64,000 nucleotides of DNA from Opitutaceae bacterium (GTDB lineage Bacteria > Verrucomicrobiota > Verrucomicrobiia > Opitutales > Opitutaceae): assembly GCA_030693515.1 (NCBI GenBank), contig JAUYAK010000069.1:1-64000 (forward strand). Direction: 5' to 3'. The notes beneath the pieces were generated by a model that worked only from the letters and a program-made list of their open reading frames with translations, searched no databases and was not told the DNA's origin. The position numbers and the translations under genes are program-made. How positions within the stretch are numbered: position 1 is the first letter of the stretch; every line of letters starts with the position of its first letter. Shown here piece after piece: positions 1 to 64,000 of the stretch.

Positions 1-89
1 CCGGCTGCGGCTCGGCCCACGCCGTCTCGATCTGCTTCACCACCTCTTCTCCCAACGGCGGAAATTTACGGGCCATCACCCACTTCATC
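1..89 (-). CDS. Partial gene, N-terminal 29 codons of an unidentified protein
   Basis: An open frame on the minus strand begins at an ATG at 89 and runs off the left edge. The visible N-terminus starts MKWVMARKFPPLGEE and continues with an acidic, helical-looking stretch. A second ATG lies four codons in, so the exact start is uncertain. It lies 30 bp downstream of the stop of the 120-719 gene on the same strand, so the two could be co-transcribed. Too little is present to name a family. Confidence 0.45.
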
Positions 90-119
90 GGTTTGCGCCT
101 GCCTAATAAAGTCTAAAAG

Positions 120-719
120 CTAGAGGGCGTTGGTATTAGACTCCTGTTCGCGCGTGACGCGCCGTAGCAACCAGGACGTCCGTGCCAGCATGAACCAAGG
201 TGCAGTCGCCAGTGTGGGATCGCCGATTTCGAGGTGACCGGCCGGCCAGGCCGCGACCGTGTGGAGATGGCTTTGGGTTGTTTTCCCGGAGCCCGTGCAA
301 TACTCGTGCTCAAACAGGCGCAACGCCGTGGCGCCTGTGCCGTGCGTGGCGCACCATTGGATGCCCGCCGGGCCATTTTGCAGGTTGAGCGTCGGCAGAA
401 GATGGCCGAGCGGCGCCGCGAATTCCGCCTGCTCGGCTGCCGACGGCTTGGCAGCGACGCGCAGGCCCTTCGTGCCGAGCCGCGTCGCAATCACGCCGAT
501 CCGCAGGCGCTTGAAACGCAAGAGCAGCCACGCGCCAAAAATCAGCGCCAGCACCAGCGGCAGGCCGGTGATGAGCATGAGCCACAGGCCGAGGCGTTCA
601 CCCAGCGCGGTCTTCGACAGCAGGAAGAGGGTGCTGAGCTGCGCGGCGACGCCCGCGAGGCCGATCGCCAGCCACAGCCAAGTGAGTTCCCCGGCTTTGC
701 GATATGCGGGATGCGCCAT
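120..719 (-). CDS. Hypothetical two-helix membrane protein, 199 aa
   Basis: The start ATG at 719 opens a protein beginning MAHPAYRKAGELTWLW. The same frame is open further upstream, but that part is arginine-rich antisense of the next gene and was excluded. Two hydrophobic segments, roughly residues 12-33 and 45-67, are followed by a basic RFKRLR stretch and a soluble C-terminal domain of about 130 residues. That fits a protein anchored by an N-terminal hairpin with a cytoplasmic domain. No catalytic motif is visible and I do not recognise a family. It lies 80 bp downstream of the large PEPCK-like gene on the same strand. Confidence 0.65.
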   Translation of the reverse strand: MAHPAYRKAGELTWLWLAIGLAGVAAQLSTLFLLSKTALGERLGLWLMLITGLPLVLALIFGAWLLLRFKRLRIGVIATRLGTKGLRVAAKPSAAEQAEFAAPLGHLLPTLNLQNGPAGIQWCATHGTGATALRLFEHEYCTGSGKTTQSHLHTVAAWPAGHLEIGDPTLATAPWFMLARTSWLLRRVTREQESNTNAL

Positions 720-799
720 GACGAGGTGAAACAAAATTCGCGGCCGGACGCGTGTCCATCGTGTTTCAATCCCTTGGGCCGGGCCCGGCTCCGCGTCGG

Positions 800-3700
800 C
801 TACGGTTGGCCGACTGACACCAGCGCCGGATCGACGCCGAGTGTGCCGACGAGCGTCGCGACGTAGCCGGGATCGCGGGCGGCGGCGGCGGCGGCACGGG
901 CAGACGACAGCTTCTCGCGAATGCCGAGGCGACCGGCGACATCGGCATAGTTTGGACGGGCGAGAAACTCCTCGAGGTAGGCGGCGCGCTGTTCCCATTG
1001 CGCGAGGTCGCGCTTTTGCTGGGCGATTAGCCGCGCGCGATACCAGTCACTGGCGAGCACCGCGTCGCGCGCAAAGAGCGCACGGAATTTGGGATCGGCG
1101 GGGCCGGCACCCTGCCATGTGCCGTCGCGCATGATGTGGAGCAGCGCGGCGAGCGGCGGCACGGCCTGGGCAATCGAGCCGTCCGCGAAGTAGCACTCGG
1201 CCGCGTCGCGCATGGCGGCGCAGATGTTGGCCATGCCTTCGGCGAAGACCGCGCGGTCCTGCAACTCGGGCCGCAGCAGATCTTCGTCGAAAAGCGTGCT
1301 GGGATTGCCCAGCACGCGGCCGCAGTAAGTCTGCACGAAGCGCGACGTGACGCGCCAGCCGAGGCGGCTGGCCAGCACGGGCTGGCCGTCGTCGGTCGTC
1401 CAATCTTTGCAGCGCTCAAGGTAATCGTTTTCGATCAAGTGGCGCGGGGTGCGCTCCTCGGGCGACATGCGCGCCCAGATTTCAGGGACGAGCAGGCTGA
1501 TGTCGTGATCAACGCGGCAGCGCGGGCCGACCCAGCCGGCCGCCGACGAGAACACCGGCAGGTCCGTGAGCACGTAGGAGACAAACGCGGCGTTGAGATC
1601 GAGAATGGGCGGGAGGGCGTTGAAGGGCCCCTTGGTGAGCGCGCCTTCAGAGCCTGCCCCCGTGGTCGAGGGCGACTTGCCGGTGAGGCTTGCGACGAAA
1701 TCCATGAACGCCTCCGGCAGTTCCTGGTAGTGCACCGGGCCGAACACGCACATCGGCTTCACGCCCGGCTCGGGCGGGTTGAGACGGCGGCCGGCGAGGA
1801 CGGCGCCGACCGGGAACAGCGCTGGCGCGCCCGCGGGCACGCGGCGGTAGAGCTGAGCACCAATCTGCGCGAGGTAGGTCGTGCGCGGTTCCTCGAGGTC
1901 GGGGCGCAGCTGAAGGTAGCGCGGGTTCTTCGAGGGCTTACCCTCCACGATGCGAGGATGCGCGGGCGAGGCGAGGTAGGCGGGCCGGTCGGCGGCGACG
2001 AATTCTTCGAAGAGGGTGCGAATCGGCGCCGTGAACGCATCGAAGCTGATCACGTCGTTGACGATCTTCTGGGCGGCATCGCGGGCGAGAGGTTCGTAGT
2101 TGGAGAAGAAATTTCCCGGCCGGGAAAAATCGCGCTCCGTGCGCTTGTCGTAGCCGCGATGAATCGCTTCGTCGGGCCGCTGAAAGAGCGAGGTCTCGCA
2201 GTTGTGGACGAACTTCTGGGAAGCGCCGCTCTGGGCGGCCGCCGCGGGCAGGCCGGCGAGGCGGCCGGCGGGGACGACGATGGAGGCGGTGATGTCGTCC
2301 TCGGCCTGGATCTTGAGCGCGGGGTGAAAGTCTTTCCGGAGGCTGAAGGTCCGCCAGCCTCCGTCGGGCGTGTAGCCGACGCGCAGGAAATGCGTCATGG
2401 CCTTTTCGCGGTGATATTTCAGCTCGTTGCCGGGGCGGCCGTTAATCGTATCGACGCTGAAGTGGCGGCGCCAGTCGGTGCCCCACTCGGGCTTGTAAAC
2501 ACGCTTGATGAGCAGGACGAGATCGAGGACGTAGCGCGGGATCGCGGCCAGCCAGGCGTTGTATTCCGGCGTGTAGTCGGGGCTGCAGCTGAGGAGCTTC
2601 ACGACGGAGCCCAGCGAGCGCTCGGGACTGAGGATCGCGCGGCCTTCAGGCTTGTTGCGGGTCTTGTCGCTGAAGCGTTGGCCGTATTCCTTTTTCAGGA
2701 TGGCGTCGATGGCGTCGAAGTCCGCCGCGAGGTCGCTGACAAAGTTGGGTGCCGTGAAGATGGCATCGGCGATCGATTTGGAGATCTCGGATTTGCCGCC
2801 GCCGGAGACAGTGCAGGGCTTGTGGCAGAGGAGACCCTCGGCGGTGGTGCCGCGCAGGCGCCAGCGGCGGCCGTCGTCGGGCTTGACCATCTCGATTTTG
2901 TAGCCGGAGGGCAGGACGTAGGTATGGCGGGGTTCGAGCCGGAGCGACTGCTTGGCGCCGGTGTCGTCGGTCCAGGTGATGGTCTGCGCGCGCAGGGCGA
3001 AGAAGGCGTCCTGCGGCACGTAATGGACGTCGGGGTAGTGGCGATCGCGCGCCCAGCCGCCGGGCTGCGGTTCAGCGCGGTCGCCAAGCAGCGCGAGCGC
3101 CTCGGCAAACGTGTGGTCCACGATCGCGAGGTGTTGGCTGAGCTGGAAATCTTCGCCGAGATCGTAGCTCGGGAACACGACCGCGCCGCCGGCGTGCTCT
3201 TCCTCGCAGCGGCCGAGCAGATTGGCGGCGTAGCTGAGCTGGGTCTTCACCTCCTTCTTGCAATAGCCGAAGTAATTGTCGGCGATGAGCGTGACGACGA
3301 TGCCGCGGGTGTCGCGCAGCGTGACCTTGAAGGCGACGCCGTCGTTGTAGAGCTCGTCGGGCTTTTTCCAGCACATGCCGTCCCGCTGCTGGCGCGGCGT
3401 GGCGGCGTCCCACGCGGGCAGGCCGACTTCGCGTTTGGTCAGGCGCGTGAGGTGCGTCGCGAGGATGACGCAGCCGGTGTGGCCGCTCCAGTGCGCGGGA
3501 TCGAGGGCTGCGTCGTTTTGCGGCAGGTAGGGATCGCCGGCGTTGCCGAAGATGCGCTCGACGAAGTCGAGGTTGGCGACGAGGGCGCCGGGCACGAAGA
3601 AACGCGTCTCCATCGCGCGCTGAGGCGTGTAGCCGGGGACGGCGGGGCATACGACGGGCCGCAAGTGAAGGGAGACGAAGCACTCCGCGGGCTGCGGTGC

Positions 3701-4276
3701 GGCCGCTCCGAAGGGCAGGCGCAGCAAATCGGCCGGCGGGGTGAGCGCATGGGCCAGCAGGCGGGCGAAGACGGCGGGCGGCACGGCCTTCTTGTCATCG
3801 GGCACGGGGATTCCGACCTCAGTGACATGGAAGATGCCCTGGGTCGTGCGACGGTCGCTTTTCGGGTTATGCAGCACGCCCTGGCGGACGCGGTGCGAGG
3901 AAAGGATGTCGCTCTGGTGCTTGTCGGCCGTGGGTGGGAGCGAAAGCACGCGCGCGAGACCGGGCCGGTCGAGGACGAGGGTGGGAGAGGGCAGGCGTGG
4001 AACCTTGGTCCCGCTGGCGGCCCCGAGCATGTCGACAAGAAACTCCTGGATGCGCTGGTCCACCGGGCAAAGGTGGTGGGCGAGGGCGCGATCCTTCTCC
4101 CGGCTCAGCGCGAGAAAGTGATCGACCATCGGCGCGAGGCCGTCGCCGGCGGCCTCGGTGGCGACGGCGGGTTGGCCGACCTCGCGCAGCTTGAGATTGA
4201 GGTAGGCGATCAGCTGGGCGTCGTTGTCGCCGGCATAGGCTTTCGTGAACGCAGAGACGGTCGAAGAGTTGGGCAT
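800..4276 (-). CDS. PPi-type phosphoenolpyruvate carboxykinase-like protein, 1158 aa
   Basis: A single long minus-strand protein begins MPNSSTVSAF at the ATG at 4276. Its size matches the PPi-dependent PEP carboxykinases known from Entamoeba and Propionibacterium (about 1100-1150 aa), roughly twice the size of GTP- or ATP-type enzymes. Visible landmarks are GYCKKEVKTQLSYAANL near residue 337, a glycine-rich phosphate-binding-like loop SGGGKSE at about 491-497, and NCETSLFQRPDEA in the second half. In that family the enzyme interconverts oxaloacetate plus PPi with PEP, CO2 and phosphate in the cytoplasm. Assignment rests on remembered family features, not a search; many relatives are filed as hypothetical proteins. 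It is divergent from the sulfatase gene at 4368, with about 90 bp between them. Confidence 0.62.
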   Translation of the reverse strand: MPNSSTVSAFTKAYAGDNDAQLIAYLNLKLREVGQPAVATEAAGDGLAPMVDHFLALSREKDRALAHHLCPVDQRIQEFLVDMLGAASGTKVPRLPSPTLVLDRPGLARVLSLPPTADKHQSDILSSHRVRQGVLHNPKSDRRTTQGIFHVTEVGIPVPDDKKAVPPAVFARLLAHALTPPADLLRLPFGAAAPQPAECFVSLHLRPVVCPAVPGYTPQRAMETRFFVPGALVANLDFVERIFGNAGDPYLPQNDAALDPAHWSGHTGCVILATHLTRLTKREVGLPAWDAATPRQQRDGMCWKKPDELYNDGVAFKVTLRDTRGIVVTLIADNYFGYCKKEVKTQLSYAANLLGRCEEEHAGGAVVFPSYDLGEDFQLSQHLAIVDHTFAEALALLGDRAEPQPGGWARDRHYPDVHYVPQDAFFALRAQTITWTDDTGAKQSLRLEPRHTYVLPSGYKIEMVKPDDGRRWRLRGTTAEGLLCHKPCTVSGGGKSEISKSIADAIFTAPNFVSDLAADFDAIDAILKKEYGQRFSDKTRNKPEGRAILSPERSLGSVVKLLSCSPDYTPEYNAWLAAIPRYVLDLVLLIKRVYKPEWGTDWRRHFSVDTINGRPGNELKYHREKAMTHFLRVGYTPDGGWRTFSLRKDFHPALKIQAEDDITASIVVPAGRLAGLPAAAAQSGASQKFVHNCETSLFQRPDEAIHRGYDKRTERDFSRPGNFFSNYEPLARDAAQKIVNDVISFDAFTAPIRTLFEEFVAADRPAYLASPAHPRIVEGKPSKNPRYLQLRPDLEEPRTTYLAQIGAQLYRRVPAGAPALFPVGAVLAGRRLNPPEPGVKPMCVFGPVHYQELPEAFMDFVASLTGKSPSTTGAGSEGALTKGPFNALPPILDLNAAFVSYVLTDLPVFSSAAGWVGPRCRVDHDISLLVPEIWARMSPEERTPRHLIENDYLERCKDWTTDDGQPVLASRLGWRVTSRFVQTYCGRVLGNPSTLFDEDLLRPELQDRAVFAEGMANICAAMRDAAECYFADGSIAQAVPPLAALLHIMRDGTWQGAGPADPKFRALFARDAVLASDWYRARLIAQQKRDLAQWEQRAAYLEEFLARPNYADVAGRLGIREKLSSARAAAAAARDPGYVATLVGTLGVDPALVSVGQP

Positions 4277-4367
4277 GGGCGTCCGCTAGCAAGGCGCGCG
4301 CCGAGCGGGCGTGCAATCACGACTTGCGGCCTTGCCTCGCAGACTTGGGATGCTACCACCCCCAGAC

Positions 4368-5792
4368 ATGAGCTTACCCCGCTTGCTGATTCTTTTTATC
4401 GCCTTGGTGCTCGGGGCCGATTTCGCGGCTGCCGCCGACCGCACACTCGCGCCAAAGCCGCATGTGCTCTTCATCCTCGCCGATGATCTCGGCTGGGGCG
4501 ATGTCGGCTATCATGGCGGCGAGATCAAGACACCGCACATCGACGCCCTCGCCCAAGCGGGTGCGCGGCTCGATCAATTTTATGTCCAGCCGGTGTGCTC
4601 GCCGACCCGGTCGGCGTTCCTGACCGGGCGCTACCCGATCCGGCATGGGCTGCAGACCGGCGTGGTGCGGCCTTGGGCGCGCTACGGCCTGCCGCTTGAC
4701 GAGCGCACCTTGCCGCAGGCGCTCAAGGAGGCGGGCTACACGACCGCCATCTCGGGCAAGTGGCACCTCGGGCACTTTGAGCCGGCTTACCTGCCGACCC
4801 GGCGCGGCTTTGATCACCAATACGGTCACTACAATGGCGCCATCGACTACGACACCCACGAGCGCGACGGCGGCCACGACTGGCATCGCAACGACAAGGT
4901 CAACCGCGACGAGGGCTACGCCACGCAGCTGATCGCGCGCGAGGCGGCGCGGCTCATCGGCGCGCAGGATCCGGCGCGCCCGCTCTTTCTTTATGTGCCG
5001 TTCAACGCCGTGCACAGTCCCCATCAGGTGCCGGCGCGCTACATGGAGCCCTACGCGAATTTGAAAGGCAACCGCCGCATCTACGCGGGCATGCTCGCCG
5101 CCATGGACGAGGCCATCGGCGAAATCGTCGCTGCGCTGGAAAAAAAGGGCATGCGAGACAACACGTTGATCGTTTTCTGCTCCGACAATGGCGGCCCTTC
5201 GCCTGGTGTCATCACGAGCAATGGCCTGCTCCGCGCGGGCAAGGGCACGCTTTACGAGGGTGGCGTGCGCGTGCCGGCCGTCGCGGCCTGGACCGGGCGC
5301 ATCAAGCCCGGCGCGATCGTCAGCGCGCCGCTGCATATCGTGGACTGGTATCCCACACTCCTGAATCTCGCGGGTGTCTCGCTTGTGCAGCCGCACCCGC
5401 TCGATGGCCGCGATGCCTGGCCCGCGATTACGCAGGGCGCGCCGTCGCCGCACGAGGACATCCTCCACAACATCACGCCCGTGGGCGGAGCGATTCGCGT
5501 GGGTGATTGGAAGCTCGTCGCGGGCGGGCGCTTTTCCGAAACCGAGAATCCCGAGGCCTCGGCCAAGAAAAACAAAAAAGGCGGCAAAGGCGACGTGCCG
5601 GCCGATGGCATCGAGCTCTTCAACCTCAAGGCGGACCCCTACGAGAAAACGAACCTCGCCGCACAGCAGCCCGAGCGCGTGAAGGCGATGCGCGCGCGTC
5701 TCGACGCCTACGCGAAGGCCGCCGTGCCTGCCAAGCAGTCCCCGGCCGCGCCGGACTTCAAGTCGCCGGCAGTGTGGGGCGAGGGGAAGTGA
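4368..5792 (+). CDS. Secreted sulfatase, formylglycine type, 474 aa
   Basis: A type I sulfatase. The chosen start at 4368 gives a clean signal peptide (MSLPRLLILFIALVLGADFAAA); an ATG at 4350 and a GTG at 4311 lie in the same frame but add no recognisable sequence. Metal-binding FILADDLGWGDVG is near residues 35-47. The CSPTR active-site motif, with Cys77 as the residue matured to formylglycine, follows. SGKWHLGH and CSDNGGPS also match the family. A lysine-rich insert (KKNKKGGKG) sits near the C-terminus. Substrate cannot be read from sequence, but the adjacent sugar oxidoreductase and isomerase genes suggest a sulfated carbohydrate. No sulfatase-maturing enzyme is present in the window. Confidence 0.93.
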   Translation: MSLPRLLILFIALVLGADFAAAADRTLAPKPHVLFILADDLGWGDVGYHGGEIKTPHIDALAQAGARLDQFYVQPVCSPTRSAFLTGRYPIRHGLQTGVVRPWARYGLPLDERTLPQALKEAGYTTAISGKWHLGHFEPAYLPTRRGFDHQYGHYNGAIDYDTHERDGGHDWHRNDKVNRDEGYATQLIAREAARLIGAQDPARPLFLYVPFNAVHSPHQVPARYMEPYANLKGNRRIYAGMLAAMDEAIGEIVAALEKKGMRDNTLIVFCSDNGGPSPGVITSNGLLRAGKGTLYEGGVRVPAVAAWTGRIKPGAIVSAPLHIVDWYPTLLNLAGVSLVQPHPLDGRDAWPAITQGAPSPHEDILHNITPVGGAIRVGDWKLVAGGRFSETENPEASAKKNKKGGKGDVPADGIELFNLKADPYEKTNLAAQQPERVKAMRARLDAYAKAAVPAKQSPAAPDFKSPAVWGEGK

Positions 5793-5809
5793 GCTGCGCT
5801 GCCAGGGGG

Positions 5810-5891
5810 GTAGGGCGCGGACTCCGTTCCGCGCCACTTCCTCACGCCTGCTGCGGTTCAAAGAAGGCGGCGAAGGAGTCGCCGCCCTGCC
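5810..5891. repeat. Degenerate GTAGGG-type inverted repeat
   Basis: The 108-bp gap between the convergent sulfatase and oxidoreductase genes holds an imperfect inverted repeat. The left arm starts GTAGGGCGCGGACTCCG and the right arm contains GGAGTCGCCGCCCTGCC. The outer GGGC/GCCC and inner GGACTC/GGAGTC blocks pair, while other bases have drifted. It resembles the cleaner copies near 20528 and 23825. Confidence 0.55.
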
Positions 5892-5900
5892 GAGGCGCGA

Positions 5901-7298
5901 TCACAGTCCTGCAATCTCCCAGCCCTTACGATAGGTGTGGCGGAGGTGGGCGTTGGCGGCCTTTTCGTTTTCGAAGCGCAGATCGGCAGCATTCCACTGG
6001 AGCGTAGTCTGCGGAAAACGCACGGCCACGCTGCCGAGGAGCACGGACTCCGTGAGCGGCCCGGAGTAGTCGAAGCTCGCGGAGGGCGGCTTGGTGCCGT
6101 TGAGGCAGGCGTCGGCCCAGAGGGACCAGTGGTGGCCCTGCTCGGCGTCAGGCAGCTTGAAGTCGCTGAATTTCGCCACGGGAAACAACCGCGGCGGGCC
6201 GATGTGCGGCACGTGCAGCACGCCGCCGGTGCCGATGATGATGGAGCCCTGGCTGTCGTCCTCGCCGCGCTTTCGCTTCTGCGCCTTGCCGGCGGCATCC
6301 ACGCTCGTGACCTCACCTGCCATGGGCGGCGCGATGAGCGCGCGGATCTCCGCGGGCGGGCGCTCGTCGCCGTCATACCACGTGACGGGCACCGTGTCGC
6401 CGGCGGTGAACGGTGTGCGCGGAAAGACGTAGCGGATACGGGCATTGACGGCCCAGTTCCAGGCGTCGGGCGCCGGACCCTCGGAGCGCACGGAGATCGG
6501 CGCGGTGAGCGCGAGCGCGGCGAACACCGGATCGAAGATGTGGCAACCCATGTCGCCAAAGGTGCCGGTGCCGAAATCGAGCCGCTTGCGCCAGTTGCCC
6601 GGGTGATAGTAGCCGTCGCCGACGAACGGCCGGTCGGCCGCGACGCCGAGCCAGAGGTCCCAGTTCAGATCCTTGGGCGGCGTGTCGGAGCGCTGCGGCG
6701 GCCGGCCGGTGTCGCCCCACTTCTTGCTGCTCCACGTGTGGACTTCCTTCACCTTGCCGATGACGCCGCTCTGCACGAGCGCAACGGCCTGCCGGTAAAC
6801 TTTGTAGCTGTGGATCTGGATGCCCATCTGCGTGACGAGCTTCTTCTCCCGGGCGAGGCGCGTGAGGACGCGGGTCTCGTGGATGTCGTGCGCGAGGGGC
6901 TTCTGGCAGTAGCAGTGCTTGCCGAGCTGCATCGCCGAAAACGCAATCGGCGCGTGCATGTGGTCGGGGGTCGAGACGTTCACCGAGTCGAGGTTCCGCC
7001 CCTCTTTGTCGAGGAGCACCCGCCAGTCCTGGTAAACCCGCACGTCGGGAAATTTTTCCTTCAGGGCCTTGGCGCGAGACAGATCGACCTCGGCGACGGC
7101 GACGAGCTTCACGTAGTCGTTGCTCATGATCGCCTGGATGTCGGCGAACGCCATGCCGGCCGAGCCGAAGCTCGCGTGGCGCAGGACGCGGCTGGGCGCG
7201 GCGGCGTGGAGGTTGCGCGCAAAAAAAGGCGCGGTGAGGCCGGCGGCGCCGAGGGTCTTGAGGAAAGTGCGGCGAGTGGGGGTGAGCGGGGTTTTCAT
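5901..7298 (-). CDS. Gfo/Idh/MocA family oxidoreductase, Tat-exported, 465 aa
   Basis: The start ATG at 7298 gives a twin-arginine-type leader (RRTFLKTLGAAGLTAP), implying folded export to the periplasm. An NAD(P)-binding Rossmann segment follows (SFGSAGMAFADI, then AVAEVDLSRAKAL). Next comes the family signature region NVSTPDHMHAPIA and CQKPLAHDI, whose EKP-like lysine site reads QKPL. Members oxidise or reduce sugars and cyclitols such as scyllo-inositol or glucosides. It is divergent from a TIM-barrel isomerase gene with 93 bp between starts, and the two probably act on the same keto-sugar. The frame is open for another 950 bp upstream only because of antisense coding. Confidence 0.92.
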   Translation of the reverse strand: MKTPLTPTRRTFLKTLGAAGLTAPFFARNLHAAAPSRVLRHASFGSAGMAFADIQAIMSNDYVKLVAVAEVDLSRAKALKEKFPDVRVYQDWRVLLDKEGRNLDSVNVSTPDHMHAPIAFSAMQLGKHCYCQKPLAHDIHETRVLTRLAREKKLVTQMGIQIHSYKVYRQAVALVQSGVIGKVKEVHTWSSKKWGDTGRPPQRSDTPPKDLNWDLWLGVAADRPFVGDGYYHPGNWRKRLDFGTGTFGDMGCHIFDPVFAALALTAPISVRSEGPAPDAWNWAVNARIRYVFPRTPFTAGDTVPVTWYDGDERPPAEIRALIAPPMAGEVTSVDAAGKAQKRKRGEDDSQGSIIIGTGGVLHVPHIGPPRLFPVAKFSDFKLPDAEQGHHWSLWADACLNGTKPPSASFDYSGPLTESVLLGSVAVRFPQTTLQWNAADLRFENEKAANAHLRHTYRKGWEIAGL

Positions 7299-7391
7299 CG
7301 AGGTGGCCGGAAGTTGAGTGGCGGCCTGTCGCGTGGCAATCCGCGTGTCGCAGCACTTGCACTCGACGGGCGCATTCCCAGCCTCGTCGGC

Positions 7392-8273
7392 ATGGACACC
7401 CCGCTCCTTACCCGCCGCGCCGCCCTGAAGACCCTCGTCGCCACGACTGCGCTCACGGCCGTGAGCCGCGCCGCCGATGCCGCCGCGCCGGTAGGCGTGA
7501 AGCACGGCCGCATCCAGCAGTCCGTGGTGCCGTGGTGCTTCAACCCGATGCCCGTGCCCGAACTGGCGCGGCACGCGGCGGCGCTCGGCCTCAAGTCGGT
7601 CGAGCTCTGCGATCCGAAGTTCTGGCCGGAGTTGAAAAAGCTCGGCCTCACCTGCGCGATCGCGGGCAGCCACGGCTTCGCCAAGGGCTTCGCGCACACC
7701 GAGGAGCACGCGGAATGCATCCAGCGTCTCCGCACGCGCATCGACGAGTGCGCCGCCGCGGGCGTGGAGCGCGTGATCACGTTTTCCGGTTTCCGCCGCG
7801 GGCTCTCCGACGAGGTGGCGATGAAAAACATGGTCGAGGGCCTGAAAAAGATTGTCGGCTACGCGGAGCAGAAGCGGGTCACGCTCTGCCTCGAGATGCT
7901 CAATTCCCGCGACAGCGTGACCATGAAGGGCCACCCGGACTATTTCTGCGACGATATGGAGCGCTCCGTGGAAATCTGCCGCCAGCTCGCCTCGGAGCGG
8001 ATGAAGGTGCTCTTCGACATCTACCACGTGCAGATCATGCACGGCGACGTGACGGTGCGGCTGAAGAAACACTTCGCCTACGTCGCCCACGTGCACACCG
8101 CCGGCGTCCCCGGCCGCAACGAAATCGACGACACCCAGGAGATTAATTACGCGCCGCTCATGCGCACGCTGCTGGAGCTGGGCTACACGGGCTACGTCGG
8201 GCAGGAGTTCATCCCGACGCGCGGCGACAAGATCGCCTCCCTCGCGCAAGGTGTGCGGATCTGCGACGTGTGA
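7392..8273 (+). CDS. Hydroxypyruvate isomerase-like TIM-barrel protein, 293 aa
   Basis: This belongs to the AP-endonuclease-2-like TIM-barrel family that includes hydroxypyruvate isomerase and sugar epimerases. The start ATG at 7392 gives a twin-arginine-like leader (LTRRAALKTLVATTALTA), so the protein is probably exported. Family features are VVPWCFNPMPVPEL near the N-terminus, CLEMLNSRDSV carrying a metal-binding glutamate, LFDIYHVQIMHGD, the HVHTAGVPGRNEID loop and GQEFIP at the end. The last two are characteristic of hydroxypyruvate isomerase-like enzymes. It diverges from the Gfo/Idh/MocA gene and precedes a second isomerase on the same strand after 80 bp. Exact substrate is unknown. Confidence 0.88.
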   Translation: MDTPLLTRRAALKTLVATTALTAVSRAADAAAPVGVKHGRIQQSVVPWCFNPMPVPELARHAAALGLKSVELCDPKFWPELKKLGLTCAIAGSHGFAKGFAHTEEHAECIQRLRTRIDECAAAGVERVITFSGFRRGLSDEVAMKNMVEGLKKIVGYAEQKRVTLCLEMLNSRDSVTMKGHPDYFCDDMERSVEICRQLASERMKVLFDIYHVQIMHGDVTVRLKKHFAYVAHVHTAGVPGRNEIDDTQEINYAPLMRTLLELGYTGYVGQEFIPTRGDKIASLAQGVRICDV

Positions 8274-8353
8274 TGCGGCAGGGGCCGACTCTGCGCTCAG
8301 AATGACAGACGGGGTTGCTTGGCGTAGCCGATAAGAATGGTATTCCGGACCCG

Positions 8354-9163
8354 ATGAAATTCGGCATCTGCAACGAGATTTTCAAGGGCTGGAAGATCGA
8401 CGACGTGTTCGCGCACTGCGCACGGCTGGGCTACGACGCGGTCGAGGTCGCGCCGTTCACGCTGGCGAAACACGTCGGCGAGATCCCTGCGGCCGAGCGC
8501 GTCCGCATCCGCGAGGCGGCGGCGCGCGCGGGCATCGCCATCTCGGGCATCCACTGGGTGCTGGTGCAGGCGGAGGGCATGTATGTGACCTCACCGGATC
8601 CGGCGACGCGGGCGCGCACGGCGGACTATTTTTGCGAGCTCGCGGATTTCTGCGCCGATATTGGCGGCCGGACCATCGTGGTGGGTTCACCGAAGCAGCG
8701 GAGCCTGCTGCCGGGTGTGACGCACGCGCAGGCGTGGGCCTGGGCGACGGAGGTGTTTCGCGCCTCGGTGCGAACGGCCGAGGCGCGCGGTGTCACGATT
8801 TGCTTCGAGCCGCTGCCGGCGGAGGACACGGACTTCGTCAACACGGCCGCCGACGCGATCACGTTTGCGCGCGGGCTTGGCTCGCCGAATTTCAAGGTGA
8901 TCCTCGATGTGCGCGCGATGAGCCACGAAGGGAAACCCATCGCCGAGATCATCCGTGCGAGCCGCGGCGAGTTTGCCTACGTGCATGCGAACGACGCCAA
9001 CATGAAGGGCCCCGGTTTCGGCGACACCGATTTTGTGCCGATTGCCGCGGCGCTCCGCGAGGTTGGCTACGACGGGATGGTTTCCGTCGAGGTGTTCAAG
9101 TTCGATGAAGGCCCCGAGGTGATTGCGGCGCGTAGCCTGGAGTATCTGCGGATGGTGTTCCAG
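8354..9163 (+). CDS. Sugar phosphate isomerase/epimerase, stop codon apparently lost
   Basis: A TIM-barrel isomerase of the COG1082 type begins MKFGICNEIFKGWKIDD at the ATG at 8354. It has FEPLPAEDTDF, ILDVRAMSHE, YVHANDANMKGPG and VSVEVFKFDEGPE, the usual metal-binding strands. The recognisable protein ends with SLEYLRMVFQ at residue 270 (9161-9163), the usual family length. There is no stop there: codon 271 is TTG, inside the left arm of a 24-bp inverted repeat whose other arm predicts TAG at that spot. The frame then stays open to 11059, antisense to the FAD oxidoreductase gene. I list only the conserved part. A real C-terminal extension or a sequencing error are the alternatives. Confidence 0.85.
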
Positions 9164-9226
9164 TTGGGGCGCAGTCTTGCTGCGCCTGGATGGCGGTTGA
9201 AGGGCGCAGCAAGACTGCGCCCCTAC
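9163..9226. repeat. 24-bp inverted repeat, GTAGGG family, with one arm mutated
   Basis: Arms 9163-9186 and 9203-9226 pair at 23 of 24 positions around a 16-bp loop. The only mismatch is 9165 (T) against 9224 (T). An A at 9165 would restore GTAGGGG and create an in-frame TAG for the upstream isomerase. The repeat lies between the convergent isomerase and FAD oxidoreductase genes and could also act as a bidirectional terminator. Confidence 0.9.
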
Positions 9227-9235
9227 GCTATGCCA

Positions 9236-10927
9236 TTACCACGCGAGCGGAATTCCGCTCGCGATGAGCTGGGCTTGGTAGTCGGCGAGGAGTCCGGGCT
9301 TCGCGCGCACAGCGCGGGGCGGCTCCTTGCGGGTTTGGCAAAAGGCCGCGAGCTCGCCGACAGCCTCGCCGATGTTCCACTCCACGGGATGCAGGCGGTA
9401 GCAGCCGTTGGTGAGATGCGTGACGCCGAGATTTTTGCAGGCGGGCAGGAGGTTCTCGACGCGCCGCGGAATCAGCGCGCCGAGCGGGATCTGAAACGGC
9501 CGCGCGGGGAAATCGATGTAGTTGTCACCGCCGCTGCTCGGGTGGAGGTCGATGGCGTAGTGGCCGATGCCGACCGAGTCCGGGAACTGCTCCGCGGTGA
9601 CGGTGGCGGCCGGCTGGCCGGTGATTTTCGCGCGGGCCTCCGTGCCCACGTGATTCTCGGTCACGGTGAACTCGGCGCGGATGCGGCGGCTCTCGCGCAC
9701 GTAGGGATACTTGGCGAGGCCGTCCTCGGTGCCGACGATGTCGGGGCGAAGGCGCAGGCCTTTCCAGCCCGTGCCGCCGTCGGGCCGCGGGCATTCGGTC
9801 TGGAGCCAATAGAGCCACGACAGGCTGAGCTGCTTGGCGGCGGCGATGTGGCGCGCGGCCTCGTCGGGCGGGACCTCGCAGAGGTTGCCGAGCATGTAGT
9901 CATTCTGCGGCCAGTTCACGAGCGTGACATCGCCGCGGTAGGTGCCGGGAGCGAAGTTCGAGCGATCGACGATGCGGCGGTATTTGAAAAGCCCCGTGCC
10001 CTTCGCCGGATCAAAGCCGTAGTTGAAGGGCTTCAGGGTGCGCGGCTGAGAGTAGAAAAGGTCCAGCAGCTTGCCCGGCCAGGGCGGGTTGAGCTGCGGC
10101 ACATGGTCGCGCCAGAACATCCAGTCGCGCGGCCGCTCGATCGTGTGATCCTCGCCCGCGAGGTAATCCATCGCGAAGCAGCACGTGAACGCCTGGTGGT
10201 TGTGCGGCTGCGCCTCGACCGGGGCGCGCTCCTCGCCGGTGTCGCGGCGCGATTCGTAGCCGATGACATATTCCGTCTTCGTGAGCGGCAGAAGATCGCC
10301 GAACTCGGTGGCGTCGATGAAAAGTGGGGCGCGGAGCACAAGCTCGCCGCCAGTTTCAGCGTTGCGCACGAGGATGGCGTTGACGCGATCGGAGGTCACT
10401 TGGGCCGAGAGCGCCGTATGGCGCTGGAGAATCCGCACACGACCGCCGGCGACAAAGGGCGCGAGCATCTCCTCCAGCACGGCGAGCGCGACGCGCGGTT
10501 CGTGGCAGAGCTTCGAGACACTGCCGTTGCCGGGGTTGAGCAGCGGGTTCGCCCGCGCGGCGGCGGTGAGCGGGAAATTGCGCGCGTAGTAGTCGCGCAC
10601 GCGGCGGCGGAATTCCTGGTAGCTGCGCGTGGCGCCGGTGGTCTCGACGAGTGCGTTTTCGTCGGGCGGCACGGCCTGCGAGGTGAGCTGCCCGCCGATC
10701 CAGTCGGTCTCCTCGGTCATGATCACCGAGAGGCCGCGCCGCGCGGCCGCGAGCGCCGCGGCGCAGCCGCCGGTGCCGCCACCGATGATCACGAGGTCGG
10801 CGGCGAGTTCTTTGGCCGGTGCCGCGGGTCGCGGCGTGGATGCAGTCTGCGCGTGGAGGAGCGAGGGCGCGGCGAGGGTGGCGGAGGTGAGGAGGCCAGT
10901 TTGCTGGAGAAAAATGCGGCGGTTCAT
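9236..10927 (-). CDS. Exported FAD-dependent oxidoreductase, 563 aa
   Basis: The start ATG at 10927 gives MNRRIFLQQTGLLTSATLAAPSL, a Tat-like or Sec leader. The dinucleotide-binding loop is ADLVIIGGGTGG (GGGTGG at 49-54), followed by the FAD-contacting MTEETDWIGGQLT. It fits the FAD_oxidored (fumarate-reductase/thiazole-like) family common in Verrucomicrobia and Planctomycetes. Near the end, HPVEWNIGEAVGELAAFC is the usual second FAD contact. The substrate is not predictable; polysaccharide-locus neighbours suggest a sugar or sugar acid. It lies 73 bp downstream of the TonB receptor gene on the same strand, separated by a palindrome. Confidence 0.88.
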   Translation of the reverse strand: MNRRIFLQQTGLLTSATLAAPSLLHAQTASTPRPAAPAKELAADLVIIGGGTGGCAAALAAARRGLSVIMTEETDWIGGQLTSQAVPPDENALVETTGATRSYQEFRRRVRDYYARNFPLTAAARANPLLNPGNGSVSKLCHEPRVALAVLEEMLAPFVAGGRVRILQRHTALSAQVTSDRVNAILVRNAETGGELVLRAPLFIDATEFGDLLPLTKTEYVIGYESRRDTGEERAPVEAQPHNHQAFTCCFAMDYLAGEDHTIERPRDWMFWRDHVPQLNPPWPGKLLDLFYSQPRTLKPFNYGFDPAKGTGLFKYRRIVDRSNFAPGTYRGDVTLVNWPQNDYMLGNLCEVPPDEAARHIAAAKQLSLSWLYWLQTECPRPDGGTGWKGLRLRPDIVGTEDGLAKYPYVRESRRIRAEFTVTENHVGTEARAKITGQPAATVTAEQFPDSVGIGHYAIDLHPSSGGDNYIDFPARPFQIPLGALIPRRVENLLPACKNLGVTHLTNGCYRLHPVEWNIGEAVGELAAFCQTRKEPPRAVRAKPGLLADYQAQLIASGIPLAW

Positions 10928-10936
10928 GGGCGGGGT

Positions 10937-10996
10937 GGGCGGGCGCGTCCCTGCGCCCGCGTGGGGAGAAATGCGGGCACAGGGACGTGCCCGCCC
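10937..10996. repeat. GC-rich inverted repeat between the TonB receptor and FAD oxidoreductase genes
   Basis: Arms 10937-10960 and 10973-10996 pair with two mismatches. Each arm is itself nearly palindromic (GGGCGCGTCCCTGCGCCC and GGGCACAGGGACGTGCCC). The differences between arms keep the internal pairing of each arm, a pattern expected if the arms fold on themselves. Confidence 0.8.
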
Positions 10997-11000
10997 ATCT

Positions 11001-14000
11001 TCAATACGCGCCCTTCACCGCAAAGGTCCAGTTGCGGCCGACGAACTCGTTGCGCGTGAGCGCCGTCGGGCCCGAGGCAAAGCGCTGCATGTTCACATAG
11101 GGTGTATCGAGGATGTTGCGGGCGCTGACGGAGAGCGTGTAGCGGTTCGTGAGGCGCCAGCTGCCGCCGGCGTCGACGTTGGTGCGGTGGCGGCGGTAGG
11201 TGGTGCCGGCGATGTTGGTGTTCACGTCGTCGAGCCAGTTCCAGTTGCCGTAAATATTGAAGCGGCCGAGCGACCAATTGAGGCCGCCACTGGCGAGGTG
11301 CGGGGTGAGGTTGGCACGGGGCACCTCGGCATAGACTCGCGTGTAGCTGCCGCGCACGGAGAGGCGCCGGAAGGCTTGCCCGAGGAATGACAGGCTCTGG
11401 CTGTATTCGATCTCCATGCTGCGGATCTTGATCGTGCCGGTGCCGTTGGTCGTGGTGACGAACTCGTAGTTGGCGAGCTCGTCGTTGCCGGTGTAGCGCA
11501 AATTCCTGCGCGGTCTGGCGGTTGGTGATGAAGAGCCTCTTCACGGCGCGCTCCGTAGTCGTCACGGCAAGCAGGCCCACGGGCTCGAAATAGTAGGCCA
11601 GACGCGCGGCGTAGTTGTCGGAGGTCTCCGGAGTCAGGCCCGGGTTGGGGGCGGTGACGGTGGGCAGCGCGCCCGGGGAGTTGGGCGTGTCGTCAATGAG
11701 CCAGACGCCTGAGATGTTGACGTAGCCCGGGCGGCGGATGGTGGAGCTGTAGCCGAGGTGAAGGTCGAGGTTGCGGAGCACGCTGTATTTCAGCGAGGCG
11801 CTGGGAAACAGGTTCTCGTAGTCCGCCTTGCGGTGGATGCGGGGCCGCGAAAGGTATTGGTATTCGATGCCGGGGATCGTGGTGGCCACGCCGGCGGCGG
11901 TCAGCGCGAAGCCCGCCGCACGCACCTCGGCGGGCGAGCGAGGGTTGGCCTCGTTGGCATCGGTGTTCGTCTTTTCCCAGCGCACGCCGGCGCGGGCGGT
12001 GAGGCCGCGCGCGAGGCTGGCGGTGCCCATGAGGTAGCCGGCATCGATGCGCTCGTTGAAACGGCGGCGGCGCGCGACGTAGGATTGGTAGAAGTTGTCG
12101 CTGTTGGCGCCCCAGTTCTGCCGGAAGTCGCCGGGGCGGGCGGCGTAGAGTTCGCGGATGCCGCGCAAGTGGGGCATGAAGACATTGGCGCCCGAGACGG
12201 ACGCGATGGAGCCGTTGTTCATCCCGAGGTCGTATTCCCACGGCGAGCGCTGGTCGGCCCACGCGCCGGTGGTGACGGCCGCACCCCCGCCTGGCGCGTA
12301 GTCGAAGCGCTTGGCGAGCTGGTCGTCCTCGAATTTCTGAGCCTGATCGCGCAGCTTGAGGCCGCTTTTCCAGACGATGGGGCGCCACATGGAGGTCTTG
12401 AGGGTGGCGTTGATGTCGCCGCTGAGGAAGACCGTGCGGCCAAAGCGGCCGTCGTTCACGGTGACGGCGGGACTCGTGAAGCTGGAGCCGCGGGTGATGT
12501 CGTTGCCGGCGACCTGCGTGAACGACCAGTCGGCCGCCATTTCCGAGGAGCGCTGCGCGCGGAAGGTGATGCCGGTGGCCGTGGGCGAGTTCGTGTCGCG
12601 GATTGAGTTGCGGCGGCCGAGGGGGTCATACCAGCTCGTGGAATCGGTGTAGGCGAACTTGCCCTCGATGTCGAAGTTGCCGCGCTTGAACGCGACGCGC
12701 GGCAGCACGGTGAACGTCTCGCCCATCTTGGATACCGCGACCGGATTCACCTGCACCGTGCCGGCCGGGCCGGAGGTGAAGCTGAGCGTGGGACTCGTGC
12801 CGACGACGCCCGCGCGCGCGCCGGCATTGAAGATAACCGTGCGCTGCGGCGTCCAGAGATCGGCGTAGTTGTAGACGACGCCGACGCCGACGTTGAGCTC
12901 GTTGGAGATCTTGTAGTCGGAGGTGAGGGTCGTGGCGAAGCGCTTGTTGAAACGCGGCGCCCACTGGAAATTCAGCGTGGTCGGCACGAGCGGGCGCGAG
13001 TCAGTGGCGGTGGGCGTGGCGTTGTAGCCGAGGGCGGAGATGAGCGCCTCCTGGTAGACGTTGGACTCGCTGACGTTGAGCACGAGGCCGAGGCGCTTGT
13101 TGAGAAACACATCCGAATACTCGATGATCCCGCCCGGCCGTAGCTTGTAGGTGCGCTTGTCCTCATCCGGCCCGAGTGAGCGGCCGAGGTTGAATGCGCT
13201 GCTGTGCGCGGCGAGGGTGGTCTGCCAGGAGACGCGGCGGCCCGCGCGGTCAAACGCGCGCTTCGTGCGCAGGTTGATCGTGCCGGCGGGGGCGTTGGCC
13301 TCCATGTCGGCGCTGATGGTCTTGTTGACCTCGATCGATTCCATCGAATTGAGTGAGGCCATCTCCATCGTGAAGGAGCGCGCGGCGCCGGAGCCGCTGT
13401 TGTTGGCATCGACGCTCGCGAGCGAGACGCCGTCCATCGTGACCGAGGTGTATTCGGCGGGCAGCCCGCCGAGGCTCACGGTGCGCACCTCGCCGTAGTT
13501 GAGGTTGAGCTCGACGCCGGGCAGGTGGCGGAGGAACTCGCCGATGTTGCCCTCGGCGTTGTCGCCGAAAGCATCGGACGCGACGGTGTTGGTCACGTTC
13601 ATGTTGCGCCGCTGGTCCATGATGGCCTTGGCGCTGCCCTCGCGCTCGGAGGAGACGGTGAAGGCGTCGAGCTTCACCGTGCTGCCATCGGCGGCGACGG
13701 CCTGCAGTGTGCTCACGAGATCGAAATTTTTCGTGGCGACGCCGCCGGCCGGCACCTCGACGACCGCGGTCATGGTGCGGTAGCCGGTGTAGGTGACCTC
13801 GAGGGTGACGCGGCCCGGCGCGACCGGGGCAAGGCGGAACACGCCCTCATCCTCCGAGACGGCGCTCTCGCCGGTCTCGACGAGGCGGACGTGGGCGTTG
13901 CGCAGGTATTCGCCGTTCGCGGGATTCAAGACGCGGCCGGTGATGGCGCCGGTCGCGGGCTGGGCGTGGCCCGGCGTGACTGCGAGCACGATGAAAGCGA

Positions 14001-14028
14001 GGATGAGACGCACGAGAGGATTTTTCAT
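11001..14028 (-). CDS. TonB-dependent receptor with a frameshift near the C-terminus
   Basis: This outer-membrane receptor begins MKNPLVRLILAFIVLAVTPGHA at the ATG at 14028. A carboxypeptidase-regulatory-like beta-sandwich follows (TGAITGRVLNPANGEYLRNAHV), then a plug domain (SDAFGDNAEGNIGEFLRHLPGVE, MDGVSLAS, APAGTINLRTK) and a 22-strand-type barrel. The frame breaks at about 11502: upstream it reads NRQTAQEF, and the matching continuation RYTGNDELANYEFV is in another frame down to the terminal WTFAVKGAY at 11001. Removing one A from the AAA at 11500-11502 joins them as a 1008-residue protein. As given, translation runs on to 10924 with nonsense. It faces the repeat lipoprotein gene divergently. 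Confidence 0.9.
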
Positions 14029-14189
14029 GGGGATCGGCTGGGGTGGGGACGGGGCCGCTGAACAGGCGACGAGTGAGTCCACCCACACGGCACGAGGTCA
14101 AGCAGGCGTTGCGCGGACGGTGCAGTGGGCGACGCCGCGAAGCGGCTCCGCGGGTTGCGCTGAAGGGCTGAACGCGATTGCGTGCGGCC

Positions 14190-15515
14190 ATGCAACGGCA
14201 TGCATCCCGCGCCCGGCTCCTCCCGGCGATCGTTTTATTGGCGAGTCTGTGCGGCTGCGCGCTGCCCGACCGTAATCCGCCGGCGCGCGTGCCGGTGATG
14301 CCGACCGTGGGTATGCCCTCGACTGCGCCGCGCGCGGATGAGCGCGAGCAATTGGCCGGGCTGATCGCCCTCGTGCGGGCCGACCGTGTGACGGCGGCGA
14401 TGGATGCATTGACCACCACGCGCGATCCGGCGGTGCGTGCAAAACTCGGCGCGGCGCTCGTCGCCGCGCTTGCCGATGAACCGCCGGAGCGGCTCGCGGC
14501 GGTCGCGGTGGCGCTGCCGGCCAACGCCAGCCAGGGCGCGGCCCTCGATCTCGCGGGCCGCGCCTATGCGCGCCGTGATCCCGCAGCCGCCGTGCGATGG
14601 GCTCTGGCGCTGCCCGATGCGGCCCTGGTGGCGCCAGCGGGCCGGGCCGCGATCGCGCAGTGGGCCGAGACGGATGCGCGCGTCGCGGCGGAGCATCTGG
14701 TGGCCCTGCCCGAAGGCGCGGCGCGCGAAGAGCTGCTGGCCTTTGCCGTGAGCGCATGGGCACGGCGCGACGCCGAGCAGGCGCTCGCGTGGAGCCGCGC
14801 GACGAGCGATGCTGTGCGCCGTGAACGGCTGGTGCTCGCGGTCGGTTTCACACTCGCGCAGACGAGGCCGCAGCGGGCCGTCGAGCTGGCGGAGTCGCTG
14901 CCCCAAGGCCGCGATCGATTGCTGCTTTTTTCCGCGGCGGCGCAGACGTGGGTGGCGGGCGATCGGCCGGCTGCGCTCGACTGGGCGGGCCGCCTGCGCG
15001 AAGGCGCGGAGCGCGACGCGGCGTTTGCCGGCATCGAGACCGGCCTCGGCGTGCCGTCCACGCGACGCCGTGGCGGCGCGCCGGGCCAGCGCAGCATCCG
15101 CGCCCGCGGCCTGGGCGGGGGCGGACCGGCGGGGATCGAGGAGCTACCGGGCTTCGACGCCTGGCTGGCCACGCAACCGGCCGCCCGCGATCGCGAGGAA
15201 GCGTTGATCGAATTTGTGCGCCAGCGCGGCGCGCTCGACACGGGGGCGATCGGGCAGGGGCTCGCCGCACTGCCCCCCAGTCCTGCCCGCGACCGGGCCC
15301 TGGCGATCTACCTTGAGGGCCGGCTTGGCGCTTCGCCCGCGGACGCGGCCGCCTGGCTCCGCTCGCTGCCGCGCTCAGATGTAAACGATGGCATGGTTGA
15401 GCAAGTCGCCCGCCGCTGGCTTCTCAGCAATCCCGAGGTCGCCGAGACGTGGCTGCGCGAGACGCCGATCCCGGATTACCTGAAGGATCGGATCCTGCGC
15501 GAGGCCGGGCGGTGA
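14190..15515 (+). CDS. Predicted lipoprotein with tandem helical repeats, 441 aa
   Basis: The start ATG at 14190 (an in-frame TTG lies four codons upstream) gives a signal sequence ending LLASLCGC, a plausible lipobox with Cys23 as the lipidated residue. The rest is alanine-rich helical repeats with recurring units such as AYARRDPAAAVRWALALP, AVSAWARRDAEQALAWS and AAQTWVAGDRPAALDWAG. The W-x-x-x-DP-x-x-A-x-x-W pattern is common in Verrucomicrobia proteins of unknown role. No catalytic residues are evident, so a binding or scaffold function at the envelope is likely. A basic, glycine-rich stretch at about residues 290-315 interrupts the repeats. It converges on hflX with a 1-bp gap. Confidence 0.72.
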   Translation: MQRHASRARLLPAIVLLASLCGCALPDRNPPARVPVMPTVGMPSTAPRADEREQLAGLIALVRADRVTAAMDALTTTRDPAVRAKLGAALVAALADEPPERLAAVAVALPANASQGAALDLAGRAYARRDPAAAVRWALALPDAALVAPAGRAAIAQWAETDARVAAEHLVALPEGAAREELLAFAVSAWARRDAEQALAWSRATSDAVRRERLVLAVGFTLAQTRPQRAVELAESLPQGRDRLLLFSAAAQTWVAGDRPAALDWAGRLREGAERDAAFAGIETGLGVPSTRRRGGAPGQRSIRARGLGGGGPAGIEELPGFDAWLATQPAARDREEALIEFVRQRGALDTGAIGQGLAALPPSPARDRALAIYLEGRLGASPADAAAWLRSLPRSDVNDGMVEQVARRWLLSNPEVAETWLRETPIPDYLKDRILREAGR

Positions 15516-15516
15516 T

Positions 15517-16791
15517 TCACTTCACCACAAACGGCGCGAAGAACGCCGCCTGCGTGGGCGGGTAGCGGCCGATCAAGCGCACGGCGTCGTCGAGCTGCTC
15601 CTCGCTCTGCACGTGGCCGGTGGCGTGGAGCCGCGCGATCACATCGTAGCGGGTGTGGGGCACGAGCAGCTCCGTCACGGCATGGGCCTCGGCGATCAGC
15701 TCGAGGCAGCGGGCCTCGAGGCCATCGAGCCCCTCGCGCGTGAGCGCGCTCACAAACAGCGCGTCGGGCGCGAGGCGGCGTGCGCTGCGGCGCATCGCGG
15801 CATCGGCGGCGTCGGTCTTGTTGAAGACGGTGATCATCGTCTGGTCCCCTGCGCCCAGCTCGGCGAGGACGGCGAGCGTGGTCGCGTGGTGTTGCTCGAC
15901 GTTGGGGTTCGTGACGTCGAGCACGTGGACGAGGAAATCCGCGACGATGACTTCCTCAAGCGTGGCCTTGAACGCCTCGACGAGCCCGTGCGGCAGGCGG
16001 CGGATGAAGCCGACGGTGTCGGTGACGAGCACCTTCTGGTTGCCGCGCAGCACGAGCTGGCGCGTGGTGGGGTCGAGGGTGGCGAAGAGCTTGTCGGCGG
16101 CCATGACGCGGGCGCCGGTGAGCGAGTTGAGGAGGGTGGACTTGCCGGCGTTGGTGTAGCCGACGATGGCGCAGGTGGGCACGGGCACGCGCTGGCGCTT
16201 GGTGCGCTGCACGCTGCGCTGCGAGACGACTTTTTTCAGCTCGGCCTTGAGGTGCGTGATGCGGTCGCGGACGGTGCGGCGATCGTTTTCGAGCTGGGTT
16301 TCGCCCTCGCCGCCCATGGCGCCCTTGCCGCGCTGGCGGCTGAGGTGGGTCCAGGCGCGCGTGAGGCGCGGCAGCGAATACTCCATGCGCGCGAGCGCGA
16401 CCTGGAGCGTGGCCTCGCGGGTGTGGGCGCGGTCGGAGAAAATTTCGAGGATGACCTCCTGCCGGTCGATCACGGCGAGGCCGGACAGTTCCTCCCAGTT
16501 GCGCTGCTGCGCGGGCGACAGCGCCTCGTCGAACACGATCACATCGGCGCCCTCCGCCTTCGCGAGATCGACGATCTCCTGGGCCTTGCCGGTGCCGAGG
16601 AGCAGCGCGGGCGTGGCGCGGCGCAGGTTGACGAGTTCGGTGCGCGCGACGGTGATGCGCAGGTTCGCAACGAGCTCCTGCAACTCGCCGAGCAGCTCGG
16701 CGGCCTCGCCCTCCTTCATGTCGGCGGTCTGCACGCCCACGAGGAAGGCGCGCTCAAGCTTAGCGGGTTTGTCGGTCAGGAAGTCGGCCAT
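15517..16791 (-). CDS. hflX: GTPase HflX, 424 aa
   Basis: HflX is a ribosome-associated GTPase that rescues or splits stalled and heat-stressed ribosomes. The protein begins MADFLTDKPAKLERAFLVGV at 16791. It has the N-terminal HflX domain (ALLLGTGKAQEI, FDEALSPAQQRN), the linker GAMGGEGETQLENDRR, Walker A GYTNAGKST at 211-218, the G3 motif DTVGFI and the G4 motif NKTD. Length is typical. It is convergent with the repeat lipoprotein and divergent from the SEC-C protein gene, so it is probably a single-gene unit. Confidence 0.96.
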   Translation of the reverse strand: MADFLTDKPAKLERAFLVGVQTADMKEGEAAELLGELQELVANLRITVARTELVNLRRATPALLLGTGKAQEIVDLAKAEGADVIVFDEALSPAQQRNWEELSGLAVIDRQEVILEIFSDRAHTREATLQVALARMEYSLPRLTRAWTHLSRQRGKGAMGGEGETQLENDRRTVRDRITHLKAELKKVVSQRSVQRTKRQRVPVPTCAIVGYTNAGKSTLLNSLTGARVMAADKLFATLDPTTRQLVLRGNQKVLVTDTVGFIRRLPHGLVEAFKATLEEVIVADFLVHVLDVTNPNVEQHHATTLAVLAELGAGDQTMITVFNKTDAADAAMRRSARRLAPDALFVSALTREGLDGLEARCLELIAEAHAVTELLVPHTRYDVIARLHATGHVQSEEQLDDAVRLIGRYPPTQAAFFAPFVVK

Positions 16792-16894
16792 GGGTAAAGT
16801 AAGCTGCGAGCAGTGGCAGGGTTTGTCGAAAACGCAGGGATGATTTTTAGAAAAGGAGAGTTTACCCGGCGGGCCGGTGCAGTCTCATCGCCTC

Positions 16895-18031
16895 ATGCCA
16901 GTGCAACCAAATGTGACCACCGTGGAACTAAGGACGGATCAGCAGTTCGGGCCCTACGCCAATGTCGCGCCGGAGCTGGCGGATGACGTGGCCGGGTTTT
17001 TCGAGGAGCTGGGCGACGAATGCGCGCTGGATTTCGCGGGCGCCGAACGTGTCCGCGAAGCTGACCGGTGCACGGTGATCTTCCCGGGCCGGCAGACGGA
17101 AGTGCGAGCGCGACTGGCGGATCATGGGGTGAAAGTGCTGCCCGGGCCGGACACGACGCCCGCGGATCTGCGCTACAGCGGGCCGATGGTGGCGTTGCTG
17201 GAGCGGGGTGACCCGAGTGAGGAAGAGGGAGGGGAGATGCGGCAAGCCTGGGCGCCCGAGCACATCCCGGAGTTGATCCGCATGGCGACCGACGAAGCCC
17301 TGCTCCTTGGTCCGTCGAACTCGCTGGTCGTCTGGGCCCCGCTCCACGCGATGCAGGCGCTCGGGGATTTGGCGGCGGAAGAGGCGGTTGGTCCTTTGGC
17401 GGGCTTGTGGCGGCGACCGTGGATTGAGGATGACGACTATGTGTCTGACGCCGTCGCGTCGGCGCTCGGGCGTATCGGACCGGCTGCGCTGGCCGTGGCA
17501 TCGCAAGCGCTCTGCGAGATCAGTCTGGGCAATTTTGCGCGCCACGGAGCGAAGGATGCGCTGGTCGGGATTGGCCGGCGACACCCGGCCGCGCGTGCCG
17601 AATGTGTGGCGGCGATTGCGGCGGTGCTGGCGCGGCCGGAGGTCAACGACGGTTTCACCAACGCCGTGTTGGTTTCCGGTCTCCTCGACTTGAAAGCGGT
17701 CGAGGCCGCGGAGGTGATCGAGCGGGCCTTTCGCGACGGACGGGTGGATGAGTCCATCTGCGGCGATTGGGAGGATGCGCAGATCGAACTCGGGTTGAAA
17801 ACGCGGCGAGAGCATCCGCCGAAGCCGAACCAACTGATGGAAATGGGCCGTCAAATGCGCGAGGCCATGGGGCTCCGCCCGCTCGACGAGTATGGAACCG
17901 TGGAGTCCGATGGATGGCGGGGGCCACCGGAGTCTCCATCGCTGCCGGTGCGCGCCGCGCCCAAGGTGGGTCGCAACGAGCCCTGCCCCTGCGGGAGCGG
18001 GAAAAAGTTTAAAAAGTGCTGCGGGAAGTGA
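16895..18031 (+). CDS. HEAT-like protein with a C-terminal SEC-C zinc motif, 378 aa
   Basis: The last 20 residues form a SEC-C zinc-binding motif (CPCGSGKKFKKCCGK), as in SecA tails and many proteins of unknown function. The body has acidic helical segments resembling HEAT repeats (PLHAMQALGDLAAEEAVGPLAGL, VSDAVASALGRIGPAALAVASQAL). This architecture resembles DUF1186-type proteins. The ATG at 16895 is chosen; a GTG at 16877 is in frame, and the nearest purine-rich site (GGAG at about 16854) is far from both. A specific function cannot be assigned. It diverges from hflX. Confidence 0.7.
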   Translation: MPVQPNVTTVELRTDQQFGPYANVAPELADDVAGFFEELGDECALDFAGAERVREADRCTVIFPGRQTEVRARLADHGVKVLPGPDTTPADLRYSGPMVALLERGDPSEEEGGEMRQAWAPEHIPELIRMATDEALLLGPSNSLVVWAPLHAMQALGDLAAEEAVGPLAGLWRRPWIEDDDYVSDAVASALGRIGPAALAVASQALCEISLGNFARHGAKDALVGIGRRHPAARAECVAAIAAVLARPEVNDGFTNAVLVSGLLDLKAVEAAEVIERAFRDGRVDESICGDWEDAQIELGLKTRREHPPKPNQLMEMGRQMREAMGLRPLDEYGTVESDGWRGPPESPSLPVRAAPKVGRNEPCPCGSGKKFKKCCGK

Positions 18032-18090
18032 GAGGTTGGCCGAAAAACGTGCCGCAGTCCTTGCGTCCCTTTGCCAGCAGGCGAGTGCCG

Positions 18091-18304
18091 CGTGGCGGCG
18101 GGCGTCCCGGCCCGCCGAGGTTTGACGAAAGTCCTGATACCCACGTCCCTCAGCTTCTGGACCGTAGGGTTTCCGCTGGTCGGAGACCGTCGCGGTTATG
18201 ATCTGCGCCGCGCGACGGCTGGCGACGAGCGCCAGCCCTACAAAAGTCCAAAGGCAAACGGCGATGGGTATGAGCCGGCGGGCCGGGGGGACGCCCACCG
18301 CTAC
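18091..18304. repeat. Nested pair of inverted repeats between the SEC-C and histidine kinase genes
   Basis: The 269-bp gap is mostly repeat. The outer arms (18091-18117 and 18276-18304) pair imperfectly: one carries GGCGGGCGTCCCGGCCCGCC and the other is its near-complement ending CCGCTAC. Inside is a second pair, 18164-18241, that starts GTAGGG and ends CCCTAC with diverged middles. The TAG stop of the histidine kinase (18301-18303, minus strand) lies within the right outer arm. No other gene or promoter signal was recognised in this gap. Confidence 0.6.
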
Positions 18305-19710
18305 GCGGGCAGGCGCACCGTGAACCGCGCGCCGCCACCCCGTTCGGCAGGCTCAGGGCGGGCGGACGCGTCGTCGAGGACGATGGTGCCGCCGTGGGCT
18401 TCGACGATGGCTTTCACGAGACTGAGTCCAAGGCCGAGGCCGCGTTGGGAGCGGCTGGTGTCGCCACGGTAGAGGCGGCGGAAGACGGCCTCGCGTTCGG
18501 TCGCGGGCACGCCGGGGCCGTTGTCGGCGACCGTGAGCACGACGGCGCTGGACTCGGGACGCACGGAGAGCGTGACCGCGCCGCCCGGGGGCGTGTATTT
18601 GAGCGCGTTGTCGAGGAGGTTGTTGATGGCCTGGCCGAGGCGGATGGCATCGGCGGAGCACTCAGCCGGCGCGGGCTGATCGAGGGTGACGGTGATCTTT
18701 TTCTCCTCGGCGACCTCGCGGTAGAGATCGGCGGCGCGCTCGGTGAGCGAGCGGAGATCGAGGCGGTCGCGGTTGAGCTGCAAGACGCCGGCCTCGGCGG
18801 CGGAGATGTCGAGGAGCGCTTCGAGCAGGTGGAGCACGCGGTCGGACTCGTCCACGCAATCGGCCAGCGCCTCGCGCGCGGTGGCGGGTTCGCCGCCGTC
18901 GCCGAGGGCGAGCTCGGCGGTGCCGCGGAGGCGGGTGAGCGGCGTGCGCAGATCGTGGGCGAGGTTGTCGAGCGTGTCGCGGAGCACGCGCACGTGGGCG
19001 GCGTTGCGGTCGAGCAGGGTGTTGAGCTGGCGCACGAGCACGGCGAGTTCGCCGCTGCCTTCCGGGCCGGGCACGCGCGCGCTGTGGTCGCCGGTCTCAA
19101 GGATGCGGCGCGCGGTGTCGGAGACAGCGCGGAGCGGGCGCGTGGCGCGCCAGGCGAGCAGCGTGCCCACGCCGACGGAAAGGATGAGCGCTGCGCCCCC
19201 TACGACGGCGAAGGCCGTGCGCAGCGGCGCGAGCAGCACCGCACGGCTGTCGAGCAGGCGGCCGACCTGGAGCTGCGTGCCGTCGGGCCATTTGCGCGTG
19301 GCGATGGTGTAGTCGCGGAGGGCGTTTTGCGGGATGCGCAGGGTATTGATTTCCTCGGTGTAGGTGAAAGCGCCGAGCGGGGTCTGCCGCACTTGGGTCT
19401 CGATCCAGTCGGCGGGCCATTTTTCGTAGGCGGGTTGGTTGTCGGCGCGGATGAGGCGCACGAAGAAAGCGCGGCCGGCGAGCGCGGAGTCGTTTTCCAC
19501 CTGATTGCGCAGGGCGAGCGGGCCGCCGCGCTGGTAGGTCGCGGCGAACTCCTCCGCCTGCCGCACGAGACCGGCGCGTTCGCGCGCGTCGAAGGCTTCC
19601 GCAAGCAGCCAGTAGAGCACGCCGAAGAGCAGCGCGGCGCCGAGCGCGAACACGAGCGCGTATTGGCCGGCGAGCCGCAGCGCGAGGGATTGGCGCACGC
19701 GCTCAAGCAT
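18301..19710 (-). CDS. Sensor histidine kinase, 469 aa
   Basis: A membrane two-component sensor. It has a transmembrane helix at about 14-36, a periplasmic domain of roughly 125 residues, a second helix at about 165-188 and a HAMP linker (RATRPLRAVSDTARRI). The HisKA box is NLAHDLRTPLTRLR with His252, followed by an ATPase domain with N (INNLLDNALKYT), G1 (DNGPGVP) and G2 (GLGLGLSLVKAI) boxes. The overall layout resembles copper/silver-type or QseC-like sensors, but the signal is not readable. It overlaps the response regulator gene by 8 bp and is translated after it. Its stop codon falls in a palindromic repeat. Confidence 0.94.
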   Translation of the reverse strand: MLERVRQSLALRLAGQYALVFALGAALLFGVLYWLLAEAFDARERAGLVRQAEEFAATYQRGGPLALRNQVENDSALAGRAFFVRLIRADNQPAYEKWPADWIETQVRQTPLGAFTYTEEINTLRIPQNALRDYTIATRKWPDGTQLQVGRLLDSRAVLLAPLRTAFAVVGGAALILSVGVGTLLAWRATRPLRAVSDTARRILETGDHSARVPGPEGSGELAVLVRQLNTLLDRNAAHVRVLRDTLDNLAHDLRTPLTRLRGTAELALGDGGEPATAREALADCVDESDRVLHLLEALLDISAAEAGVLQLNRDRLDLRSLTERAADLYREVAEEKKITVTLDQPAPAECSADAIRLGQAINNLLDNALKYTPPGGAVTLSVRPESSAVVLTVADNGPGVPATEREAVFRRLYRGDTSRSQRGLGLGLSLVKAIVEAHGGTIVLDDASARPEPAERGGGARFTVRLPA

Positions 19711-20380
19711 GGCCGTGCGGACGGAAGACGTAGCCGACGCCGCGCACCGTCTCGATACGCTGGTGGCCGGGATCTATTTTGGCGCGGAGGCGGGACATGA
19801 CGACATCGACGACATTCGTCTGCGGATCGAAGCTGTAGTCCCAGACGTGCTCGAGGATCATGGTCTTGCTCACGGGCCGGTTGAGATGGCGGAGGAGAAA
19901 GCCGAGCAGCGCGAATTCGCGCGGCTGCAGATCCACGGACTGGCCGGCGCACGTGACGGCGCGGGAGACGAGATCGAGCGTGACATCGCCGCCGACGAGG
20001 CGAGTCGTCTCCGGCGACGACGTGGCGCGGCGGATGAGCGCCTGCACGCGCGCGACGAGTTCGGAAAACGCGAAGGGTTTGGTGAGGTAATCGTCGCCGC
20101 CCGCCTGCAGGCCGCGGATGCGATCATCGACGGAACTCTTGGCGCTGAGAAACAGGACGGGGATGGGCCGGCGCGCGGCACGGAGGCGTTTGACGAGGCT
20201 GATGCCGTCGAGCTGTGGGAGCATGACATCGACGATGGCGGCGTCGTAGTCCGTGGATTCGGCGAGGGCGAGGCCGGTCTCGCCGTCGGGCGCGTGATCG
20301 ACCGCGTAGCCGGCCTGTTTGAGGCCGCGCACGACGAACGAGGCGATTTTGGCATCATCTTCGACGACGAGGACGCGCAT
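19703..20380 (-). CDS. OmpR/PhoB-family response regulator, 225 aa
   Basis: The receiver domain has the acidic pair (VVEDDA), phosphoacceptor Asp51 in IVDVMLPQLDG and Lys101 in YLTKPF. The C-terminal winged-helix domain ends with the typical DVVMSRLRAKIDPGHQRIETVRGVGYVF. It is cytoplasmic and becomes a DNA-binding activator or repressor when phosphorylated by the kinase encoded immediately downstream at 18301-19710. The start ATG at 20380 is the only sensible one. No outputs can be assigned from this window. Confidence 0.95.
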   Translation of the reverse strand: MRVLVVEDDAKIASFVVRGLKQAGYAVDHAPDGETGLALAESTDYDAAIVDVMLPQLDGISLVKRLRAARRPIPVLFLSAKSSVDDRIRGLQAGGDDYLTKPFAFSELVARVQALIRRATSSPETTRLVGGDVTLDLVSRAVTCAGQSVDLQPREFALLGFLLRHLNRPVSKTMILEHVWDYSFDPQTNVVDVVMSRLRAKIDPGHQRIETVRGVGYVFRPHGHA

Positions 20381-20429
20381 GGTGAGTGGTGGCGGAGTGT
20401 GGGGAGCGAGGGAGGTTTGGAAAGGGTGG

Positions 20430-20464
20430 AAAAAATCAGCCCCGGGCTCATGCGAGCCCGGGGC
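20430..20464 (-). terminator. Rho-independent terminator, minus strand
   Basis: On the minus strand an 11-bp perfect stem (GCCCCGGGCTC / GAGCCCGGGGC, loop of four, 20439-20464) is followed by TGATTTTTTC at 20438-20429. It lies about 130 bp beyond the stop of the DegP-like gene and just upstream of the response regulator, so it should end degP transcription and insulate the two-component operon. Confidence 0.75.
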
Positions 20465-20527
20465 GATTTCCGTTTGTCACAACAACTGACACACAACCTG
20501 ACCCTGACCTGACCAAAGTTTGTCCGT

Positions 20528-20588
20528 GTAGGGCCTCAGCTCGCTGAGGCCGTGCTTGGAAAAAGGCCTGAGCAAGCTCAGGCCCTAC
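20528..20588. repeat. GTAGGG-family inverted repeat, 24-bp arms
   Basis: Arms 20528-20551 and 20565-20588 start GTAGGGCCT and end AGGCCCTAC. Each arm is also a palindrome on its own (GGCCTCAGCTCGCTGAGGCC and GGCCTGAGCAAGCTCAGGCC). The three differences between arms keep the outer pairing within each arm. It sits just after the degP stop, before the T-tract terminator. Confidence 0.88.
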
Positions 20589-20591
20589 AAA

Positions 20592-22127
20592 TCATGAAGC
20601 GGCCTTGTCGGACTGCGTCTCGTCGACGACCACGAAGAGCGTGTTGCCGCGCGAGTAGAGGCGGACGAGCGTCTTCTTGCTGTCGGCGGCGGTGCTGAGC
20701 TTCACGGCATCCTGGGCGGAGGTGACGGGCTGCTTGTTGATTTCGAGAATCACGTCGCCGGGACGGAGGCCGGCCTTGGCGGCGGCGGAGCCGGCTTCGA
20801 CGTTGGTGATCACGGCGCCCTTGAGACGGGCGGGTAGATTGAGCTGCGTGCGCATCTGCGGGGCGATGTCGTCGACGGCGACGCCGTTGAGCACACCCTC
20901 GTCGTTGCTCGCGACCTCGTCGGCCTCGGCCTCGCCGCGTTGGCCGCGCTTGTTCGCGCCAGGGCGCTCGGCGGTGGTGGCGGTGAGTTGCTTGATCTGG
21001 CCGTCGCGGATGATCTCGAGGTTGAGCTTCGTGCCGGGGGCGATGGCGCCGACGTTGAAGGTGAGTCGATTGGCGTCGGCGATTTTTTCGCCGTTGAGGG
21101 CGGTGATGACATCGCCGTTTTTCAGGCCGGCCTTGGCGGCGGGACTGTCGGGCTGCACATCGGCGACGAGCGCGCCGCGTTTGGAGTCGAGCCCGAGGGA
21201 ATCGGCGAGCGTGGGCGTGAGATCCTGCGCGCCGACACCGAGGTAGCCGCGGACGACTTTGCCGTTTTTGACGAGACCGTCGGCTACCTGGCTGACGAGA
21301 TTGGCGGGCACGGCGAGGCCGACGCCCTGGAAGCCGCCACTGCGGCTGAGGATCGCGGTGTTGATGCCGATGAGGCGGCCCTCGACATCGACGAGCGCGC
21401 CGCCGGAGTTGCCGGGATTGATCGCGGCGTCGGTCTGCACGAAGTCCTCGTAGTCGAGGCCGAGGCCGGCCCGGCGGCCCTTGGCGCTGACGATGCCGGT
21501 GGTGACGGTCTCGCCGAGGCCGAACGGATTGCCGATGGCGAGGACACGGTCGCCAACCTCGATCTTCGAGGAATCGGCAAACGTGATCGCGGGCAGGTCC
21601 GTGGCATCGACTTTGATGACGGCAATATCGGTCTGCGGATCGCGACCGACGACTTTCGCCTTCAACTCCCGGCCGTCGTCGAGGGCGACGAGCACCTCAT
21701 CGGCGCCCTGCACAACGTGGTTGTTGGTGGCGATGAAGCCGTCGGCGCTGATGATGACGCCCGAGCCGAGGCCGTTTTGCTGCGGCTGCTGCATCTCGGG
21801 CTGCTGACCGCCGAAGAACTGGCGGAACATCGGATGGTCGAAACCGGGGAATTGCTGGCCGTTTACGACGACCTTCTTCGCCTTGGTGGTCGTGGTGATT
21901 TTCACGACGCTCGGGGCGACGCGTTTCACGACGCCGGAGAAGCTGGCGGACTCGAGGGTGCCGCGATGCACGGGATCGGTGTCGCGCTTGATGGCGACGG
22001 CGGGCTTCGTGGAGGAAGCTGAAGATTGCGCGCCGGCGGCAAACGCACCCGCGAGGGCGAGGATGCACGCGGTCCAGAGGGCCGGCCGGCGGTTGAAGGG
22101 GGAAAGGGAGGAGAGCGTGGTGTTCAT
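20592..22127 (-). CDS. Do-like periplasmic serine protease/chaperone (DegP/HtrA family), 511 aa
   Basis: This degrades or refolds misfolded envelope proteins. The ATG at 22127 gives a signal segment ALWTACILALAGAFAAGAQ; an upstream ATG at 22157 is less likely. The trypsin-like domain has His137 (NNHVVQ), Asp167 (TDIAVIK) and Ser241 (NPGNSGGAL). The LA-loop region is short and Gln-rich (about residues 105-118). Two PDZ domains follow, each carrying an AAKAGLxxGDVI-type motif. Length is close to family members. A strong terminator lies downstream and the Tat-exported protein gene diverges upstream. Confidence 0.94.
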   Translation of the reverse strand: MNTTLSSLSPFNRRPALWTACILALAGAFAAGAQSSASSTKPAVAIKRDTDPVHRGTLESASFSGVVKRVAPSVVKITTTTKAKKVVVNGQQFPGFDHPMFRQFFGGQQPEMQQPQQNGLGSGVIISADGFIATNNHVVQGADEVLVALDDGRELKAKVVGRDPQTDIAVIKVDATDLPAITFADSSKIEVGDRVLAIGNPFGLGETVTTGIVSAKGRRAGLGLDYEDFVQTDAAINPGNSGGALVDVEGRLIGINTAILSRSGGFQGVGLAVPANLVSQVADGLVKNGKVVRGYLGVGAQDLTPTLADSLGLDSKRGALVADVQPDSPAAKAGLKNGDVITALNGEKIADANRLTFNVGAIAPGTKLNLEIIRDGQIKQLTATTAERPGANKRGQRGEAEADEVASNDEGVLNGVAVDDIAPQMRTQLNLPARLKGAVITNVEAGSAAAKAGLRPGDVILEINKQPVTSAQDAVKLSTAADSKKTLVRLYSRGNTLFVVVDETQSDKAAS

Positions 22128-22276
22128 GGCAGATGGTTGAGGCCGCCAAGATGCCACACGGAATTATCGGGGAGCTTTCGTGAGCATTACAGAATTGTAA
22201 GATTGGGCCTTGGATCGGGTCCGGATCGCGGCCGCTGAAGCCCCGTGCAGAGTGTGCCGATAGCTCCCTTCCTCTT

Positions 22277-23038
22277 ATGAACAGCCGTCGAGATTTCCTG
22301 CGCAGCGCCGTGCTCTCGGTCGCCGTGGTGACCGGGATGCGACCCGTGAGCGCCGGGCCGGTGCGCGTGGTGCGGCCGGCCGGGCCGCCGAAGCCGCCTT
22401 TCCTGCACGCCCCGATGGGCGTGGCCAACGGCTGCTTCGTCGAGACGGTCGCGCTGCTTGACGCGTGGCGCGACGCCAAGGGGACCGAGGCGTGGTCGCG
22501 CCTGCTCCAGTGGGGCGCGCGCGACGACGACGAGATCATCGCGGGTCACGCGGTCGCGATCGTCGACGAGGGTGGGGCGCTCTGGTGCTGGGATCTGAAT
22601 TTCGGCTGGAGCCGGCTGCCGGGCGAGGTGGCGCAGCGGGATGAGGCCGCGCTCGTGGCGGCGCCTGTGCTGAAGAAATATCCGCGTGTGACGGCACAAT
22701 TCCCCCTCTACCGGCACGATTTTCCGCAGACACCGGGCCAGCTCGTGTCCGCCGCGCTCGCCGTGGAGCCGAATGCAGCCGTGCGCGACGCGCGCATCGT
22801 AGGCGCGCGGCTCGCGATGGCGCGCCCGGTGAATGTCGTGCGCTTCGCTTACGCGGAGGGCGAGCGCCGGCGGGAAAGCGCCGCGGCGGTCTTCGTGTTT
22901 CATGGCCGCTACTGCGTCTATGTGCCGGAGCTGGGCACGGTGCCGTTTCGCGCGCGCGGCGGCGTCGAGAATGTGCGGCTGATTCAGGATCTCCTGCGGC
23001 GTGCGCTGCCGGGCGTGACTGGCGTGCGCAAAGCCTGA
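22277..23038 (+). CDS. Tat-exported protein of unknown function with a papain-like Cys-His-Asp pattern, 253 aa
   Basis: The protein starts MNSRRDFLRSAVLSVAVV, a twin-arginine leader. The mature part has NGCFVET (Cys53), AGHAVAIVDEGGALWCWDLNFGW (His91, Asp106) and a C-terminal beta-rich region. The order Cys, His on a strand before a loop, then Asp/Asn resembles papain-fold peptidases or transglutaminase-like proteins, but spacing alone is weak evidence. I do not recognise the family. It diverges from degP with about 150 bp between starts and is followed by the DUF1080 gene after 65 bp. Confidence 0.6.
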   Translation: MNSRRDFLRSAVLSVAVVTGMRPVSAGPVRVVRPAGPPKPPFLHAPMGVANGCFVETVALLDAWRDAKGTEAWSRLLQWGARDDDEIIAGHAVAIVDEGGALWCWDLNFGWSRLPGEVAQRDEAALVAAPVLKKYPRVTAQFPLYRHDFPQTPGQLVSAALAVEPNAAVRDARIVGARLAMARPVNVVRFAYAEGERRRESAAAVFVFHGRYCVYVPELGTVPFRARGGVENVRLIQDLLRRALPGVTGVRKA

Positions 23039-23103
23039 CGGGCCGGGATGGCGCGGAAAACGCGGTGTTGCCTGCGCGGCGCGTCGGGTTACCGGTGACG
23101 TTG

Positions 23104-23811
23104 ATGAAACTCCTCGCCCCGCTCCTCGCTCTCGCCCTGCCGCTGGCCACCTTGGTTTCCCCGGTGTCGGCGGCAAACCCCAACTCGCTTACCGCGGCGG
23201 AAAAGTCCGCCGGTTGGAAGCTGCTCTTCGACGGCCAGAGCCTCGACGGCTGGCGCGGCTACAAGACCGATGCCATCGGCGCCGGCTGGAAGGTGCAGGA
23301 CGGCACGCTCACGCTCACCGCGGCCAAAGCAGGTGACATCATGACCAAGGCGGAGTTCGCCGACTTCGAACTCAGCTTCGAGTGGAAAATCTCCGCGGGC
23401 GGCAACAGCGGGGTCATTTACCGGGTGGGTCTCGGCGAGAGCGCGAGCTTCCGCACCGGGCCGGAGTATCAGGTGCTCGATAACATCGATGCCAAGGACA
23501 ACAAGCTCGGCAACCACCTCGCCGGCTCACTCTACGACATGGGCGCTGAAGCACCGCGCGATCTCGTGAAGGCGGTCGGACAGTGGAACCAGTCGCGCCT
23601 GATCGTGAAGGGCTGGAAGGTCGAACACTGGCTCAACGGAAAAAAAGTCATCGCCGCCGATCTCGCGAGCCCCGAGGGCAAGGCGTTAATCGCCGCGAGC
23701 AAGTTCAAGGACTGGCCAAAATTCGCGTCGCTCGCGAAGGGCCACATCGCCTTTCAGGATCACGGCGACGTGGTGAGCTACCGCGCGATCAAGATTCGGG
23801 ATCTGAAGTGA
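23104..23811 (+). CDS. DUF1080 (3-keto-disaccharide hydrolase) domain protein, 235 aa
   Basis: A secreted single-domain DUF1080 protein. The ATG at 23104 starts the signal peptide MKLLAPLLALALPLATLVSPVSAA. The concanavalin-like fold is marked by GWKLLFDGQSLDGWRGY, WKVQDGTLT, FELSFEWKISAGGNSGVIYR, GPEYQVLDN and GHIAFQDHGDVVSYRAIKIR. Some members hydrolyse 3-keto-disaccharides produced by periplasmic glucoside dehydrogenases. That would fit the Gfo/Idh/MocA and TIM-barrel enzymes found at 5901-9163, although they are 14 kb away. Confidence 0.92.
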   Translation: MKLLAPLLALALPLATLVSPVSAANPNSLTAAEKSAGWKLLFDGQSLDGWRGYKTDAIGAGWKVQDGTLTLTAAKAGDIMTKAEFADFELSFEWKISAGGNSGVIYRVGLGESASFRTGPEYQVLDNIDAKDNKLGNHLAGSLYDMGAEAPRDLVKAVGQWNQSRLIVKGWKVEHWLNGKKVIAADLASPEGKALIAASKFKDWPKFASLAKGHIAFQDHGDVVSYRAIKIRDLK

Positions 23812-23824
23812 AGAGCGAGCGGGA

Positions 23825-23898
23825 GTAGGGCGGGTCTCTGACCCGCTCTTTCACGCTTTGAGTGTTCGCACCGAGGGCGGGTCAGAGACCCGCCCTAC
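23825..23898. repeat. Perfect 22-bp inverted repeat overlapping a gene end
   Basis: Arms 23825-23846 and 23877-23898 are perfect complements beginning GTAGGGCGGGTCTCTGACC, with a 30-bp loop. The right arm covers the last six codons and the TGA stop of the Rsm22-like gene (minus strand, stop at 23882-23884). It lies between convergent genes and may also terminate both. Confidence 0.92.
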
Positions 23899-24883
23899 TG
23901 TAGGCCGCGCCGCCGAGGATTTTTTCGCCCTCGCGCTGCCAGCGATAGACGAGTGGGGCCTTGGTGCGATCCAGCTCCTTGAAGAGCGCGGGGTCGGCGC
24001 GCTTGGGCAGCTCGAGTTCGGCGAGGCCGGTGGCGTCGCAGTTGAGCAAACGTGCGTAGGGCTTGAAATGCTCGGGTCGGCCGATCACGCGCGATAGAAC
24101 ACCGGCGGTTGAGGCGGGGGCGCGGCGGTCGAGGGCGAGGAAGCAGTAAGGCAGGCTGCGCAGATCGATGCCGGCGCGCTGGCCGAATTTCACCCACTCG
24201 GGGTCGGCGTAGATCGCGGCGGGCGGCGGCGCGAAGAAGTGGCACCAATGGCGGTAGTTTTCCGGCGCGGCCATCGGGCAGGCTCCGGCATGCGTGCAGG
24301 GTGCGACGACGGAAAAGGTCCCGCGCAACTCATCGCGCAGCGTCGTAAGCTGGCGGCTGACGGCGTGCGTGCCCGGCTCGACCCAGAGCACCGCCTCGGC
24401 GCGCGCGATGAGCGAGCGCAGCGTCGAGAGCGCGGAGGTCGGCAGCTCGTTAAGGACATGGCTCAGCACGAGCAGGCCGATGGGCGCATCGGCGGCGAGC
24501 AGACCGGGCGTGGCCGTGGCGACGCGCAGCGCGGGGAAGGCGCGCCGGGCGGCGTCCTCCGCGAAATCACAGGCAAGCGGCGAGTGGTCCCACACCGTGA
24601 GCGCATCGAACGACTCGGCACCGAAGCACGAAATCACGCGCCGCGCGGCCACGCCGCTGCCGCAACCCCAGTCGAAGATCTCGCGTGAGGCGGGCCGCCA
24701 GCTCCGCAGGCGCAGTTCGCGCAGGACCTGATCCCATTTCCAGCCGATGCGCTCGCCGTAGGTGAGGTCGTAGCTCGCGAGGTCCGCGGGCGTTTCCCAG
24801 TAAGGACCGGTGTGCGCCGAGCCGCTGAGGAATTTTTGCCGCAGCCGATCGAGGGCGGGCCAATCGAGTTCGGACCAAGTCAT
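23882..24883 (-). CDS. Rsm22-like small-subunit ribosomal methyltransferase family protein, 333 aa
   Basis: An SAM-dependent methyltransferase of the Rsm22 (mitochondrial small ribosomal subunit) family. Motif I is IFDWGCGSGVAARR at about 69-82, then LLVLSHVLNELP. Cysteines in the late half (Cys196, Cys202, Cys214 in APCTHAGACP and HWCHFF) match the metal/Fe-S-type cysteines of that family. The ATG at 24883 overlaps the stop of the preceding methyltransferase as ATGA, so the two are translationally coupled. The last residues, SRAGL, and the stop codon are encoded by an inverted repeat, so the native C-terminus has probably been replaced. Confidence 0.82.
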   Translation of the reverse strand: MTWSELDWPALDRLRQKFLSGSAHTGPYWETPADLASYDLTYGERIGWKWDQVLRELRLRSWRPASREIFDWGCGSGVAARRVISCFGAESFDALTVWDHSPLACDFAEDAARRAFPALRVATATPGLLAADAPIGLLVLSHVLNELPTSALSTLRSLIARAEAVLWVEPGTHAVSRQLTTLRDELRGTFSVVAPCTHAGACPMAAPENYRHWCHFFAPPPAAIYADPEWVKFGQRAGIDLRSLPYCFLALDRRAPASTAGVLSRVIGRPEHFKPYARLLNCDATGLAELELPKRADPALFKELDRTKAPLVYRWQREGEKILGGAAYSRAGL

Positions 24884-26088
24884 GGCGTCAGGACGAAATC
24901 CAAGTGCGCGGCGAGGCATTGCGACCGCACCCCGTAGAACGCCGCGAATTCGCGCACGCGGGCCGCGCGGGCGTCGTCAGGCGTGCCGCACTCGCGCTCC
25001 TTGAGGGCGGCGATCATCAGATTCTTGGCGGTGTGTTCGGTGGAGATGAACTCGAAGACCTTGGTGCGGTAGCCGGCCCACTCGAGCAGGAGCGCGCGCA
25101 GGGCGTCGGTCGCGAACTCGGCCTGGCGCTCCTGGAAAATCCCGTGGCGCAACGGCTCGGCCAGCACGGGTGGCGCGGTGAGCTGGGCGCGAAGCTCCTT
25201 CTGGCAGCAGGGCGCGACGACGAGGAGCGGCGCGCCGGCGGCGAAGCCGCGGGCGAGGGCGTCGTCGGTCGCGGTGTCGCAGGCGTGGAGTGCGATCAGG
25301 ACATCGAGGGGTTTTTCGATGGTCGCGGTGGCGATGTCACCGGCGGCAAAGGTGAGGTTCGCGAGCCCGCCCTCCTGCGCGATCCGGTTGCAGAGTTCGA
25401 CCAACTCCGCGCGCGCCTCGATGCCGTGGACCTGGGCGCGGTCGCCGAGCAGGTGGGCGAGGGCAAAGGTGAGGTAGCCTTTGCCGCTGCCCATGTCGGT
25501 CACGCGCAGCGTGCGATCGGCGGGCAGCGCCGCCTCGGCCATGAGGTGGGTGAGCAGCTCGGCAAATTTCTGGATTTGCCGGAATTTGTCGGCCATGCCC
25601 TCGCGCGGCTGGGCACGGTCGTTGGTCACGCCGAGAGCGCGGAGCCACGGGGCGGTGGCGGGGATGGCGTGGTTTTTTGCCCGATCGTTGGCCGGGGCGA
25701 GGGTCGCTGCGGGTGGCTGAGGGGAGGCCGGCGAATTCTGTCGAACGCGCAGCCGATCCTTCCCGCCGGGCTGCGCCTCGAACTGTGCGGTCTCGGTCGC
25801 AGTGAAGAGATGCGCATCGAGAAATTCCGCGCCGATCAACCGTTCGAGTTCGGCGAGCGCGGCGGCGGGCGCGTGGTTCTTGGTGAGGTCGCGCGTGGCG
25901 TGGCGCCAGACGAACGCGAGGTGCGGTCCGCCTTGCAGCGCGACCGGGCGGACGTGGAGATTCTTCAGCGTCGGGTCGGCGCCGCGATGCTTGCCGAGCG
26001 TCAGCTTGGTCAGCGTGCCGGTCTCGACGGCGTGGCGGAGCAGCGCGAGAAAGCGCGCCAGCGGGGGAAGTGCGGTGAGGACGGTCAT
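24880..26088 (-). CDS. SAM-dependent methyltransferase, 402 aa
   Basis: Begins MTVLTALPPLARFLALLRH at the ATG at 26088; 31 further upstream codons look like antisense sequence. The N-terminal part carries TKLTLGKHRGADPTLKNLHVRPV, a region seen in the methyltransferase family related to eukaryotic METTL/YcgJ-like RNA methyltransferases. The central domain has motif I TDMGSGKGYLTFALA, IEARAELVELCN and LIALHACDTATDDALA, and a CCQKE motif. The target is probably RNA or protein of the translation apparatus, given coupling to the Rsm22-like gene by an ATGA overlap. It begins 7 bp after the ABC substrate-binding gene. Confidence 0.8.
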   Translation of the reverse strand: MTVLTALPPLARFLALLRHAVETGTLTKLTLGKHRGADPTLKNLHVRPVALQGGPHLAFVWRHATRDLTKNHAPAAALAELERLIGAEFLDAHLFTATETAQFEAQPGGKDRLRVRQNSPASPQPPAATLAPANDRAKNHAIPATAPWLRALGVTNDRAQPREGMADKFRQIQKFAELLTHLMAEAALPADRTLRVTDMGSGKGYLTFALAHLLGDRAQVHGIEARAELVELCNRIAQEGGLANLTFAAGDIATATIEKPLDVLIALHACDTATDDALARGFAAGAPLLVVAPCCQKELRAQLTAPPVLAEPLRHGIFQERQAEFATDALRALLLEWAGYRTKVFEFISTEHTAKNLMIAALKERECGTPDDARAARVREFAAFYGVRSQCLAAHLDFVLTP

Positions 26089-26095
26089 CCGCGGA

Positions 26096-27076
26096 TCACT
26101 TGGGCAGAAACTCCGTGGTGATTGCGGTGGCCGTGGTGACCTTGCCCTTGGCGAGCAGACCCATGTCCTCAAGCAGCGCAATCTGCGCGGCGAAGCGCGC
26201 GGGATCGAGGCGGCCGATCTTGGCGGGGCCGCCGTCGGCGTCGCGGCCGGTGACGAGCCGCTCGTCGATGATCGCCTGGCGGGAGAAGGCGAGGAAGCCG
26301 TCCGTGTTGCTGGTGTTGGCCTGCTTCATGGCGTCGTGGGCGGGGGCGGGATCGCCGGCGAGGTAGTCGCGCCAGCCGCGGATGTAGGCGCGCGTGAAGG
26401 CGCTGAGTTCAGCCGGGTGCTCGCGCGCAAACCGGCGGCTGGTCACGAGCACGGCGTAGCCGCGAAAACCGGCATCCCATGTGGAAAGGAAGCGCGGCTT
26501 TTGGCCGCCAGCCTGCACGATGTGGTAGGGCTCGGCGATGTTGTAGCCCTGCTGGAGCGCCTCGCGATTGCCGAGGAAGGCGGCGCTCGAGAAATTTTGC
26601 GCGATCACATTCACGCGGAGGCCGTATTTCTTTTTCAGGAAATCGAGGAAGGGCCAGCCGGGCCGCGCGATGATGGTCTTGCCCTGGAGATCCTCGAAGC
26701 GGCGCACGGGGCTGTCGGCATGCACCAAGATTCCCGCCGGATCGTCTTGGAACACGGCGGCGAACTGCACGACGGGCAGACCCTCGGCCTGTTGGAGCAG
26801 CGTGTCGATGTCGCCGGCCTGGCCGATGTGCGCGCGGCCGGTGGCGACGCTCGGCATCACATGCGCCCCCGGACCACCGGGGATGAGCGTGACATCGAGC
26901 CCGGCTTCGCGAAACCACCCGCGCGCCTGCGCCTGATAGAAGCCGCCATGCTCCGGCTCGGCGACCCAGTCGAGCTGCACGATAAGCTTGAAGGGCGCCT
27001 TGTCCGCGGCGACGGCGACAATGGCCGAAGCTGCGAGCAAACCGAACGAGGCAGCGAGCGGGCGGAGAAGCTTCAT
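26096..27076 (-). CDS. NMT1/THI5-like ABC transporter substrate-binding protein, 326 aa
   Basis: The periplasmic binding protein of an SsuA/TauA/ThiY-type importer. The ATG at 27076 gives a signal peptide (LLRPLAASFGLLAASAIVAVAA). The mature protein has the family start LIVQLDWVAEPEHGGFYQAQARGWFREAGLDV, then GRAHIGQAGDIDTLL and DLQGKTIIARPG. Substrates in this family include pyrimidine precursors of thiamine, nitrate and sulfonates; none can be chosen here. No TPP riboswitch was seen upstream of the operon. It is the third gene after the ATPase and permease. Confidence 0.87.
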   Translation of the reverse strand: MKLLRPLAASFGLLAASAIVAVAADKAPFKLIVQLDWVAEPEHGGFYQAQARGWFREAGLDVTLIPGGPGAHVMPSVATGRAHIGQAGDIDTLLQQAEGLPVVQFAAVFQDDPAGILVHADSPVRRFEDLQGKTIIARPGWPFLDFLKKKYGLRVNVIAQNFSSAAFLGNREALQQGYNIAEPYHIVQAGGQKPRFLSTWDAGFRGYAVLVTSRRFAREHPAELSAFTRAYIRGWRDYLAGDPAPAHDAMKQANTSNTDGFLAFSRQAIIDERLVTGRDADGGPAKIGRLDPARFAAQIALLEDMGLLAKGKVTTATAITTEFLPK

Positions 27077-27170
27077 GATGGGGAAGAAGGAAGGGGACTT
27101 GAGCAGGAAGCCAAGAAACCATGAACGAAATCCGGCGGCATGTTCCATGGTTTCGTGCTTCAAGAGCAGG

Positions 27171-27962
27171 TCAACGATCGCTGCGTTCGTAGGAGTCGTG
27201 CCAGTGGTGCAGGGCGAGCCAGCCCAGCCCGAGCACGACGGCGTTGAGCAGGAAGCCGAGGACGCAGGTGGTGATCGCGGTGGCGAAGAGCGCGGCGTAT
27301 TTCGCCTGGCTCGCATAGATCACCGCCTGGAAACCGAGACCGCCGCCGTCGTTGGCGGAGGTGCCGGCGTTCATGTCGGCCACGACGGCGCCGATGGGTG
27401 AGAGCGTGGCGGCGATGCGCAGCCCGGTGAAGAAATACGGCAGCGCCGCCGGCACGCGCAGATGAAACAGCTGTTGCCAGCGGCTCGCGCGGCACAGGTC
27501 GAAGAACTCGACGAGGTTGCGGTCCGTCGAGATGAGGCCCTGCGTCGTGTTCACGACGAGCGGGAAAAATGCGATGACGAAGGTGAGCAGCGCCACGCTT
27601 TTCAGCCCCGCGCCCACCCAGAGCACGCAGATCGGCGCGAGGATCGGCAGCGGCGTCATCTGCAACGCCATCAGCAGTGGATAAAGACTGGAGCGCACGA
27701 GCGGCGACAGCGACAGAAGCAACGACGCCAGCACGCTCACGACAATTGCCAGCCCGAATCCGATCAGCGCGCCCTGGCTGGTGTTCCACGCGGCGCGGCT
27801 GAGTTCGGTGCGCTGATCGCCAAACGCGTCTATGACGGCACCGGGCCCCGGGAGGAGGAAGCGCGTATCGGCTGACAGGCCCAGGTTGATCGCCATCCAG
27901 ATCGCGATCACCACGGCCGCGGTCAGCGCGGGGAGCAGGATTTGCAGCAAGGTGCGGCGCAT
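27171..27962 (-). CDS. ABC transporter permease, 263 aa
   Basis: An inner-membrane permease of the SsuC/TauC/ThiX type with about six transmembrane helices. The EAA-like cytoplasmic loop is EFFDLCRASRWQQLFHLRVP and the family-typical GAVVADMNAG follows it. The start ATG at 27962 lies 3 bp after the ATPase stop, and the binding-protein gene follows after about 95 bp, so the three form an operon. Confidence 0.92.
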   Translation of the reverse strand: MRRTLLQILLPALTAAVVIAIWMAINLGLSADTRFLLPGPGAVIDAFGDQRTELSRAAWNTSQGALIGFGLAIVVSVLASLLLSLSPLVRSSLYPLLMALQMTPLPILAPICVLWVGAGLKSVALLTFVIAFFPLVVNTTQGLISTDRNLVEFFDLCRASRWQQLFHLRVPAALPYFFTGLRIAATLSPIGAVVADMNAGTSANDGGGLGFQAVIYASQAKYAALFATAITTCVLGFLLNAVVLGLGWLALHHWHDSYERSDR

Positions 27963-27965
27963 GGC

Positions 27966-28736
27966 TCAGGCGACGGCGTCCACCACGGAGCGCAGGACGC
28001 GCGACACGTTGGCGACGATTTCGTGGTAGCGGGGCGAGTGGCGCGTCTCGGGCGTGCGCGGGTAAGGGAGCGGCACCGCGATCTCGGTGTGGAGGCGGCC
28101 GGGATTGGCAGAGAGGACGAAGATGCGGTTCGACAGAAACACCGCCTCGGCCACCGAGTGGGTGACGAAGAACGCCGTCCACCGCTCCTGTTCGCGAATG
28201 GCGAGCAACTCCTCGTTGAGATGCTCGCGCGTCATCTCGTCGAGCGCGCCGAACGGTTCGTCGAGCAGCAGCAGGCGCGGCGCGAGGGAGAGGGCGCGCG
28301 CGATGGAGACGCGCATCTTCTGCCCGCCCGAGAGTTGGCGCGGATGCGCCGCCGCCCGCTCGCCGAGCCGCACGAGATCGAGCACGCGGGCGCGCGTCGC
28401 GGCGCGCTGCGCGGCGGGCGTGCCGCGGAGCCGCAGCGGCAGCTCGACGTTGTGCGCGACATTGAGCCACGGGAGCAGCGTGGGTTCCTGAAAGACGAAG
28501 GCGGTCTCCGCCGCGGCTTCCTCCGGGGCCTGGCCGCCGATCGCGATGCGGCCACCCGAGAGCGGACTCAGGCCGGCGATGAGGCGGAGCGCCGTTGATT
28601 TGCCGCAGCCACTCGGGCCGATGATCGAAACAAAGTCGCCCGCGGCCACCGTCAGCGACACGCGATCGAGCACGAGCGGCCCGTCGCCGAAGCGCTTGGT
28701 GACCCCGTGGAACTCGACGGTGGGCGGTGCCGACAT
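27966..28736 (-). CDS. ABC transporter ATP-binding protein, 256 aa
   Basis: The ATPase of the same importer. It starts MSAPPTVEFHGVTKRF at 28736; a further in-frame ATG at 28790 would add 18 residues without family character. It has Walker A GPSGCGKST at 40-48, Q-loop FVFQEPTLLPW, signature LSGGQKMR, Walker B LLLLDEPFGALDE and H-loop FFVTHSVAEAV. It matches the nitrate/sulfonate/taurine/thiamine-precursor importer subclass and is the first gene of the operon. Confidence 0.94.
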   Translation of the reverse strand: MSAPPTVEFHGVTKRFGDGPLVLDRVSLTVAAGDFVSIIGPSGCGKSTALRLIAGLSPLSGGRIAIGGQAPEEAAAETAFVFQEPTLLPWLNVAHNVELPLRLRGTPAAQRAATRARVLDLVRLGERAAAHPRQLSGGQKMRVSIARALSLAPRLLLLDEPFGALDEMTREHLNEELLAIREQERWTAFFVTHSVAEAVFLSNRIFVLSANPGRLHTEIAVPLPYPRTPETRHSPRYHEIVANVSRVLRSVVDAVA

Positions 28737-28901
28737 GCGCCCTAGCAGTGGCGACGGCCGGGGCGCGGTGTCGAGGGGGAAAACCGCCAAGGTTGGGCGC
28801 GGGGATTTTCCCCGGCACTGGCGCCGCGGTGAAGCCCGCGCCTCATTTAGCCACCGGACGTGGCTGCATCTGGCCTCCGAAACGCCTCCCGGCTCTCCGC
28901 A

Positions 28902-29861
28902 TCACGCGGAGTTCAGCTTTCGTTTCTTTTCCACCTTGTCATGCGGCGAGAGGTTTTTCCCCGGAGGCTCCTCGACGATTTGCTTTTTCACCACGACGGC
29001 CGTGTCCTTGGGCTCAATGATCAGACCGTGCTCCAGCCGATGGGCGCGGATGTATTCCACCCCGTAGAAAAGGATCGTGCATGAGTAATAAATCCAGATG
29101 AGCAGCGCTACCAGCGAACCCGCCGCGCCGTAGGTGGAGACGATCGTCGAGTGGCCCAGGTAGAGGGCGATGAGGAAGCGGCCGATGTTGAAAAGAATGG
29201 CCGTCAGGAACGCGGGGAACCAGACCTCCCGCCAGCGGATTTTCACATCGGGCAGCACCTTGAACAGCAGGGCGAACAAGGTCGTGATGAGCGCCAGGCT
29301 CGCGACGAAATCCACGCCGCGCAGCACGGTGGTCTCCGCGGGAATCCACCCGCCCGCGAGCGACACGGCCGCGGTGAAGGCGGTCGTGAGCACCAGCGAG
29401 GTCAGGAGGAGAAAGCCCACGACCAGCACCATCGCGAAGGAGAGCAGGCGCTGGGCGAGCATCACGATCCAGCCGCTGCGGCTGGGCTTGGCCGTCACGC
29501 TCCAGATCGCGTTCAGCGAGTCCTGCAACTGGCCAAACACCGTGGTGGCGCCCACCAGCAGCAGGACGACGCCGATCGCGGTCGCGAGCCAGCCCTCATC
29601 CTCGACGTCACCCGCCTCCATGGTGTTCTGGATCAGCTCGGCGCTGGCTGGGCCGACGAGCTGACCCATCTGGTCGGAAAACTGCCGCGTGGCCGCCTCC
29701 TTGCCGAACACGAGGCTGGCGATGCCCACGGCGATGATGGTGATCGGTGCCAGCGAGAACAGGGTGTAGAAACTGACCGCCGCGGAATGCTTGAACGCGT
29801 TGTCATCTTTCCACCCCTTGCCGGCGGTGAACACGATTTTGAGCCAGCGGGGCAAGGCCAT
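28902..29861 (-). CDS. YihY/BrkB (UPF0761) family membrane protein, 319 aa
   Basis: An inner-membrane protein with about six helices. The family start is WKDDNAFKHSAAVSFYTLFSLAPITIIAVGIA, with AGSLVALLIWIYYSCTILFYGVEY near the end. A lysine-rich, charged C-terminal tail (KKQIVEEPPGKNLSPHDKVEKKRK) extends into the cytoplasm. The family was once called ribonuclease BN; its real function is not settled. It lies 20 bp downstream of the DUF2934 gene on the same strand. Confidence 0.92.
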   Translation of the reverse strand: MALPRWLKIVFTAGKGWKDDNAFKHSAAVSFYTLFSLAPITIIAVGIASLVFGKEAATRQFSDQMGQLVGPASAELIQNTMEAGDVEDEGWLATAIGVVLLLVGATTVFGQLQDSLNAIWSVTAKPSRSGWIVMLAQRLLSFAMVLVVGFLLLTSLVLTTAFTAAVSLAGGWIPAETTVLRGVDFVASLALITTLFALLFKVLPDVKIRWREVWFPAFLTAILFNIGRFLIALYLGHSTIVSTYGAAGSLVALLIWIYYSCTILFYGVEYIRAHRLEHGLIIEPKDTAVVVKKQIVEEPPGKNLSPHDKVEKKRKLNSA

Positions 29862-29881
29862 CTTGATTTGGTCCGGAAGAA

Positions 29882-30199
29882 TTAGGAGGAGCGGGGCGTG
29901 GGCCAGAGAGGCTTCCTTTTGCGCGGCCGCTTTGGCCGCGAGATCATCGGGCTTGGGCCGGGCGCATTTTCGTCGGAGCGCAGGTGCTCGGCGGTCAGCT
30001 CACGCTTCACCTCGAGCGAGTGATCTATTTCGCAGCCGTTTGGACTGCCTTGGGCAATCCAGATTTCGTGGGCGCGACGGGCCATCTCATCGTGAGCAGG
30101 GATTTTGTCGTCAGGGGTGGTGGGTGCGATTCTGGCGGCGTATTGCCATCGGGGAAATTCCACACGGTGCACCACAACATCGACCGAGATAGGCGGCAT
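29882..30199 (-). CDS. DUF2934 domain small protein, 105 aa
   Basis: The central stretch MARRAHEIWIAQGSPNGCEIDHSLEVKREL matches the short DUF2934 pattern (ARRAxxIWxxxGxPxGxxxxHWLxAxxEL), although the usual tryptophan near the end is absent. The ATG at 30199 is the first that follows family-free antisense sequence; an ATG at 30085, exactly at the domain start, is the alternative. The C-terminal tail is basic and proline-rich (PKRPRKRKPLWPTPR). Role unknown. It probably forms a transcription unit with the YihY gene. Confidence 0.55.
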   Translation of the reverse strand: MPPISVDVVVHRVEFPRWQYAARIAPTTPDDKIPAHDEMARRAHEIWIAQGSPNGCEIDHSLEVKRELTAEHLRSDENAPGPSPMISRPKRPRKRKPLWPTPRSS

Positions 30200-30370
30200 C
30201 GGTTCCGAAGCGGCACGACGCGGCGGCGTCGGCCCGGGCGGCGAACCTGAGAGCCGCCCAGCTGATAATTTGCTTTGCCACTGCCGGTGGTCGCGGGCTC
30301 CTTTTGGCCTCATATCGGTCCGGTCCGCGGCGTCAGGCCGAGGCAGGACTCGAAACCAGATTTCGATCCC

Positions 30371-33300
30371 ATGATGCGGCTGACTCTTCTCATCTTTTCC
30401 GCGGCCTTTGCGCTGGGCGCCGAGGCGCTCCCGGCCGCGCCTGCGCCCGACTTCAACCGCGACATCCGGCCGATCCTCTCGGACAAGTGCATCCGCTGCC
30501 ACGGCCCCGACGACGAGAATCGCAAGGGCGGCCAGAATGGCCTGCGCCTCGACACCGCGGCCGGCGCGCGCGAGGACCTCGGCGGCGGGGCGTTTGCGAT
30601 CGTGCCCGGGCACCCGGGGAAGAGCGAACTCATCGCACGGATCACGACCACGGACGACGACGAACTCATGCCGCCGCGCAAATCCGGCAAGACCCTCTCG
30701 CCGGCGGAAATCGACCTGCTCAAGCGCTGGATCGAGAGCGGCGGCGCCTATGCGCGCCACTGGTCCTACGAACCGCCGAAGCGGTCGGCTGTGCCGGCGG
30801 TGAAGAATTTCAACTGGCCGCGCGGCGCAGTGGACAAGTTCGTCCTCGCGGGCCTCGAGGCCGCCAGGCTATCCCCGCAGCCCGAGGCCGACCGCGCCGC
30901 GCTGGCCCGCCGCGTGGCGCTCGATCTCACCGGCCTGCCGCCGACCCTCGCGGAGGTCGAGGCGTTGATCGAGGATCGCGCGCCCGAGGCATACGAGCGC
31001 TTCGTTGATCGCCAGCTGGCCAAGCCCGCCTACGGCGAGCACTGGGCGCGTGCGTGGCTCGATCTCGCGCGCTACGCCGATTCCAAAGGCTACGCCGACG
31101 ACCAGACGCGCAGCATCTGGCGCTATCGCGACTGGGTGATCGACGCGTTCAACCGCAATATCCCGTTCGATCAGTTCACCACGGAACAGATCGCGGGCGA
31201 TCTCCTGCCCGGTGCGACGCAGGCGCAGTTGTTCGCGACGGGGTTCCATCGCAACACGATGACGAACACCGAAGGCGGCACGGATGATGAAGAGTTCCGC
31301 AGCGCCGCCGTCGTCGATCGCGTCAACACGACGATGTCCGTCTGGATGGGCACCTCCATGGCCTGTGCGCAGTGCCACACGCACAAATACGATCCGCTGA
31401 CGCACAAGGAATATTTCCAGCTCTACGCCATCTTCAACCAGACGGAGGATGCCGACCGGGCGGACGAGGCGCCGGTGCTGGAATTCTACAGCGACGAACA
31501 GCAGCGCAAGCGCGGCGAGGCCGAGGGGGAGATCGCCCGGCTGGACGAAAAACTGCGCGCGGCGCGCCCGGCGCACGTCGCCAAGACGGAGGCGTGGGCG
31601 AAGAGCTTTCCGCGCGAACTCGCCTGGACGACCCCGCGCGTCGTGGCGGCGAAATCCTCCGGCGGGGCGAAGGTGGAGACGCTGGCCGACGGGCGGGTCT
31701 TGGTAGCCGCGGGCAAAAAGAAGGACACAACCACCGTCGAGCTGGCCGATCTCGGCGCGGAGCCAATCACCGCGCTCCGGCTCACGGCCCTGCCGCACGC
31801 GGCGTTGCCGGGCGGCGGCGCGGGGGCGGGAAAAGAGGGAAATTTTCTCGTCTCGCGCGTGCGCGTGGCGGTGAAGCCGGCGGAGCCGGTGCGGCGCGGC
31901 CGGCACGTGCGCATCGAGTTTCCCGGCGCCAACCGCGTGCTCGCGCTCGCGGAGGTGGAGGTGTTTGCCGCGGGCGAGAACGTGGCGGGGCGCGGCACCG
32001 CCACGCAGAGCACCACGGCCGAGGGGGCTGTCGCGCAGCGTGCGATCGACGGACGCTCGGACGGTGTGCCGGAGAAGGCGTCTGTGAGCGTGACCGAGAA
32101 CGGCGAGGCCCCATGGTGGGAGGTCGATCTCGGCACGACGCACGCCATCGAGCGCATAATGGTGTGGGGCCGCACGGGCCTTGAGCCCACGCCGGCAGGC
32201 CTCCGCATCGTCGTGCTCGACGAGGCTCGGCAGCCCGTGTGGGAGCAGGCGGCCAAGGCCGCGCCGAAGCCGAGTCTCGCGTTTAATCCCGGCGAGCCGC
32301 GCGAGCTGAAAATATCCCGGACGGCGGCTGACTACGCGCAAACCGATCATGATGAGATGATGGTGGGGGCCGAGCCCGATGCGCGGCCCGCCGCGCAACG
32401 CCGCCGCAAGCCTGCGACCGCCAAGCGCGGCTGGGGCGTGGCCGGTGCCACCGCCGAGCCGCACGCGCTCACCCTCGAGCCCGAACAGCCGATCGCGCTG
32501 GCCTCGGGCGAGACGTTGGTCGTGACGATCGAGCAGCAGTCCGAGGTCGCGGGCGCGACCCTCAACCACTTTCGGCTCAATGCGACCTCCGACCGGCGGG
32601 CGCACGAACACCTGAGCGTGCCCCCGGCGCTTATGGCGGCGCTGCGCCGGCCGGCGGCGGAGCGCAGTGCGGACGAGGCGGCGCAGCTCCTCGACTACTA
32701 CGTGCGGCAGGTTGCGCCCGAGCTGCGCCCGGAGCGCACGCGCCTTGCGACGCTACAACGCACCCTGGAGGAGATGGCGTTGCAGACTTCGCCCATCATG
32801 CGCGAGCTGCCGGCCGACAAGCTGCGCAAGACCAATATCCAGCTCCGCGGCAGCCATCTCGCGCTCGGTGATGAGGTGGGTCCGGGTGTGCCCGCGGTGT
32901 TTCCACCGTTGCCCGCTGGAGCCAAACCCGACCGCCTCGCGCTCGCCCGGTGGCTCGTGAGCGCGGAGAACCCGCTCACTGCGCGCGTGCTGGCGAACCG
33001 GCTGTGGGAATCCATTTTCGGCCTTGGGCTCGTGCGGACCTCAGAGGAATTTGGCTCGCAAGGTGAGCCGCCCTCTCATCCCGAACTGCTCGACTGGCTC
33101 GCGCTGGAGCTGGTGCAGGACGGCTGGGATCAGAAGAAATTTCTCCGGATGCTCGTGACCTCAGCGGCCTATCGGCAGAGTTCGCGCGTTACGCCTGCGG
33201 CCCTTGAAGCCGATCCGGAGAACCGGCTCGTCTCGCGCGGTCCGCGCTTCCGCCTCACGGCGGAGATGGTCCGCGATCAGGCGCTCGCGGTGAGCGGCTT

Positions 33301-33868
33301 GCTCAACGCCAAGACCCACGGGCCCTCGGCGCGGCCCTACCAGCCGGCGTTCGGGCTTAATGCCGCCTTCGGCTCCGCGCTCGATTGGAAGACGAGTGCG
33401 GGTGACGAACGCCACCGCCGCGGCCTCTATACTGAGTGGCGCCGCAGCAGCCCGTATCCCTCGATGGTGACCTTCGACGCACCCAACCGCGAGGTCTGCA
33501 CCCTCCGCCGCAATCGCAGCAACACGCCGCTGCAGGCGCTCGTGACGCTCAACGATCCTGTCTACGTCGAGGCGGCGCAGGCGCTCGCCCGCGCGATGAT
33601 GGAGAGAGGGGGCAGCCCGGAGGAAATCGTGCGCACGGGATTCCACCGTGTGCTCCTGCGCGCTCCATCCAAGGCCGAGCTGCAACCGCTGCTCGCGCTG
33701 CAGCGCGAGGCACGCACCGCCTATGACCGCGCGCCTGAGCAAGCCGCGGCCGCGATTGCCAACGCCGAGAATCCTCCGCCGGCAACCCTCGCTCCGGTCG
33801 AATTGGCGGCGTGGATCGCCGTAGCCAATGTCCTTCTCAATCTCGACGAAACGCTGATGAAGCGCTGA
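30371..33868 (+). CDS. Planctomycete-type cytochrome / DUF1549 / DUF1553 protein, 1165 aa
   Basis: A secreted multidomain protein of the PSCyt1-PSCyt2-PSD1 type. After a signal peptide (MMRLTLLIFSAAFALGAEA) comes a heme-c site CIRCHG with Cys40, Cys43 and His44. DUF1549 follows (HWSYEPPK, WARAWLDLARYADSKGYADD, ATGFHRNTMTNTEGGTDDEEFR). A central region has a discoidin-like segment (WWEVDLGTTHAIERIMVWGR). DUF1553 closes the protein (RLALARWLVSAENPLTARVLANRLWE, LRRNRSNTPLQALVTLNDP). Such proteins pair with DUF1501 proteins and are thought to handle polysaccharide oxidation, but the reaction is not established. The start could be 30371 or 30374. Its stop overlaps the DUF1501 start. Confidence 0.93.
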   Translation: MMRLTLLIFSAAFALGAEALPAAPAPDFNRDIRPILSDKCIRCHGPDDENRKGGQNGLRLDTAAGAREDLGGGAFAIVPGHPGKSELIARITTTDDDELMPPRKSGKTLSPAEIDLLKRWIESGGAYARHWSYEPPKRSAVPAVKNFNWPRGAVDKFVLAGLEAARLSPQPEADRAALARRVALDLTGLPPTLAEVEALIEDRAPEAYERFVDRQLAKPAYGEHWARAWLDLARYADSKGYADDQTRSIWRYRDWVIDAFNRNIPFDQFTTEQIAGDLLPGATQAQLFATGFHRNTMTNTEGGTDDEEFRSAAVVDRVNTTMSVWMGTSMACAQCHTHKYDPLTHKEYFQLYAIFNQTEDADRADEAPVLEFYSDEQQRKRGEAEGEIARLDEKLRAARPAHVAKTEAWAKSFPRELAWTTPRVVAAKSSGGAKVETLADGRVLVAAGKKKDTTTVELADLGAEPITALRLTALPHAALPGGGAGAGKEGNFLVSRVRVAVKPAEPVRRGRHVRIEFPGANRVLALAEVEVFAAGENVAGRGTATQSTTAEGAVAQRAIDGRSDGVPEKASVSVTENGEAPWWEVDLGTTHAIERIMVWGRTGLEPTPAGLRIVVLDEARQPVWEQAAKAAPKPSLAFNPGEPRELKISRTAADYAQTDHDEMMVGAEPDARPAAQRRRKPATAKRGWGVAGATAEPHALTLEPEQPIALASGETLVVTIEQQSEVAGATLNHFRLNATSDRRAHEHLSVPPALMAALRRPAAERSADEAAQLLDYYVRQVAPELRPERTRLATLQRTLEEMALQTSPIMRELPADKLRKTNIQLRGSHLALGDEVGPGVPAVFPPLPAGAKPDRLALARWLVSAENPLTARVLANRLWESIFGLGLVRTSEEFGSQGEPPSHPELLDWLALELVQDGWDQKKFLRMLVTSAAYRQSSRVTPAALEADPENRLVSRGPRFRLTAEMVRDQALAVSGLLNAKTHGPSARPYQPAFGLNAAFGSALDWKTSAGDERHRRGLYTEWRRSSPYPSMVTFDAPNREVCTLRRNRSNTPLQALVTLNDPVYVEAAQALARAMMERGGSPEEIVRTGFHRVLLRAPSKAELQPLLALQREARTAYDRAPEQAAAAIANAENPPPATLAPVELAAWIAVANVLLNLDETLMKR

Positions 33869-35328
33869 TGCACCCGATGAATCTCCCGCTCCAAAAACTC
33901 CAGCACCAGACGCGCCGCCAGTTCCTGCGCAACGCGGGGCAGTTCAGCCTCGGTGCGATCGCGATGGAAGCACTCGGCGCGCGTGCGCTGGGCGCCATGG
34001 CGCCGGCGGCCAATCCGCTGGCCGTGCGCCCGCCGCATTTCACGCCGAAGGTGAAGCGCGTGATCTATCTGCACATGTCGGGTGGGCCGCCGCACCTCGA
34101 CCTCTTTGACTACAAACCGGAGCTGGTGAAGCGCGACGGCCAGTTTGCCCCGGACGATTTCGTGAAGGGCAAGAAGTTCGCGTTCACCACCGGCACGCCC
34201 AAGCTCATGGGCACGCCGCGCACGTTTGCGCGTTACGGCGACGGCGGCATCTGGATGTCCGACGCGATGCCGCACTTTCAGTCGATCGCCGACGAGCTGT
34301 GCGTGATCAAGTCGATGTATAGCGACCAGTTCAACCACGCGCCGGCGGAGTTGCTGCTGTTCACCGGCTCGCCCCGCGGCGGGCGGCCGTCGCTCGGCTC
34401 GTGGGCGACTTACGGGCTCGGGTCGGAAAATGAAAATCTCCCGGGCTTCGTCGTGCTCATCAGCAGTGGAGTGCAGCCGAGCGCGGGGCAGAGCGCGTGG
34501 GGCACGGGTTTCCTGCCGTCCGTTTTCCAAGGCGTGCAGTGCCGCAGCAAGGGCGACCCCGTCCTCTACGTGAGCGATCCGCCGGGCATGTCGCGCGCGC
34601 TCCGGCGGCAGACGCTCGACGCGCTGCGCGAACTCAATGAACTGCAGGCCGCCGAACTCGGCCACCCCGAGACCGCCACGCGCATCGCGCAATACGAGCT
34701 CGCCTATCGCATGCAGGCCAGCGTGCCCGAGGTGATGGACATCTCGCGCGAGCCCGCCGCGGTGCTGGAGGCCTACGGCGCCAAGCCGGGTGAGGCCAGC
34801 TTCGCCAACAACTGTGTGCTCGGCCGCCGTCTGCTCGAGCAGGGCGTGCGCTTCGTGCAGCTCTTTGATTGGGGCTGGGATTTCCATGGCACGAGCCCGC
34901 GCGAGGACATCCGCGACGGTCTCACGGCCAAGATGGCCCGCACCGACAAATCCGTCGCCGCGCTCATCCGCGATCTCAAGCAGCGCGGGCTGCTCGAAGA
35001 CACGCTGGTCGTGTGGGGCGGCGAGTTTGGCCGCACGCCTTTCCGCGAAGGGCGCACCGCCGCGAGCGAAATCCTCGGGCGCGACCACTACCCCGACGCC
35101 TACTCGCTGGTGCTTGCGGGCGGCGGCGTGAAGCACGGGTTGAGCTTCGGCTCCACTGACGAACTCGGCTTCAGCATCGCGGAAAACAAGGTTCACGTCC
35201 ACGACCTGCAGGCGACGATCCTGCATCTGCTGGGCTTCGACCACACGCGGCTGACGTTTCGCTTCCAAGGCCGTGATTTCCGCCTCACGGATGTGCACGG
35301 CGACGTGGTGAAGCCGATCTTGGCCTGA
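33868..35328 (+). CDS. DUF1501 domain-containing Tat-exported protein, 486 aa
   Basis: The start ATG at 33868 overlaps the previous stop (TGATG), so translation is coupled to the DUF1549/DUF1553 gene. A twin-arginine leader (QTRRQFLRNAGQFSLGAIA) is followed by the alkaline-phosphatase-like DUF1501 fold: VIYLHMSGGPPHLDLFDYKP, QFNHAPAELLLFTG, FDWGWDFHG, VVWGGEFGRTPFREG and GRDHYPDAYSLVLAGGGVKHG. It ends with the conserved DLQATILHLLGFDHTRL. The family is sulfatase/phosphatase-related and its substrate is unknown. A TonB receptor gene follows after about 150 bp. Confidence 0.94.
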   Translation: MHPMNLPLQKLQHQTRRQFLRNAGQFSLGAIAMEALGARALGAMAPAANPLAVRPPHFTPKVKRVIYLHMSGGPPHLDLFDYKPELVKRDGQFAPDDFVKGKKFAFTTGTPKLMGTPRTFARYGDGGIWMSDAMPHFQSIADELCVIKSMYSDQFNHAPAELLLFTGSPRGGRPSLGSWATYGLGSENENLPGFVVLISSGVQPSAGQSAWGTGFLPSVFQGVQCRSKGDPVLYVSDPPGMSRALRRQTLDALRELNELQAAELGHPETATRIAQYELAYRMQASVPEVMDISREPAAVLEAYGAKPGEASFANNCVLGRRLLEQGVRFVQLFDWGWDFHGTSPREDIRDGLTAKMARTDKSVAALIRDLKQRGLLEDTLVVWGGEFGRTPFREGRTAASEILGRDHYPDAYSLVLAGGGVKHGLSFGSTDELGFSIAENKVHVHDLQATILHLLGFDHTRLTFRFQGRDFRLTDVHGDVVKPILA

Positions 35329-35475
35329 CCCGGAGCGAGCCGACTGGGCCGGCAAACTGAAGCCGAACCGGGCAGCATTCCGCTTGCGTATTCGGCCCGG
35401 GCGAAATGATTTCGCGACGTTGCACAACCAACCGCGGTCGTCGCCCCACGGCCGTTTCATTCCAACACAACGACC

Positions 35476-38394
35476 ATGAACCAAAGCCACCTGTGGAAAC
35501 AGGCCGCGCGGGCTTGCGCCTGCGCCGCCGTCAGTCTGACCATCGCGCTCGCGCAGCAGGCGCCCGCGCCGACACCGACCAAGCCCGAGGAGGCTGTCAA
35601 ACTGGAGAAGTTCCTCGTCACAGGCTCTCTCATCAAACGCATTGATGGCGAGGGGGCCACGCCCTTGCTGACGATTACGCCGCTCGAAATGGAGCAGCGC
35701 GGCATCGTGAGTGCCGAGCAAATGCTGATGGAGCTGAACATCAACGGCAATGGCCTCGACAACCTCGCGTCGAATGCCGACGTCGTCGCCGGAGCACAAC
35801 GCGGCAACAATGGCGCGACTTCCGCCAATCTCCGCATGCAGGGCGCGGGCGCCACGCTCATTCTTCTCAACGGCCGCCGCGTCTCCTCGCACGGCCTCAA
35901 CGGCGGCGTGGTCGATCTCAACTCGATCCCGTTTGCGGCGATTCAGCGCGTCGAGGTGCTCAAGGACGGCGCCTCGGCCATCTACGGCACCGACGCCGTC
36001 GGCGGCGTGATCAACTTCATCCTCAAGACCAATTACGAGGGTGCCGCGGTCAGCGCGGCGATGGACATGACCGAGGAGGGCGGCGGAGACATCTACCGTT
36101 ACAACGCCGTCGCCGGCTTCGGCAACGTCGAGCGCAACGGCTACAACTTCATGGCCTCGGTCTCGTATTCCGACCACAAGGTCCTGCGCGGCGACCAGCG
36201 CGATTTCGTCAACACCTTCCAGGTGAACCGCGGCCTTTCTCCGGACACGCGCGGCACGCCCGTCGCCACGCTCTTCACCCTCACCACGCTCCAGACGGCC
36301 CTGAGTCGCGACAACATCGACAATACCGGCCGCGGGACCGGCCCCGCCGATCCGCAGAACCCCAGCCTCCGGGTCAACGGCATCAACTACGTCGACCTCC
36401 CCACCGGACCCGGTTACGCGGGGCTTGATGGCATGGGCCCCTATGACGAGGTCCTCTGGAATTCAGCCGCCTCCAAATACGGCTCGGCTTGGGATACCGG
36501 CCGCGCCGCGGTGATCCAGCAGCCGGTGAAGAACACCAACGTCGTCTTGCGCGGCACGGTGAAGCTCGCCGATCGCCACCGCCTGATCGTCGAGGGCGTC
36601 GCCGGCCGCTCGGAGTCCAACAAGAGCTTCTCGCCCAACCAGTGGTCGAGCAGCGGGGTCGCGACCATCACCGCGCTCGACGGTCGCACGACCGTGCCGA
36701 ATCCGCTCTTCAACATGACCTACCCGGCCACTGGCGCGAGCTACAACAAGGTCTTCAACGCCGTCGCCGCTTACTTCCCCGCGCTTGAGGCCAATCGCGG
36801 CCGGCCGCTGGCTTTCCGCTGGCGCTCGCTGCCGCTCGGCAACCGCGCCTTCACCACGACCACCGACACCTACCGCGCCATGGCCGGGATCGAGGGTCCG
36901 CTCGGCGTGCTCTCGCAGTGGGACTACCGGGTCGGCGCTTCGCGTGCGCAGAGCAAGGGCAAGTCCCGCCTCAACAACGGCTATGTTTACACCGCGCCCT
37001 TCGTAAACTTGATCAACACCGGCGTCATCGACATCTTCTCCTACACGCAATCGCCCGAGGCGATGGCCGCGATCAACCGCACCCGCGCCGACGGCGTGGC
37101 GCTCTACGGCGGCACCTACCGCACTGACAACCTCGACGCCGCGGCGAGCGGCCCGCTCTTCAAGCTGCCCGCCGGCACCGTGCAGACCGCGGTCGGCGTG
37201 GACTGGCGTGAAGAGACCTTCCTCTTCAACGGCGACCAACGCGCCAACCTCAATTCCTCGGATTCCCTCATCTTCAACGCGCCCTTCGACAACAGCCTCG
37301 CCACCGCCGGCACGCTCAAGCGCACGATCAAGGCCGCGTTCGTCGAATTTCAAATCCCGCTGCTCAAGGGCCTCGATCTTAATGCCGCGGGCCGCATCGA
37401 CGAATACACCGGTTTCGGTTCGTCGAAGAACCCCAAGCTCACCCTGCGCTGGTCGCCGACCGAGAAGTTCCTCATCCGCTCCTCTTACAGCACCGGGTTC
37501 CGCGTGCCGACCTTCAAGCAGATGTTCGACCCTGTGACCGAAAGCCCGCTCGCGGCCACCGGCCTGATCGATCCCGGCACGGGTCAGCTCATCCAGCCCA
37601 ACACTGCCACCACGCTCTTCGGCGGCAAATCCGACCTCCAGCCCGAGGACGCGAAGATGTATTCCGCCGGCTTCGTCACGCAGCCGTTCAAGAACATCAG
37701 CGCCAACGTGGACTGGTGGCAGGTCAACCGCACCGGCACCATCCAGAGCTTCGGCACCACGCAGCTCCTGCAGAACTACGCCATCTTCGAGGATCGCTTC
37801 CAGCGTCGCGCGGACGGCACGATCCAGCGCATCGACACCCGTTGGGTAAATTCCGGCGCGACCACGACCAAGGGCATCGAAATCGGTCTCAAGGGGGACA
37901 CCGATCTCGCCAAGGGCAAGCTCAGCGCCAGCTTCGACCTCTCCTACCTGCTCAACAAGAAATCCAAGCTCCTGCCGACCGCGCCGTGGAGCCTGAGCGA
38001 GATCAACACCTTCACTCGCTCAAGCGACATCGGCCTCAAGTGGAAGCACACGGCGAGCATTGGCTACCGCCGCGGCAACTGGTCCTTCCTCGTGAACAAC
38101 CTCTATCGCAACAGCTACGTGGATGCCGTTCTGCCCGGTGTCGCTGCTGGCCGCGTGATCCCGCCCGACTGGCAGCCGCGCGTGAAGCCCTACAGCATCT
38201 ACGGCCTCAGCGCCACCTACCGCGGCATCAAGAACACGACGATCATTGCCGGCGTGAAGAACATCTTGAACGAGGACCCGCCGTTCTCGGCCACCTACGA
38301 CACCAACACGGGTGCCGGCAGCAGCTGGGAGCCTCGCATTGCGGATCCGCGCGGCCGTTCCTTCACCCTCCGGGTGGACTACAAGTTCTTCTGA
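35476..38394 (+). CDS. TonB-dependent receptor, 972 aa
   Basis: An intact outer-membrane TonB receptor. It has a signal peptide (ACACAAVSLTIALAQQ) and a TonB-box-like KLEKFLVTGSLIKR. The plug domain contains ATLILLNGRRVSSHG, IQRVEVLKDGASAIYGTDAVGGVINF. A long barrel ends in the aromatic terminal strand SFTLRVDYKFF. Unlike the other two receptors in this window it lacks the carboxypeptidase-regulatory-like domain. It follows the DUF1501 gene on the same strand after 147 bp, so it may take up what that pair processes. The ligand is unknown. Confidence 0.95.
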   Translation: MNQSHLWKQAARACACAAVSLTIALAQQAPAPTPTKPEEAVKLEKFLVTGSLIKRIDGEGATPLLTITPLEMEQRGIVSAEQMLMELNINGNGLDNLASNADVVAGAQRGNNGATSANLRMQGAGATLILLNGRRVSSHGLNGGVVDLNSIPFAAIQRVEVLKDGASAIYGTDAVGGVINFILKTNYEGAAVSAAMDMTEEGGGDIYRYNAVAGFGNVERNGYNFMASVSYSDHKVLRGDQRDFVNTFQVNRGLSPDTRGTPVATLFTLTTLQTALSRDNIDNTGRGTGPADPQNPSLRVNGINYVDLPTGPGYAGLDGMGPYDEVLWNSAASKYGSAWDTGRAAVIQQPVKNTNVVLRGTVKLADRHRLIVEGVAGRSESNKSFSPNQWSSSGVATITALDGRTTVPNPLFNMTYPATGASYNKVFNAVAAYFPALEANRGRPLAFRWRSLPLGNRAFTTTTDTYRAMAGIEGPLGVLSQWDYRVGASRAQSKGKSRLNNGYVYTAPFVNLINTGVIDIFSYTQSPEAMAAINRTRADGVALYGGTYRTDNLDAAASGPLFKLPAGTVQTAVGVDWREETFLFNGDQRANLNSSDSLIFNAPFDNSLATAGTLKRTIKAAFVEFQIPLLKGLDLNAAGRIDEYTGFGSSKNPKLTLRWSPTEKFLIRSSYSTGFRVPTFKQMFDPVTESPLAATGLIDPGTGQLIQPNTATTLFGGKSDLQPEDAKMYSAGFVTQPFKNISANVDWWQVNRTGTIQSFGTTQLLQNYAIFEDRFQRRADGTIQRIDTRWVNSGATTTKGIEIGLKGDTDLAKGKLSASFDLSYLLNKKSKLLPTAPWSLSEINTFTRSSDIGLKWKHTASIGYRRGNWSFLVNNLYRNSYVDAVLPGVAAGRVIPPDWQPRVKPYSIYGLSATYRGIKNTTIIAGVKNILNEDPPFSATYDTNTGAGSSWEPRIADPRGRSFTLRVDYKFF

Positions 38395-38437
38395 GCTTCT
38401 GCCATCGATGCGCGCGGGTCAAAACCGCGCGCACCGT

Positions 38438-39685
38438 TTAGCGGACCAGCATGAAGCCGAAGCGCAGCTGATCGCGGCGGCGCACATTGTAGTCGAGCAG
38501 GCTCTCGCCGTAGCCGTTGAAGTATTGCACCTGCAGATAGCCGCCCAGAGCTGCGCGTGGATCGGTGCTCGGCGCTGACAGCCACGACGGCCACGGCAAG
38601 TGCTCGACAGGCAGGGTGAAGTCGAACTCGAGGCTTCCGTGCCCACGTGGGTTGCCGCGCGCGTGGGTCGCAAGCTGCCAGCCCCGATCACGGCCGATGC
38701 GCACGGTCAGCTCAATGTGACCGCGGTAGCGCGCGATGTCGCGGTTGTCCTCGGTATTGAAATAGGCGATCGCGCGTGGCCGGACTTCGAGGAAGTGATC
38801 GCCAGCCATCTCCCAGCGCACGGTCGGCGTGATGTAGAGCGTGTTGAGGCTGCGCGACAGGTTGAGCGGCGAGCCGCCGGCCTTGCCGTTGGACTCGTGC
38901 TGCGCGCCGTATTGCACCGTGATCTCCCGGGTGCCGAGGAGATGGGCGGGCGCGCGATGCAGCAGGAAAATCGTGGGCTTGTAGCTGGTGTCGTAGAAGG
39001 GCTTGGAGACCGAGCTGAGATCCCAGAGCGAAGTCTGCGTGTAGGCGAGGTGCAGCCCTCGGGCAAAGCGATGCAGGGGTGATTCGCGGCCGAGCAGATC
39101 CTCGTCGGGGCGATCCTCGAGGAAGCGGTATTTGAAGCTAAACTGGAACCGCGCGTTGAATCTCCCGCGCCAGCCGATGGCGAAGTAGATGGGATCGTAG
39201 GCCGAGATGTGCCGGCTCACGCCCTCGATGTCGGTGGCGAGATCGAGGTCGGGCGCCGGTGCTAGCCGCGATTTTGCGGGGCTGTCCGGGCTTGGTTCCG
39301 ACGGCCGCAATTCGAACATGATCATGTTGCTGGCCGGGGCCTCGAGGCGCAGTGCCACGAACGGGCCCGGGCCGGCCAGTGGTTGCTTCAGGCGGAGCTC
39401 GATCGTTTTGCGGGTGCGCGCCGGAACCTGCACGAGGCCCAGCTCCGGGCCGGTGGCCTCCAATTGCACCCGCTGCCGGCCCTCGCCCGAGGAACAAATC
39501 GCTGCGATCACCCGCGGCAGCAGGATTTCGTCGGTGAATGAGGTCGGGTTGTTGAGGTAGAGCGTGAAGCGCAGGCCGGCTTCGCCAGCCACGGCTTCGG
39601 CTGGCGGCACGAGCAGCAGATCGATGCGTGCTAACAGGGCGGGCGAGAAGGCGAGGCAAACGAGTGCCAGGACAAACGAGCGCAT
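38438..39685 (-). CDS. pldA: Outer-membrane phospholipase A (OMPLA) with an N-terminal extension, 415 aa
   Basis: A barrel phospholipase that hydrolyses outer-membrane phospholipids. The C-terminal half carries the OMPLA signature: QHESNGKAGG with His263 and Ser265, SRSLNTLY with Asn281, and YFNGYGESLLDYN near the end. It matches the His-Ser-Asn triad, although the Ser-to-Asn spacing is four residues longer than in E. coli. An extra domain of about 140 residues precedes it, after the signal peptide MRSFVLALVCLAFSPALLA; it looks like a beta-sandwich (LRFTLYLNNPTSFTDEILLP). It diverges from the cardiolipin synthase gene, which also acts on phospholipid. Confidence 0.85.
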   Translation of the reverse strand: MRSFVLALVCLAFSPALLARIDLLLVPPAEAVAGEAGLRFTLYLNNPTSFTDEILLPRVIAAICSSGEGRQRVQLEATGPELGLVQVPARTRKTIELRLKQPLAGPGPFVALRLEAPASNMIMFELRPSEPSPDSPAKSRLAPAPDLDLATDIEGVSRHISAYDPIYFAIGWRGRFNARFQFSFKYRFLEDRPDEDLLGRESPLHRFARGLHLAYTQTSLWDLSSVSKPFYDTSYKPTIFLLHRAPAHLLGTREITVQYGAQHESNGKAGGSPLNLSRSLNTLYITPTVRWEMAGDHFLEVRPRAIAYFNTEDNRDIARYRGHIELTVRIGRDRGWQLATHARGNPRGHGSLEFDFTLPVEHLPWPSWLSAPSTDPRAALGGYLQVQYFNGYGESLLDYNVRRRDQLRFGFMLVR

Positions 39686-39786
39686 GATGACGGCAGCGTG
39701 CCGCGGCGGACAAGCTGCGCAATGGCGGAAGCACGCGCGCTTGTCTTCCCCGTCGCAGCCCGGAACCTGTGCACGCAGCCCGCCGC

Positions 39787-41214
39787 ATGAAACTCGCTTT
39801 CCTTCTCAGCTACCTCGCCACGTGGGCGCTTATCCCGCACCTGCTGCTGCTGAAAAAGCGGCCGACCGCCACGCTGGCGTGGCTCTGGGCGATCATATTC
39901 ATCCCGTTTCTCGGCGCGTTCTTCTATTTGCTTGTCGGCACGGATCGTCTGCAACGCCGCCGTCTGCGCCGCCGTCGCAATCTGGTGACGGGTGGCGGCC
40001 GCGAGGGCGCGCCTGAATTGGCGGCCGATCCCGAGGCCTTGGCGCTCGTCGCGGCGCTGCCTGAGCGCGATCGCCAGTTTTTCCGGCTGATTTCGCGCGT
40101 GAACCAGCTGCCGGTTGGCGCCGCGTCGAGCCTCCAGGTTCTGCGTGATGCCGCCGAGTATTATCCGGCGCTTGAGGCGCGCATCCGCGCGGCGCGCCAC
40201 CACATCCATTTTGAGGTTTATATCTGGCAGCCGGATGCGACCGGCGAACGCTTCCTGCGCCTGCTCACGGAGGCGGCGCAACGTGGCGTCATTGTGCGGC
40301 TGCTGATCGACGAGGTGGGGTCCAGCGCGTTTGCGGAGGATGCATTGGCGGACTTCCGCGCGGCGGGCGGAAAATTTTCGTGGTTCCAAAGCCTCGATCC
40401 GCGGCGGAACCGTTTCTTTCTCAACCTGCGCAATCACCGCAAAGTCCAGATTGTCGACGGCGCGGTGGCGTTCGTCGGCGGCATGAACATCGGGCGCGAA
40501 TACGAGGGCCACGACCCCGAACTCGGGCCTTGGCGCGATGTGCAGGTCGAGGCGCAGGGGCCGATCGTTGGCGAACTGCAGGCGGTGTTTGCGGACGACT
40601 GGTTCTTCGCCGCGGGTGAGCGCATCTCGGCCTCGCACTACTACTCGGCGCCGCATGCGCCGGCGCGCTACGCCGCGCAAGTCGTGCTGGGTGGCCCCGA
40701 CCTGCGCTACGGCCCGATTGGAAAATCCCTCGTGAGCGTCTTCAACGAAGCCTCCAAGCGACTCTGGATTGCGACGGGCTACTTTGTCCCCAGCGAGATT
40801 CTCCTCACCGCCATCGCGCTGGCCGCGAGCCGCGGCGTCGATGTGCGGCTGCTGATCTCGGAGCGCAACGATCACCCGTGGCTCGTGCGGGTGGGACGCT
40901 CTTTCTACAGCGAACTGTTTTCGGCGGGCGTGCGCATCTACGAGTATTCGGCCGGGCTGAACCACGCCAAGGTGACGCTCGCCGACGACGATTGGGGCAT
41001 GATTGGCTCCACCAACCTCGACTACCGGTCCCTCCGGCTGAATTTCGAGCTCAACCTGCTCTTCCACTCGCGCGAGGCCAACGCCCGGCTCGCCGACATC
41101 CTTGAGCGCGACTTCGCCGAGGCCCAGGAGATCAAGCCGGCGGAATTTGCGAAGCGGCCGTTCGGGAAAAAATTTATCGAGGCTGCGCTGCGGCCACTGT
41201 CGCCGATTCTGTAA
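39787..41214 (+). CDS. cls: Cardiolipin synthase (phospholipase D type), 475 aa
   Basis: Makes cardiolipin from two phosphatidylglycerols at the inner membrane. The ATG at 39787 is chosen; a GTG at 39769 precedes it in frame. Two N-terminal membrane helices (about 3-24 and 30-51) match the PLDc_N segment. Two HKD motifs follow: NHRKVQIVDG (His217, Lys219, Asp224) and NHAKVTLADD (His393, Lys395, Asp400), each trailed by the expected G-G or G-S-T-N. Length is typical. Confidence 0.94.
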   Translation: MKLAFLLSYLATWALIPHLLLLKKRPTATLAWLWAIIFIPFLGAFFYLLVGTDRLQRRRLRRRRNLVTGGGREGAPELAADPEALALVAALPERDRQFFRLISRVNQLPVGAASSLQVLRDAAEYYPALEARIRAARHHIHFEVYIWQPDATGERFLRLLTEAAQRGVIVRLLIDEVGSSAFAEDALADFRAAGGKFSWFQSLDPRRNRFFLNLRNHRKVQIVDGAVAFVGGMNIGREYEGHDPELGPWRDVQVEAQGPIVGELQAVFADDWFFAAGERISASHYYSAPHAPARYAAQVVLGGPDLRYGPIGKSLVSVFNEASKRLWIATGYFVPSEILLTAIALAASRGVDVRLLISERNDHPWLVRVGRSFYSELFSAGVRIYEYSAGLNHAKVTLADDDWGMIGSTNLDYRSLRLNFELNLLFHSREANARLADILERDFAEAQEIKPAEFAKRPFGKKFIEAALRPLSPIL

Positions 41215-41261
41215 GGCCGGGCGCTTGCCTCCGGTCCGACGACGCGCACGCTGGCGGCACG

Positions 41262-42185
41262 ATGCGCCCCGTGTTGCTCCTGCTTCTATCCATGGTCGGT
41301 TTGGCTAGTGCGTTGGCCGCCGATCCGCGCGTGATCCCGCTCTGGCCGGAGGGTGTGCCGGGACTGAAGGCCGATGCCGGTCCGGAGAAGGACGACGGCA
41401 GCGGACGCTACTCGAACATCCATCACCCGACGCTGACGCTTCACGCCCCGGCCCAGCCCAATGGCACCGCAGTCATCTATGCGCCGGGTGGCGGCTACGT
41501 GCGCGTGGCCGCGGGCGTGAATGGCGGCGAGATGGTGCGCTGGCTCAATGGTGCGGGCATCACGGTGTTTCTGCTCAAATATCGCCACGCCGACTACGGT
41601 CACCCGGCGCCGTTGCAGGATGCTCTGCGGGCCGTGCGGCTCGTGCGCTCCCGCGCGGTAGAGTGGGGCGTGCAGCCTGATCGCGTCGGCATGCTCGGCG
41701 GCTCGGCGGGCGGGCACCTCGCCGCGAGCGCCGGCACGCTGTTCAACGCGTCCGAGGGCAAGACCGGCGCACCGCTGGACGCCGTGAGCGGCCGGCCCGA
41801 CTTTCTCGTGCTTGTTTTCCCCGTCGTCACGATGATGGAGCCGTTCGGTCACGGCGCGTCGCGGCGCTCACTGCTCGGTGAAAATCCGTCACCCGAACTG
41901 AAGCATCGTCTCTCCGTCGATGAGCAGGTGACCAAGGACACACCGCCGACCTTCCTCGTGCATTCCGCCGAGGACACCGTGGTGCCGGTGGAGAACAGCC
42001 TGCTTTTCTATCAGGCCATGCGCCGGGCCGAGGCGCCCATCGAGCTGCACCTCTATCCCCGCGGTCCGCACGGCTCCGGCATGTCGCCCTCGCTCGGCCC
42101 GACGGCCGAGTGGCCGCGACATTGCGAGTCGTGGATGCGATTCAACGGCTGGCTGCCCAAGCAAGATCCTACCTCAAGACGATGA
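41262..42185 (+). CDS. Secreted alpha/beta hydrolase (esterase, acetylxylan esterase-like), 307 aa
   Basis: A signal peptide (MRPVLLLLLSMVGLASALAA) precedes an alpha/beta-hydrolase fold: VIYAPGGGYVRVA as the oxyanion-hole region, GGSAGG with nucleophile Ser148, HSAEDTVVP with the acid and GPHGSG with the histidine. The pattern IPLWPEGVPG at the start is typical of bacterial esterases in polysaccharide loci that remove acetyl groups from xylan. It overlaps the metallophosphoesterase start by four bases (ATGA) and so is translationally coupled to it. Confidence 0.9.
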   Translation: MRPVLLLLLSMVGLASALAADPRVIPLWPEGVPGLKADAGPEKDDGSGRYSNIHHPTLTLHAPAQPNGTAVIYAPGGGYVRVAAGVNGGEMVRWLNGAGITVFLLKYRHADYGHPAPLQDALRAVRLVRSRAVEWGVQPDRVGMLGGSAGGHLAASAGTLFNASEGKTGAPLDAVSGRPDFLVLVFPVVTMMEPFGHGASRRSLLGENPSPELKHRLSVDEQVTKDTPPTFLVHSAEDTVVPVENSLLFYQAMRRAEAPIELHLYPRGPHGSGMSPSLGPTAEWPRHCESWMRFNGWLPKQDPTSRR

Positions 42186-43114
42186 CCCTCACTCGCCGCA
42201 GATTTCTCCACACCGCCGCCATGGCATCGCTGGGTAGTCCGGCGATTTTGCGCGCTGACCGGTCGATTCCCGAATTTGAAATCGGCCTCGTCGCGGACGC
42301 GCAGTTCGCCGACATCGACGCCAAGGGCACGCGCTTCTACCGCCAGTCCATCGGCAAGCTCGGTGCGGCGGTCGAACACTTTAACGGTCGCGACCTCGCC
42401 TTCTGCGTCCACCTCGGCGACCTCATCGATCGCGAGTGGCGGAGCTTTGATGAGATTCTGCGACCGCTGACGAAAAGCCGGCATCGCTGGCACCACCTGC
42501 TGGGGAATCACGATTTCGACGTGCTCGACGAGCTGAAACCACAGGTGCCCGGTCGCATGGAGATGGAGCGGCGCTACTACGCGTTCGACCACGGTGGCTA
42601 TCGTTTCGTGGTGCTCGATACCAATGATGTGAGCACCTACGCCCATGCGGCCGGCACGGCCGAGCGCGCGGCGGCCGAGGTCGTGCTCAAGCGTCACGAG
42701 TCCACCAAGCTGCTCCAGGCGAAGCCGTGGAACGGAGGCATCGGCGCGGCGCAGCTCACCTGGCTGGATCGCACCTGCGCCCAGGCGCTAGACATGGACT
42801 ACCGCCGTGGGGTCGTGATCCTCTCGCACCATCCGGTGTGGCCGGACAACGCCCACAACGTTTGGAATGCCAGCGAAGTCCTGGCCGTGATTGATCGCCA
42901 CCCGCATGTCGTGGCGTGGATCAACGGTCACAACCACGCCGGAAATTTTGCGGAGCGCAACGGCGTGCCGTTTATCACGATGCGGGGGATGGTGGAGACG
43001 CAGGACACGACGGCTTACGCCGCGGTCCGGTTCGCGGCTGACCGGATGATTTTTTCAGGCCACGGCCGTGAGCCTTCTCGCGAACTGCGCTACTGCTGGC
43101 CGCGGCCGCTCTGA
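42182..43114 (+). CDS. Tat-exported metallophosphoesterase (ADP-ribose/CDP-alcohol diphosphatase-like), 310 aa
   Basis: A twin-arginine leader (LTRRRFLHTAAMASLGSPA) is followed by the calcineurin-like motifs: LVADAQFADID (D-x-Q in place of D-x-H, as in the Mn-dependent ADP-ribose/CDP-alcohol diphosphatase group), HLGDLID, LLGNHDF, SHHPVW and NGHNHAGN. It is predicted to cleave a phosphodiester or pyrophosphate in the periplasm. Its start overlaps the esterase stop as ATGA. It is convergent with yebC, with a 21-bp gap. Confidence 0.88.
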   Translation: MTLTRRRFLHTAAMASLGSPAILRADRSIPEFEIGLVADAQFADIDAKGTRFYRQSIGKLGAAVEHFNGRDLAFCVHLGDLIDREWRSFDEILRPLTKSRHRWHHLLGNHDFDVLDELKPQVPGRMEMERRYYAFDHGGYRFVVLDTNDVSTYAHAAGTAERAAAEVVLKRHESTKLLQAKPWNGGIGAAQLTWLDRTCAQALDMDYRRGVVILSHHPVWPDNAHNVWNASEVLAVIDRHPHVVAWINGHNHAGNFAERNGVPFITMRGMVETQDTTAYAAVRFAADRMIFSGHGREPSRELRYCWPRPL

Positions 43115-43135
43115 GCGCCTGCTCGAAGAAAAATC

Positions 43136-43867
43136 TCACTTCAACGCCGCCCACACGCGTTGCACGTCGTCGTTGTCCTCGATCTCCTGGAGGAATTCCC
43201 CGACTTCGGCACGGGCGGTGTCGTCGAGCTCCGGAAAGCTCTTGGCCACGTAGCCGAGTTCGGCGGTGGTGACGGACCAGCCGTTCTGCTTCAGCCACGT
43301 CGCGACCGCGTGCACGGCGGTGCGATCCGTGAGGAAGCGGGCGCCGGCGTGGCCTTCGGGGATGTCGTCGTTGTGCGCGTGATCGATCGCCTCGAATTCG
43401 TTGGCGCCGGCCTCGATGCCCGCCGCCTCAAGATCGGCCTTCGGATCGGCGTGGTGGGCTTCGACGATGCCGACGTGGTCGAAGAGGAACTTGTTGCTGC
43501 CCGCGCCGCCGAGCTGGCCCTTCTTGAAGAGCACGCGCAGGTCGCTTGAGCTGCGGTTGTGGTTGTCGGTCATGACCTCGACGATCAGCGGAACCTTGTG
43601 CGGGGCGTAGCCCTCATAGACGATGTGCTCGAGATTGGTGCCCTCCCCACCGGCGCCGGCGCCCTTGGCGATGGCGCGCTGGATCACGTCGCGCGTGACG
43701 CTCGCCTTCTTGGCCTTCTCGACCGCGGCGTGGAGCCGGGCGTTGGCGTCGATATCACCTCCGCCGAGCTTGGCGGCGACGGTGATTTCCTTGACGAGTT
43801 TTTGGACAACCTGGCCTTTACGCAGGTTGACGATTGCGCGCTTAGCGTGGAGCCATTGACGTCCCAT
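43136..43867 (-). CDS. yebC: YebC/PmpR family (TACO1-like) regulator, 243 aa
   Basis: A cytoplasmic YebC-family protein, linked to transcription control and to translation of proline-rich sequences. It begins MGRQWLHAKRAIVNLRKGQVVQKLVKEIT and has GGGDIDANARLHAAVEKAKKASV, AIAKGAG, EGYAPHKVPLIVEVMTDNHNRS and FLFDHVGIV. The classic start is HSKW; here it is WLHAKRA. Length is normal. The start ATG at 43867 is supported by the family N-terminus. Confidence 0.95.
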   Translation of the reverse strand: MGRQWLHAKRAIVNLRKGQVVQKLVKEITVAAKLGGGDIDANARLHAAVEKAKKASVTRDVIQRAIAKGAGAGGEGTNLEHIVYEGYAPHKVPLIVEVMTDNHNRSSSDLRVLFKKGQLGGAGSNKFLFDHVGIVEAHHADPKADLEAAGIEAGANEFEAIDHAHNDDIPEGHAGARFLTDRTAVHAVATWLKQNGWSVTTAELGYVAKSFPELDDTARAEVGEFLQEIEDNDDVQRVWAALK

Positions 43868-44203
43868 GGGCGCGAGATTGGGAACGCTAGGAAGCCGGGC
43901 AATGCCGAACTGCCAGCTTGTTGGCCGGCGCTGAAGGCACGCTCAGGGCTTGCAGTCGCCGCTGTAGCACAGCCAGCACATCAGGAGGACAATGACGGAA
44001 AAAATCGCGACCAAGATCATTAAGTAGGCGGAAACCGGGGTGGGTGTATGTGAAAGCTGCCGGTTGAGCGCATGAGTCAGACGCCGCTGTGGCCAGCAGT
44101 ATTTATCGGCACCGTCAGATTTATTTTTCGGGAAAAATTGAACGTCTCCCGGGCTGCGCGCGCGGATTGACCTGCGCCGCGAATTTCCGTCCCGTCGGCC
44201 GCT
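43868..44203. other. 336-bp intergenic region between yebC and dinB
   Basis: This is the longest gap in the window. It separates divergent genes and so must hold promoters for both, but no clear -35/-10 pair stands out. Apart from the possible 25-residue membrane peptide on the minus strand (43943-44020), I see no repeat, RNA structure or operator. An AT-richer patch at about 44100-44140 is a candidate promoter area for dinB. Confidence 0.4.
43943..44020 (-). CDS. Possible 25-residue single-pass membrane peptide
   Basis: An ATG at 44020 opens a 25-codon frame that is one hydrophobic helix (MILVAIFSVIVLLMCWLC) with three cysteines and a short polar tail YSGDCKP, ending at TGA. The frame is open far upstream, so the ATG is not forced, and no ribosome site is visible before it. 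Composition is unlike random antisense here, but it may not be expressed. Confidence 0.22.
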   Translation of the reverse strand: MILVAIFSVIVLLMCWLCYSGDCKP

Positions 44204-45376
44204 GTGATCCGCGACTTGCCCACCATCATCCATCTCGATGCGGACGCGTTCTTCGTGTCGTGCGAGCTGGCGCTGCGGCCCGAGCTGCGGGGGGAAAAGT
44301 GCGCCGTGGGCGGCCGGGAGCGGGGCATCATCTCCTCGGCGAGCTACGAGGCGCGGGCCTGCGGGGTCTACACCCCGATGCCCACGCAGCGCGCGCTCAA
44401 GGTGTGCCCGGACCTCATCATGCTGCCGCACACCAGCGGGCTCTACGGCAAGGTCTCGCGGCAGATGTTCGATCTCTGCGAGACGCTCACGCCGCTCGTC
44501 GAGCGCAACTCCATCGACGAGGGCTATCTCGACCTCGGGCCGTGCGCGTTCGCGGATGGCTCTGTGCTGGAGGCCCGCGTCCGCGCGCTGCAGGCTCGGC
44601 TTTGGGACGAGCTGCAGGTGCCGGTCTCCTTCGGTCTCGCGACCAACAAGCTCATCGCACAGATCGCCTCGAAGCTGCGCAAGCCGCGCGGGTTTGTCGT
44701 CGTGCCGCCCGGCACGGAGCGCGATTTCCTCGCGCCGCTCGCCGTTGGCAAACTCCCCGGCATCGGCGCCAAGACCGAGGCGGCGCTCAATGCCCGCGGC
44801 GTGCGGCTTATTGGCGACATCCTTGCGTGCGGCGAGGCGGAACTCGAGTCGCTCTTTGGCTCGGGCTGGCGCGGCGTGCTGGCGGCCGCGCGCGGCGAGG
44901 ATGAGCGCGAAGTCCACACCGAGCACGAGGATGCCAAAAGCTATTCGCAGCAGGAGACGTTTGGCGCGGACATCGGCGACTTCGGGGAAATTGAGCGCAT
45001 CGCCAAGCGCATGATCGACGAACTGCTTCCCAAAATCCGCGAAGACCGGAAACGGGCGCGCACCATGACGCTCAAGGTCCGCTATCCGGATTTCACGCAG
45101 GAGTCGCATGGGCGCAGCCTCGCCGCCGCCACGGACCTCGAAGCGCCGTTCTATCCTCTGGTGGCGCCGTTGTTGCGCGCCGCATGGAAGCAGCGCCGGC
45201 CGCTGCGGCTTATCAGCGTGCGCTTCTCCGGCATCGAGGACGGCGCAGGGCAGCTTGAGATGTTTGCGCAGACCGACGAAAAACGCCGTCGTCTCGCCGG
45301 TGTGCTCGACCGCCTCAACGATCGCGGGCGCACCGCGGTGGTGCGCCACGGCCACCAGCTGGGTGCAAAAAGCTGA
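44204..45376 (+). CDS. dinB: DNA polymerase IV, Y-family, 390 aa
   Basis: A translesion polymerase. It begins at a GTG (44204), reading MIRDLPTIIHLDADAFFVSCE. Catalytic residues are Asp12 in LDADAFF and Asp105-Glu106 in NSIDEGYLD. SFGLATNKLIAQIASKLRKP marks the palm, LPGIGAKTEAAL the helix-hairpin-helix of the thumb, and the little-finger domain follows SYSQQETFG. No ATG is available near the family N-terminus. The C-terminus lacks the full beta-clamp peptide, but QLEMF at about residue 348 is similar to one. No LexA-box-like palindrome was found upstream. The regulator gene starts 8 bp after it. Confidence 0.94.
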   Translation: MIRDLPTIIHLDADAFFVSCELALRPELRGEKCAVGGRERGIISSASYEARACGVYTPMPTQRALKVCPDLIMLPHTSGLYGKVSRQMFDLCETLTPLVERNSIDEGYLDLGPCAFADGSVLEARVRALQARLWDELQVPVSFGLATNKLIAQIASKLRKPRGFVVVPPGTERDFLAPLAVGKLPGIGAKTEAALNARGVRLIGDILACGEAELESLFGSGWRGVLAAARGEDEREVHTEHEDAKSYSQQETFGADIGDFGEIERIAKRMIDELLPKIREDRKRARTMTLKVRYPDFTQESHGRSLAAATDLEAPFYPLVAPLLRAAWKQRRPLRLISVRFSGIEDGAGQLEMFAQTDEKRRRLAGVLDRLNDRGRTAVVRHGHQLGAKS

Positions 45377-45384
45377 CCCTCGCC

Positions 45385-46473
45385 ATGCAAGGACTGCCCC
45401 GCCGCCAGCCGCTCGAGCAACAGACCGTCGAGGTGCTGCGCGCCCGGATCGCGGGTGGCGTCTGGCTCGAATGGCTGCCGGCCGAGCGCGCGCTTTGCGC
45501 GATGCTGCAGGTCAGCCGCAGCACCCTGCGCCGCGCCCTCCTGCATCTCCGCCAGGAAGGTGTGATTCGCGCGGATCACGGATTGGGCAACCGCATCCTT
45601 GGCCCCGCCTCACGGCGTGGCGGGCGAATGCGTTCGCACGATGTCGCGCTCCTCGCCCCGGAGCCGTTGGAGCGCCTCCGGCCCACGCAGACCCTCTGGA
45701 TTGATGAATTGCGGGCGATGCTGGGCGAGCGCGGCTGCCGGCTCCATGTGCTCCACGGGCGGCAGTATTTCCGGGCCAAACCGGGCGCCGCGCTGGAGAA
45801 GCTGGTTTGCCAGCATCCGCATGGCGCCTGGGTGCTGTTGATGGCAAACGAACCGTGCCAGCGCTGGTTCGCGCGTCGCGGGCTGCCCTGTGTGGTCGCG
45901 GGCTCGTGCCACGCGGGGGTCGATTTGCCCTTTCGCGACCTCGATCACCGGGCGACCTGCCGGCATGCGGCGGGCGTGCTGCTCGGGCTGGGGCACCGGC
46001 GGCTGGCCTTGGTGGCGCACAAGGAACTCTTGGCCGGCGATGTTGAAAGCGAGGCCGGATTTCTCGAGGGCGTGCACGGCCCGCGCCATCCCGATGCGAG
46101 CGTGGTCCTCTGCCACCACGACGGCACATCCGCGGGGATCGCGCAGTCGTTGAAGCGTCTGGTCGCGCAGAAACCCGCGACCACGGCGCTGCTGGTGGCC
46201 AACGCCTACCATTGCCTCGGCGTTGTGAGTGGTCTGGCCGCGCTCGGCCGCCGCGTGCCGGGCGAGATTTCGGTGATTTCGCGCGATGAGGATCCGTTCC
46301 TGGATTTTCTTGTGCCGGAGCCGGCGCGCTACGTCGCAAGCCCCCGCGCGCTCGCGCGCAGCCTCTTGCAGCCGTTGCTCGAGCTGCTTGAAGGTAGCAG
46401 GGTGAGCCAGCGGGCGGGCCGTCTCATGCCGCAGTTTGTGCGCGGTGCGAGCATCGCTCCGCCCGCGTCCTGA
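45385..46473 (+). CDS. GntR-type DNA-binding / LacI-type sensor transcriptional regulator, 362 aa
   Basis: The N-terminal 70 residues form a GntR winged helix (LRARIAGGVWLEWLPAERALCAMLQVSRSTLRRALLHLRQEGVI). From about residue 85 a LacI/PurR-like periplasmic-binding fold follows (HDVALLAP, AGVLLGLGHRRLALVAH, TALLVANAYHCLGVVSGLAALGRRVPGEISVISRDED). This chimera is frequent in Verrucomicrobia glycan loci, where it senses a sugar. It is oriented into the sialidase/TonB/sulfatase genes and begins 8 bp after dinB, so it may be read from the dinB promoter as well. The likely effector is a sialic acid or its breakdown product. Confidence 0.88.
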   Translation: MQGLPRRQPLEQQTVEVLRARIAGGVWLEWLPAERALCAMLQVSRSTLRRALLHLRQEGVIRADHGLGNRILGPASRRGGRMRSHDVALLAPEPLERLRPTQTLWIDELRAMLGERGCRLHVLHGRQYFRAKPGAALEKLVCQHPHGAWVLLMANEPCQRWFARRGLPCVVAGSCHAGVDLPFRDLDHRATCRHAAGVLLGLGHRRLALVAHKELLAGDVESEAGFLEGVHGPRHPDASVVLCHHDGTSAGIAQSLKRLVAQKPATTALLVANAYHCLGVVSGLAALGRRVPGEISVISRDEDPFLDFLVPEPARYVASPRALARSLLQPLLELLEGSRVSQRAGRLMPQFVRGASIAPPAS

Positions 46474-46482
46474 GGTCGCACC

Positions 46483-46495
46483 CGCATACCACCGG
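46483..46495. promoter_or_regulatory. Copy 1 of a 13-bp motif, CGCATACCACCGG
   Basis: This sits 46 bp before the start of the first sialidase-like gene. A near-identical copy at 47901-47913 precedes the TonB receptor gene. The two share 12 of 13 bases and further matches to the left (TCGC, then a C-rich spacer). It could be the binding site of the adjacent GntR/LacI-type regulator or a promoter element. Confidence 0.4.
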
Positions 46496-46541
46496 CCGGA
46501 CATTGCCAGCCTGGGCCGGCCCCACATCGTCCGGTTGCCCC

Positions 46542-47708
46542 ATGCACCTCGCACGCGTCCCGGTTCTGATCCTTTCGCTGGTTTCGATCGGTTGCGCTGC
46601 CGATGCGCCGTATCGCATCGAGGTCTCGACGATACTCACCGGTCGCGGCAAACAGTTCTACACGCAGTCGCGCGCGGCGCTGATCCCGGGTCCGGCTCCG
46701 CGTGTCATCGTCACCACCCAGGAAACCGACCCAACGGGTGCCCACGGCTACAAGGACATGTTCATGGTCGAGACCTCCGACTTGGGCCGCACGTGGTCTT
46801 CGCCACTGCGAATCGAGAGCCTGCGGCGCACGCGAATGCCGGAAGGGCACGATTTCGTAATCGGCGACGTTTGTCCGCAGTGGCATGCCGCGACGCAACG
46901 TGTGCTCGCGACCGGCAAGACCTTCGGCTTTCGCGGCGGCACCACTGAGGACCGCGGATTCGAGCGCGTGTCCTACGCCGTCTTCGATCCGCGCGCCCAT
47001 GCCTGGAGCGGTTTGCGCCTGCTTGAGCTGCCCGCGGCGGATCACGAAGGGAAGGCTTTCCTTGAGCCCAACGCAGGCTGCCATCAGCGCGTCGATTTGC
47101 CGAATGGCGAAATCCTCCTGCCGATCCGCTACCGGAAGGATCCGAAAGTGCGCTACTACACCACGATGGTCGCGCGCTGCCGTTTCGACGGCGAGACACT
47201 TACCTACATTGAGCACGGCTCCGAATTCATGATCCGGCGGGAGCGAGGCCTCTACGAGCCGTCGGTCACGGCCTTTGGCGGGCGCTACTTTCTCACCATG
47301 CGCGCGGACCATTCCGCTTTCGTGGCGCGCGGGCAGGACGGAATCAACTATGACCCGTTCGCCGAGTGGCGGTTCGACGACGGCACCGTGCTTGGCAGCT
47401 ACAACACCCAGCAGCACTGGCTCGTGCAGGGCGGCACGCTCTATTTGCTCTACACGCGCCGGGGCGCGAACAACGACCACGTGATGCGCCACCGTGCGCC
47501 CATCTTCATGGCGGAAGTGGACGCCGAACGGCTCGTCGTGCGTCGCGCGACCGAGCGCATTATTTTTGCGGAAGAGAACGCCGACCTCGGCGCCGGCTTT
47601 GCGGTGCTCGACGTGGGCGAGCGGGAGAAGTGGATCGTCACCTCCGAGATTCCGACGAAGGGCAGCCGCGACACTAATCGCGTGCTGCTGGCCCGGCTCA
47701 CGTGGTGA
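46542..47708 (+). CDS. Sialidase-fold (BNR/Asp-box) secreted protein, 388 aa
   Basis: An exported beta-propeller of the sialidase superfamily. The start ATG at 46542 gives a signal peptide (MHLARVPVLILSLVSIGCAA) with a weak lipobox-like end. A clear Asp-box is TSDLGRTWSSP. Other blades carry FVIGDVCPQWH, NGEILLPIRYR and RGLYEPSVTAFGGRYFLTMRAD. The last resembles the glutamate/arginine active-site region of exo-sialidases, but I cannot place every catalytic residue. It may be an exo-alpha-sialidase or a related glycosidase. It is followed by a TonB receptor gene in the same direction. Confidence 0.75.
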   Translation: MHLARVPVLILSLVSIGCAADAPYRIEVSTILTGRGKQFYTQSRAALIPGPAPRVIVTTQETDPTGAHGYKDMFMVETSDLGRTWSSPLRIESLRRTRMPEGHDFVIGDVCPQWHAATQRVLATGKTFGFRGGTTEDRGFERVSYAVFDPRAHAWSGLRLLELPAADHEGKAFLEPNAGCHQRVDLPNGEILLPIRYRKDPKVRYYTTMVARCRFDGETLTYIEHGSEFMIRRERGLYEPSVTAFGGRYFLTMRADHSAFVARGQDGINYDPFAEWRFDDGTVLGSYNTQQHWLVQGGTLYLLYTRRGANNDHVMRHRAPIFMAEVDAERLVVRRATERIIFAEENADLGAGFAVLDVGEREKWIVTSEIPTKGSRDTNRVLLARLTW

Positions 47709-47982
47709 TGTTTCCAAGCCGAACCCGCTTCGCGGCGCCCTGCTTCCGCTGCTGATGGGTCCGTTTGTCCGGGTGGCCGACCTCCCATTTGCTGGCGATC
47801 GACCGCTCGCGCACCCACCTCCGGTTCGTGAAATTCAAGCTGCCCGCGGCGCACTGAGCGTGGCTGGAGATGGCGCGCGAATTTGGGCCGTGGTCGCGCG
47901 CGCATACCACTGGTTTCCGTTTGTTGGCGGCAGGACAGCGTTCCACGTTGGCATGTCCTCACCCCCGTCAACCCCGTTTCCT
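47709..47982 (+). other. Gap before the TonB receptor gene
   Basis: This 274-bp gap contains the second copy of the 13-bp motif at 47901-47913. The frame of the TonB receptor is open throughout it, but the encoded residues show no signal peptide or domain. No inverted repeat or RNA structure was recognised. Confidence 0.4.
47901..47913. promoter_or_regulatory. Copy 2 of the 13-bp motif, CGCATACCACTGG
   Basis: This lies 69 bp before the chosen TonB receptor start (39 bp before the alternative ATG at 47953). It matches the copy at 46483-46495 at 12 of 13 positions, and TCGC is found at the same side in both. It is a candidate operator for the regulator encoded at 45385. Confidence 0.4.
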
Positions 47983-50900
47983 ATGAGCACACCGTCGCCG
48001 CTCCGCGCGCTTGTCGCGTTCGTCTTTGTCTGGATCGCCCATCCCGTCTGCGCGCAATCCGCCGCCGGCGTGGTGGAAGGCCGCGTGTTCAACGCCGCCA
48101 CCGGCTCCGCTTTGGTCAATGCGCGCGTTGTCCTTGAGGGCGCTGCGCCCGCGCGAGAGATCATCACGGACGAGAGCGGCTCGTTCCGCTTTGCCGGCGT
48201 GCCCGCAGGCGAGGCGCGGCTCGCCGTCACCTACCTCGGGATGACGCCGCAGGGCGCGACCGTCAGTGTGCCCTCGGGCGGCGCCGCGCAGCGCGACTTC
48301 GAACTTGCGCTCGCGCGTGGAGCCCGCGCCGCGCCCGCGGCCGGCGAGGCTGTGCGCCTCGACGCCTTCACCGTCGTCGAAGACCGCCAGATGAGCGCGC
48401 AGGCCATCGCGATGAACGAGCAGCGCAACGCCCCCAACATCAAGAATGTCGTCGCCATCGACGAGTTCGGCGACCGCGGCAGCGAGAACATCGGCGAGTT
48501 TCTCCTTTTCCTGCCCGGTGTCTCCATCGCGACCTCGGGCTCGGAGCCGACGACCGTCGCGCTGCGCGGCTTCCCGGGCAACAACACCGGCCTCACGGTG
48601 GATGGCGGCGAGATGGCCAGCTCGTTCGGCGGCAACACCCGCTCGCTCGATCTGCGCGAAATGCCGATGAACAACGTCTCGCGCGTCGAGGTGACCAAGG
48701 TGCCCACGCCCGATCTGCCCGCCACCGGCCTCGGCGGCTCGATCAACCTGATCACCCGCAGCGGCTTCGAGTCGCGGACGCGGCGCTTCGCCTTGAACGC
48801 CTACACCCAGTTCCACAGCCGCAACGGCCTCACGTTCGATGGTGGGCCGCGCACCCACAACTCAGCCAATTCGCCGGACTTCATCCAGCCTTCGTTTGAT
48901 TTCAGCTACCAGCATCCCGTCAATCAGCGCTTCGCGTTCACCATCGGCGGCTCCCGCACGTGGCGCTTCAAGCCGATGGAGACCGGCACCAAGGAAACCG
49001 ACGAGTCGCCCACCTGGGATCAGGTGCGCCTCGTGCAGACGACGAGCCAGTGGAACTCGCTCGCGCAGACTTTCAAGACGCTCCAAGGCTCGTTCGGCGT
49101 CGACTGGCGTCTGAGCGACACCGACATGCTCACTGCGAGCGTCCAATACCGAGACTACAACCTCTACATCACGCGCAGCGTCCTCGGCTTCGCCTACGGC
49201 GCGGGTGCGACCGGCGGGCCGACGTTCACGCAGGGTGCCGCCACGGGCGTCGGCACGGTCACCATGAACGGCAGCGGCGAGAACGTGGATGTGATCACCG
49301 AGACCAAGCACTACAACCTCCGCTACCGCCACCGCGGCGCGCTCTGGCGCATCGACGTCGGCGGCTCGTTTTCGATCTCCGCCTCCGATCGCCTGGAGAT
49401 TGACAAGGGTTTCTTCAACCTCGCGCCCGCCACGCTCACCGGCGTGGTGCTGCGGGGCGACGACATCCCGTCCTCCGGCGGCACGATCCCCACGCGCTAC
49501 AGCGCGACCCGCGCCGGCGTGCCGGTCGATCCCTACGACGGTGGCAACTACACCCTCGGCAATCCCACCACCAACCAGCCGGATTGGAACACCCACAAGC
49601 AGAACCTCCGCCTCGATGTCGCCCGCGACTTTGGCCGCGCGGTGCCGTTCACGATCAAGGTGGGCGCCGCCCTTGATCGCTTTACCACGGATCAGCGCCG
49701 CTACGCCAAGACCTGGAACTTCCGCCCCAACGGCTCCACCGCCGCCGCTGATCGGCTGGCGAGCCGCTTCGACGTGTTTGACGAAGCTTTCCTCGCCGAC
49801 GCGCCCACGGTGTTCGGCCGCAAGGTCCGCTGGATCAGCGGCCAGAAGATGTTCGATCTCTACCGGAAGAATCCCTCGTGGTTCGTTCTCGACGCCGCGC
49901 AAATCCACCAAGACTTCGTCAACAACTCACGCCAGCTCCGCGAGACCATCTCGGCCGGCTACGTGCGCGCCGACGCACGCCTGTTCCGCAACCGGCTCTG
50001 GCTCGTCGCCGGCGTGCGCTACGAGCGCACCGACGACAAGGGCAGCGGTCCGCTCAACGACATCAACGCCCAGTTCCAACGGAACCCCAACGGCACCTTC
50101 GTCGACGGCAACCCGACTCTGCCCGGCATCCAGCGTGTGCCACTGAGCTCCGATCCGCTGGTGCTGCGTAAGCTCCGTTTTCAGGAGCGGGCGGCCAAGT
50201 CAGACCGCACCTACGACGGTTACTACCCGAGCGTGAACGCCTCGTTCAACCTCACCGAAAACCTCGTCCTGCGCGCCGCCTACGCGCAGACGCTCGGCCG
50301 GCCCAACACCTCGTTCATCATTCCCGGCACCACGATCTCGGACCCCGACGTCGCCAACCCCACCATCTCCGTCAACAACACCGGCCTCCGCCCCTGGAGC
50401 GCGCGGAGCTACGACCTGTCGCTTGAGTCCTACCAAATCAAGGACGGCTTCGGCTCGATCGGTGTCTTCCGCAAAAGCGTGAAGGATTTCTTCGGGAGCG
50501 TGACCACTGCCGCCACGCCCGAGCTGCTCGAGCAATACGGCCTTGAGAATGATCCCGCGCTGCGCACCTACAACTTCGTCACCCGCACCAACGCCGGCGA
50601 CGCCCAGATCGATGGCTTCGAGGTTTCCTACCGCCAGTCGCTCACCTTCCTGCCCACGTGGGCCCGTGGTTTCCAGGTCTTCTTCAACTACACCAAACTC
50701 AACCTCGCCGGCAGCAACACGGCCGATTTTTCCGGCTACAACCCCAAGTCCCTCGGCGGCGGGATCAACTTCGTCCGCGGCCGTCTCGCGCTGAGGAGCA
50801 CGATCAGTTATCTCGGCGACACGCGCACCACCGCCGTCGCTGCGAGCGCCACGGTGCCGGCGGGCACCTTCAACTACCAGAAGAAGCGCACACGGATCGG

Positions 50901-51078
50901 GCTGAACGCCACCTACAGCCTCACTCGGCGCTATTCGCTCTACGCCTCCGTGGTGGACTGGGGCGGGTTTGTGCAGAATCTCCAGCGCTACACTCCGACG
51001 ACCCCGGAGTATGCCCGTCCGACCCGCTGGCAGGAACTCGGCTTCTACACCAACATTGGTGTGCGCGGCACTTTTTGA
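47983..51078 (+). CDS. TonB-dependent receptor of the sialidase locus, 1031 aa
   Basis: The ATG at 47983 gives a signal peptide (MSTPSPLRALVAFVFVWIAHPVCA); an ATG at 47953 is an alternative. A carboxypeptidase-regulatory-like domain (GVVEGRVFNAATGSALVNARVVLEG) leads into the plug (IDEFGDRGSENIGEFLLFLPGVS, ALRGFPGNNTGLTVDGGEM, LGGSINLITRSGF). The barrel ends GFYTNIGVRGTF. The fold and domain order match the receptor at 11001-14028. It probably imports the sialylated or sulfated oligosaccharides released by the neighbouring enzymes. Confidence 0.95.
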   Translation: MSTPSPLRALVAFVFVWIAHPVCAQSAAGVVEGRVFNAATGSALVNARVVLEGAAPAREIITDESGSFRFAGVPAGEARLAVTYLGMTPQGATVSVPSGGAAQRDFELALARGARAAPAAGEAVRLDAFTVVEDRQMSAQAIAMNEQRNAPNIKNVVAIDEFGDRGSENIGEFLLFLPGVSIATSGSEPTTVALRGFPGNNTGLTVDGGEMASSFGGNTRSLDLREMPMNNVSRVEVTKVPTPDLPATGLGGSINLITRSGFESRTRRFALNAYTQFHSRNGLTFDGGPRTHNSANSPDFIQPSFDFSYQHPVNQRFAFTIGGSRTWRFKPMETGTKETDESPTWDQVRLVQTTSQWNSLAQTFKTLQGSFGVDWRLSDTDMLTASVQYRDYNLYITRSVLGFAYGAGATGGPTFTQGAATGVGTVTMNGSGENVDVITETKHYNLRYRHRGALWRIDVGGSFSISASDRLEIDKGFFNLAPATLTGVVLRGDDIPSSGGTIPTRYSATRAGVPVDPYDGGNYTLGNPTTNQPDWNTHKQNLRLDVARDFGRAVPFTIKVGAALDRFTTDQRRYAKTWNFRPNGSTAAADRLASRFDVFDEAFLADAPTVFGRKVRWISGQKMFDLYRKNPSWFVLDAAQIHQDFVNNSRQLRETISAGYVRADARLFRNRLWLVAGVRYERTDDKGSGPLNDINAQFQRNPNGTFVDGNPTLPGIQRVPLSSDPLVLRKLRFQERAAKSDRTYDGYYPSVNASFNLTENLVLRAAYAQTLGRPNTSFIIPGTTISDPDVANPTISVNNTGLRPWSARSYDLSLESYQIKDGFGSIGVFRKSVKDFFGSVTTAATPELLEQYGLENDPALRTYNFVTRTNAGDAQIDGFEVSYRQSLTFLPTWARGFQVFFNYTKLNLAGSNTADFSGYNPKSLGGGINFVRGRLALRSTISYLGDTRTTAVAASATVPAGTFNYQKKRTRIGLNATYSLTRRYSLYASVVDWGGFVQNLQRYTPTTPEYARPTRWQELGFYTNIGVRGTF

Positions 51079-51116
51079 GCGACGCCGCGCCGCTCATCCC
51101 GCAGCTTGGCCGCCTT

Positions 51117-52679
51117 ATGCGCTTCCCCTGTTTCCCTCGTTCGCTCTTGGCGTTTTGTGCGGCGGTCGCCTTCACGCCTTTCGGACTCGCCGCTCAATCG
51201 CGGTCTCCTGCCCAGCCCAATATTGTGCTCATGCTCATCGACGACATGGGGATCATGGACACGTCGCTTCCTTTCCTGACGGACGCGGCCGGCCAACCGC
51301 GCCGCTACCCGCTCAACGACTATTACCGCACGCCCCACATGGAGCGCCTCGCCGCGCGCGGGGTGAGGTTCAATAATTTCTACGCGATGAGCGTGTGTTC
51401 GCCCACGCGAGTCTCGATTCTCACCGGCCAGAACTCCGCCCGTCACCGCACCACCAACTGGATCAATCCTGATCGCGACAACGCCGGACCCGAGGGCGCG
51501 CCCGACTGGAACTGGCGCGGTTTCAAGCGGGGCGACGTCACGCTTGCCTCGCTGCTGCAAGCCGGCGGCTACCGCACTTTTCATGTCGGCAAAGGGCATT
51601 TTGGTCCGCGCAACTCCGAGGGCGCTGACCCGAAAAATTTTGGCTTCGACGTGAATGTCGGAGGCTCGTCCATCGGTGCGCCGGCCAGCTACTACGGGAA
51701 ACTGAACTTCGGCGATCCCGCTGGGAAAACTGGCAAACGCGCGGCGAGCGCGGTCCTCGGTCTGGAGAAATACCACGGGCAGGATATTTTTCTCACCGAA
51801 GCGCTGACGCTTGAGGCGAACGCCCTCGTCACCGACGCGGTCAAAGCGACGAAGCCCTTTTTTCTCTACTTTCCGCACTACGCCGTGCACGGGCCTTTCA
51901 ACTCGGATGCGCGCTTTGCCGCCAACTACGCCAATTCTGGCAAGCCGGCGCCCGCACAGGCGTTCGCCACGTTGATTGAGGGCATGGACAAGTCGCTGGG
52001 AGATGTCCTCGACCATCTCGACAAGCTCGGTGTCGCGGAAGACACCCTCGTGATTTTCCTGGGTGACAACGGTTCAGATGCGCCGCTCGGCCATCAGCAC
52101 GAGGTCGCCTGCGCCGCGCCGCTCCGCGGCAAGAAGGGCTCGCACTACGAGGGTGGCGTGCGCGTGCCCTTCATCGCTGCGTGGGCCCGGCCGAATGCCG
52201 CGAATACGTTCCAGAAGCGCCTGCCCATCGCCGCCGGCGCCATTCAACCGCAGCTCGCCGCCGTGTATGATCTTTTTCCGACCTTGCTCTCGCTTGCCGG
52301 GCAATCGGCGCCCAACGGGCATGCGGTCGATGGCCGGCGACTCGATGCGCTGCTGGCGGGGAAACCGGATTCGAGCCGCACCGAGACCTTCCTGATGCAC
52401 TATCCGCACGCGCCGCACCGGTCCGATTACTTCACGACCTATCGCAACGGCGACTGGAAAGTCATCTACCACTACTATCCGAGCGAGGTCTCCGAAGGAT
52501 CGCACTACCAGCTCTACCATCTGGCGCAGGATCCCTTTGAGCAGCGCAACGTGGCGGCCACCGAGCCCGCCCAACTTCGCCGCCTCATGCAGGAACTCGC
52601 CGCGGGGCTCGAGGCGCAGCAGGCCGTTTATCCCGTCGATAAGACCACGCGTGCTCCGTTGAAGCCCAAGGTTCCGTAG
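51117..52679 (+). CDS. Secreted sulfatase of the sialidase locus, 520 aa
   Basis: A formylglycine-type sulfatase with signal peptide MRFPCFPRSLLAFCAAVAFTP. Metal site NIVLMLIDDMGIMD, CSPTR with catalytic Cys94, VGKGHFG, FLGDNGSDAP and the C-terminal YRNGDWKVIYHYYP are all present. An insertion between the metal site and the CSPTR motif (TDAAGQPRRYPLNDYYR) is a subfamily feature. It begins 38 bp after the TonB receptor and is followed 38 bp later by the GH33 gene, so the three are probably one operon. A sulfated sialoglycan such as mucin or glycosaminoglycan-like material would be a sensible substrate. Confidence 0.94.
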   Translation: MRFPCFPRSLLAFCAAVAFTPFGLAAQSRSPAQPNIVLMLIDDMGIMDTSLPFLTDAAGQPRRYPLNDYYRTPHMERLAARGVRFNNFYAMSVCSPTRVSILTGQNSARHRTTNWINPDRDNAGPEGAPDWNWRGFKRGDVTLASLLQAGGYRTFHVGKGHFGPRNSEGADPKNFGFDVNVGGSSIGAPASYYGKLNFGDPAGKTGKRAASAVLGLEKYHGQDIFLTEALTLEANALVTDAVKATKPFFLYFPHYAVHGPFNSDARFAANYANSGKPAPAQAFATLIEGMDKSLGDVLDHLDKLGVAEDTLVIFLGDNGSDAPLGHQHEVACAAPLRGKKGSHYEGGVRVPFIAAWARPNAANTFQKRLPIAAGAIQPQLAAVYDLFPTLLSLAGQSAPNGHAVDGRRLDALLAGKPDSSRTETFLMHYPHAPHRSDYFTTYRNGDWKVIYHYYPSEVSEGSHYQLYHLAQDPFEQRNVAATEPAQLRRLMQELAAGLEAQQAVYPVDKTTRAPLKPKVP

Positions 52680-52717
52680 TAGAACTCGAACTCTCGCCCT
52701 CCATCCCGCCTGCCCCC

Positions 52718-53833
52718 ATGCGCATTCCATCGCTTCTCACCGCAACGATTTCGTTTCTCTGCGCGACGCTCGCCGCCACAGGCGCCGAGCCCGTGCAGCT
52801 CGATGTCTTCGTGTCCGGACGTGATGGCTACCATACCTATCGTATTCCCTCGATCATCCGCGCGCAGAACGGCGCGCTGCTCGCCTTCTGCGAGGGGCGC
52901 AAATCCGGCGGCGGCGACTCCGGCGACATTGATCTGCTCGTGAAGCGTTCGACCGATGGCGGGCGCACCTGGGGTCCGCAACAAGTGCTCTGGGACGATG
53001 GCGTCAATACCTGCGGCAACCCGTGTCCTGTGCTCGACGAAACCACGGGCACGCTCTGGCTCCTCCTCACTCACAACCTCGGCAGCGATCGCGAGCGCGA
53101 CATCGCCGCGCGCACGGCCAAAGGCACTCGCACCGTTTGGGTAACGAGTTCAACGGATCACGGCGTCACGTGGGCCAAGCCCGCGCAAATCACCTCCTCG
53201 ACCAAGGACCCTTCGTGGACGTGGTATGCCACCGGCCCCGGCGTCGGAATCCAGATCAAGCAGGGGCCGCACGCCGGTCGCCTCGTCATCCCCTGCGATC
53301 ATAACTATGATGATCCCGTGGAGAAGAAACACCTCTCCGGTTCGCACACGATCTACTCCGACGATCGCGGTAAAACGTGGAAACTCGGCGGCACCATCCG
53401 GCCCAAAGTCAACGAGTGCCAGGTCGTCGAGTTGGCCGATGGCCGTGGCACGCTCCTCATGAACATGCGCTCGAATCACGGCCGCAATCTTCGCGCTCAG
53501 GCCACGAGTGGCGACGGTGGTCTCACCTGGACGAGCCCCGCCGATGCCCCGGCGCTGATCGAGCCGGTCTGCCAGGCCAGCTTGATCCGGCACGAATCCG
53601 GCCTGCTCCTGTTCTCCAATCCCGCAGCCAAGACCCGCGTGAATCTGCTCGTGCGCGCCAGCACCGACGATGGTGCGAGCTGGCGCGATGTCGCGACCCT
53701 GCACGCCGGTCCCTCGGCCTATTCGAATTTGATTTCCCTCTCCGCGACCGAGGCGGGCTGCCTCTACGAGCGCGGCGACCAGCGGCCTTACGAGCGCATC
53801 ACGTTTACGCGGTTTCCAGTCGCTGGTCGCTGA
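52718..53833 (+). CDS. nanH: Exo-alpha-sialidase, GH33-like, 371 aa
   Basis: Releases terminal sialic acid. It has a signal peptide (MRIPSLLTATISFLCATLAATG), then the active-site start HTYRIPSII with Arg42 of the arginine triad. Five Asp-boxes follow: STDGGRTW, STDHGVTW, SDDRGKTW, SGDGGLTW and STDDGASW. Also seen are CEGRKSGGGDSGDIDLLVKRS, NECQVVELADG with the catalytic-type glutamate, and LIRHESGLLLFSNP. Length suits a bare catalytic propeller without carbohydrate-binding domains. It is the last plus-strand gene of the locus and converges on the kelch gene. Confidence 0.93.
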   Translation: MRIPSLLTATISFLCATLAATGAEPVQLDVFVSGRDGYHTYRIPSIIRAQNGALLAFCEGRKSGGGDSGDIDLLVKRSTDGGRTWGPQQVLWDDGVNTCGNPCPVLDETTGTLWLLLTHNLGSDRERDIAARTAKGTRTVWVTSSTDHGVTWAKPAQITSSTKDPSWTWYATGPGVGIQIKQGPHAGRLVIPCDHNYDDPVEKKHLSGSHTIYSDDRGKTWKLGGTIRPKVNECQVVELADGRGTLLMNMRSNHGRNLRAQATSGDGGLTWTSPADAPALIEPVCQASLIRHESGLLLFSNPAAKTRVNLLVRASTDDGASWRDVATLHAGPSAYSNLISLSATEAGCLYERGDQRPYERITFTRFPVAGR

Positions 53834-53846
53834 AGCGACGCGCGGT

Positions 53847-54896
53847 TCAGCGACCGCTGAATGGCGCGGCCCACACTTGCGTTGAGCGGACGCCGGGCCG
53901 CGCTTCACCGCCGGGCACCACCAACTGACCACGCCAGATCGCGAGCGATGTCGTGACGAGGGAAAACGGCATCTCGCCCGTGCGGCTCCACGTGTTGGCG
54001 TCCGGATCGTAGGCCAGCATATCGCGTGGGAAACCGCGGTGTGCCGTCGGATCGACGCCCAACTGGGCGCCGTCGTCGCCGCCGAGGACGAGGAGTTTTC
54101 CCTGCACCAGCGGCGCGAGCGCCGGGGCCGCGACGGCGACGCGCGGCAAATCCGCTAGCCGTTGCCAGCCGCCGGCAGGCGTGAAGCGATACGCGTCACG
54201 CAGCCACTCCCGGGTGATTTTCCCCGTGGCATCCGCGACCAGGCGGGCGCCGCTGAAAAGATAGAACGCATCGCCCTGCGCCCCGCCCACGGAGAGGATG
54301 CGTTCGGGTCCGGGCCAGGCGGGCAGTTCCTGCCAGCCTTTGTCCCGGGCGTCCAAATCGAGCCGGTAAGCGGCATGCGAGGCCCGCGTCGCTTCGGGTC
54401 GTTCCAATCCGCCTGCGACGTAGATCGTCCGGCCCACGCGGGCGCCCGCCATCAGCGCCAGCGGGCGGGGCAGGGCGGGCCACGCGATGTAGCTGAGCTG
54501 CCGGCCATCCCATCGGACGAGCCAGACGGTGGAAAAATTCTGGTGCGCGTCGCCGCCGCCAATCAGCAGCACGCCTTCGTCGAGTGTCACCGAGACACCG
54601 TAGCCGCCCGCGGCGGGCAATCGCTCGACGGTGCGCCACGCGACGGCGCCGGGTTCCAGCAAGAATGCCTTGTCGTGCCAGACCTTCGTGCCGCCTTCCC
54701 ACGGACGCTTGTGGGGAAAATTTGCTCCTCCGGCCACAAGCAACGCGCCACCCGTCACACCCGCATGGCTGCCCGCGAAGCCTTCCCGGTCTGGGATGTC
54801 AGGCAGTCGCGTCCAAGCCAAGGAAGGGGTGGACGCCGCTTCGGCGAGCGCCGGCAAAAACGCGAAAAGGCAGACGGCGATAGGGGTGAAGCGCAT
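53847..54896 (-). CDS. Kelch-repeat N-acetylneuraminate mutarotase (NanM-like), 349 aa
   Basis: A secreted six-blade kelch propeller of the cyclically permuted mutarotase family, which speeds interconversion of sialic-acid anomers after release. The ATG at 54896 starts signal peptide MRFTPIAVCLFAFLPALAEA. Blades show LPDIPDREGFAGSHAGVTGGALLVAGGANFPHKRPWEGG, GVLLIGGGDAH, IYVAGGLERPEATRASHAAY and LLVLGGDDGAQLG. It is transcribed towards the sialidase gene with a 13-bp gap, and its placement supports sialic acid as the product of the locus. No NanA, NanK or NanE was found in the window. Confidence 0.85.
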   Translation of the reverse strand: MRFTPIAVCLFAFLPALAEAASTPSLAWTRLPDIPDREGFAGSHAGVTGGALLVAGGANFPHKRPWEGGTKVWHDKAFLLEPGAVAWRTVERLPAAGGYGVSVTLDEGVLLIGGGDAHQNFSTVWLVRWDGRQLSYIAWPALPRPLALMAGARVGRTIYVAGGLERPEATRASHAAYRLDLDARDKGWQELPAWPGPERILSVGGAQGDAFYLFSGARLVADATGKITREWLRDAYRFTPAGGWQRLADLPRVAVAAPALAPLVQGKLLVLGGDDGAQLGVDPTAHRGFPRDMLAYDPDANTWSRTGEMPFSLVTTSLAIWRGQLVVPGGEARPGVRSTQVWAAPFSGR

Positions 54897-55017
54897 GATC
54901 TGGGCGGCAGCGTGCATGACGGCGACCAATGAGGCGAGGCCGGCGCGGTGGTTTCATGGCTGCACCTCTGCGCTCGCCGCTTGCGCGAGCGCGTCGGGCG
55001 CTTACAAAACGGTGCCG

Positions 55018-55593
55018 ATGCCGATCTACGAGTATTACTGTCCGGACAACCACACCATCTACCAGTTCTACGCCAAGACGATGGCTCAGGGCGCGACCAC
55101 GCCGCCGTGCCCGGACAACTCCAAGTTTCGCCTAAAAAAAATCCTCTCCGCTTTTGCCATCACCGGCGGGGGCTCGGGCGAAGAAGCGGCGGAAACGAAA
55201 AGCGCCGATCCGGCGGCGAGCGCGGAGGACCGCCGCATGGAAGCCGCGATGGACTCGATGGAGCGTGAATTCTCCAGCATGGACGAAAACAACCCGAAGG
55301 AGATGGCGCGCATGATGCGCCGCATGGCCGAGGTCAGCGGGGAGAAGATGGACGGCCAGCTCGAGGAGGTCGTGCGCAAGCTCGAGGAGGGCGCGGACCC
55401 CGATTCACTCGAAGACGCGCTCGGGCCCGATCTGCCGAATGAAGATTCTGGCGATCCCGAGAGTGGAGGCATGGGCCTCGACGCTGATTCGCCGCCGATG
55501 CTCGGTGAAGCGGCCAAGAAGGAAGCGCGCCACCGCTTCAAGGCCCGTCGCACCGCACCCCGGCGCGATCCCAAGCTCTACGATTACCCATGA
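55018..55593 (+). CDS. FmdB-like protein with a degenerate zinc ribbon, 191 aa
   Basis: The N-terminus MPIYEYYCPDNHTIYQFYAKTM follows the FmdB/YmdB regulatory-protein pattern, but only single cysteines (Cys8 and Cys31, each CPDN) remain where CxxC pairs are usual. The rest is acidic and helical, including EDRRMEAAMDSMEREF and EMARMMRRMAEVSGEKMDGQLEEVVRKLEEG, and ends with a basic tail. The ATG at 55018 is preceded by a GTG two codons upstream. It overlaps the next start as ATGA, which argues it is translated. Function unknown. Confidence 0.72.
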   Translation: MPIYEYYCPDNHTIYQFYAKTMAQGATTPPCPDNSKFRLKKILSAFAITGGGSGEEAAETKSADPAASAEDRRMEAAMDSMEREFSSMDENNPKEMARMMRRMAEVSGEKMDGQLEEVVRKLEEGADPDSLEDALGPDLPNEDSGDPESGGMGLDADSPPMLGEAAKKEARHRFKARRTAPRRDPKLYDYP

Positions 55594-56399
55594 ATACCGC
55601 GACCCCGACGGCGGAAGTCCTCGCCCGCGTGGCCGCCGCCGAGCGCGCTGTCCTGGCGCAGACGGAACTCATGCACAGCGCATTCGGCCGCGCCGAGAGC
55701 CAGTGGAAGCGCGACGGCTCGCGTGTGACTGCGATCGACCTGGCCATCTCCGAGGGCATTGTGCGCGAACTCTCCGCGCAATTTCCCACCGACCAGTTCC
55801 TGAGCGAGGAACTGGCCGACACCGGCGCGGTGATTCCCGTGACGGCGCGGTTCGCCTGGGTGCTCGATCCGATCGACGGCACGAACAATTTTGCCCTCGG
55901 CCTGCCGCATTGCGCCATCGCGCTCGCCCTCTGCGAGCACGGTGAACCGATCTACGGCGTCATTTACGATCTCAGCCGGCGCACGTTGCTGCAGGGTGGG
56001 CCGGGCTTCGGCGTCCGCGACGGCGAGCGGGCGGTGCGGGTGAGCACCGCCGCGGTTACGCGCGAGACGCTCGTGGGCTTCCACAGTCCGGGCAATCCGG
56101 CGCTGCTGTCCGCGGCCACCGGCGTGATCTCGGCCTTCAAGGTTCGCGCGCTCGGCAGCGCCACGCTGCACCTCGCCTATGTGGCGGCCGGGCTCCTCGA
56201 CGGCTGCGTGGATTTCAACGTGAAGATCTGGGATCTCGCCGCCGCGATCCCGCTCGTGCGCGCGGCGGGGGGCGAGGTGTATTTCCTCAACGGCGAACAA
56301 CTGCCGCTGCGAACCTTCGACCTGCGGATGAACAAAATCGTCTACGTCGCCGGCAGTCCCGCGATGTGCGCGCGGCTGCGTGAGCTGATGGGCCGGTGA
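55590..56399 (+). CDS. Inositol monophosphatase family protein, 269 aa
   Basis: A Mg-dependent phosphatase of the IMPase/FIG superfamily. It has EELADTG (metal-binding glutamate), then WVLDPIDGTNNFALGLPHCAIALAL (the DPIDGT site) and WDLAAAIPLVRAAGGEVYF near the end (the second signature WDxAAxxxLVxxAGG). It could act on inositol phosphate, histidinol phosphate or adenosine bisphosphate; the sequence does not decide. Its start overlaps the FmdB-like gene by four bases (ATGA), so the two form an operon. Confidence 0.92.
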   Translation: MNTATPTAEVLARVAAAERAVLAQTELMHSAFGRAESQWKRDGSRVTAIDLAISEGIVRELSAQFPTDQFLSEELADTGAVIPVTARFAWVLDPIDGTNNFALGLPHCAIALALCEHGEPIYGVIYDLSRRTLLQGGPGFGVRDGERAVRVSTAAVTRETLVGFHSPGNPALLSAATGVISAFKVRALGSATLHLAYVAAGLLDGCVDFNVKIWDLAAAIPLVRAAGGEVYFLNGEQLPLRTFDLRMNKIVYVAGSPAMCARLRELMGR

Positions 56400-56415
56400 A
56401 GGCCTGCCGTGTCAT

Positions 56416-56507
56416 GAGGTGGGGCTGGCTCTCCGAGCCGGCGTGGGTTGCAGGGCGATTCGCAGGCTGGAACCCAGGCCGCTTGCGGGGAAGCGGCCCC
56501 ACTTCCT
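56416..56507. repeat. Long imperfect palindrome after sufT and the inositol-phosphatase gene
   Basis: Outer arms 56416-56441 (starts GAGGTGGGGC) and 56478-56507 (ends CGGCCCCACTTCC) pair imperfectly. A second inner stem (TGGGTTGCAG / CTGGAACCCA) pairs with one mismatch. It lies in the 136-bp gap between two convergent genes and is probably also a terminator region. The sequence differs from the GTAGGG family. Confidence 0.6.
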
Positions 56508-56535
56508 GAAGTAATAATTTCCAGGGCCGCTGTTA

Positions 56536-57084
56536 TCAGATCAGCCCGAGCTTCATTTTTCCCTCTTCGGAGATCATCGCCTGATTCCAGGCTGGTTCCC
56601 AGGTGATGCGCACATCGGCGTCGGTGACGCCGGGGACGAGGAGAATCTTCGACTTCGCATCCTCAGCGATCGCCGGGCCCATGCCGCAGCCGGGCGCGGT
56701 CAGGGTCATGGCGACGTTCACGCGGTGGCCGGGCTCGGGCTCGGTGATTTTTTCCACGTCCATCGAATAAACGAGTCCGAGGTCCACGATATTGACGGGA
56801 ATCTCCGGGTCGAAGACGTGCCGGAGCTGCGCCCAAATCGCCTCAGGATCGGGCGCGCCGCCGGCGAGGGTCGGGGCGGCCACGGTCTGGCTGGCGACTT
56901 GTTCACCGAGGGCATCGCCGTCCTTGCCGTCGATGCGGAAAAGGCCGAAGTCCGTTTGCACGGTGAAGCTGCCGCCGAGCGTCTGGTGGATCATCACCGT
57001 GGTGCCGGTGGCGAGCGTGGTCTTGTCGCCCGAGGGAATCTGCGTGGCGGTGACTTCGCGGGAGAGGGTTCTGTCTCGATTCAT
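56536..57084 (-). CDS. sufT: SufT-type iron-sulfur assembly factor, 182 aa
   Basis: SufT proteins help iron-sulfur cluster maturation. The C-terminal MIP18/PaaD-like domain (VFDPEIPVNIVDLGLVYSMDV, LTAPGCGMGPAIAEDAKSKI, VRITWEPAW) carries the conserved cysteine of APGCGMG. The N-terminal 80 residues, with IPSGDKTTLATGTTVMIHQTLGGSFTVQ, are typical of the longer SufT form. It lies 90 bp after sufD on the same strand with a palindrome in between. Confidence 0.9.
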   Translation of the reverse strand: MNRDRTLSREVTATQIPSGDKTTLATGTTVMIHQTLGGSFTVQTDFGLFRIDGKDGDALGEQVASQTVAAPTLAGGAPDPEAIWAQLRHVFDPEIPVNIVDLGLVYSMDVEKITEPEPGHRVNVAMTLTAPGCGMGPAIAEDAKSKILLVPGVTDADVRITWEPAWNQAMISEEGKMKLGLI

Positions 57085-57121
57085 GGGAGTCGGCTTTTGG
57101 TCACAGAGAGCACCGAGGAGG

Positions 57122-57167
57122 CACAGAGGCCACAGAGATGGCGGAAGAAAACTCTGTGACCTCTGTG
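57122..57167. repeat. CACAGAGG-type inverted repeat between sufD and sufT
   Basis: Arms 57122-57137 (CACAGAGGCCACAGAG) and 57152-57167 (CTCTGTGACCTCTGTG) pair with one mismatch around a 14-bp loop. The motif of alternating CACAGAG blocks is unrelated to the GTAGGG palindromes. A similar partial CACAGAG lies just before it at 57102. Confidence 0.88.
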
Positions 57168-57174
57168 TCTCACT

Positions 57175-58488
57175 TCATTGCTTGAATTTCGTTTGGATCA
57201 GCGCGCGCAGGGCGTCGTGGAGTTCGTCGCTGGCGAGACGGCTGAGGACTTCCTCGAAGAAGCCGAACGTGAGCAGTTCGTCGGCCTGCTCCTTGGCGAT
57301 GCCGCGGGACTGGAGGTAGAACTCCTGCTCGGGATCGATGCGCGACGAGGTCGCGCCGTGGGTGCAGCGGACGTCGTTGGCTTGGATTTCGAGGCCGGGC
57401 AGGGAATTGGCCTCGGCCTCCTCACTGAGCATGAGGTTGCGGTTGGACTGGTAGGCGTCGGTCTTCTGCGCATCGGCGTCCACGACGATGAGGCCGGAGA
57501 AGATCGTCTTGGAGGCCCCGCGGAGCGCATTCTTGTAGAGGAGGTCGGACTTGGTGTTAGGTGCCTGGTGGATTTGCAGCGTGCGCTGGTCAAATTCCTG
57601 GCCCGACTCGGCGACGGTGAGCGCGAGCATCTCCGAGAACGCGCCGGGCGCAGCGAGCTGCGAGAGCGATTCGTGGCGAGCCTGGCGGGCACCGAGGTGG
57701 AGGTTGAGCGATTGCACGCGGGCGTCGCGGCGGACGACGGTGCTGTTGGACTGGAAGGAAAGCGCGCGGTGACTCCAATCCTGCTTGCCGATATAGGTAA
57801 GCTGCGCGCCGTGGCCGGCGTAGAGATCGTTGGCGCCGACAGCGAGCTGGGCCTCGGTGTCGGAACCCGAGCCGAAATACTCGATGATGCAGGCGCGGGA
57901 GTTGTCGCCGGCGACCACGAGCGTGTGCGGGAAAATTGCCGCATCCGGCCCGAGCGCGTAGGAGAAAATGCCGATCGGATCGTCAATCTCCACGCCACGC
58001 GGAACGTGGACGAAGGCTCCGTCGTCCAGGAACGCCTCGTGCAGCGCGGTGAACTTGGCGGAGCCGAGCTTGGTGGGCTGCGCGAGCAAGTGCTCGCGGA
58101 CGAGGGCCTCGTGATTTACGAGGGCGCTTTGGAGCGAGTCGATCGCCACGCCGCGGGCCGCGAGGTCGGCGGTGCGCAGCTCGCGGGAGAGCAGGCGGCC
58201 GTTGGCGAAGATGAGTTTGGCGGCCTTCTTGATGCCGATGGAGGTGTGCGGCGAGGATTTGACCGCGGCGGGCAGGGCGAAGCCCTCGAGCGTGAGCGCG
58301 CCGATGTTGCTGAAGCGCCACGACTCATCGGTGCGCGAAGGCATCGGGAGCGCCGCGAAGCGATCGTAAGCGGCGCGTTTGCGGTCGAGCCACCACTGCG
58401 GCAGTGGAGGGAGCGAGGCGAGGTGGGCGGCGAAGGCCTCGGGCGTGAAGGCGCCGACGAGGGATTTCGTTTCGGTGAGAGTGGTCAT
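57175..58488 (-). CDS. sufD: Fe-S cluster assembly protein SufD, 437 aa
   Basis: The scaffold partner in the SufBCD complex. It begins MTTLTETKSLVGAFTPEAF at 58488 and has the right-handed beta-helix hallmarks: FVHVPRGVEIDDPIGIF, SRACIIEYFGSG, GHGAQLTYIGKQDW and VVRRDARVQSLNLHLGA. The C-terminal part reads CTHGATSSRIDPEQEFYLQSRGIAKEQADELLTFGFFEEVL, which includes the conserved histidine. Length is typical. It follows sufB after 111 bp, most of which is a palindromic repeat. Confidence 0.95.
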   Translation of the reverse strand: MTTLTETKSLVGAFTPEAFAAHLASLPPLPQWWLDRKRAAYDRFAALPMPSRTDESWRFSNIGALTLEGFALPAAVKSSPHTSIGIKKAAKLIFANGRLLSRELRTADLAARGVAIDSLQSALVNHEALVREHLLAQPTKLGSAKFTALHEAFLDDGAFVHVPRGVEIDDPIGIFSYALGPDAAIFPHTLVVAGDNSRACIIEYFGSGSDTEAQLAVGANDLYAGHGAQLTYIGKQDWSHRALSFQSNSTVVRRDARVQSLNLHLGARQARHESLSQLAAPGAFSEMLALTVAESGQEFDQRTLQIHQAPNTKSDLLYKNALRGASKTIFSGLIVVDADAQKTDAYQSNRNLMLSEEAEANSLPGLEIQANDVRCTHGATSSRIDPEQEFYLQSRGIAKEQADELLTFGFFEEVLSRLASDELHDALRALIQTKFKQ

Positions 58489-58504
58489 CTGAAAAATTTG
58501 ATTA

Positions 58505-58588
58505 AGCGCAAAGGCGCGAAGCCGCTAAGGACGGAGAAAAGAAGGACCGGACTTTGGATCGAACTTTGCGCCTTCGCGCCTTTGCGCT
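58505..58588. repeat. Perfect 17-bp inverted repeat between sufB and sufD
   Basis: Arms 58505-58521 (AGCGCAAAGGCGCGAAG) and 58572-58588 (CTTCGCGCCTTTGCGCT) are exact complements, with a 50-bp loop. The repeat lies between two genes that should be co-transcribed. It belongs to a third family, neither the GTAGGG type nor the CACAGAGG type. Confidence 0.92.
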
Positions 58589-58599
58589 TCACGGCTTGA

Positions 58600-60051
58600 T
58601 CAGCCGACGCTGCCTTCCATCTCAAGATCGATGAGGCGCTTGAGCTCGACGGAGTATTCCATCGGGAACTCGCGGGCGAGGTCGTTGATGAATCCGTTGA
58701 CGGCGAGGCTCATGGCCTGGCCCTCGGTGAGGCCGCGCTGCTGCATGTAGAAAATCATTTCCTCGTTCACCTTGGAGACGCTCGCCTCGTGCTGCACGTA
58801 GTTGCGATCACCGCGGACAGTGATGGCCGGATAGGTGTCGGTGCGGCTGTTGGTGTTGATGAGGAGCGCGTCGCACTCGGTGTTGTTTTTGCAACCCTTG
58901 AGGTGCTTCGGGATGTGGACGATGCCGCGGTAGGTGCTGCGGCCCTGGCCGACCGAGATCGATTTGGCGACGATGTTGGAGGTCGTCTCGTCGGCGGCGT
59001 GGACCATCTTCGCGCCGGTGTCCTGGTGCTGGCCGTCGTTGGCGAGGGCGATGGAGATGACCTCGCCGCGGGCCTTGCGGCCCTTGAGGACGACGCCGGG
59101 ATACTTCATCGTGAGGCGCGAGCCGATGTTGCAGTCGATCCACTTGATGTGGGCTTCCTCGTGCGCGACGCCGCGCTTGGTGACGAGGTTGAAGACGTTG
59201 TTGGCCCAGTTCTGGACGGTGATGTATTGGATCTTGGCGCCCTTGAGCGCGACGAGTTCGACGACGGCGCTGTGCAGCGTGCTCGTGGAGAACTTCGGCG
59301 CGGTGCAGCCTTCCATGTAGGTGAGCTCGGCGCCCTCGTCGGCGATGATGAGCGTGCGCTCGAACTGGCCGAAGTTTTCCGCGTTGATGCGGAAGTAGGC
59401 TTGCAGCGGCTGCGCGACTTTCACGCCCGGAGGCACGTAGATGAACGAGCCGCCGGAAAACACGGCGCTGTTGAGCGCGGAAAACTTGTTGTCGCCGGTC
59501 GGGATGACCTTGCCGAAGAACTTGCGGAAAATCTCCGGGTGCTCGCGGAGGGCCTCGGTGGAGTTGGCAAAGATGACGCCCTGTTTGGCGACGATTTCCT
59601 TGATGTTCGAGTAGGCGGCCTCGGAGTCGAACTGGGCCTCGACGCCGGCGAGGAACTTGCGCTCCTGCTCCGGAATGCCGAGGCGCTCGAAGGTCCGCTT
59701 GATGTCGTCCGGCACCTCGTCCCACGTGCGCTTGGGTTTCTGGCCCTGCGAGAGATAGTAGCGGATTTTGTCGAAATTGATGTTCTCGAGATCCTTCGTC
59801 GCCCAGTGCGTGGGCATGGGCATGGAGAGGAATTTCTGCAGGGCCTTGAGGCGGAATTCGAGAATCCACGGGGCCTCCTTCTTCACCGAGCTGATGTAGC
59901 GGACGGTGTTTTCGCTGAGGCCCGTGCCGGCGTCGAATTCGTAGGCGACGTCGTATTGGAAATCGCCCTTGGTCTGGTCGATGCCGGCGACGGGGTTGGC
60001 GGTCTCCTCAAAAGGAGGCGCGGAAGAGAGGGTGGCGGCGGATTGGCTCAT
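58600..60051 (-). CDS. sufB: Fe-S cluster assembly protein SufB, 483 aa
   Basis: The main scaffold of the Suf system. The ATG at 60051 ([16 protein letters not shown]) is chosen; the frame is open for 40 codons further upstream without family sequence. Landmarks are [94 protein letters not shown] with the conserved cysteine, and [33 protein letters not shown] at the end. It starts 14 bp after sufC. Confidence 0.96.
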
Positions 60052-60065
60052 GGCGGTGGGTGCGT

Positions 60066-60827
60066 TCAGGCGGTGGCGGCGGCGAGTTCCTGCTTCACCC
60101 AGTCGTAGCCCTTGGCCTCGAGTTCGAGGGCGAGGGATTTGTCGCCGCTCTTCACGATGCGGCCGTCCCACATGACGTGGACGTGATCCGGCACGATGTG
60201 GTCGAGCAGGCGCTGGTAGTGTGTGATCATGAGGACACCGAGATTCGGACCGCGCATGACGTTGACACCATCGGCAACAATGCGGAGGGCGTCGATGTCG
60301 AGACCGGAGTCGGTTTCGTCCATGAGGGCGAACTTGGGCTCGAGCATCGCCATCTGGAGAATCTCGCAGCGCTTCTTTTCGCCGCCGGAGAAGCCGTCGT
60401 TGACCGAGCGCGAGGTGAACTTCCGGTCGATCTTCAGAAGGTCCATCTTGGAGTAGAGCCGCTTGTAGTAGCCGCTGGCGTCGATCTCCTCGCCCTCGGC
60501 CATGCGGGCCTGCACGGCGGCGCGGAGGAAATTGGCGATGCTCACACCGGGGATCTCGCTCGGGTATTGAAAGGCGAGGAAAAGTCCCGCGCGCGCGCGC
60601 TCATCGGCCTCCTGTGCGAGGATCGACTGGCCATCGAGCAGCACGTCGCCGCCGGTGATGGTGTAGTCGGGGTGCCCGGCGATCGCCTTCGCGAGCGTGG
60701 ACTTGCCGGTGCCGTTGGGCCCCATGATGGCGTGGACTTCGCCGCTGTTGATCGTGAGCGAGAAGCCCTTGACGATCTTTTTTTCGCCGATGGCGACGTG
60801 GAGGTCTTGGATGACGAGGGAGGACAT
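60066..60827 (-). CDS. sufC: Fe-S cluster assembly ATPase SufC, 253 aa
   Basis: The cytoplasmic ABC-type ATPase that energises the SufBCD scaffold. Walker [10 protein letters not shown] is at 36-44, Q-loop [14 protein letters not shown], signature [15 protein letters not shown], Walker [17 protein letters not shown] and switch histidine [10 protein letters not shown]. Length is normal. It is the first suf gene, located 46 bp after the Fur-family gene and 14 bp before sufB. Confidence 0.96.
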
Positions 60828-60873
60828 GCGCGGGAAAAAATGAAACGTAGGAAAGCTGAAAGTGGGAAACAGA

Positions 60874-61296
60874 TCAGGACTTGGTGGCCTTGCCGCGGAA
60901 GATAATCTCGACGGAGGTCGGATCGTAGCCGGCGGGGAGGACCGACTTTACTTTTTCGATGAGTGCAGGCGGCAGATCGATGTCGTGGGTGCGGCCGGTC
61001 TTTTCGTCGTGAAAATGGGCGTGCGGGCGGAGATTGGGGCAGTAGCGCGTGGGGCCGCGCTCAAAATTGACCGCGCGCACGAGGTCGCACTGCACGAGGG
61101 TTTCGAGGCAGTTGTAAACGGTCGCGAGCGAGATGGTGGGGAGCTCGGATTTTACCCGGGCAAAAACCTCGTCGGCCGTGGGATGATCGCGCTTTTTGAG
61201 CAGCACATCATAGACGACTTCACGCTGCGGGGTCGCGCGCAGGCCGCTGTCGGCGAGGCGTTGGGTCAGTGTGTCGTTGGTTTCGGTGGCACGCAT
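60874..61296 (-). CDS. Fur-family (Fur/PerR-like) metal-responsive regulator, 140 aa
   Basis: A Fur-family repressor with N-terminal winged helix ([52 protein letters not shown]) and a dimerisation domain with [17 protein letters not shown] for metal binding. No CxxC structural zinc pair is seen, unlike many Fur and PerR proteins; only Cys residues in [10 protein letters not shown] and RYCPN remain. The ATG at 61296 is favoured because the upstream ATG at 61335 lies inside an operator palindrome. It heads the suf cluster and probably controls it and itself. Confidence 0.9.
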
Positions 61297-61320
61297 GGTT
61301 TTTGTCGGAGGGGCAAACAA

Positions 61321-61335
61321 TTGGAATGATTCCAA
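61321..61335. promoter_or_regulatory. Fur/PerR-box-like operator 1, TTGGAATGATTCCAA
   Basis: A perfect 7-1-7 palindrome located 24 bp upstream of the Fur-family start codon. Its layout matches Fur- and PerR-type boxes. Centre at 61328. Confidence 0.75.
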
Positions 61336-61349
61336 GGTGCAAGCGATAA

Positions 61350-61364
61350 TTAGAACTATTCTAA
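61350..61364. promoter_or_regulatory. Fur/PerR-box-like operator 2, TTAGAACTATTCTAA
   Basis: A 7-1-7 palindrome with one mismatched pair, 29 bp from the first box centre to centre. Two boxes on nearly the same helix face would suit cooperative binding and autoregulation of the Fur-suf operon. Confidence 0.65.
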
Positions 61365-61426
61365 GCTAAAGCAGCCGGCCTGCACCTGGCCATTATCGCG
61401 GAGCCCGGCGCTGGGGCAACGCTCGG

Positions 61427-61948
61427 TCAGCGGCGCGACCAGCACCAATGCCACGGCTCGTAACCGATGCCGCAGCGATTGCCGCGCGGGTAGGTCAGCG
61501 TGAAACCGAACCTCCCGGCGTGGCGGCGCAGCCACCGGTAGGCCGGCGTGCGCGCAAACGAGGCCTCGACGCTCGTGTCCGCCGGATCGCCGATGTCGAT
61601 GGCGCGGCCCGAGTGATGTTCGCTGAAGCCGGGAGCCGCGACGAAGCGGAGGACCGAGGCCAGCGAGCGCCCGGTGGAGAGTTTCTGGCGGATGAGGCGG
61701 GTCTGCCGCGCGATGCTGCGGAAGCCGGAGAGCGGCAGCAGCGTGACGCCATCGCGCGTCGCCGCCGCGTGCATCCGCCGCCACGCGGCGGCGGCGCGTG
61801 GGGTGAGGCGGACGGGTTTGTCGTCGTCGGGCGCGCGACCGACCGAGACGAGCCGCCGCGCCTCGCGGTGCGGCGGCAGGCCGCGCGTGCGCGCGTAGTC
61901 GGCGGGGATGCCGAGCGCCGCGTGAATTTTGCCCAGCGGCGTTTTCAA
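61427..61948 (-). CDS. VanY-type D-alanyl-D-alanine carboxypeptidase family protein, 173 aa
   Basis: A zinc peptidase that trims peptidoglycan stems. Conserved motifs are [35 protein letters not shown] (SxHxxGxAxD, metal ligands His and Asp) and YEPWHWCW (ExxHW, third ligand). No signal peptide is visible, so either the protein is exported by an unknown route or the true start lies elsewhere; the frame upstream is open but unconvincing. The ATG at 61948 overlaps the trxB stop by four bases (ATGA). Confidence 0.9.
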
Positions 61949-62892
61949 CCGTTATGCTCGGCCAACCAACGCTCGGCCTCGATCGCGGCCTGGCAGCCCA
62001 TGCCGGCGGCGGTGATGGCCTGCCGATAGACGTGGTCCGAGCAATCGCCGGCGACGTAGATGCCGGGGATATTGGTGCGCACCTGTGAGCCGGCCTCGGG
62101 GAGAAAGTAGCCGCCTTCGTCCACCGCGAGCGGCGGAGCAAACGGCCCCGTGTTCGGGATGTGGCCGATCGCGACGAAAACGCCCTTCACCGGGAGGACG
62201 CTCTCGACGCCGGTCTTCACGTTTTTGATTTTGAGGCCGCTGACGGCACCCTCGGCCACGCCCTCGACCGCCACGGGCACGCTGTCCCACACGCACTGGA
62301 TTTTTTCGTGCGAGGTGGCGCGGTCGGCCATGATTTTCGAGGCGCGGAGGGTGTCACGGCGGTGGACGAGATAGACCTTGCTCGCGAAGCGCGTGAGAAA
62401 CAGCGCCTCCTCCGCGGCGCTGTCGCCGCCGCCGATCACCACGACATCCATCTTGCGGTAGAACGCACCGTCGCAGGTCGCGCAGGTGGTCACGCCCTTG
62501 CCGCCATAGAGTTCCTTTTCGCCGGGGATGCCGGTGAGGCGCGGCGAGGCGCCGGTCGCGATGATGACCGTTTTCGCGAAGAGGGTGCGCTCGGCCGTGA
62601 CGAGCTTGCGCGGCATCGTGGAAAAATCGACGGACTGCACGAGCGTCTGCTCAAAGCGCGTGCCGAAGCGCGTCGCCTGCTCGCGCATGTTCTGCGTGAG
62701 CTGAAACCCGTCCACGCCGTGGGCGAAGCCGGGGAAATTCTCGACCTCGCTGGTCGTCGTGAGCTGCCCGCCGGGCAGCGGTCCCTCCAGGACGAGGGGA
62801 TTCAAGCTCGCGCGCGCGGAGTAGATCGCGGCCGTGAGCCCGGCGCAGCCGGTGCCGATGATGACGACGTTTTCGACGGAGGGGGTGGACAT
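61945..62892 (-). CDS. trxB: Thioredoxin-disulfide reductase, 315 aa
   Basis: A low-molecular-weight thioredoxin reductase. It has FAD motif [35 protein letters not shown], the redox-active CATC at Cys137 and Cys140, NADPH-binding [18 protein letters not shown] and HRRDTLRAS. The C-terminal [34 protein letters not shown] is the second FAD contact. Usual GxGPAG reads GTGCAG here, a small change. It is coupled to the VanY gene by ATGA. Confidence 0.96.
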
Positions 62893-62977
62893 GGTGGCGT
62901 GGGCGGCGAGATGAATTCACGCCACGCCGGAGCGCAACTGCGGAGATGGGGGGCTGCGCCGCACGCAGGAGCCCAGC

Positions 62978-63397
62978 CTAACGCAGCACTTCGACGCCGC
63001 ACGCCTGCGCGGCCTTGAGCAGATCGCCGTCCTGCGACGCGAGGATCGCCCCTCGCCGGATGGCCAGTTCCAGATAGCTGGCATCATAGGCGGTAAGTCC
63101 GTGTTGCCGAGCGAGCGCGGCGGTCGCCGGCAGGCTGCGCTCCGCGGGCCCGTCGTCGGTAGTGACATTCAAGGCCGACAGCAACGCCAGCACTTCCATG
63201 CCGAGGGCCTGCGTCAGACGCTTGCGTCGCTCGGCCATCAAAATGCCGTTTGTCATCTCGACCCACCAGTGGGCGGGCACATGGAGGTGGGTCGCGGAAT
63301 CGAGCGCGGCGCGCAGCTTGCGGGCGCCGGGCGCATGCGATTCATCCGGCAGCAGCAGTCCGAGGGCAGCGGAGCCGTCCAAGACGAGCGGTTTCAT
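62978..63397 (-). CDS. PIN-domain toxin, VapC-like, 139 aa
   Basis: A type II toxin ribonuclease. The PIN acidic residues are Asp7 (VLDGSA), Glu47 (WWVEMTN), Asp105 (YDASYLELA) and Asp123 (SQDGDLL). It starts at 63397, overlapping the antitoxin stop by four bases (ATGA), so toxin translation depends on antitoxin translation. Expression is usually repressed by the antitoxin-toxin complex at the upstream promoter. Confidence 0.9.
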   Translation of the reverse strand: MKPLVLDGSAALGLLLPDESHAPGARKLRAALDSATHLHVPAHWWVEMTNGILMAERRKRLTQALGMEVLALLSALNVTTDDGPAERSLPATAALARQHGLTAYDASYLELAIRRGAILASQDGDLLKAAQACGVEVLR

Positions 63398-63642
63398 CGC
63401 CGGCGGCCCGCGACAATCAGGTCCTTCGCCGAGTCGGATCCGGGCCGGGTTTGGGCGGCGATGACGTCGATGCGGCGCAGCGCCGCGGCACGGTTCGCGC
63501 CGGCGACCGGCTTCATGGCGGAAAGCCGCGCGATGGGCCTTTCATGCCGGGTGATGATGACCTCCGCGCCCTTGGCTACGCGGCCCAGCAGGGTGGTGAG
63601 GTTGGTCTTGGCCTCGTAGGTTCCGACCGTGAGCGTCTTCAT
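63394..63642 (-). CDS. Phd/YefM-family antitoxin, 82 aa
   Basis: Begins MKTLTVGTYEAKTNLTTLLGRVAKGAEVIITRHERPIARL, the Phd/YefM DNA-binding fold; the frame extends 12 codons further upstream without family sequence. The C-terminal part (RRIDVIAAQTRPGSDSAKDLI) is the toxin-neutralising tail. It pairs with the VapC-like toxin at 62978-63397, which it overlaps by four bases. Confidence 0.9.
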   Translation of the reverse strand: MKTLTVGTYEAKTNLTTLLGRVAKGAEVIITRHERPIARLSAMKPVAGANRAAALRRIDVIAAQTRPGSDSAKDLIVAGRRR

Positions 63643-63679
63643 GCCATCAAGTTGGCCTGCATCTGGTCGGCTTGTCAAC

Positions 63680-63871
63680 GGCCGGCCCGGCGCCTTTCTC
63701 GAATGCGGCGGCTGCGCGACGGACCTCGAGGACGTGAGCCACTAACCGAAAATCACGCTCGCGCTCCTCAAACGCGGTCACTCCGAGGCCGACATCGAAA
63801 AAATCTGGGGTGGCAACACGCTGCGTGTCCTGCGTGCGGTGGAGGAAGTCGCGCGGAAAAGCCGGGAGTGA
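63680..63871 (+). pseudogene. 3' remnant of a peptidase M19 (membrane dipeptidase) gene
   Basis: The plus strand reads DLEDVSH, then TAA (63743-63745), then PKITLALLKRGHSEADIEK and IWGGNTLRVLRAVEEVARKSRE with a TGA at 63869-63871. This matches the C-terminus of renal-dipeptidase-family enzymes (xxEDVSxxPxITxALLxRGxSExDIxKIxGxNxLRV). Only about 60 codons remain and one of them is a stop, so the gene is dead. Its upstream part is missing and the VapBC pair lies next to the break. Confidence 0.72.
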
Positions 63872-64000
63872 ATCTCTTTCCGTTGCTAACGATCAAGCTC
63901 AGCGAACCCAATCTGTCGTCCAATTGTCCCGCGGGTCGGCGGCTCAAGCAGCGCGCTGGTTAGATTGCTGGCTGTTGTTTCTCGCCATGAATTTCGCAGC
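63872..64000. other. Right-edge sequence without a supported gene
   Basis: After the dipeptidase remnant there are 129 bp with no repeat or RNA structure that I recognise. An ATG at 63987 opens only a few codons before the window ends, so a gene starting there cannot be judged. Confidence 0.3.

Follow-up and report, generated by a model that had tools for sequence, protein, structure and literature searches.

A GTAG-type REPIN and an apparently lost TAG stop codon at the end of a sugar isomerase-like gene in an Opitutaceae genome

The isomerase locus

The window, a 64,000-nucleotide stretch of Opitutaceae DNA analysed here as a whole, carries on its forward strand a gene for a sugar isomerase/epimerase-like protein, followed by a paired repeat and a convergent oxidoreductase gene (Table 1). 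The isomerase frame opens with ATG at 8354, and the last of its 270 codons is CAG at 9161-9163. The initial annotation had ended the conserved isomerase sequence there and placed the next codon, TTG, in the left arm of a repeat; on recheck this was exact. From codon 271 on, 631 codons stay open before an in-frame stop is met at TGA 11057-11059.

Table 1. Features of the isomerase locus (window coordinates)
Feature	Position	Strand	Basis
Sugar isomerase/epimerase-like TIM-barrel protein, 270 codons to the missing stop	8354..9163	+	PF01261 AP_endonuc_2, E 1.3e-39; orthologues up to 90% identical; Ka/Ks 0.19 to G018
Left REP head of the REPIN	9163..9186	+	Inverted-repeat arm; one mismatch to the genome-wide head
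Codon 271, TTG (TAG in G018), part of the REP tetranucleotide (GTTG here)	9164..9166	+	GTAG in 20/22 heads
Open frame after the missing stop, 631 codons, antisense	9164..11056	+	Mirrored GC; no Pfam match; G018 stops in frame
REPIN spacer, 16 nt, 14/16 bases as in G018	9187..9202	.	Alignment
Right REP head, GTAG intact	9203..9226	-	Inverted-repeat arm; genome-wide head search
Convergent FAD-dependent oxidoreductase	9236..10927	-	PF12831, E 4.4e-99; syntenic in G018

Is the isomerase gene decaying? The nearest relative compared, a genome referred to here as G018, has an isomerase protein 90% identical to this one; there are 84 base differences between the two genes over 807 positions and 28 residue differences over 269, and Ka/Ks (NG86) is 0.19. 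When the residue differences are polarised by five outgroups, they fall evenly, 12 on this lineage and 12 on that of G018, with 4 unassigned, and neither an indel nor an early stop was found in the comparison with G018. Judged from these substitutions, the coding sequence has been constrained until recently, with no decay visible. The same observations speak against the suggestion that the isomerase is now a pseudogene and the loss of its stop one sign of decay in the gene cluster. A frameshifted TonB receptor gene lies two genes away and favours that suggestion, which we consider improbable.

The repeat is a GTAG-type REPIN

The arms at 9163-9186 and 9203-9226 are 24 nt long, lie 16 nt apart and are 96% complementary (23 of 24 positions pair), the sole unpaired position being 9165 (T) against 9224. 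An inverted-repeat search thus recovered the single-mismatch 24-bp repeat that the initial annotation had described. With up to three mismatches, the 24-nt head occurs twice in the window and in none of 100 shuffles; genome-wide, the arm GTAGGGGCGCAGTCTTGCTGCGCC has 22 copies at the same tolerance in this genome and 22 in G018, and a reversed control pattern has no copy in either. The shuffles and the reversed control together indicate that the repeat is not a product of chance.

The 22 heads of this genome are spread over 10 contigs. Their first four letters are GTAG in 20 cases, GCAG in one and GTTG in one, the last being the isomerase copy; in G018, 21 of 22 begin with GTAG. Seven inverted pairs, with starts 34-49 nt apart, account for 14 of the 22. 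In the right head of the isomerase copy, GTAG is directly followed by an 8-bp stem with a 5-nt loop. Dispersed inverted heads of this kind are the anatomy of GTAG REPs and REPINs, a REPIN being, according to the literature, a miniature element of two inverted GTAG-type heads that is mobilised by a RAYT transposase. Some of the heads follow the end of a long mechanical frame by about 3-12 nt, at sites annotated for genes in part. The flanks match those of a G018 copy at 9 of 14 or 15 head sites, the total depending on whether two heads 191 nt apart are taken as one site or two; the family is therefore old in the two genomes. A broader search for hairpins preceded by GTAG was rejected as evidence of enrichment: 12 of 329 GTAG occurrences in the window qualified, and other tetranucleotides behaved alike (GTTG, 17 of 477).

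At the RNA level, the REPIN region (9155-9235) has a predicted folding energy of -53.3 kcal/mol, with a z-score of -5.95 against shuffles, and the stop position sits at the foot of the predicted hairpin. A search for intrinsic terminators, that is, a hairpin with a T run, found none in 8900-9600.

Which transposase might move this element? There are seven Y1_Tnp matches in this genome. When three of the seven loci were scanned with NCBIfam, REP_Tyr_transpos scored 73.9, 46.9 and 30.1 bits, each below the 80-bit cut-off. The isomerase-type head is absent from the flanks of all seven loci, and thus no cognate RAYT was identified. The flanks contain other GTAG hairpins, repeated at two loci and single at two. 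One Y1_Tnp match (L146, G000:C70, 18304-21504) is flanked on both sides by GTAGGGCCTGAGCTTGCTCAGGCC, a head that also occurs at window position 20588 (-), and is a possible REPtron of the sister repeat family found there. Around another (L145, G000:C120) there are three copies of a GTAGCGGCGGGCGTCCCTGCCCGCC hairpin. The window also holds inverted GTAG-hairpin pairs with other head sequences, at 20528-20588, 23825-23898 and 18164-18241, and a different kind of inverted repeat at 58504-58589 (26 nt, 92% complementary).

The stop position in relatives

Where does the isomerase end in other genomes? In G018 the same REPIN lies in the same place, and its GTAG gives the stop, so that the protein ends VF-A-TAG. 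Two sets of relatives were read. In the genome_contigs set (the best 80 of 110 relatives, from which L117 was dropped, its match ending at residue 219), all 79 loci have a stop in the interval from 1 codon ahead of residue 269 to 13 codons past it. In the other set, 42 of 57 genomes had matches, from which 29 loci were obtained in addition to that of this genome; after removal of two distant paralogues (L036 and L037), the stop lies within 12 codons past the alignment end in all 27, G018 among them. The sets share some genomes and so overlap. The initial annotation had pointed to the ends of orthologous genes as a check, and a TTG combined with a long conserved tail was seen in 0 of the 27 loci and 0 of the 79.

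The TAG in the REPIN of G018 and the conserved stop position support the proposal, made in the initial annotation, that a single change within the repeat removed the stop. The repeat family, its insertion shared with G018, the TAG there, the conserved position of the stop and the TTG here are seen directly; we infer the direction of the change. Probably, a REPIN was already present where the isomerase ends in the ancestor shared with G018 and held the TAG there, and a T for A at 9165 removes it in the window sequence.

Did the REP bring the ancestral TAG, or did it land on a native stop? Near relatives lacking the REPIN also end at this codon, in TAG or TGA, and the TAG could for this reason be the gene's own. 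L043, with GTAGGAGC at its stop, was considered as a further REP pair and rejected for want of an inverted repeat of at least 12 nt. Were the TAG the native isomerase stop, the REPIN would have merged at a native GTAG and never supplied a new stop, a history with which the later loss is compatible. Some of the relatives without the REPIN do end in G-TAG (L013/L041, L017), as does the closest such relative at a second locus described below; on the other hand, further near relatives have TGA at the isomerase end (L011, L012, L014), and at the second locus the REP's TAG lies beyond the stop of the relatives. A native origin of the isomerase TAG is conceivable, though we rate it as somewhat unlikely.

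A second REPIN-held stop

The second locus (L169, G000:C42:80892-80915) is at the end of an LpxI-like gene, probably lpxI to judge by its sequence. The TAG stop of this gene is formed by the GTAG of a REPIN head and is intact both in this genome (G000) and in G018. For comparison, the 23 least distant of 30 loci were read. Besides the locus of this genome and that of G018, all 21 lack the REPIN and stop one or two codons earlier. To judge from these positions, the REP does look like the supplier of the TAG. Landing on a native GTAG is also conceivable here, because the stop is likewise G-TAG in G016, which at 90% is the nearest of the relatives lacking the REPIN. The orthologue in G013, a candidate for a second stopless gene, was rejected, as the alignment had run over its TGA.

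Real mutation or assembly error?

That the isomerase has no stop where the relatives checked have one points either to a mutation of recent date or to a wrong base in the assembly. The T at 9165, known from the assembled sequence, may be an assembly error. If so, the error was perhaps favoured by the strong hairpin, and the living gene ends in TAG like that of G018. The genome is a draft in 130 contigs, and the next gene but one, for the TonB receptor, is frameshifted; both facts favour an error. Against this stands the general condition of the window. The syntenic 80 kb of G018 contain 51 gene-like ORFs, of which 40 are represented in the window by a homologue with 60% identity or more. Thirty of these 40 are matched in one frame over 90% with no stop; the isomerase is among them, the absent stop being its sole flag. 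The remaining ten comprise six with early stops, two that are short N-terminally, one matched in two frames and the TonB receptor. The six early stops were rejected as lesions, as all fall at query residues 8-56 and probably reflect over-extended starts. Three ORFs are covered at 69-86%; two of them lack N-terminal residues only, and the third is the two-frame case at 39050-41214 (+), where the G018 ORF matches at 56% and 89% identity. Either the frame shifts here or the G018 ORF has an over-extended start. Leaving this ambiguous case aside, the isomerase and the TonB receptor are the only clear lesions among the 40.

The putative TonB-dependent receptor gene, so named from its sequence, lies at 11001-14097 (-). 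Its frame shifts at about 11480-11500, 2.3 kb from the isomerase lesion, and G018 has one ORF of 1022 codons in its place; the shift is either an error or decay. A further point against an error at 9165 is that the left arm in G018 itself has one mismatch (GGG to GAG), so a single change in a REPIN arm is ordinary.

On the assembled sequence, we lean modestly towards a real T at 9165; an assembly error is a serious possibility, at somewhat less than an even chance. Both an error and a native origin of the TAG are compatible with the main account of the repeat, and the degrees of confidence given here therefore overlap.

The 631-codon tail

The initial annotation had described the frame as open to 11059 across the antisense of a neighbouring gene. 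This was borne out, the gene being the oxidoreductase at 9236-10927 (-). GC content by codon position in the tail (0.85/0.53/0.68) mirrors that of the oxidoreductase on the other strand (0.68/0.50/0.87), the isomerase having 0.66/0.47/0.85. The tail has no Pfam match at an E-value of 0.01, and its frame is closed in G018 by stops at codons 138, 296 and 604. By these measures the tail looks like antisense sequence, with no sign of a selected protein.

Might the tail be translated and now form a real C-terminal extension? Among 78 relatives with a measurable run past the stop, none comes up to its 631 open codons (largest 453). However, 12 stop-to-stop runs in the window, this tail and real genes included, reach at least 631 codons, and as much open frame or more lies ahead of 4048 of 127799 frame positions (3.2%). 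Together with the mirrored GC profile, the lack of a Pfam match and the stops in G018, this makes a genuine extension very improbable.

Consequences of the missing stop

We return to the account in which a REPIN held the stop and a base change removed it. What would follow for RNA and protein we infer, on the premise that the base is real. In the ancestor from which both genomes descend, that of the window and G018, the terminal GTAG of the REPIN would have held the TAG stop. The T for A at 9165 would have turned GTAG into GTTG, removing the stop and at the same time altering the tetranucleotide that the transposase recognises; by analogy with known REP systems, the change could affect the mobility of the REP. 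Ribosomes meeting no stop would enter the REPIN hairpin while still elongating. Out of frame, the first stops are at 9198-9200 (+1) and 9265-9267 (-1). The message might end soon after the hairpin, yielding a nonstop mRNA in need of rescue by tmRNA, or translation might run on into the antisense of the convergent gene.

A tmRNA gene is present in this genome (132 bits). It is conceivable, at a long shot, that in this lineage an obligate nonstop message serves as the template for the isomerase, with the hairpin, ahead of which there is no in-frame stop, protecting a 3' end just past 9226 and tmRNA tagging setting how much of the enzyme survives. If this were so, a mobile repeat would have moved a gene from its own stop, to a stop held by the repeat, and then to none.

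A stop codon inside a mobile repeat ties the end of translation to the recognition letters of the repeat, and a single base change can abolish the stop together with the transposase's recognition of the repeat. Should the T be real, the isomerase would be a natural failure of this dependence in a gene whose protein sequence still appears to be under constraint, and would offer a simple test of how a REP hairpin affects ribosomes that arrive without a stop. If it is an error, the locus calls for caution in calling long fusions in draft genomes.

Comparison with known systems

The REPINs of Pseudomonas fluorescens presumably consist, like the element here, of paired inverted REPs. They differ in belonging to another phylum and in having another head sequence (PMC3116915, as far as its available text goes), and no cognate RAYT has been identified for the element here.

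How much does recognition depend on the tetranucleotide? The portion of PMC8266576 at hand reports three different outcomes. The E. coli REP system tolerated no GTAG substitution; in the Stenotrophomonas system, GTAG mutants, GTTG among those tested, were still bound, with cleavage severely reduced; and in the Marinomonas system mutations were largely tolerated.

In E. coli, ribosome stalling is reported for REPs that lie within 15 nt of a stop codon (as cited in PMC12306157, a source available in part). A stable hairpin at the stop codon is common to those REPs and to the isomerase REPIN. The E. coli REPs have a stop before the hairpin, whereas here there is none, and the present case is known from sequence alone. 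Loss of a REP-held stop was not found in the titles and opening lines of abstracts on REP, REPIN/RAYT, ribosome stalling, nonstop mRNA and C-terminal extension; PMC5896051, on MITEs and protein evolution, could bear on the matter.

The closest parallel is found in the GTAG-tagged REPs and REP dimers of PMC3733652 (2013). In the available part of that paper, the termini of GTAG REPs are said often to provide the TAG stop, there termed 'opal', to flanking ORFs, and a high enrichment in GTAG repeats is noted for Opitutus terrae. The elements are alike in the GTAG tag, the short palindromic stem, the inverted pair, the placement between convergent genes and the TAG held at a terminus; the difference is that here the tag of one head is GTTG and the stop is gone. 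The loss of the stop is well observed and correctly read in a setting of known kind, and its interest hinges on the base being real. REP-supplied TAG stops being already known from that paper, to the extent that its text was available, what is new is one case in which the stop is missing, together with a REPIN stop of an LpxI-like gene that is kept in both genomes.
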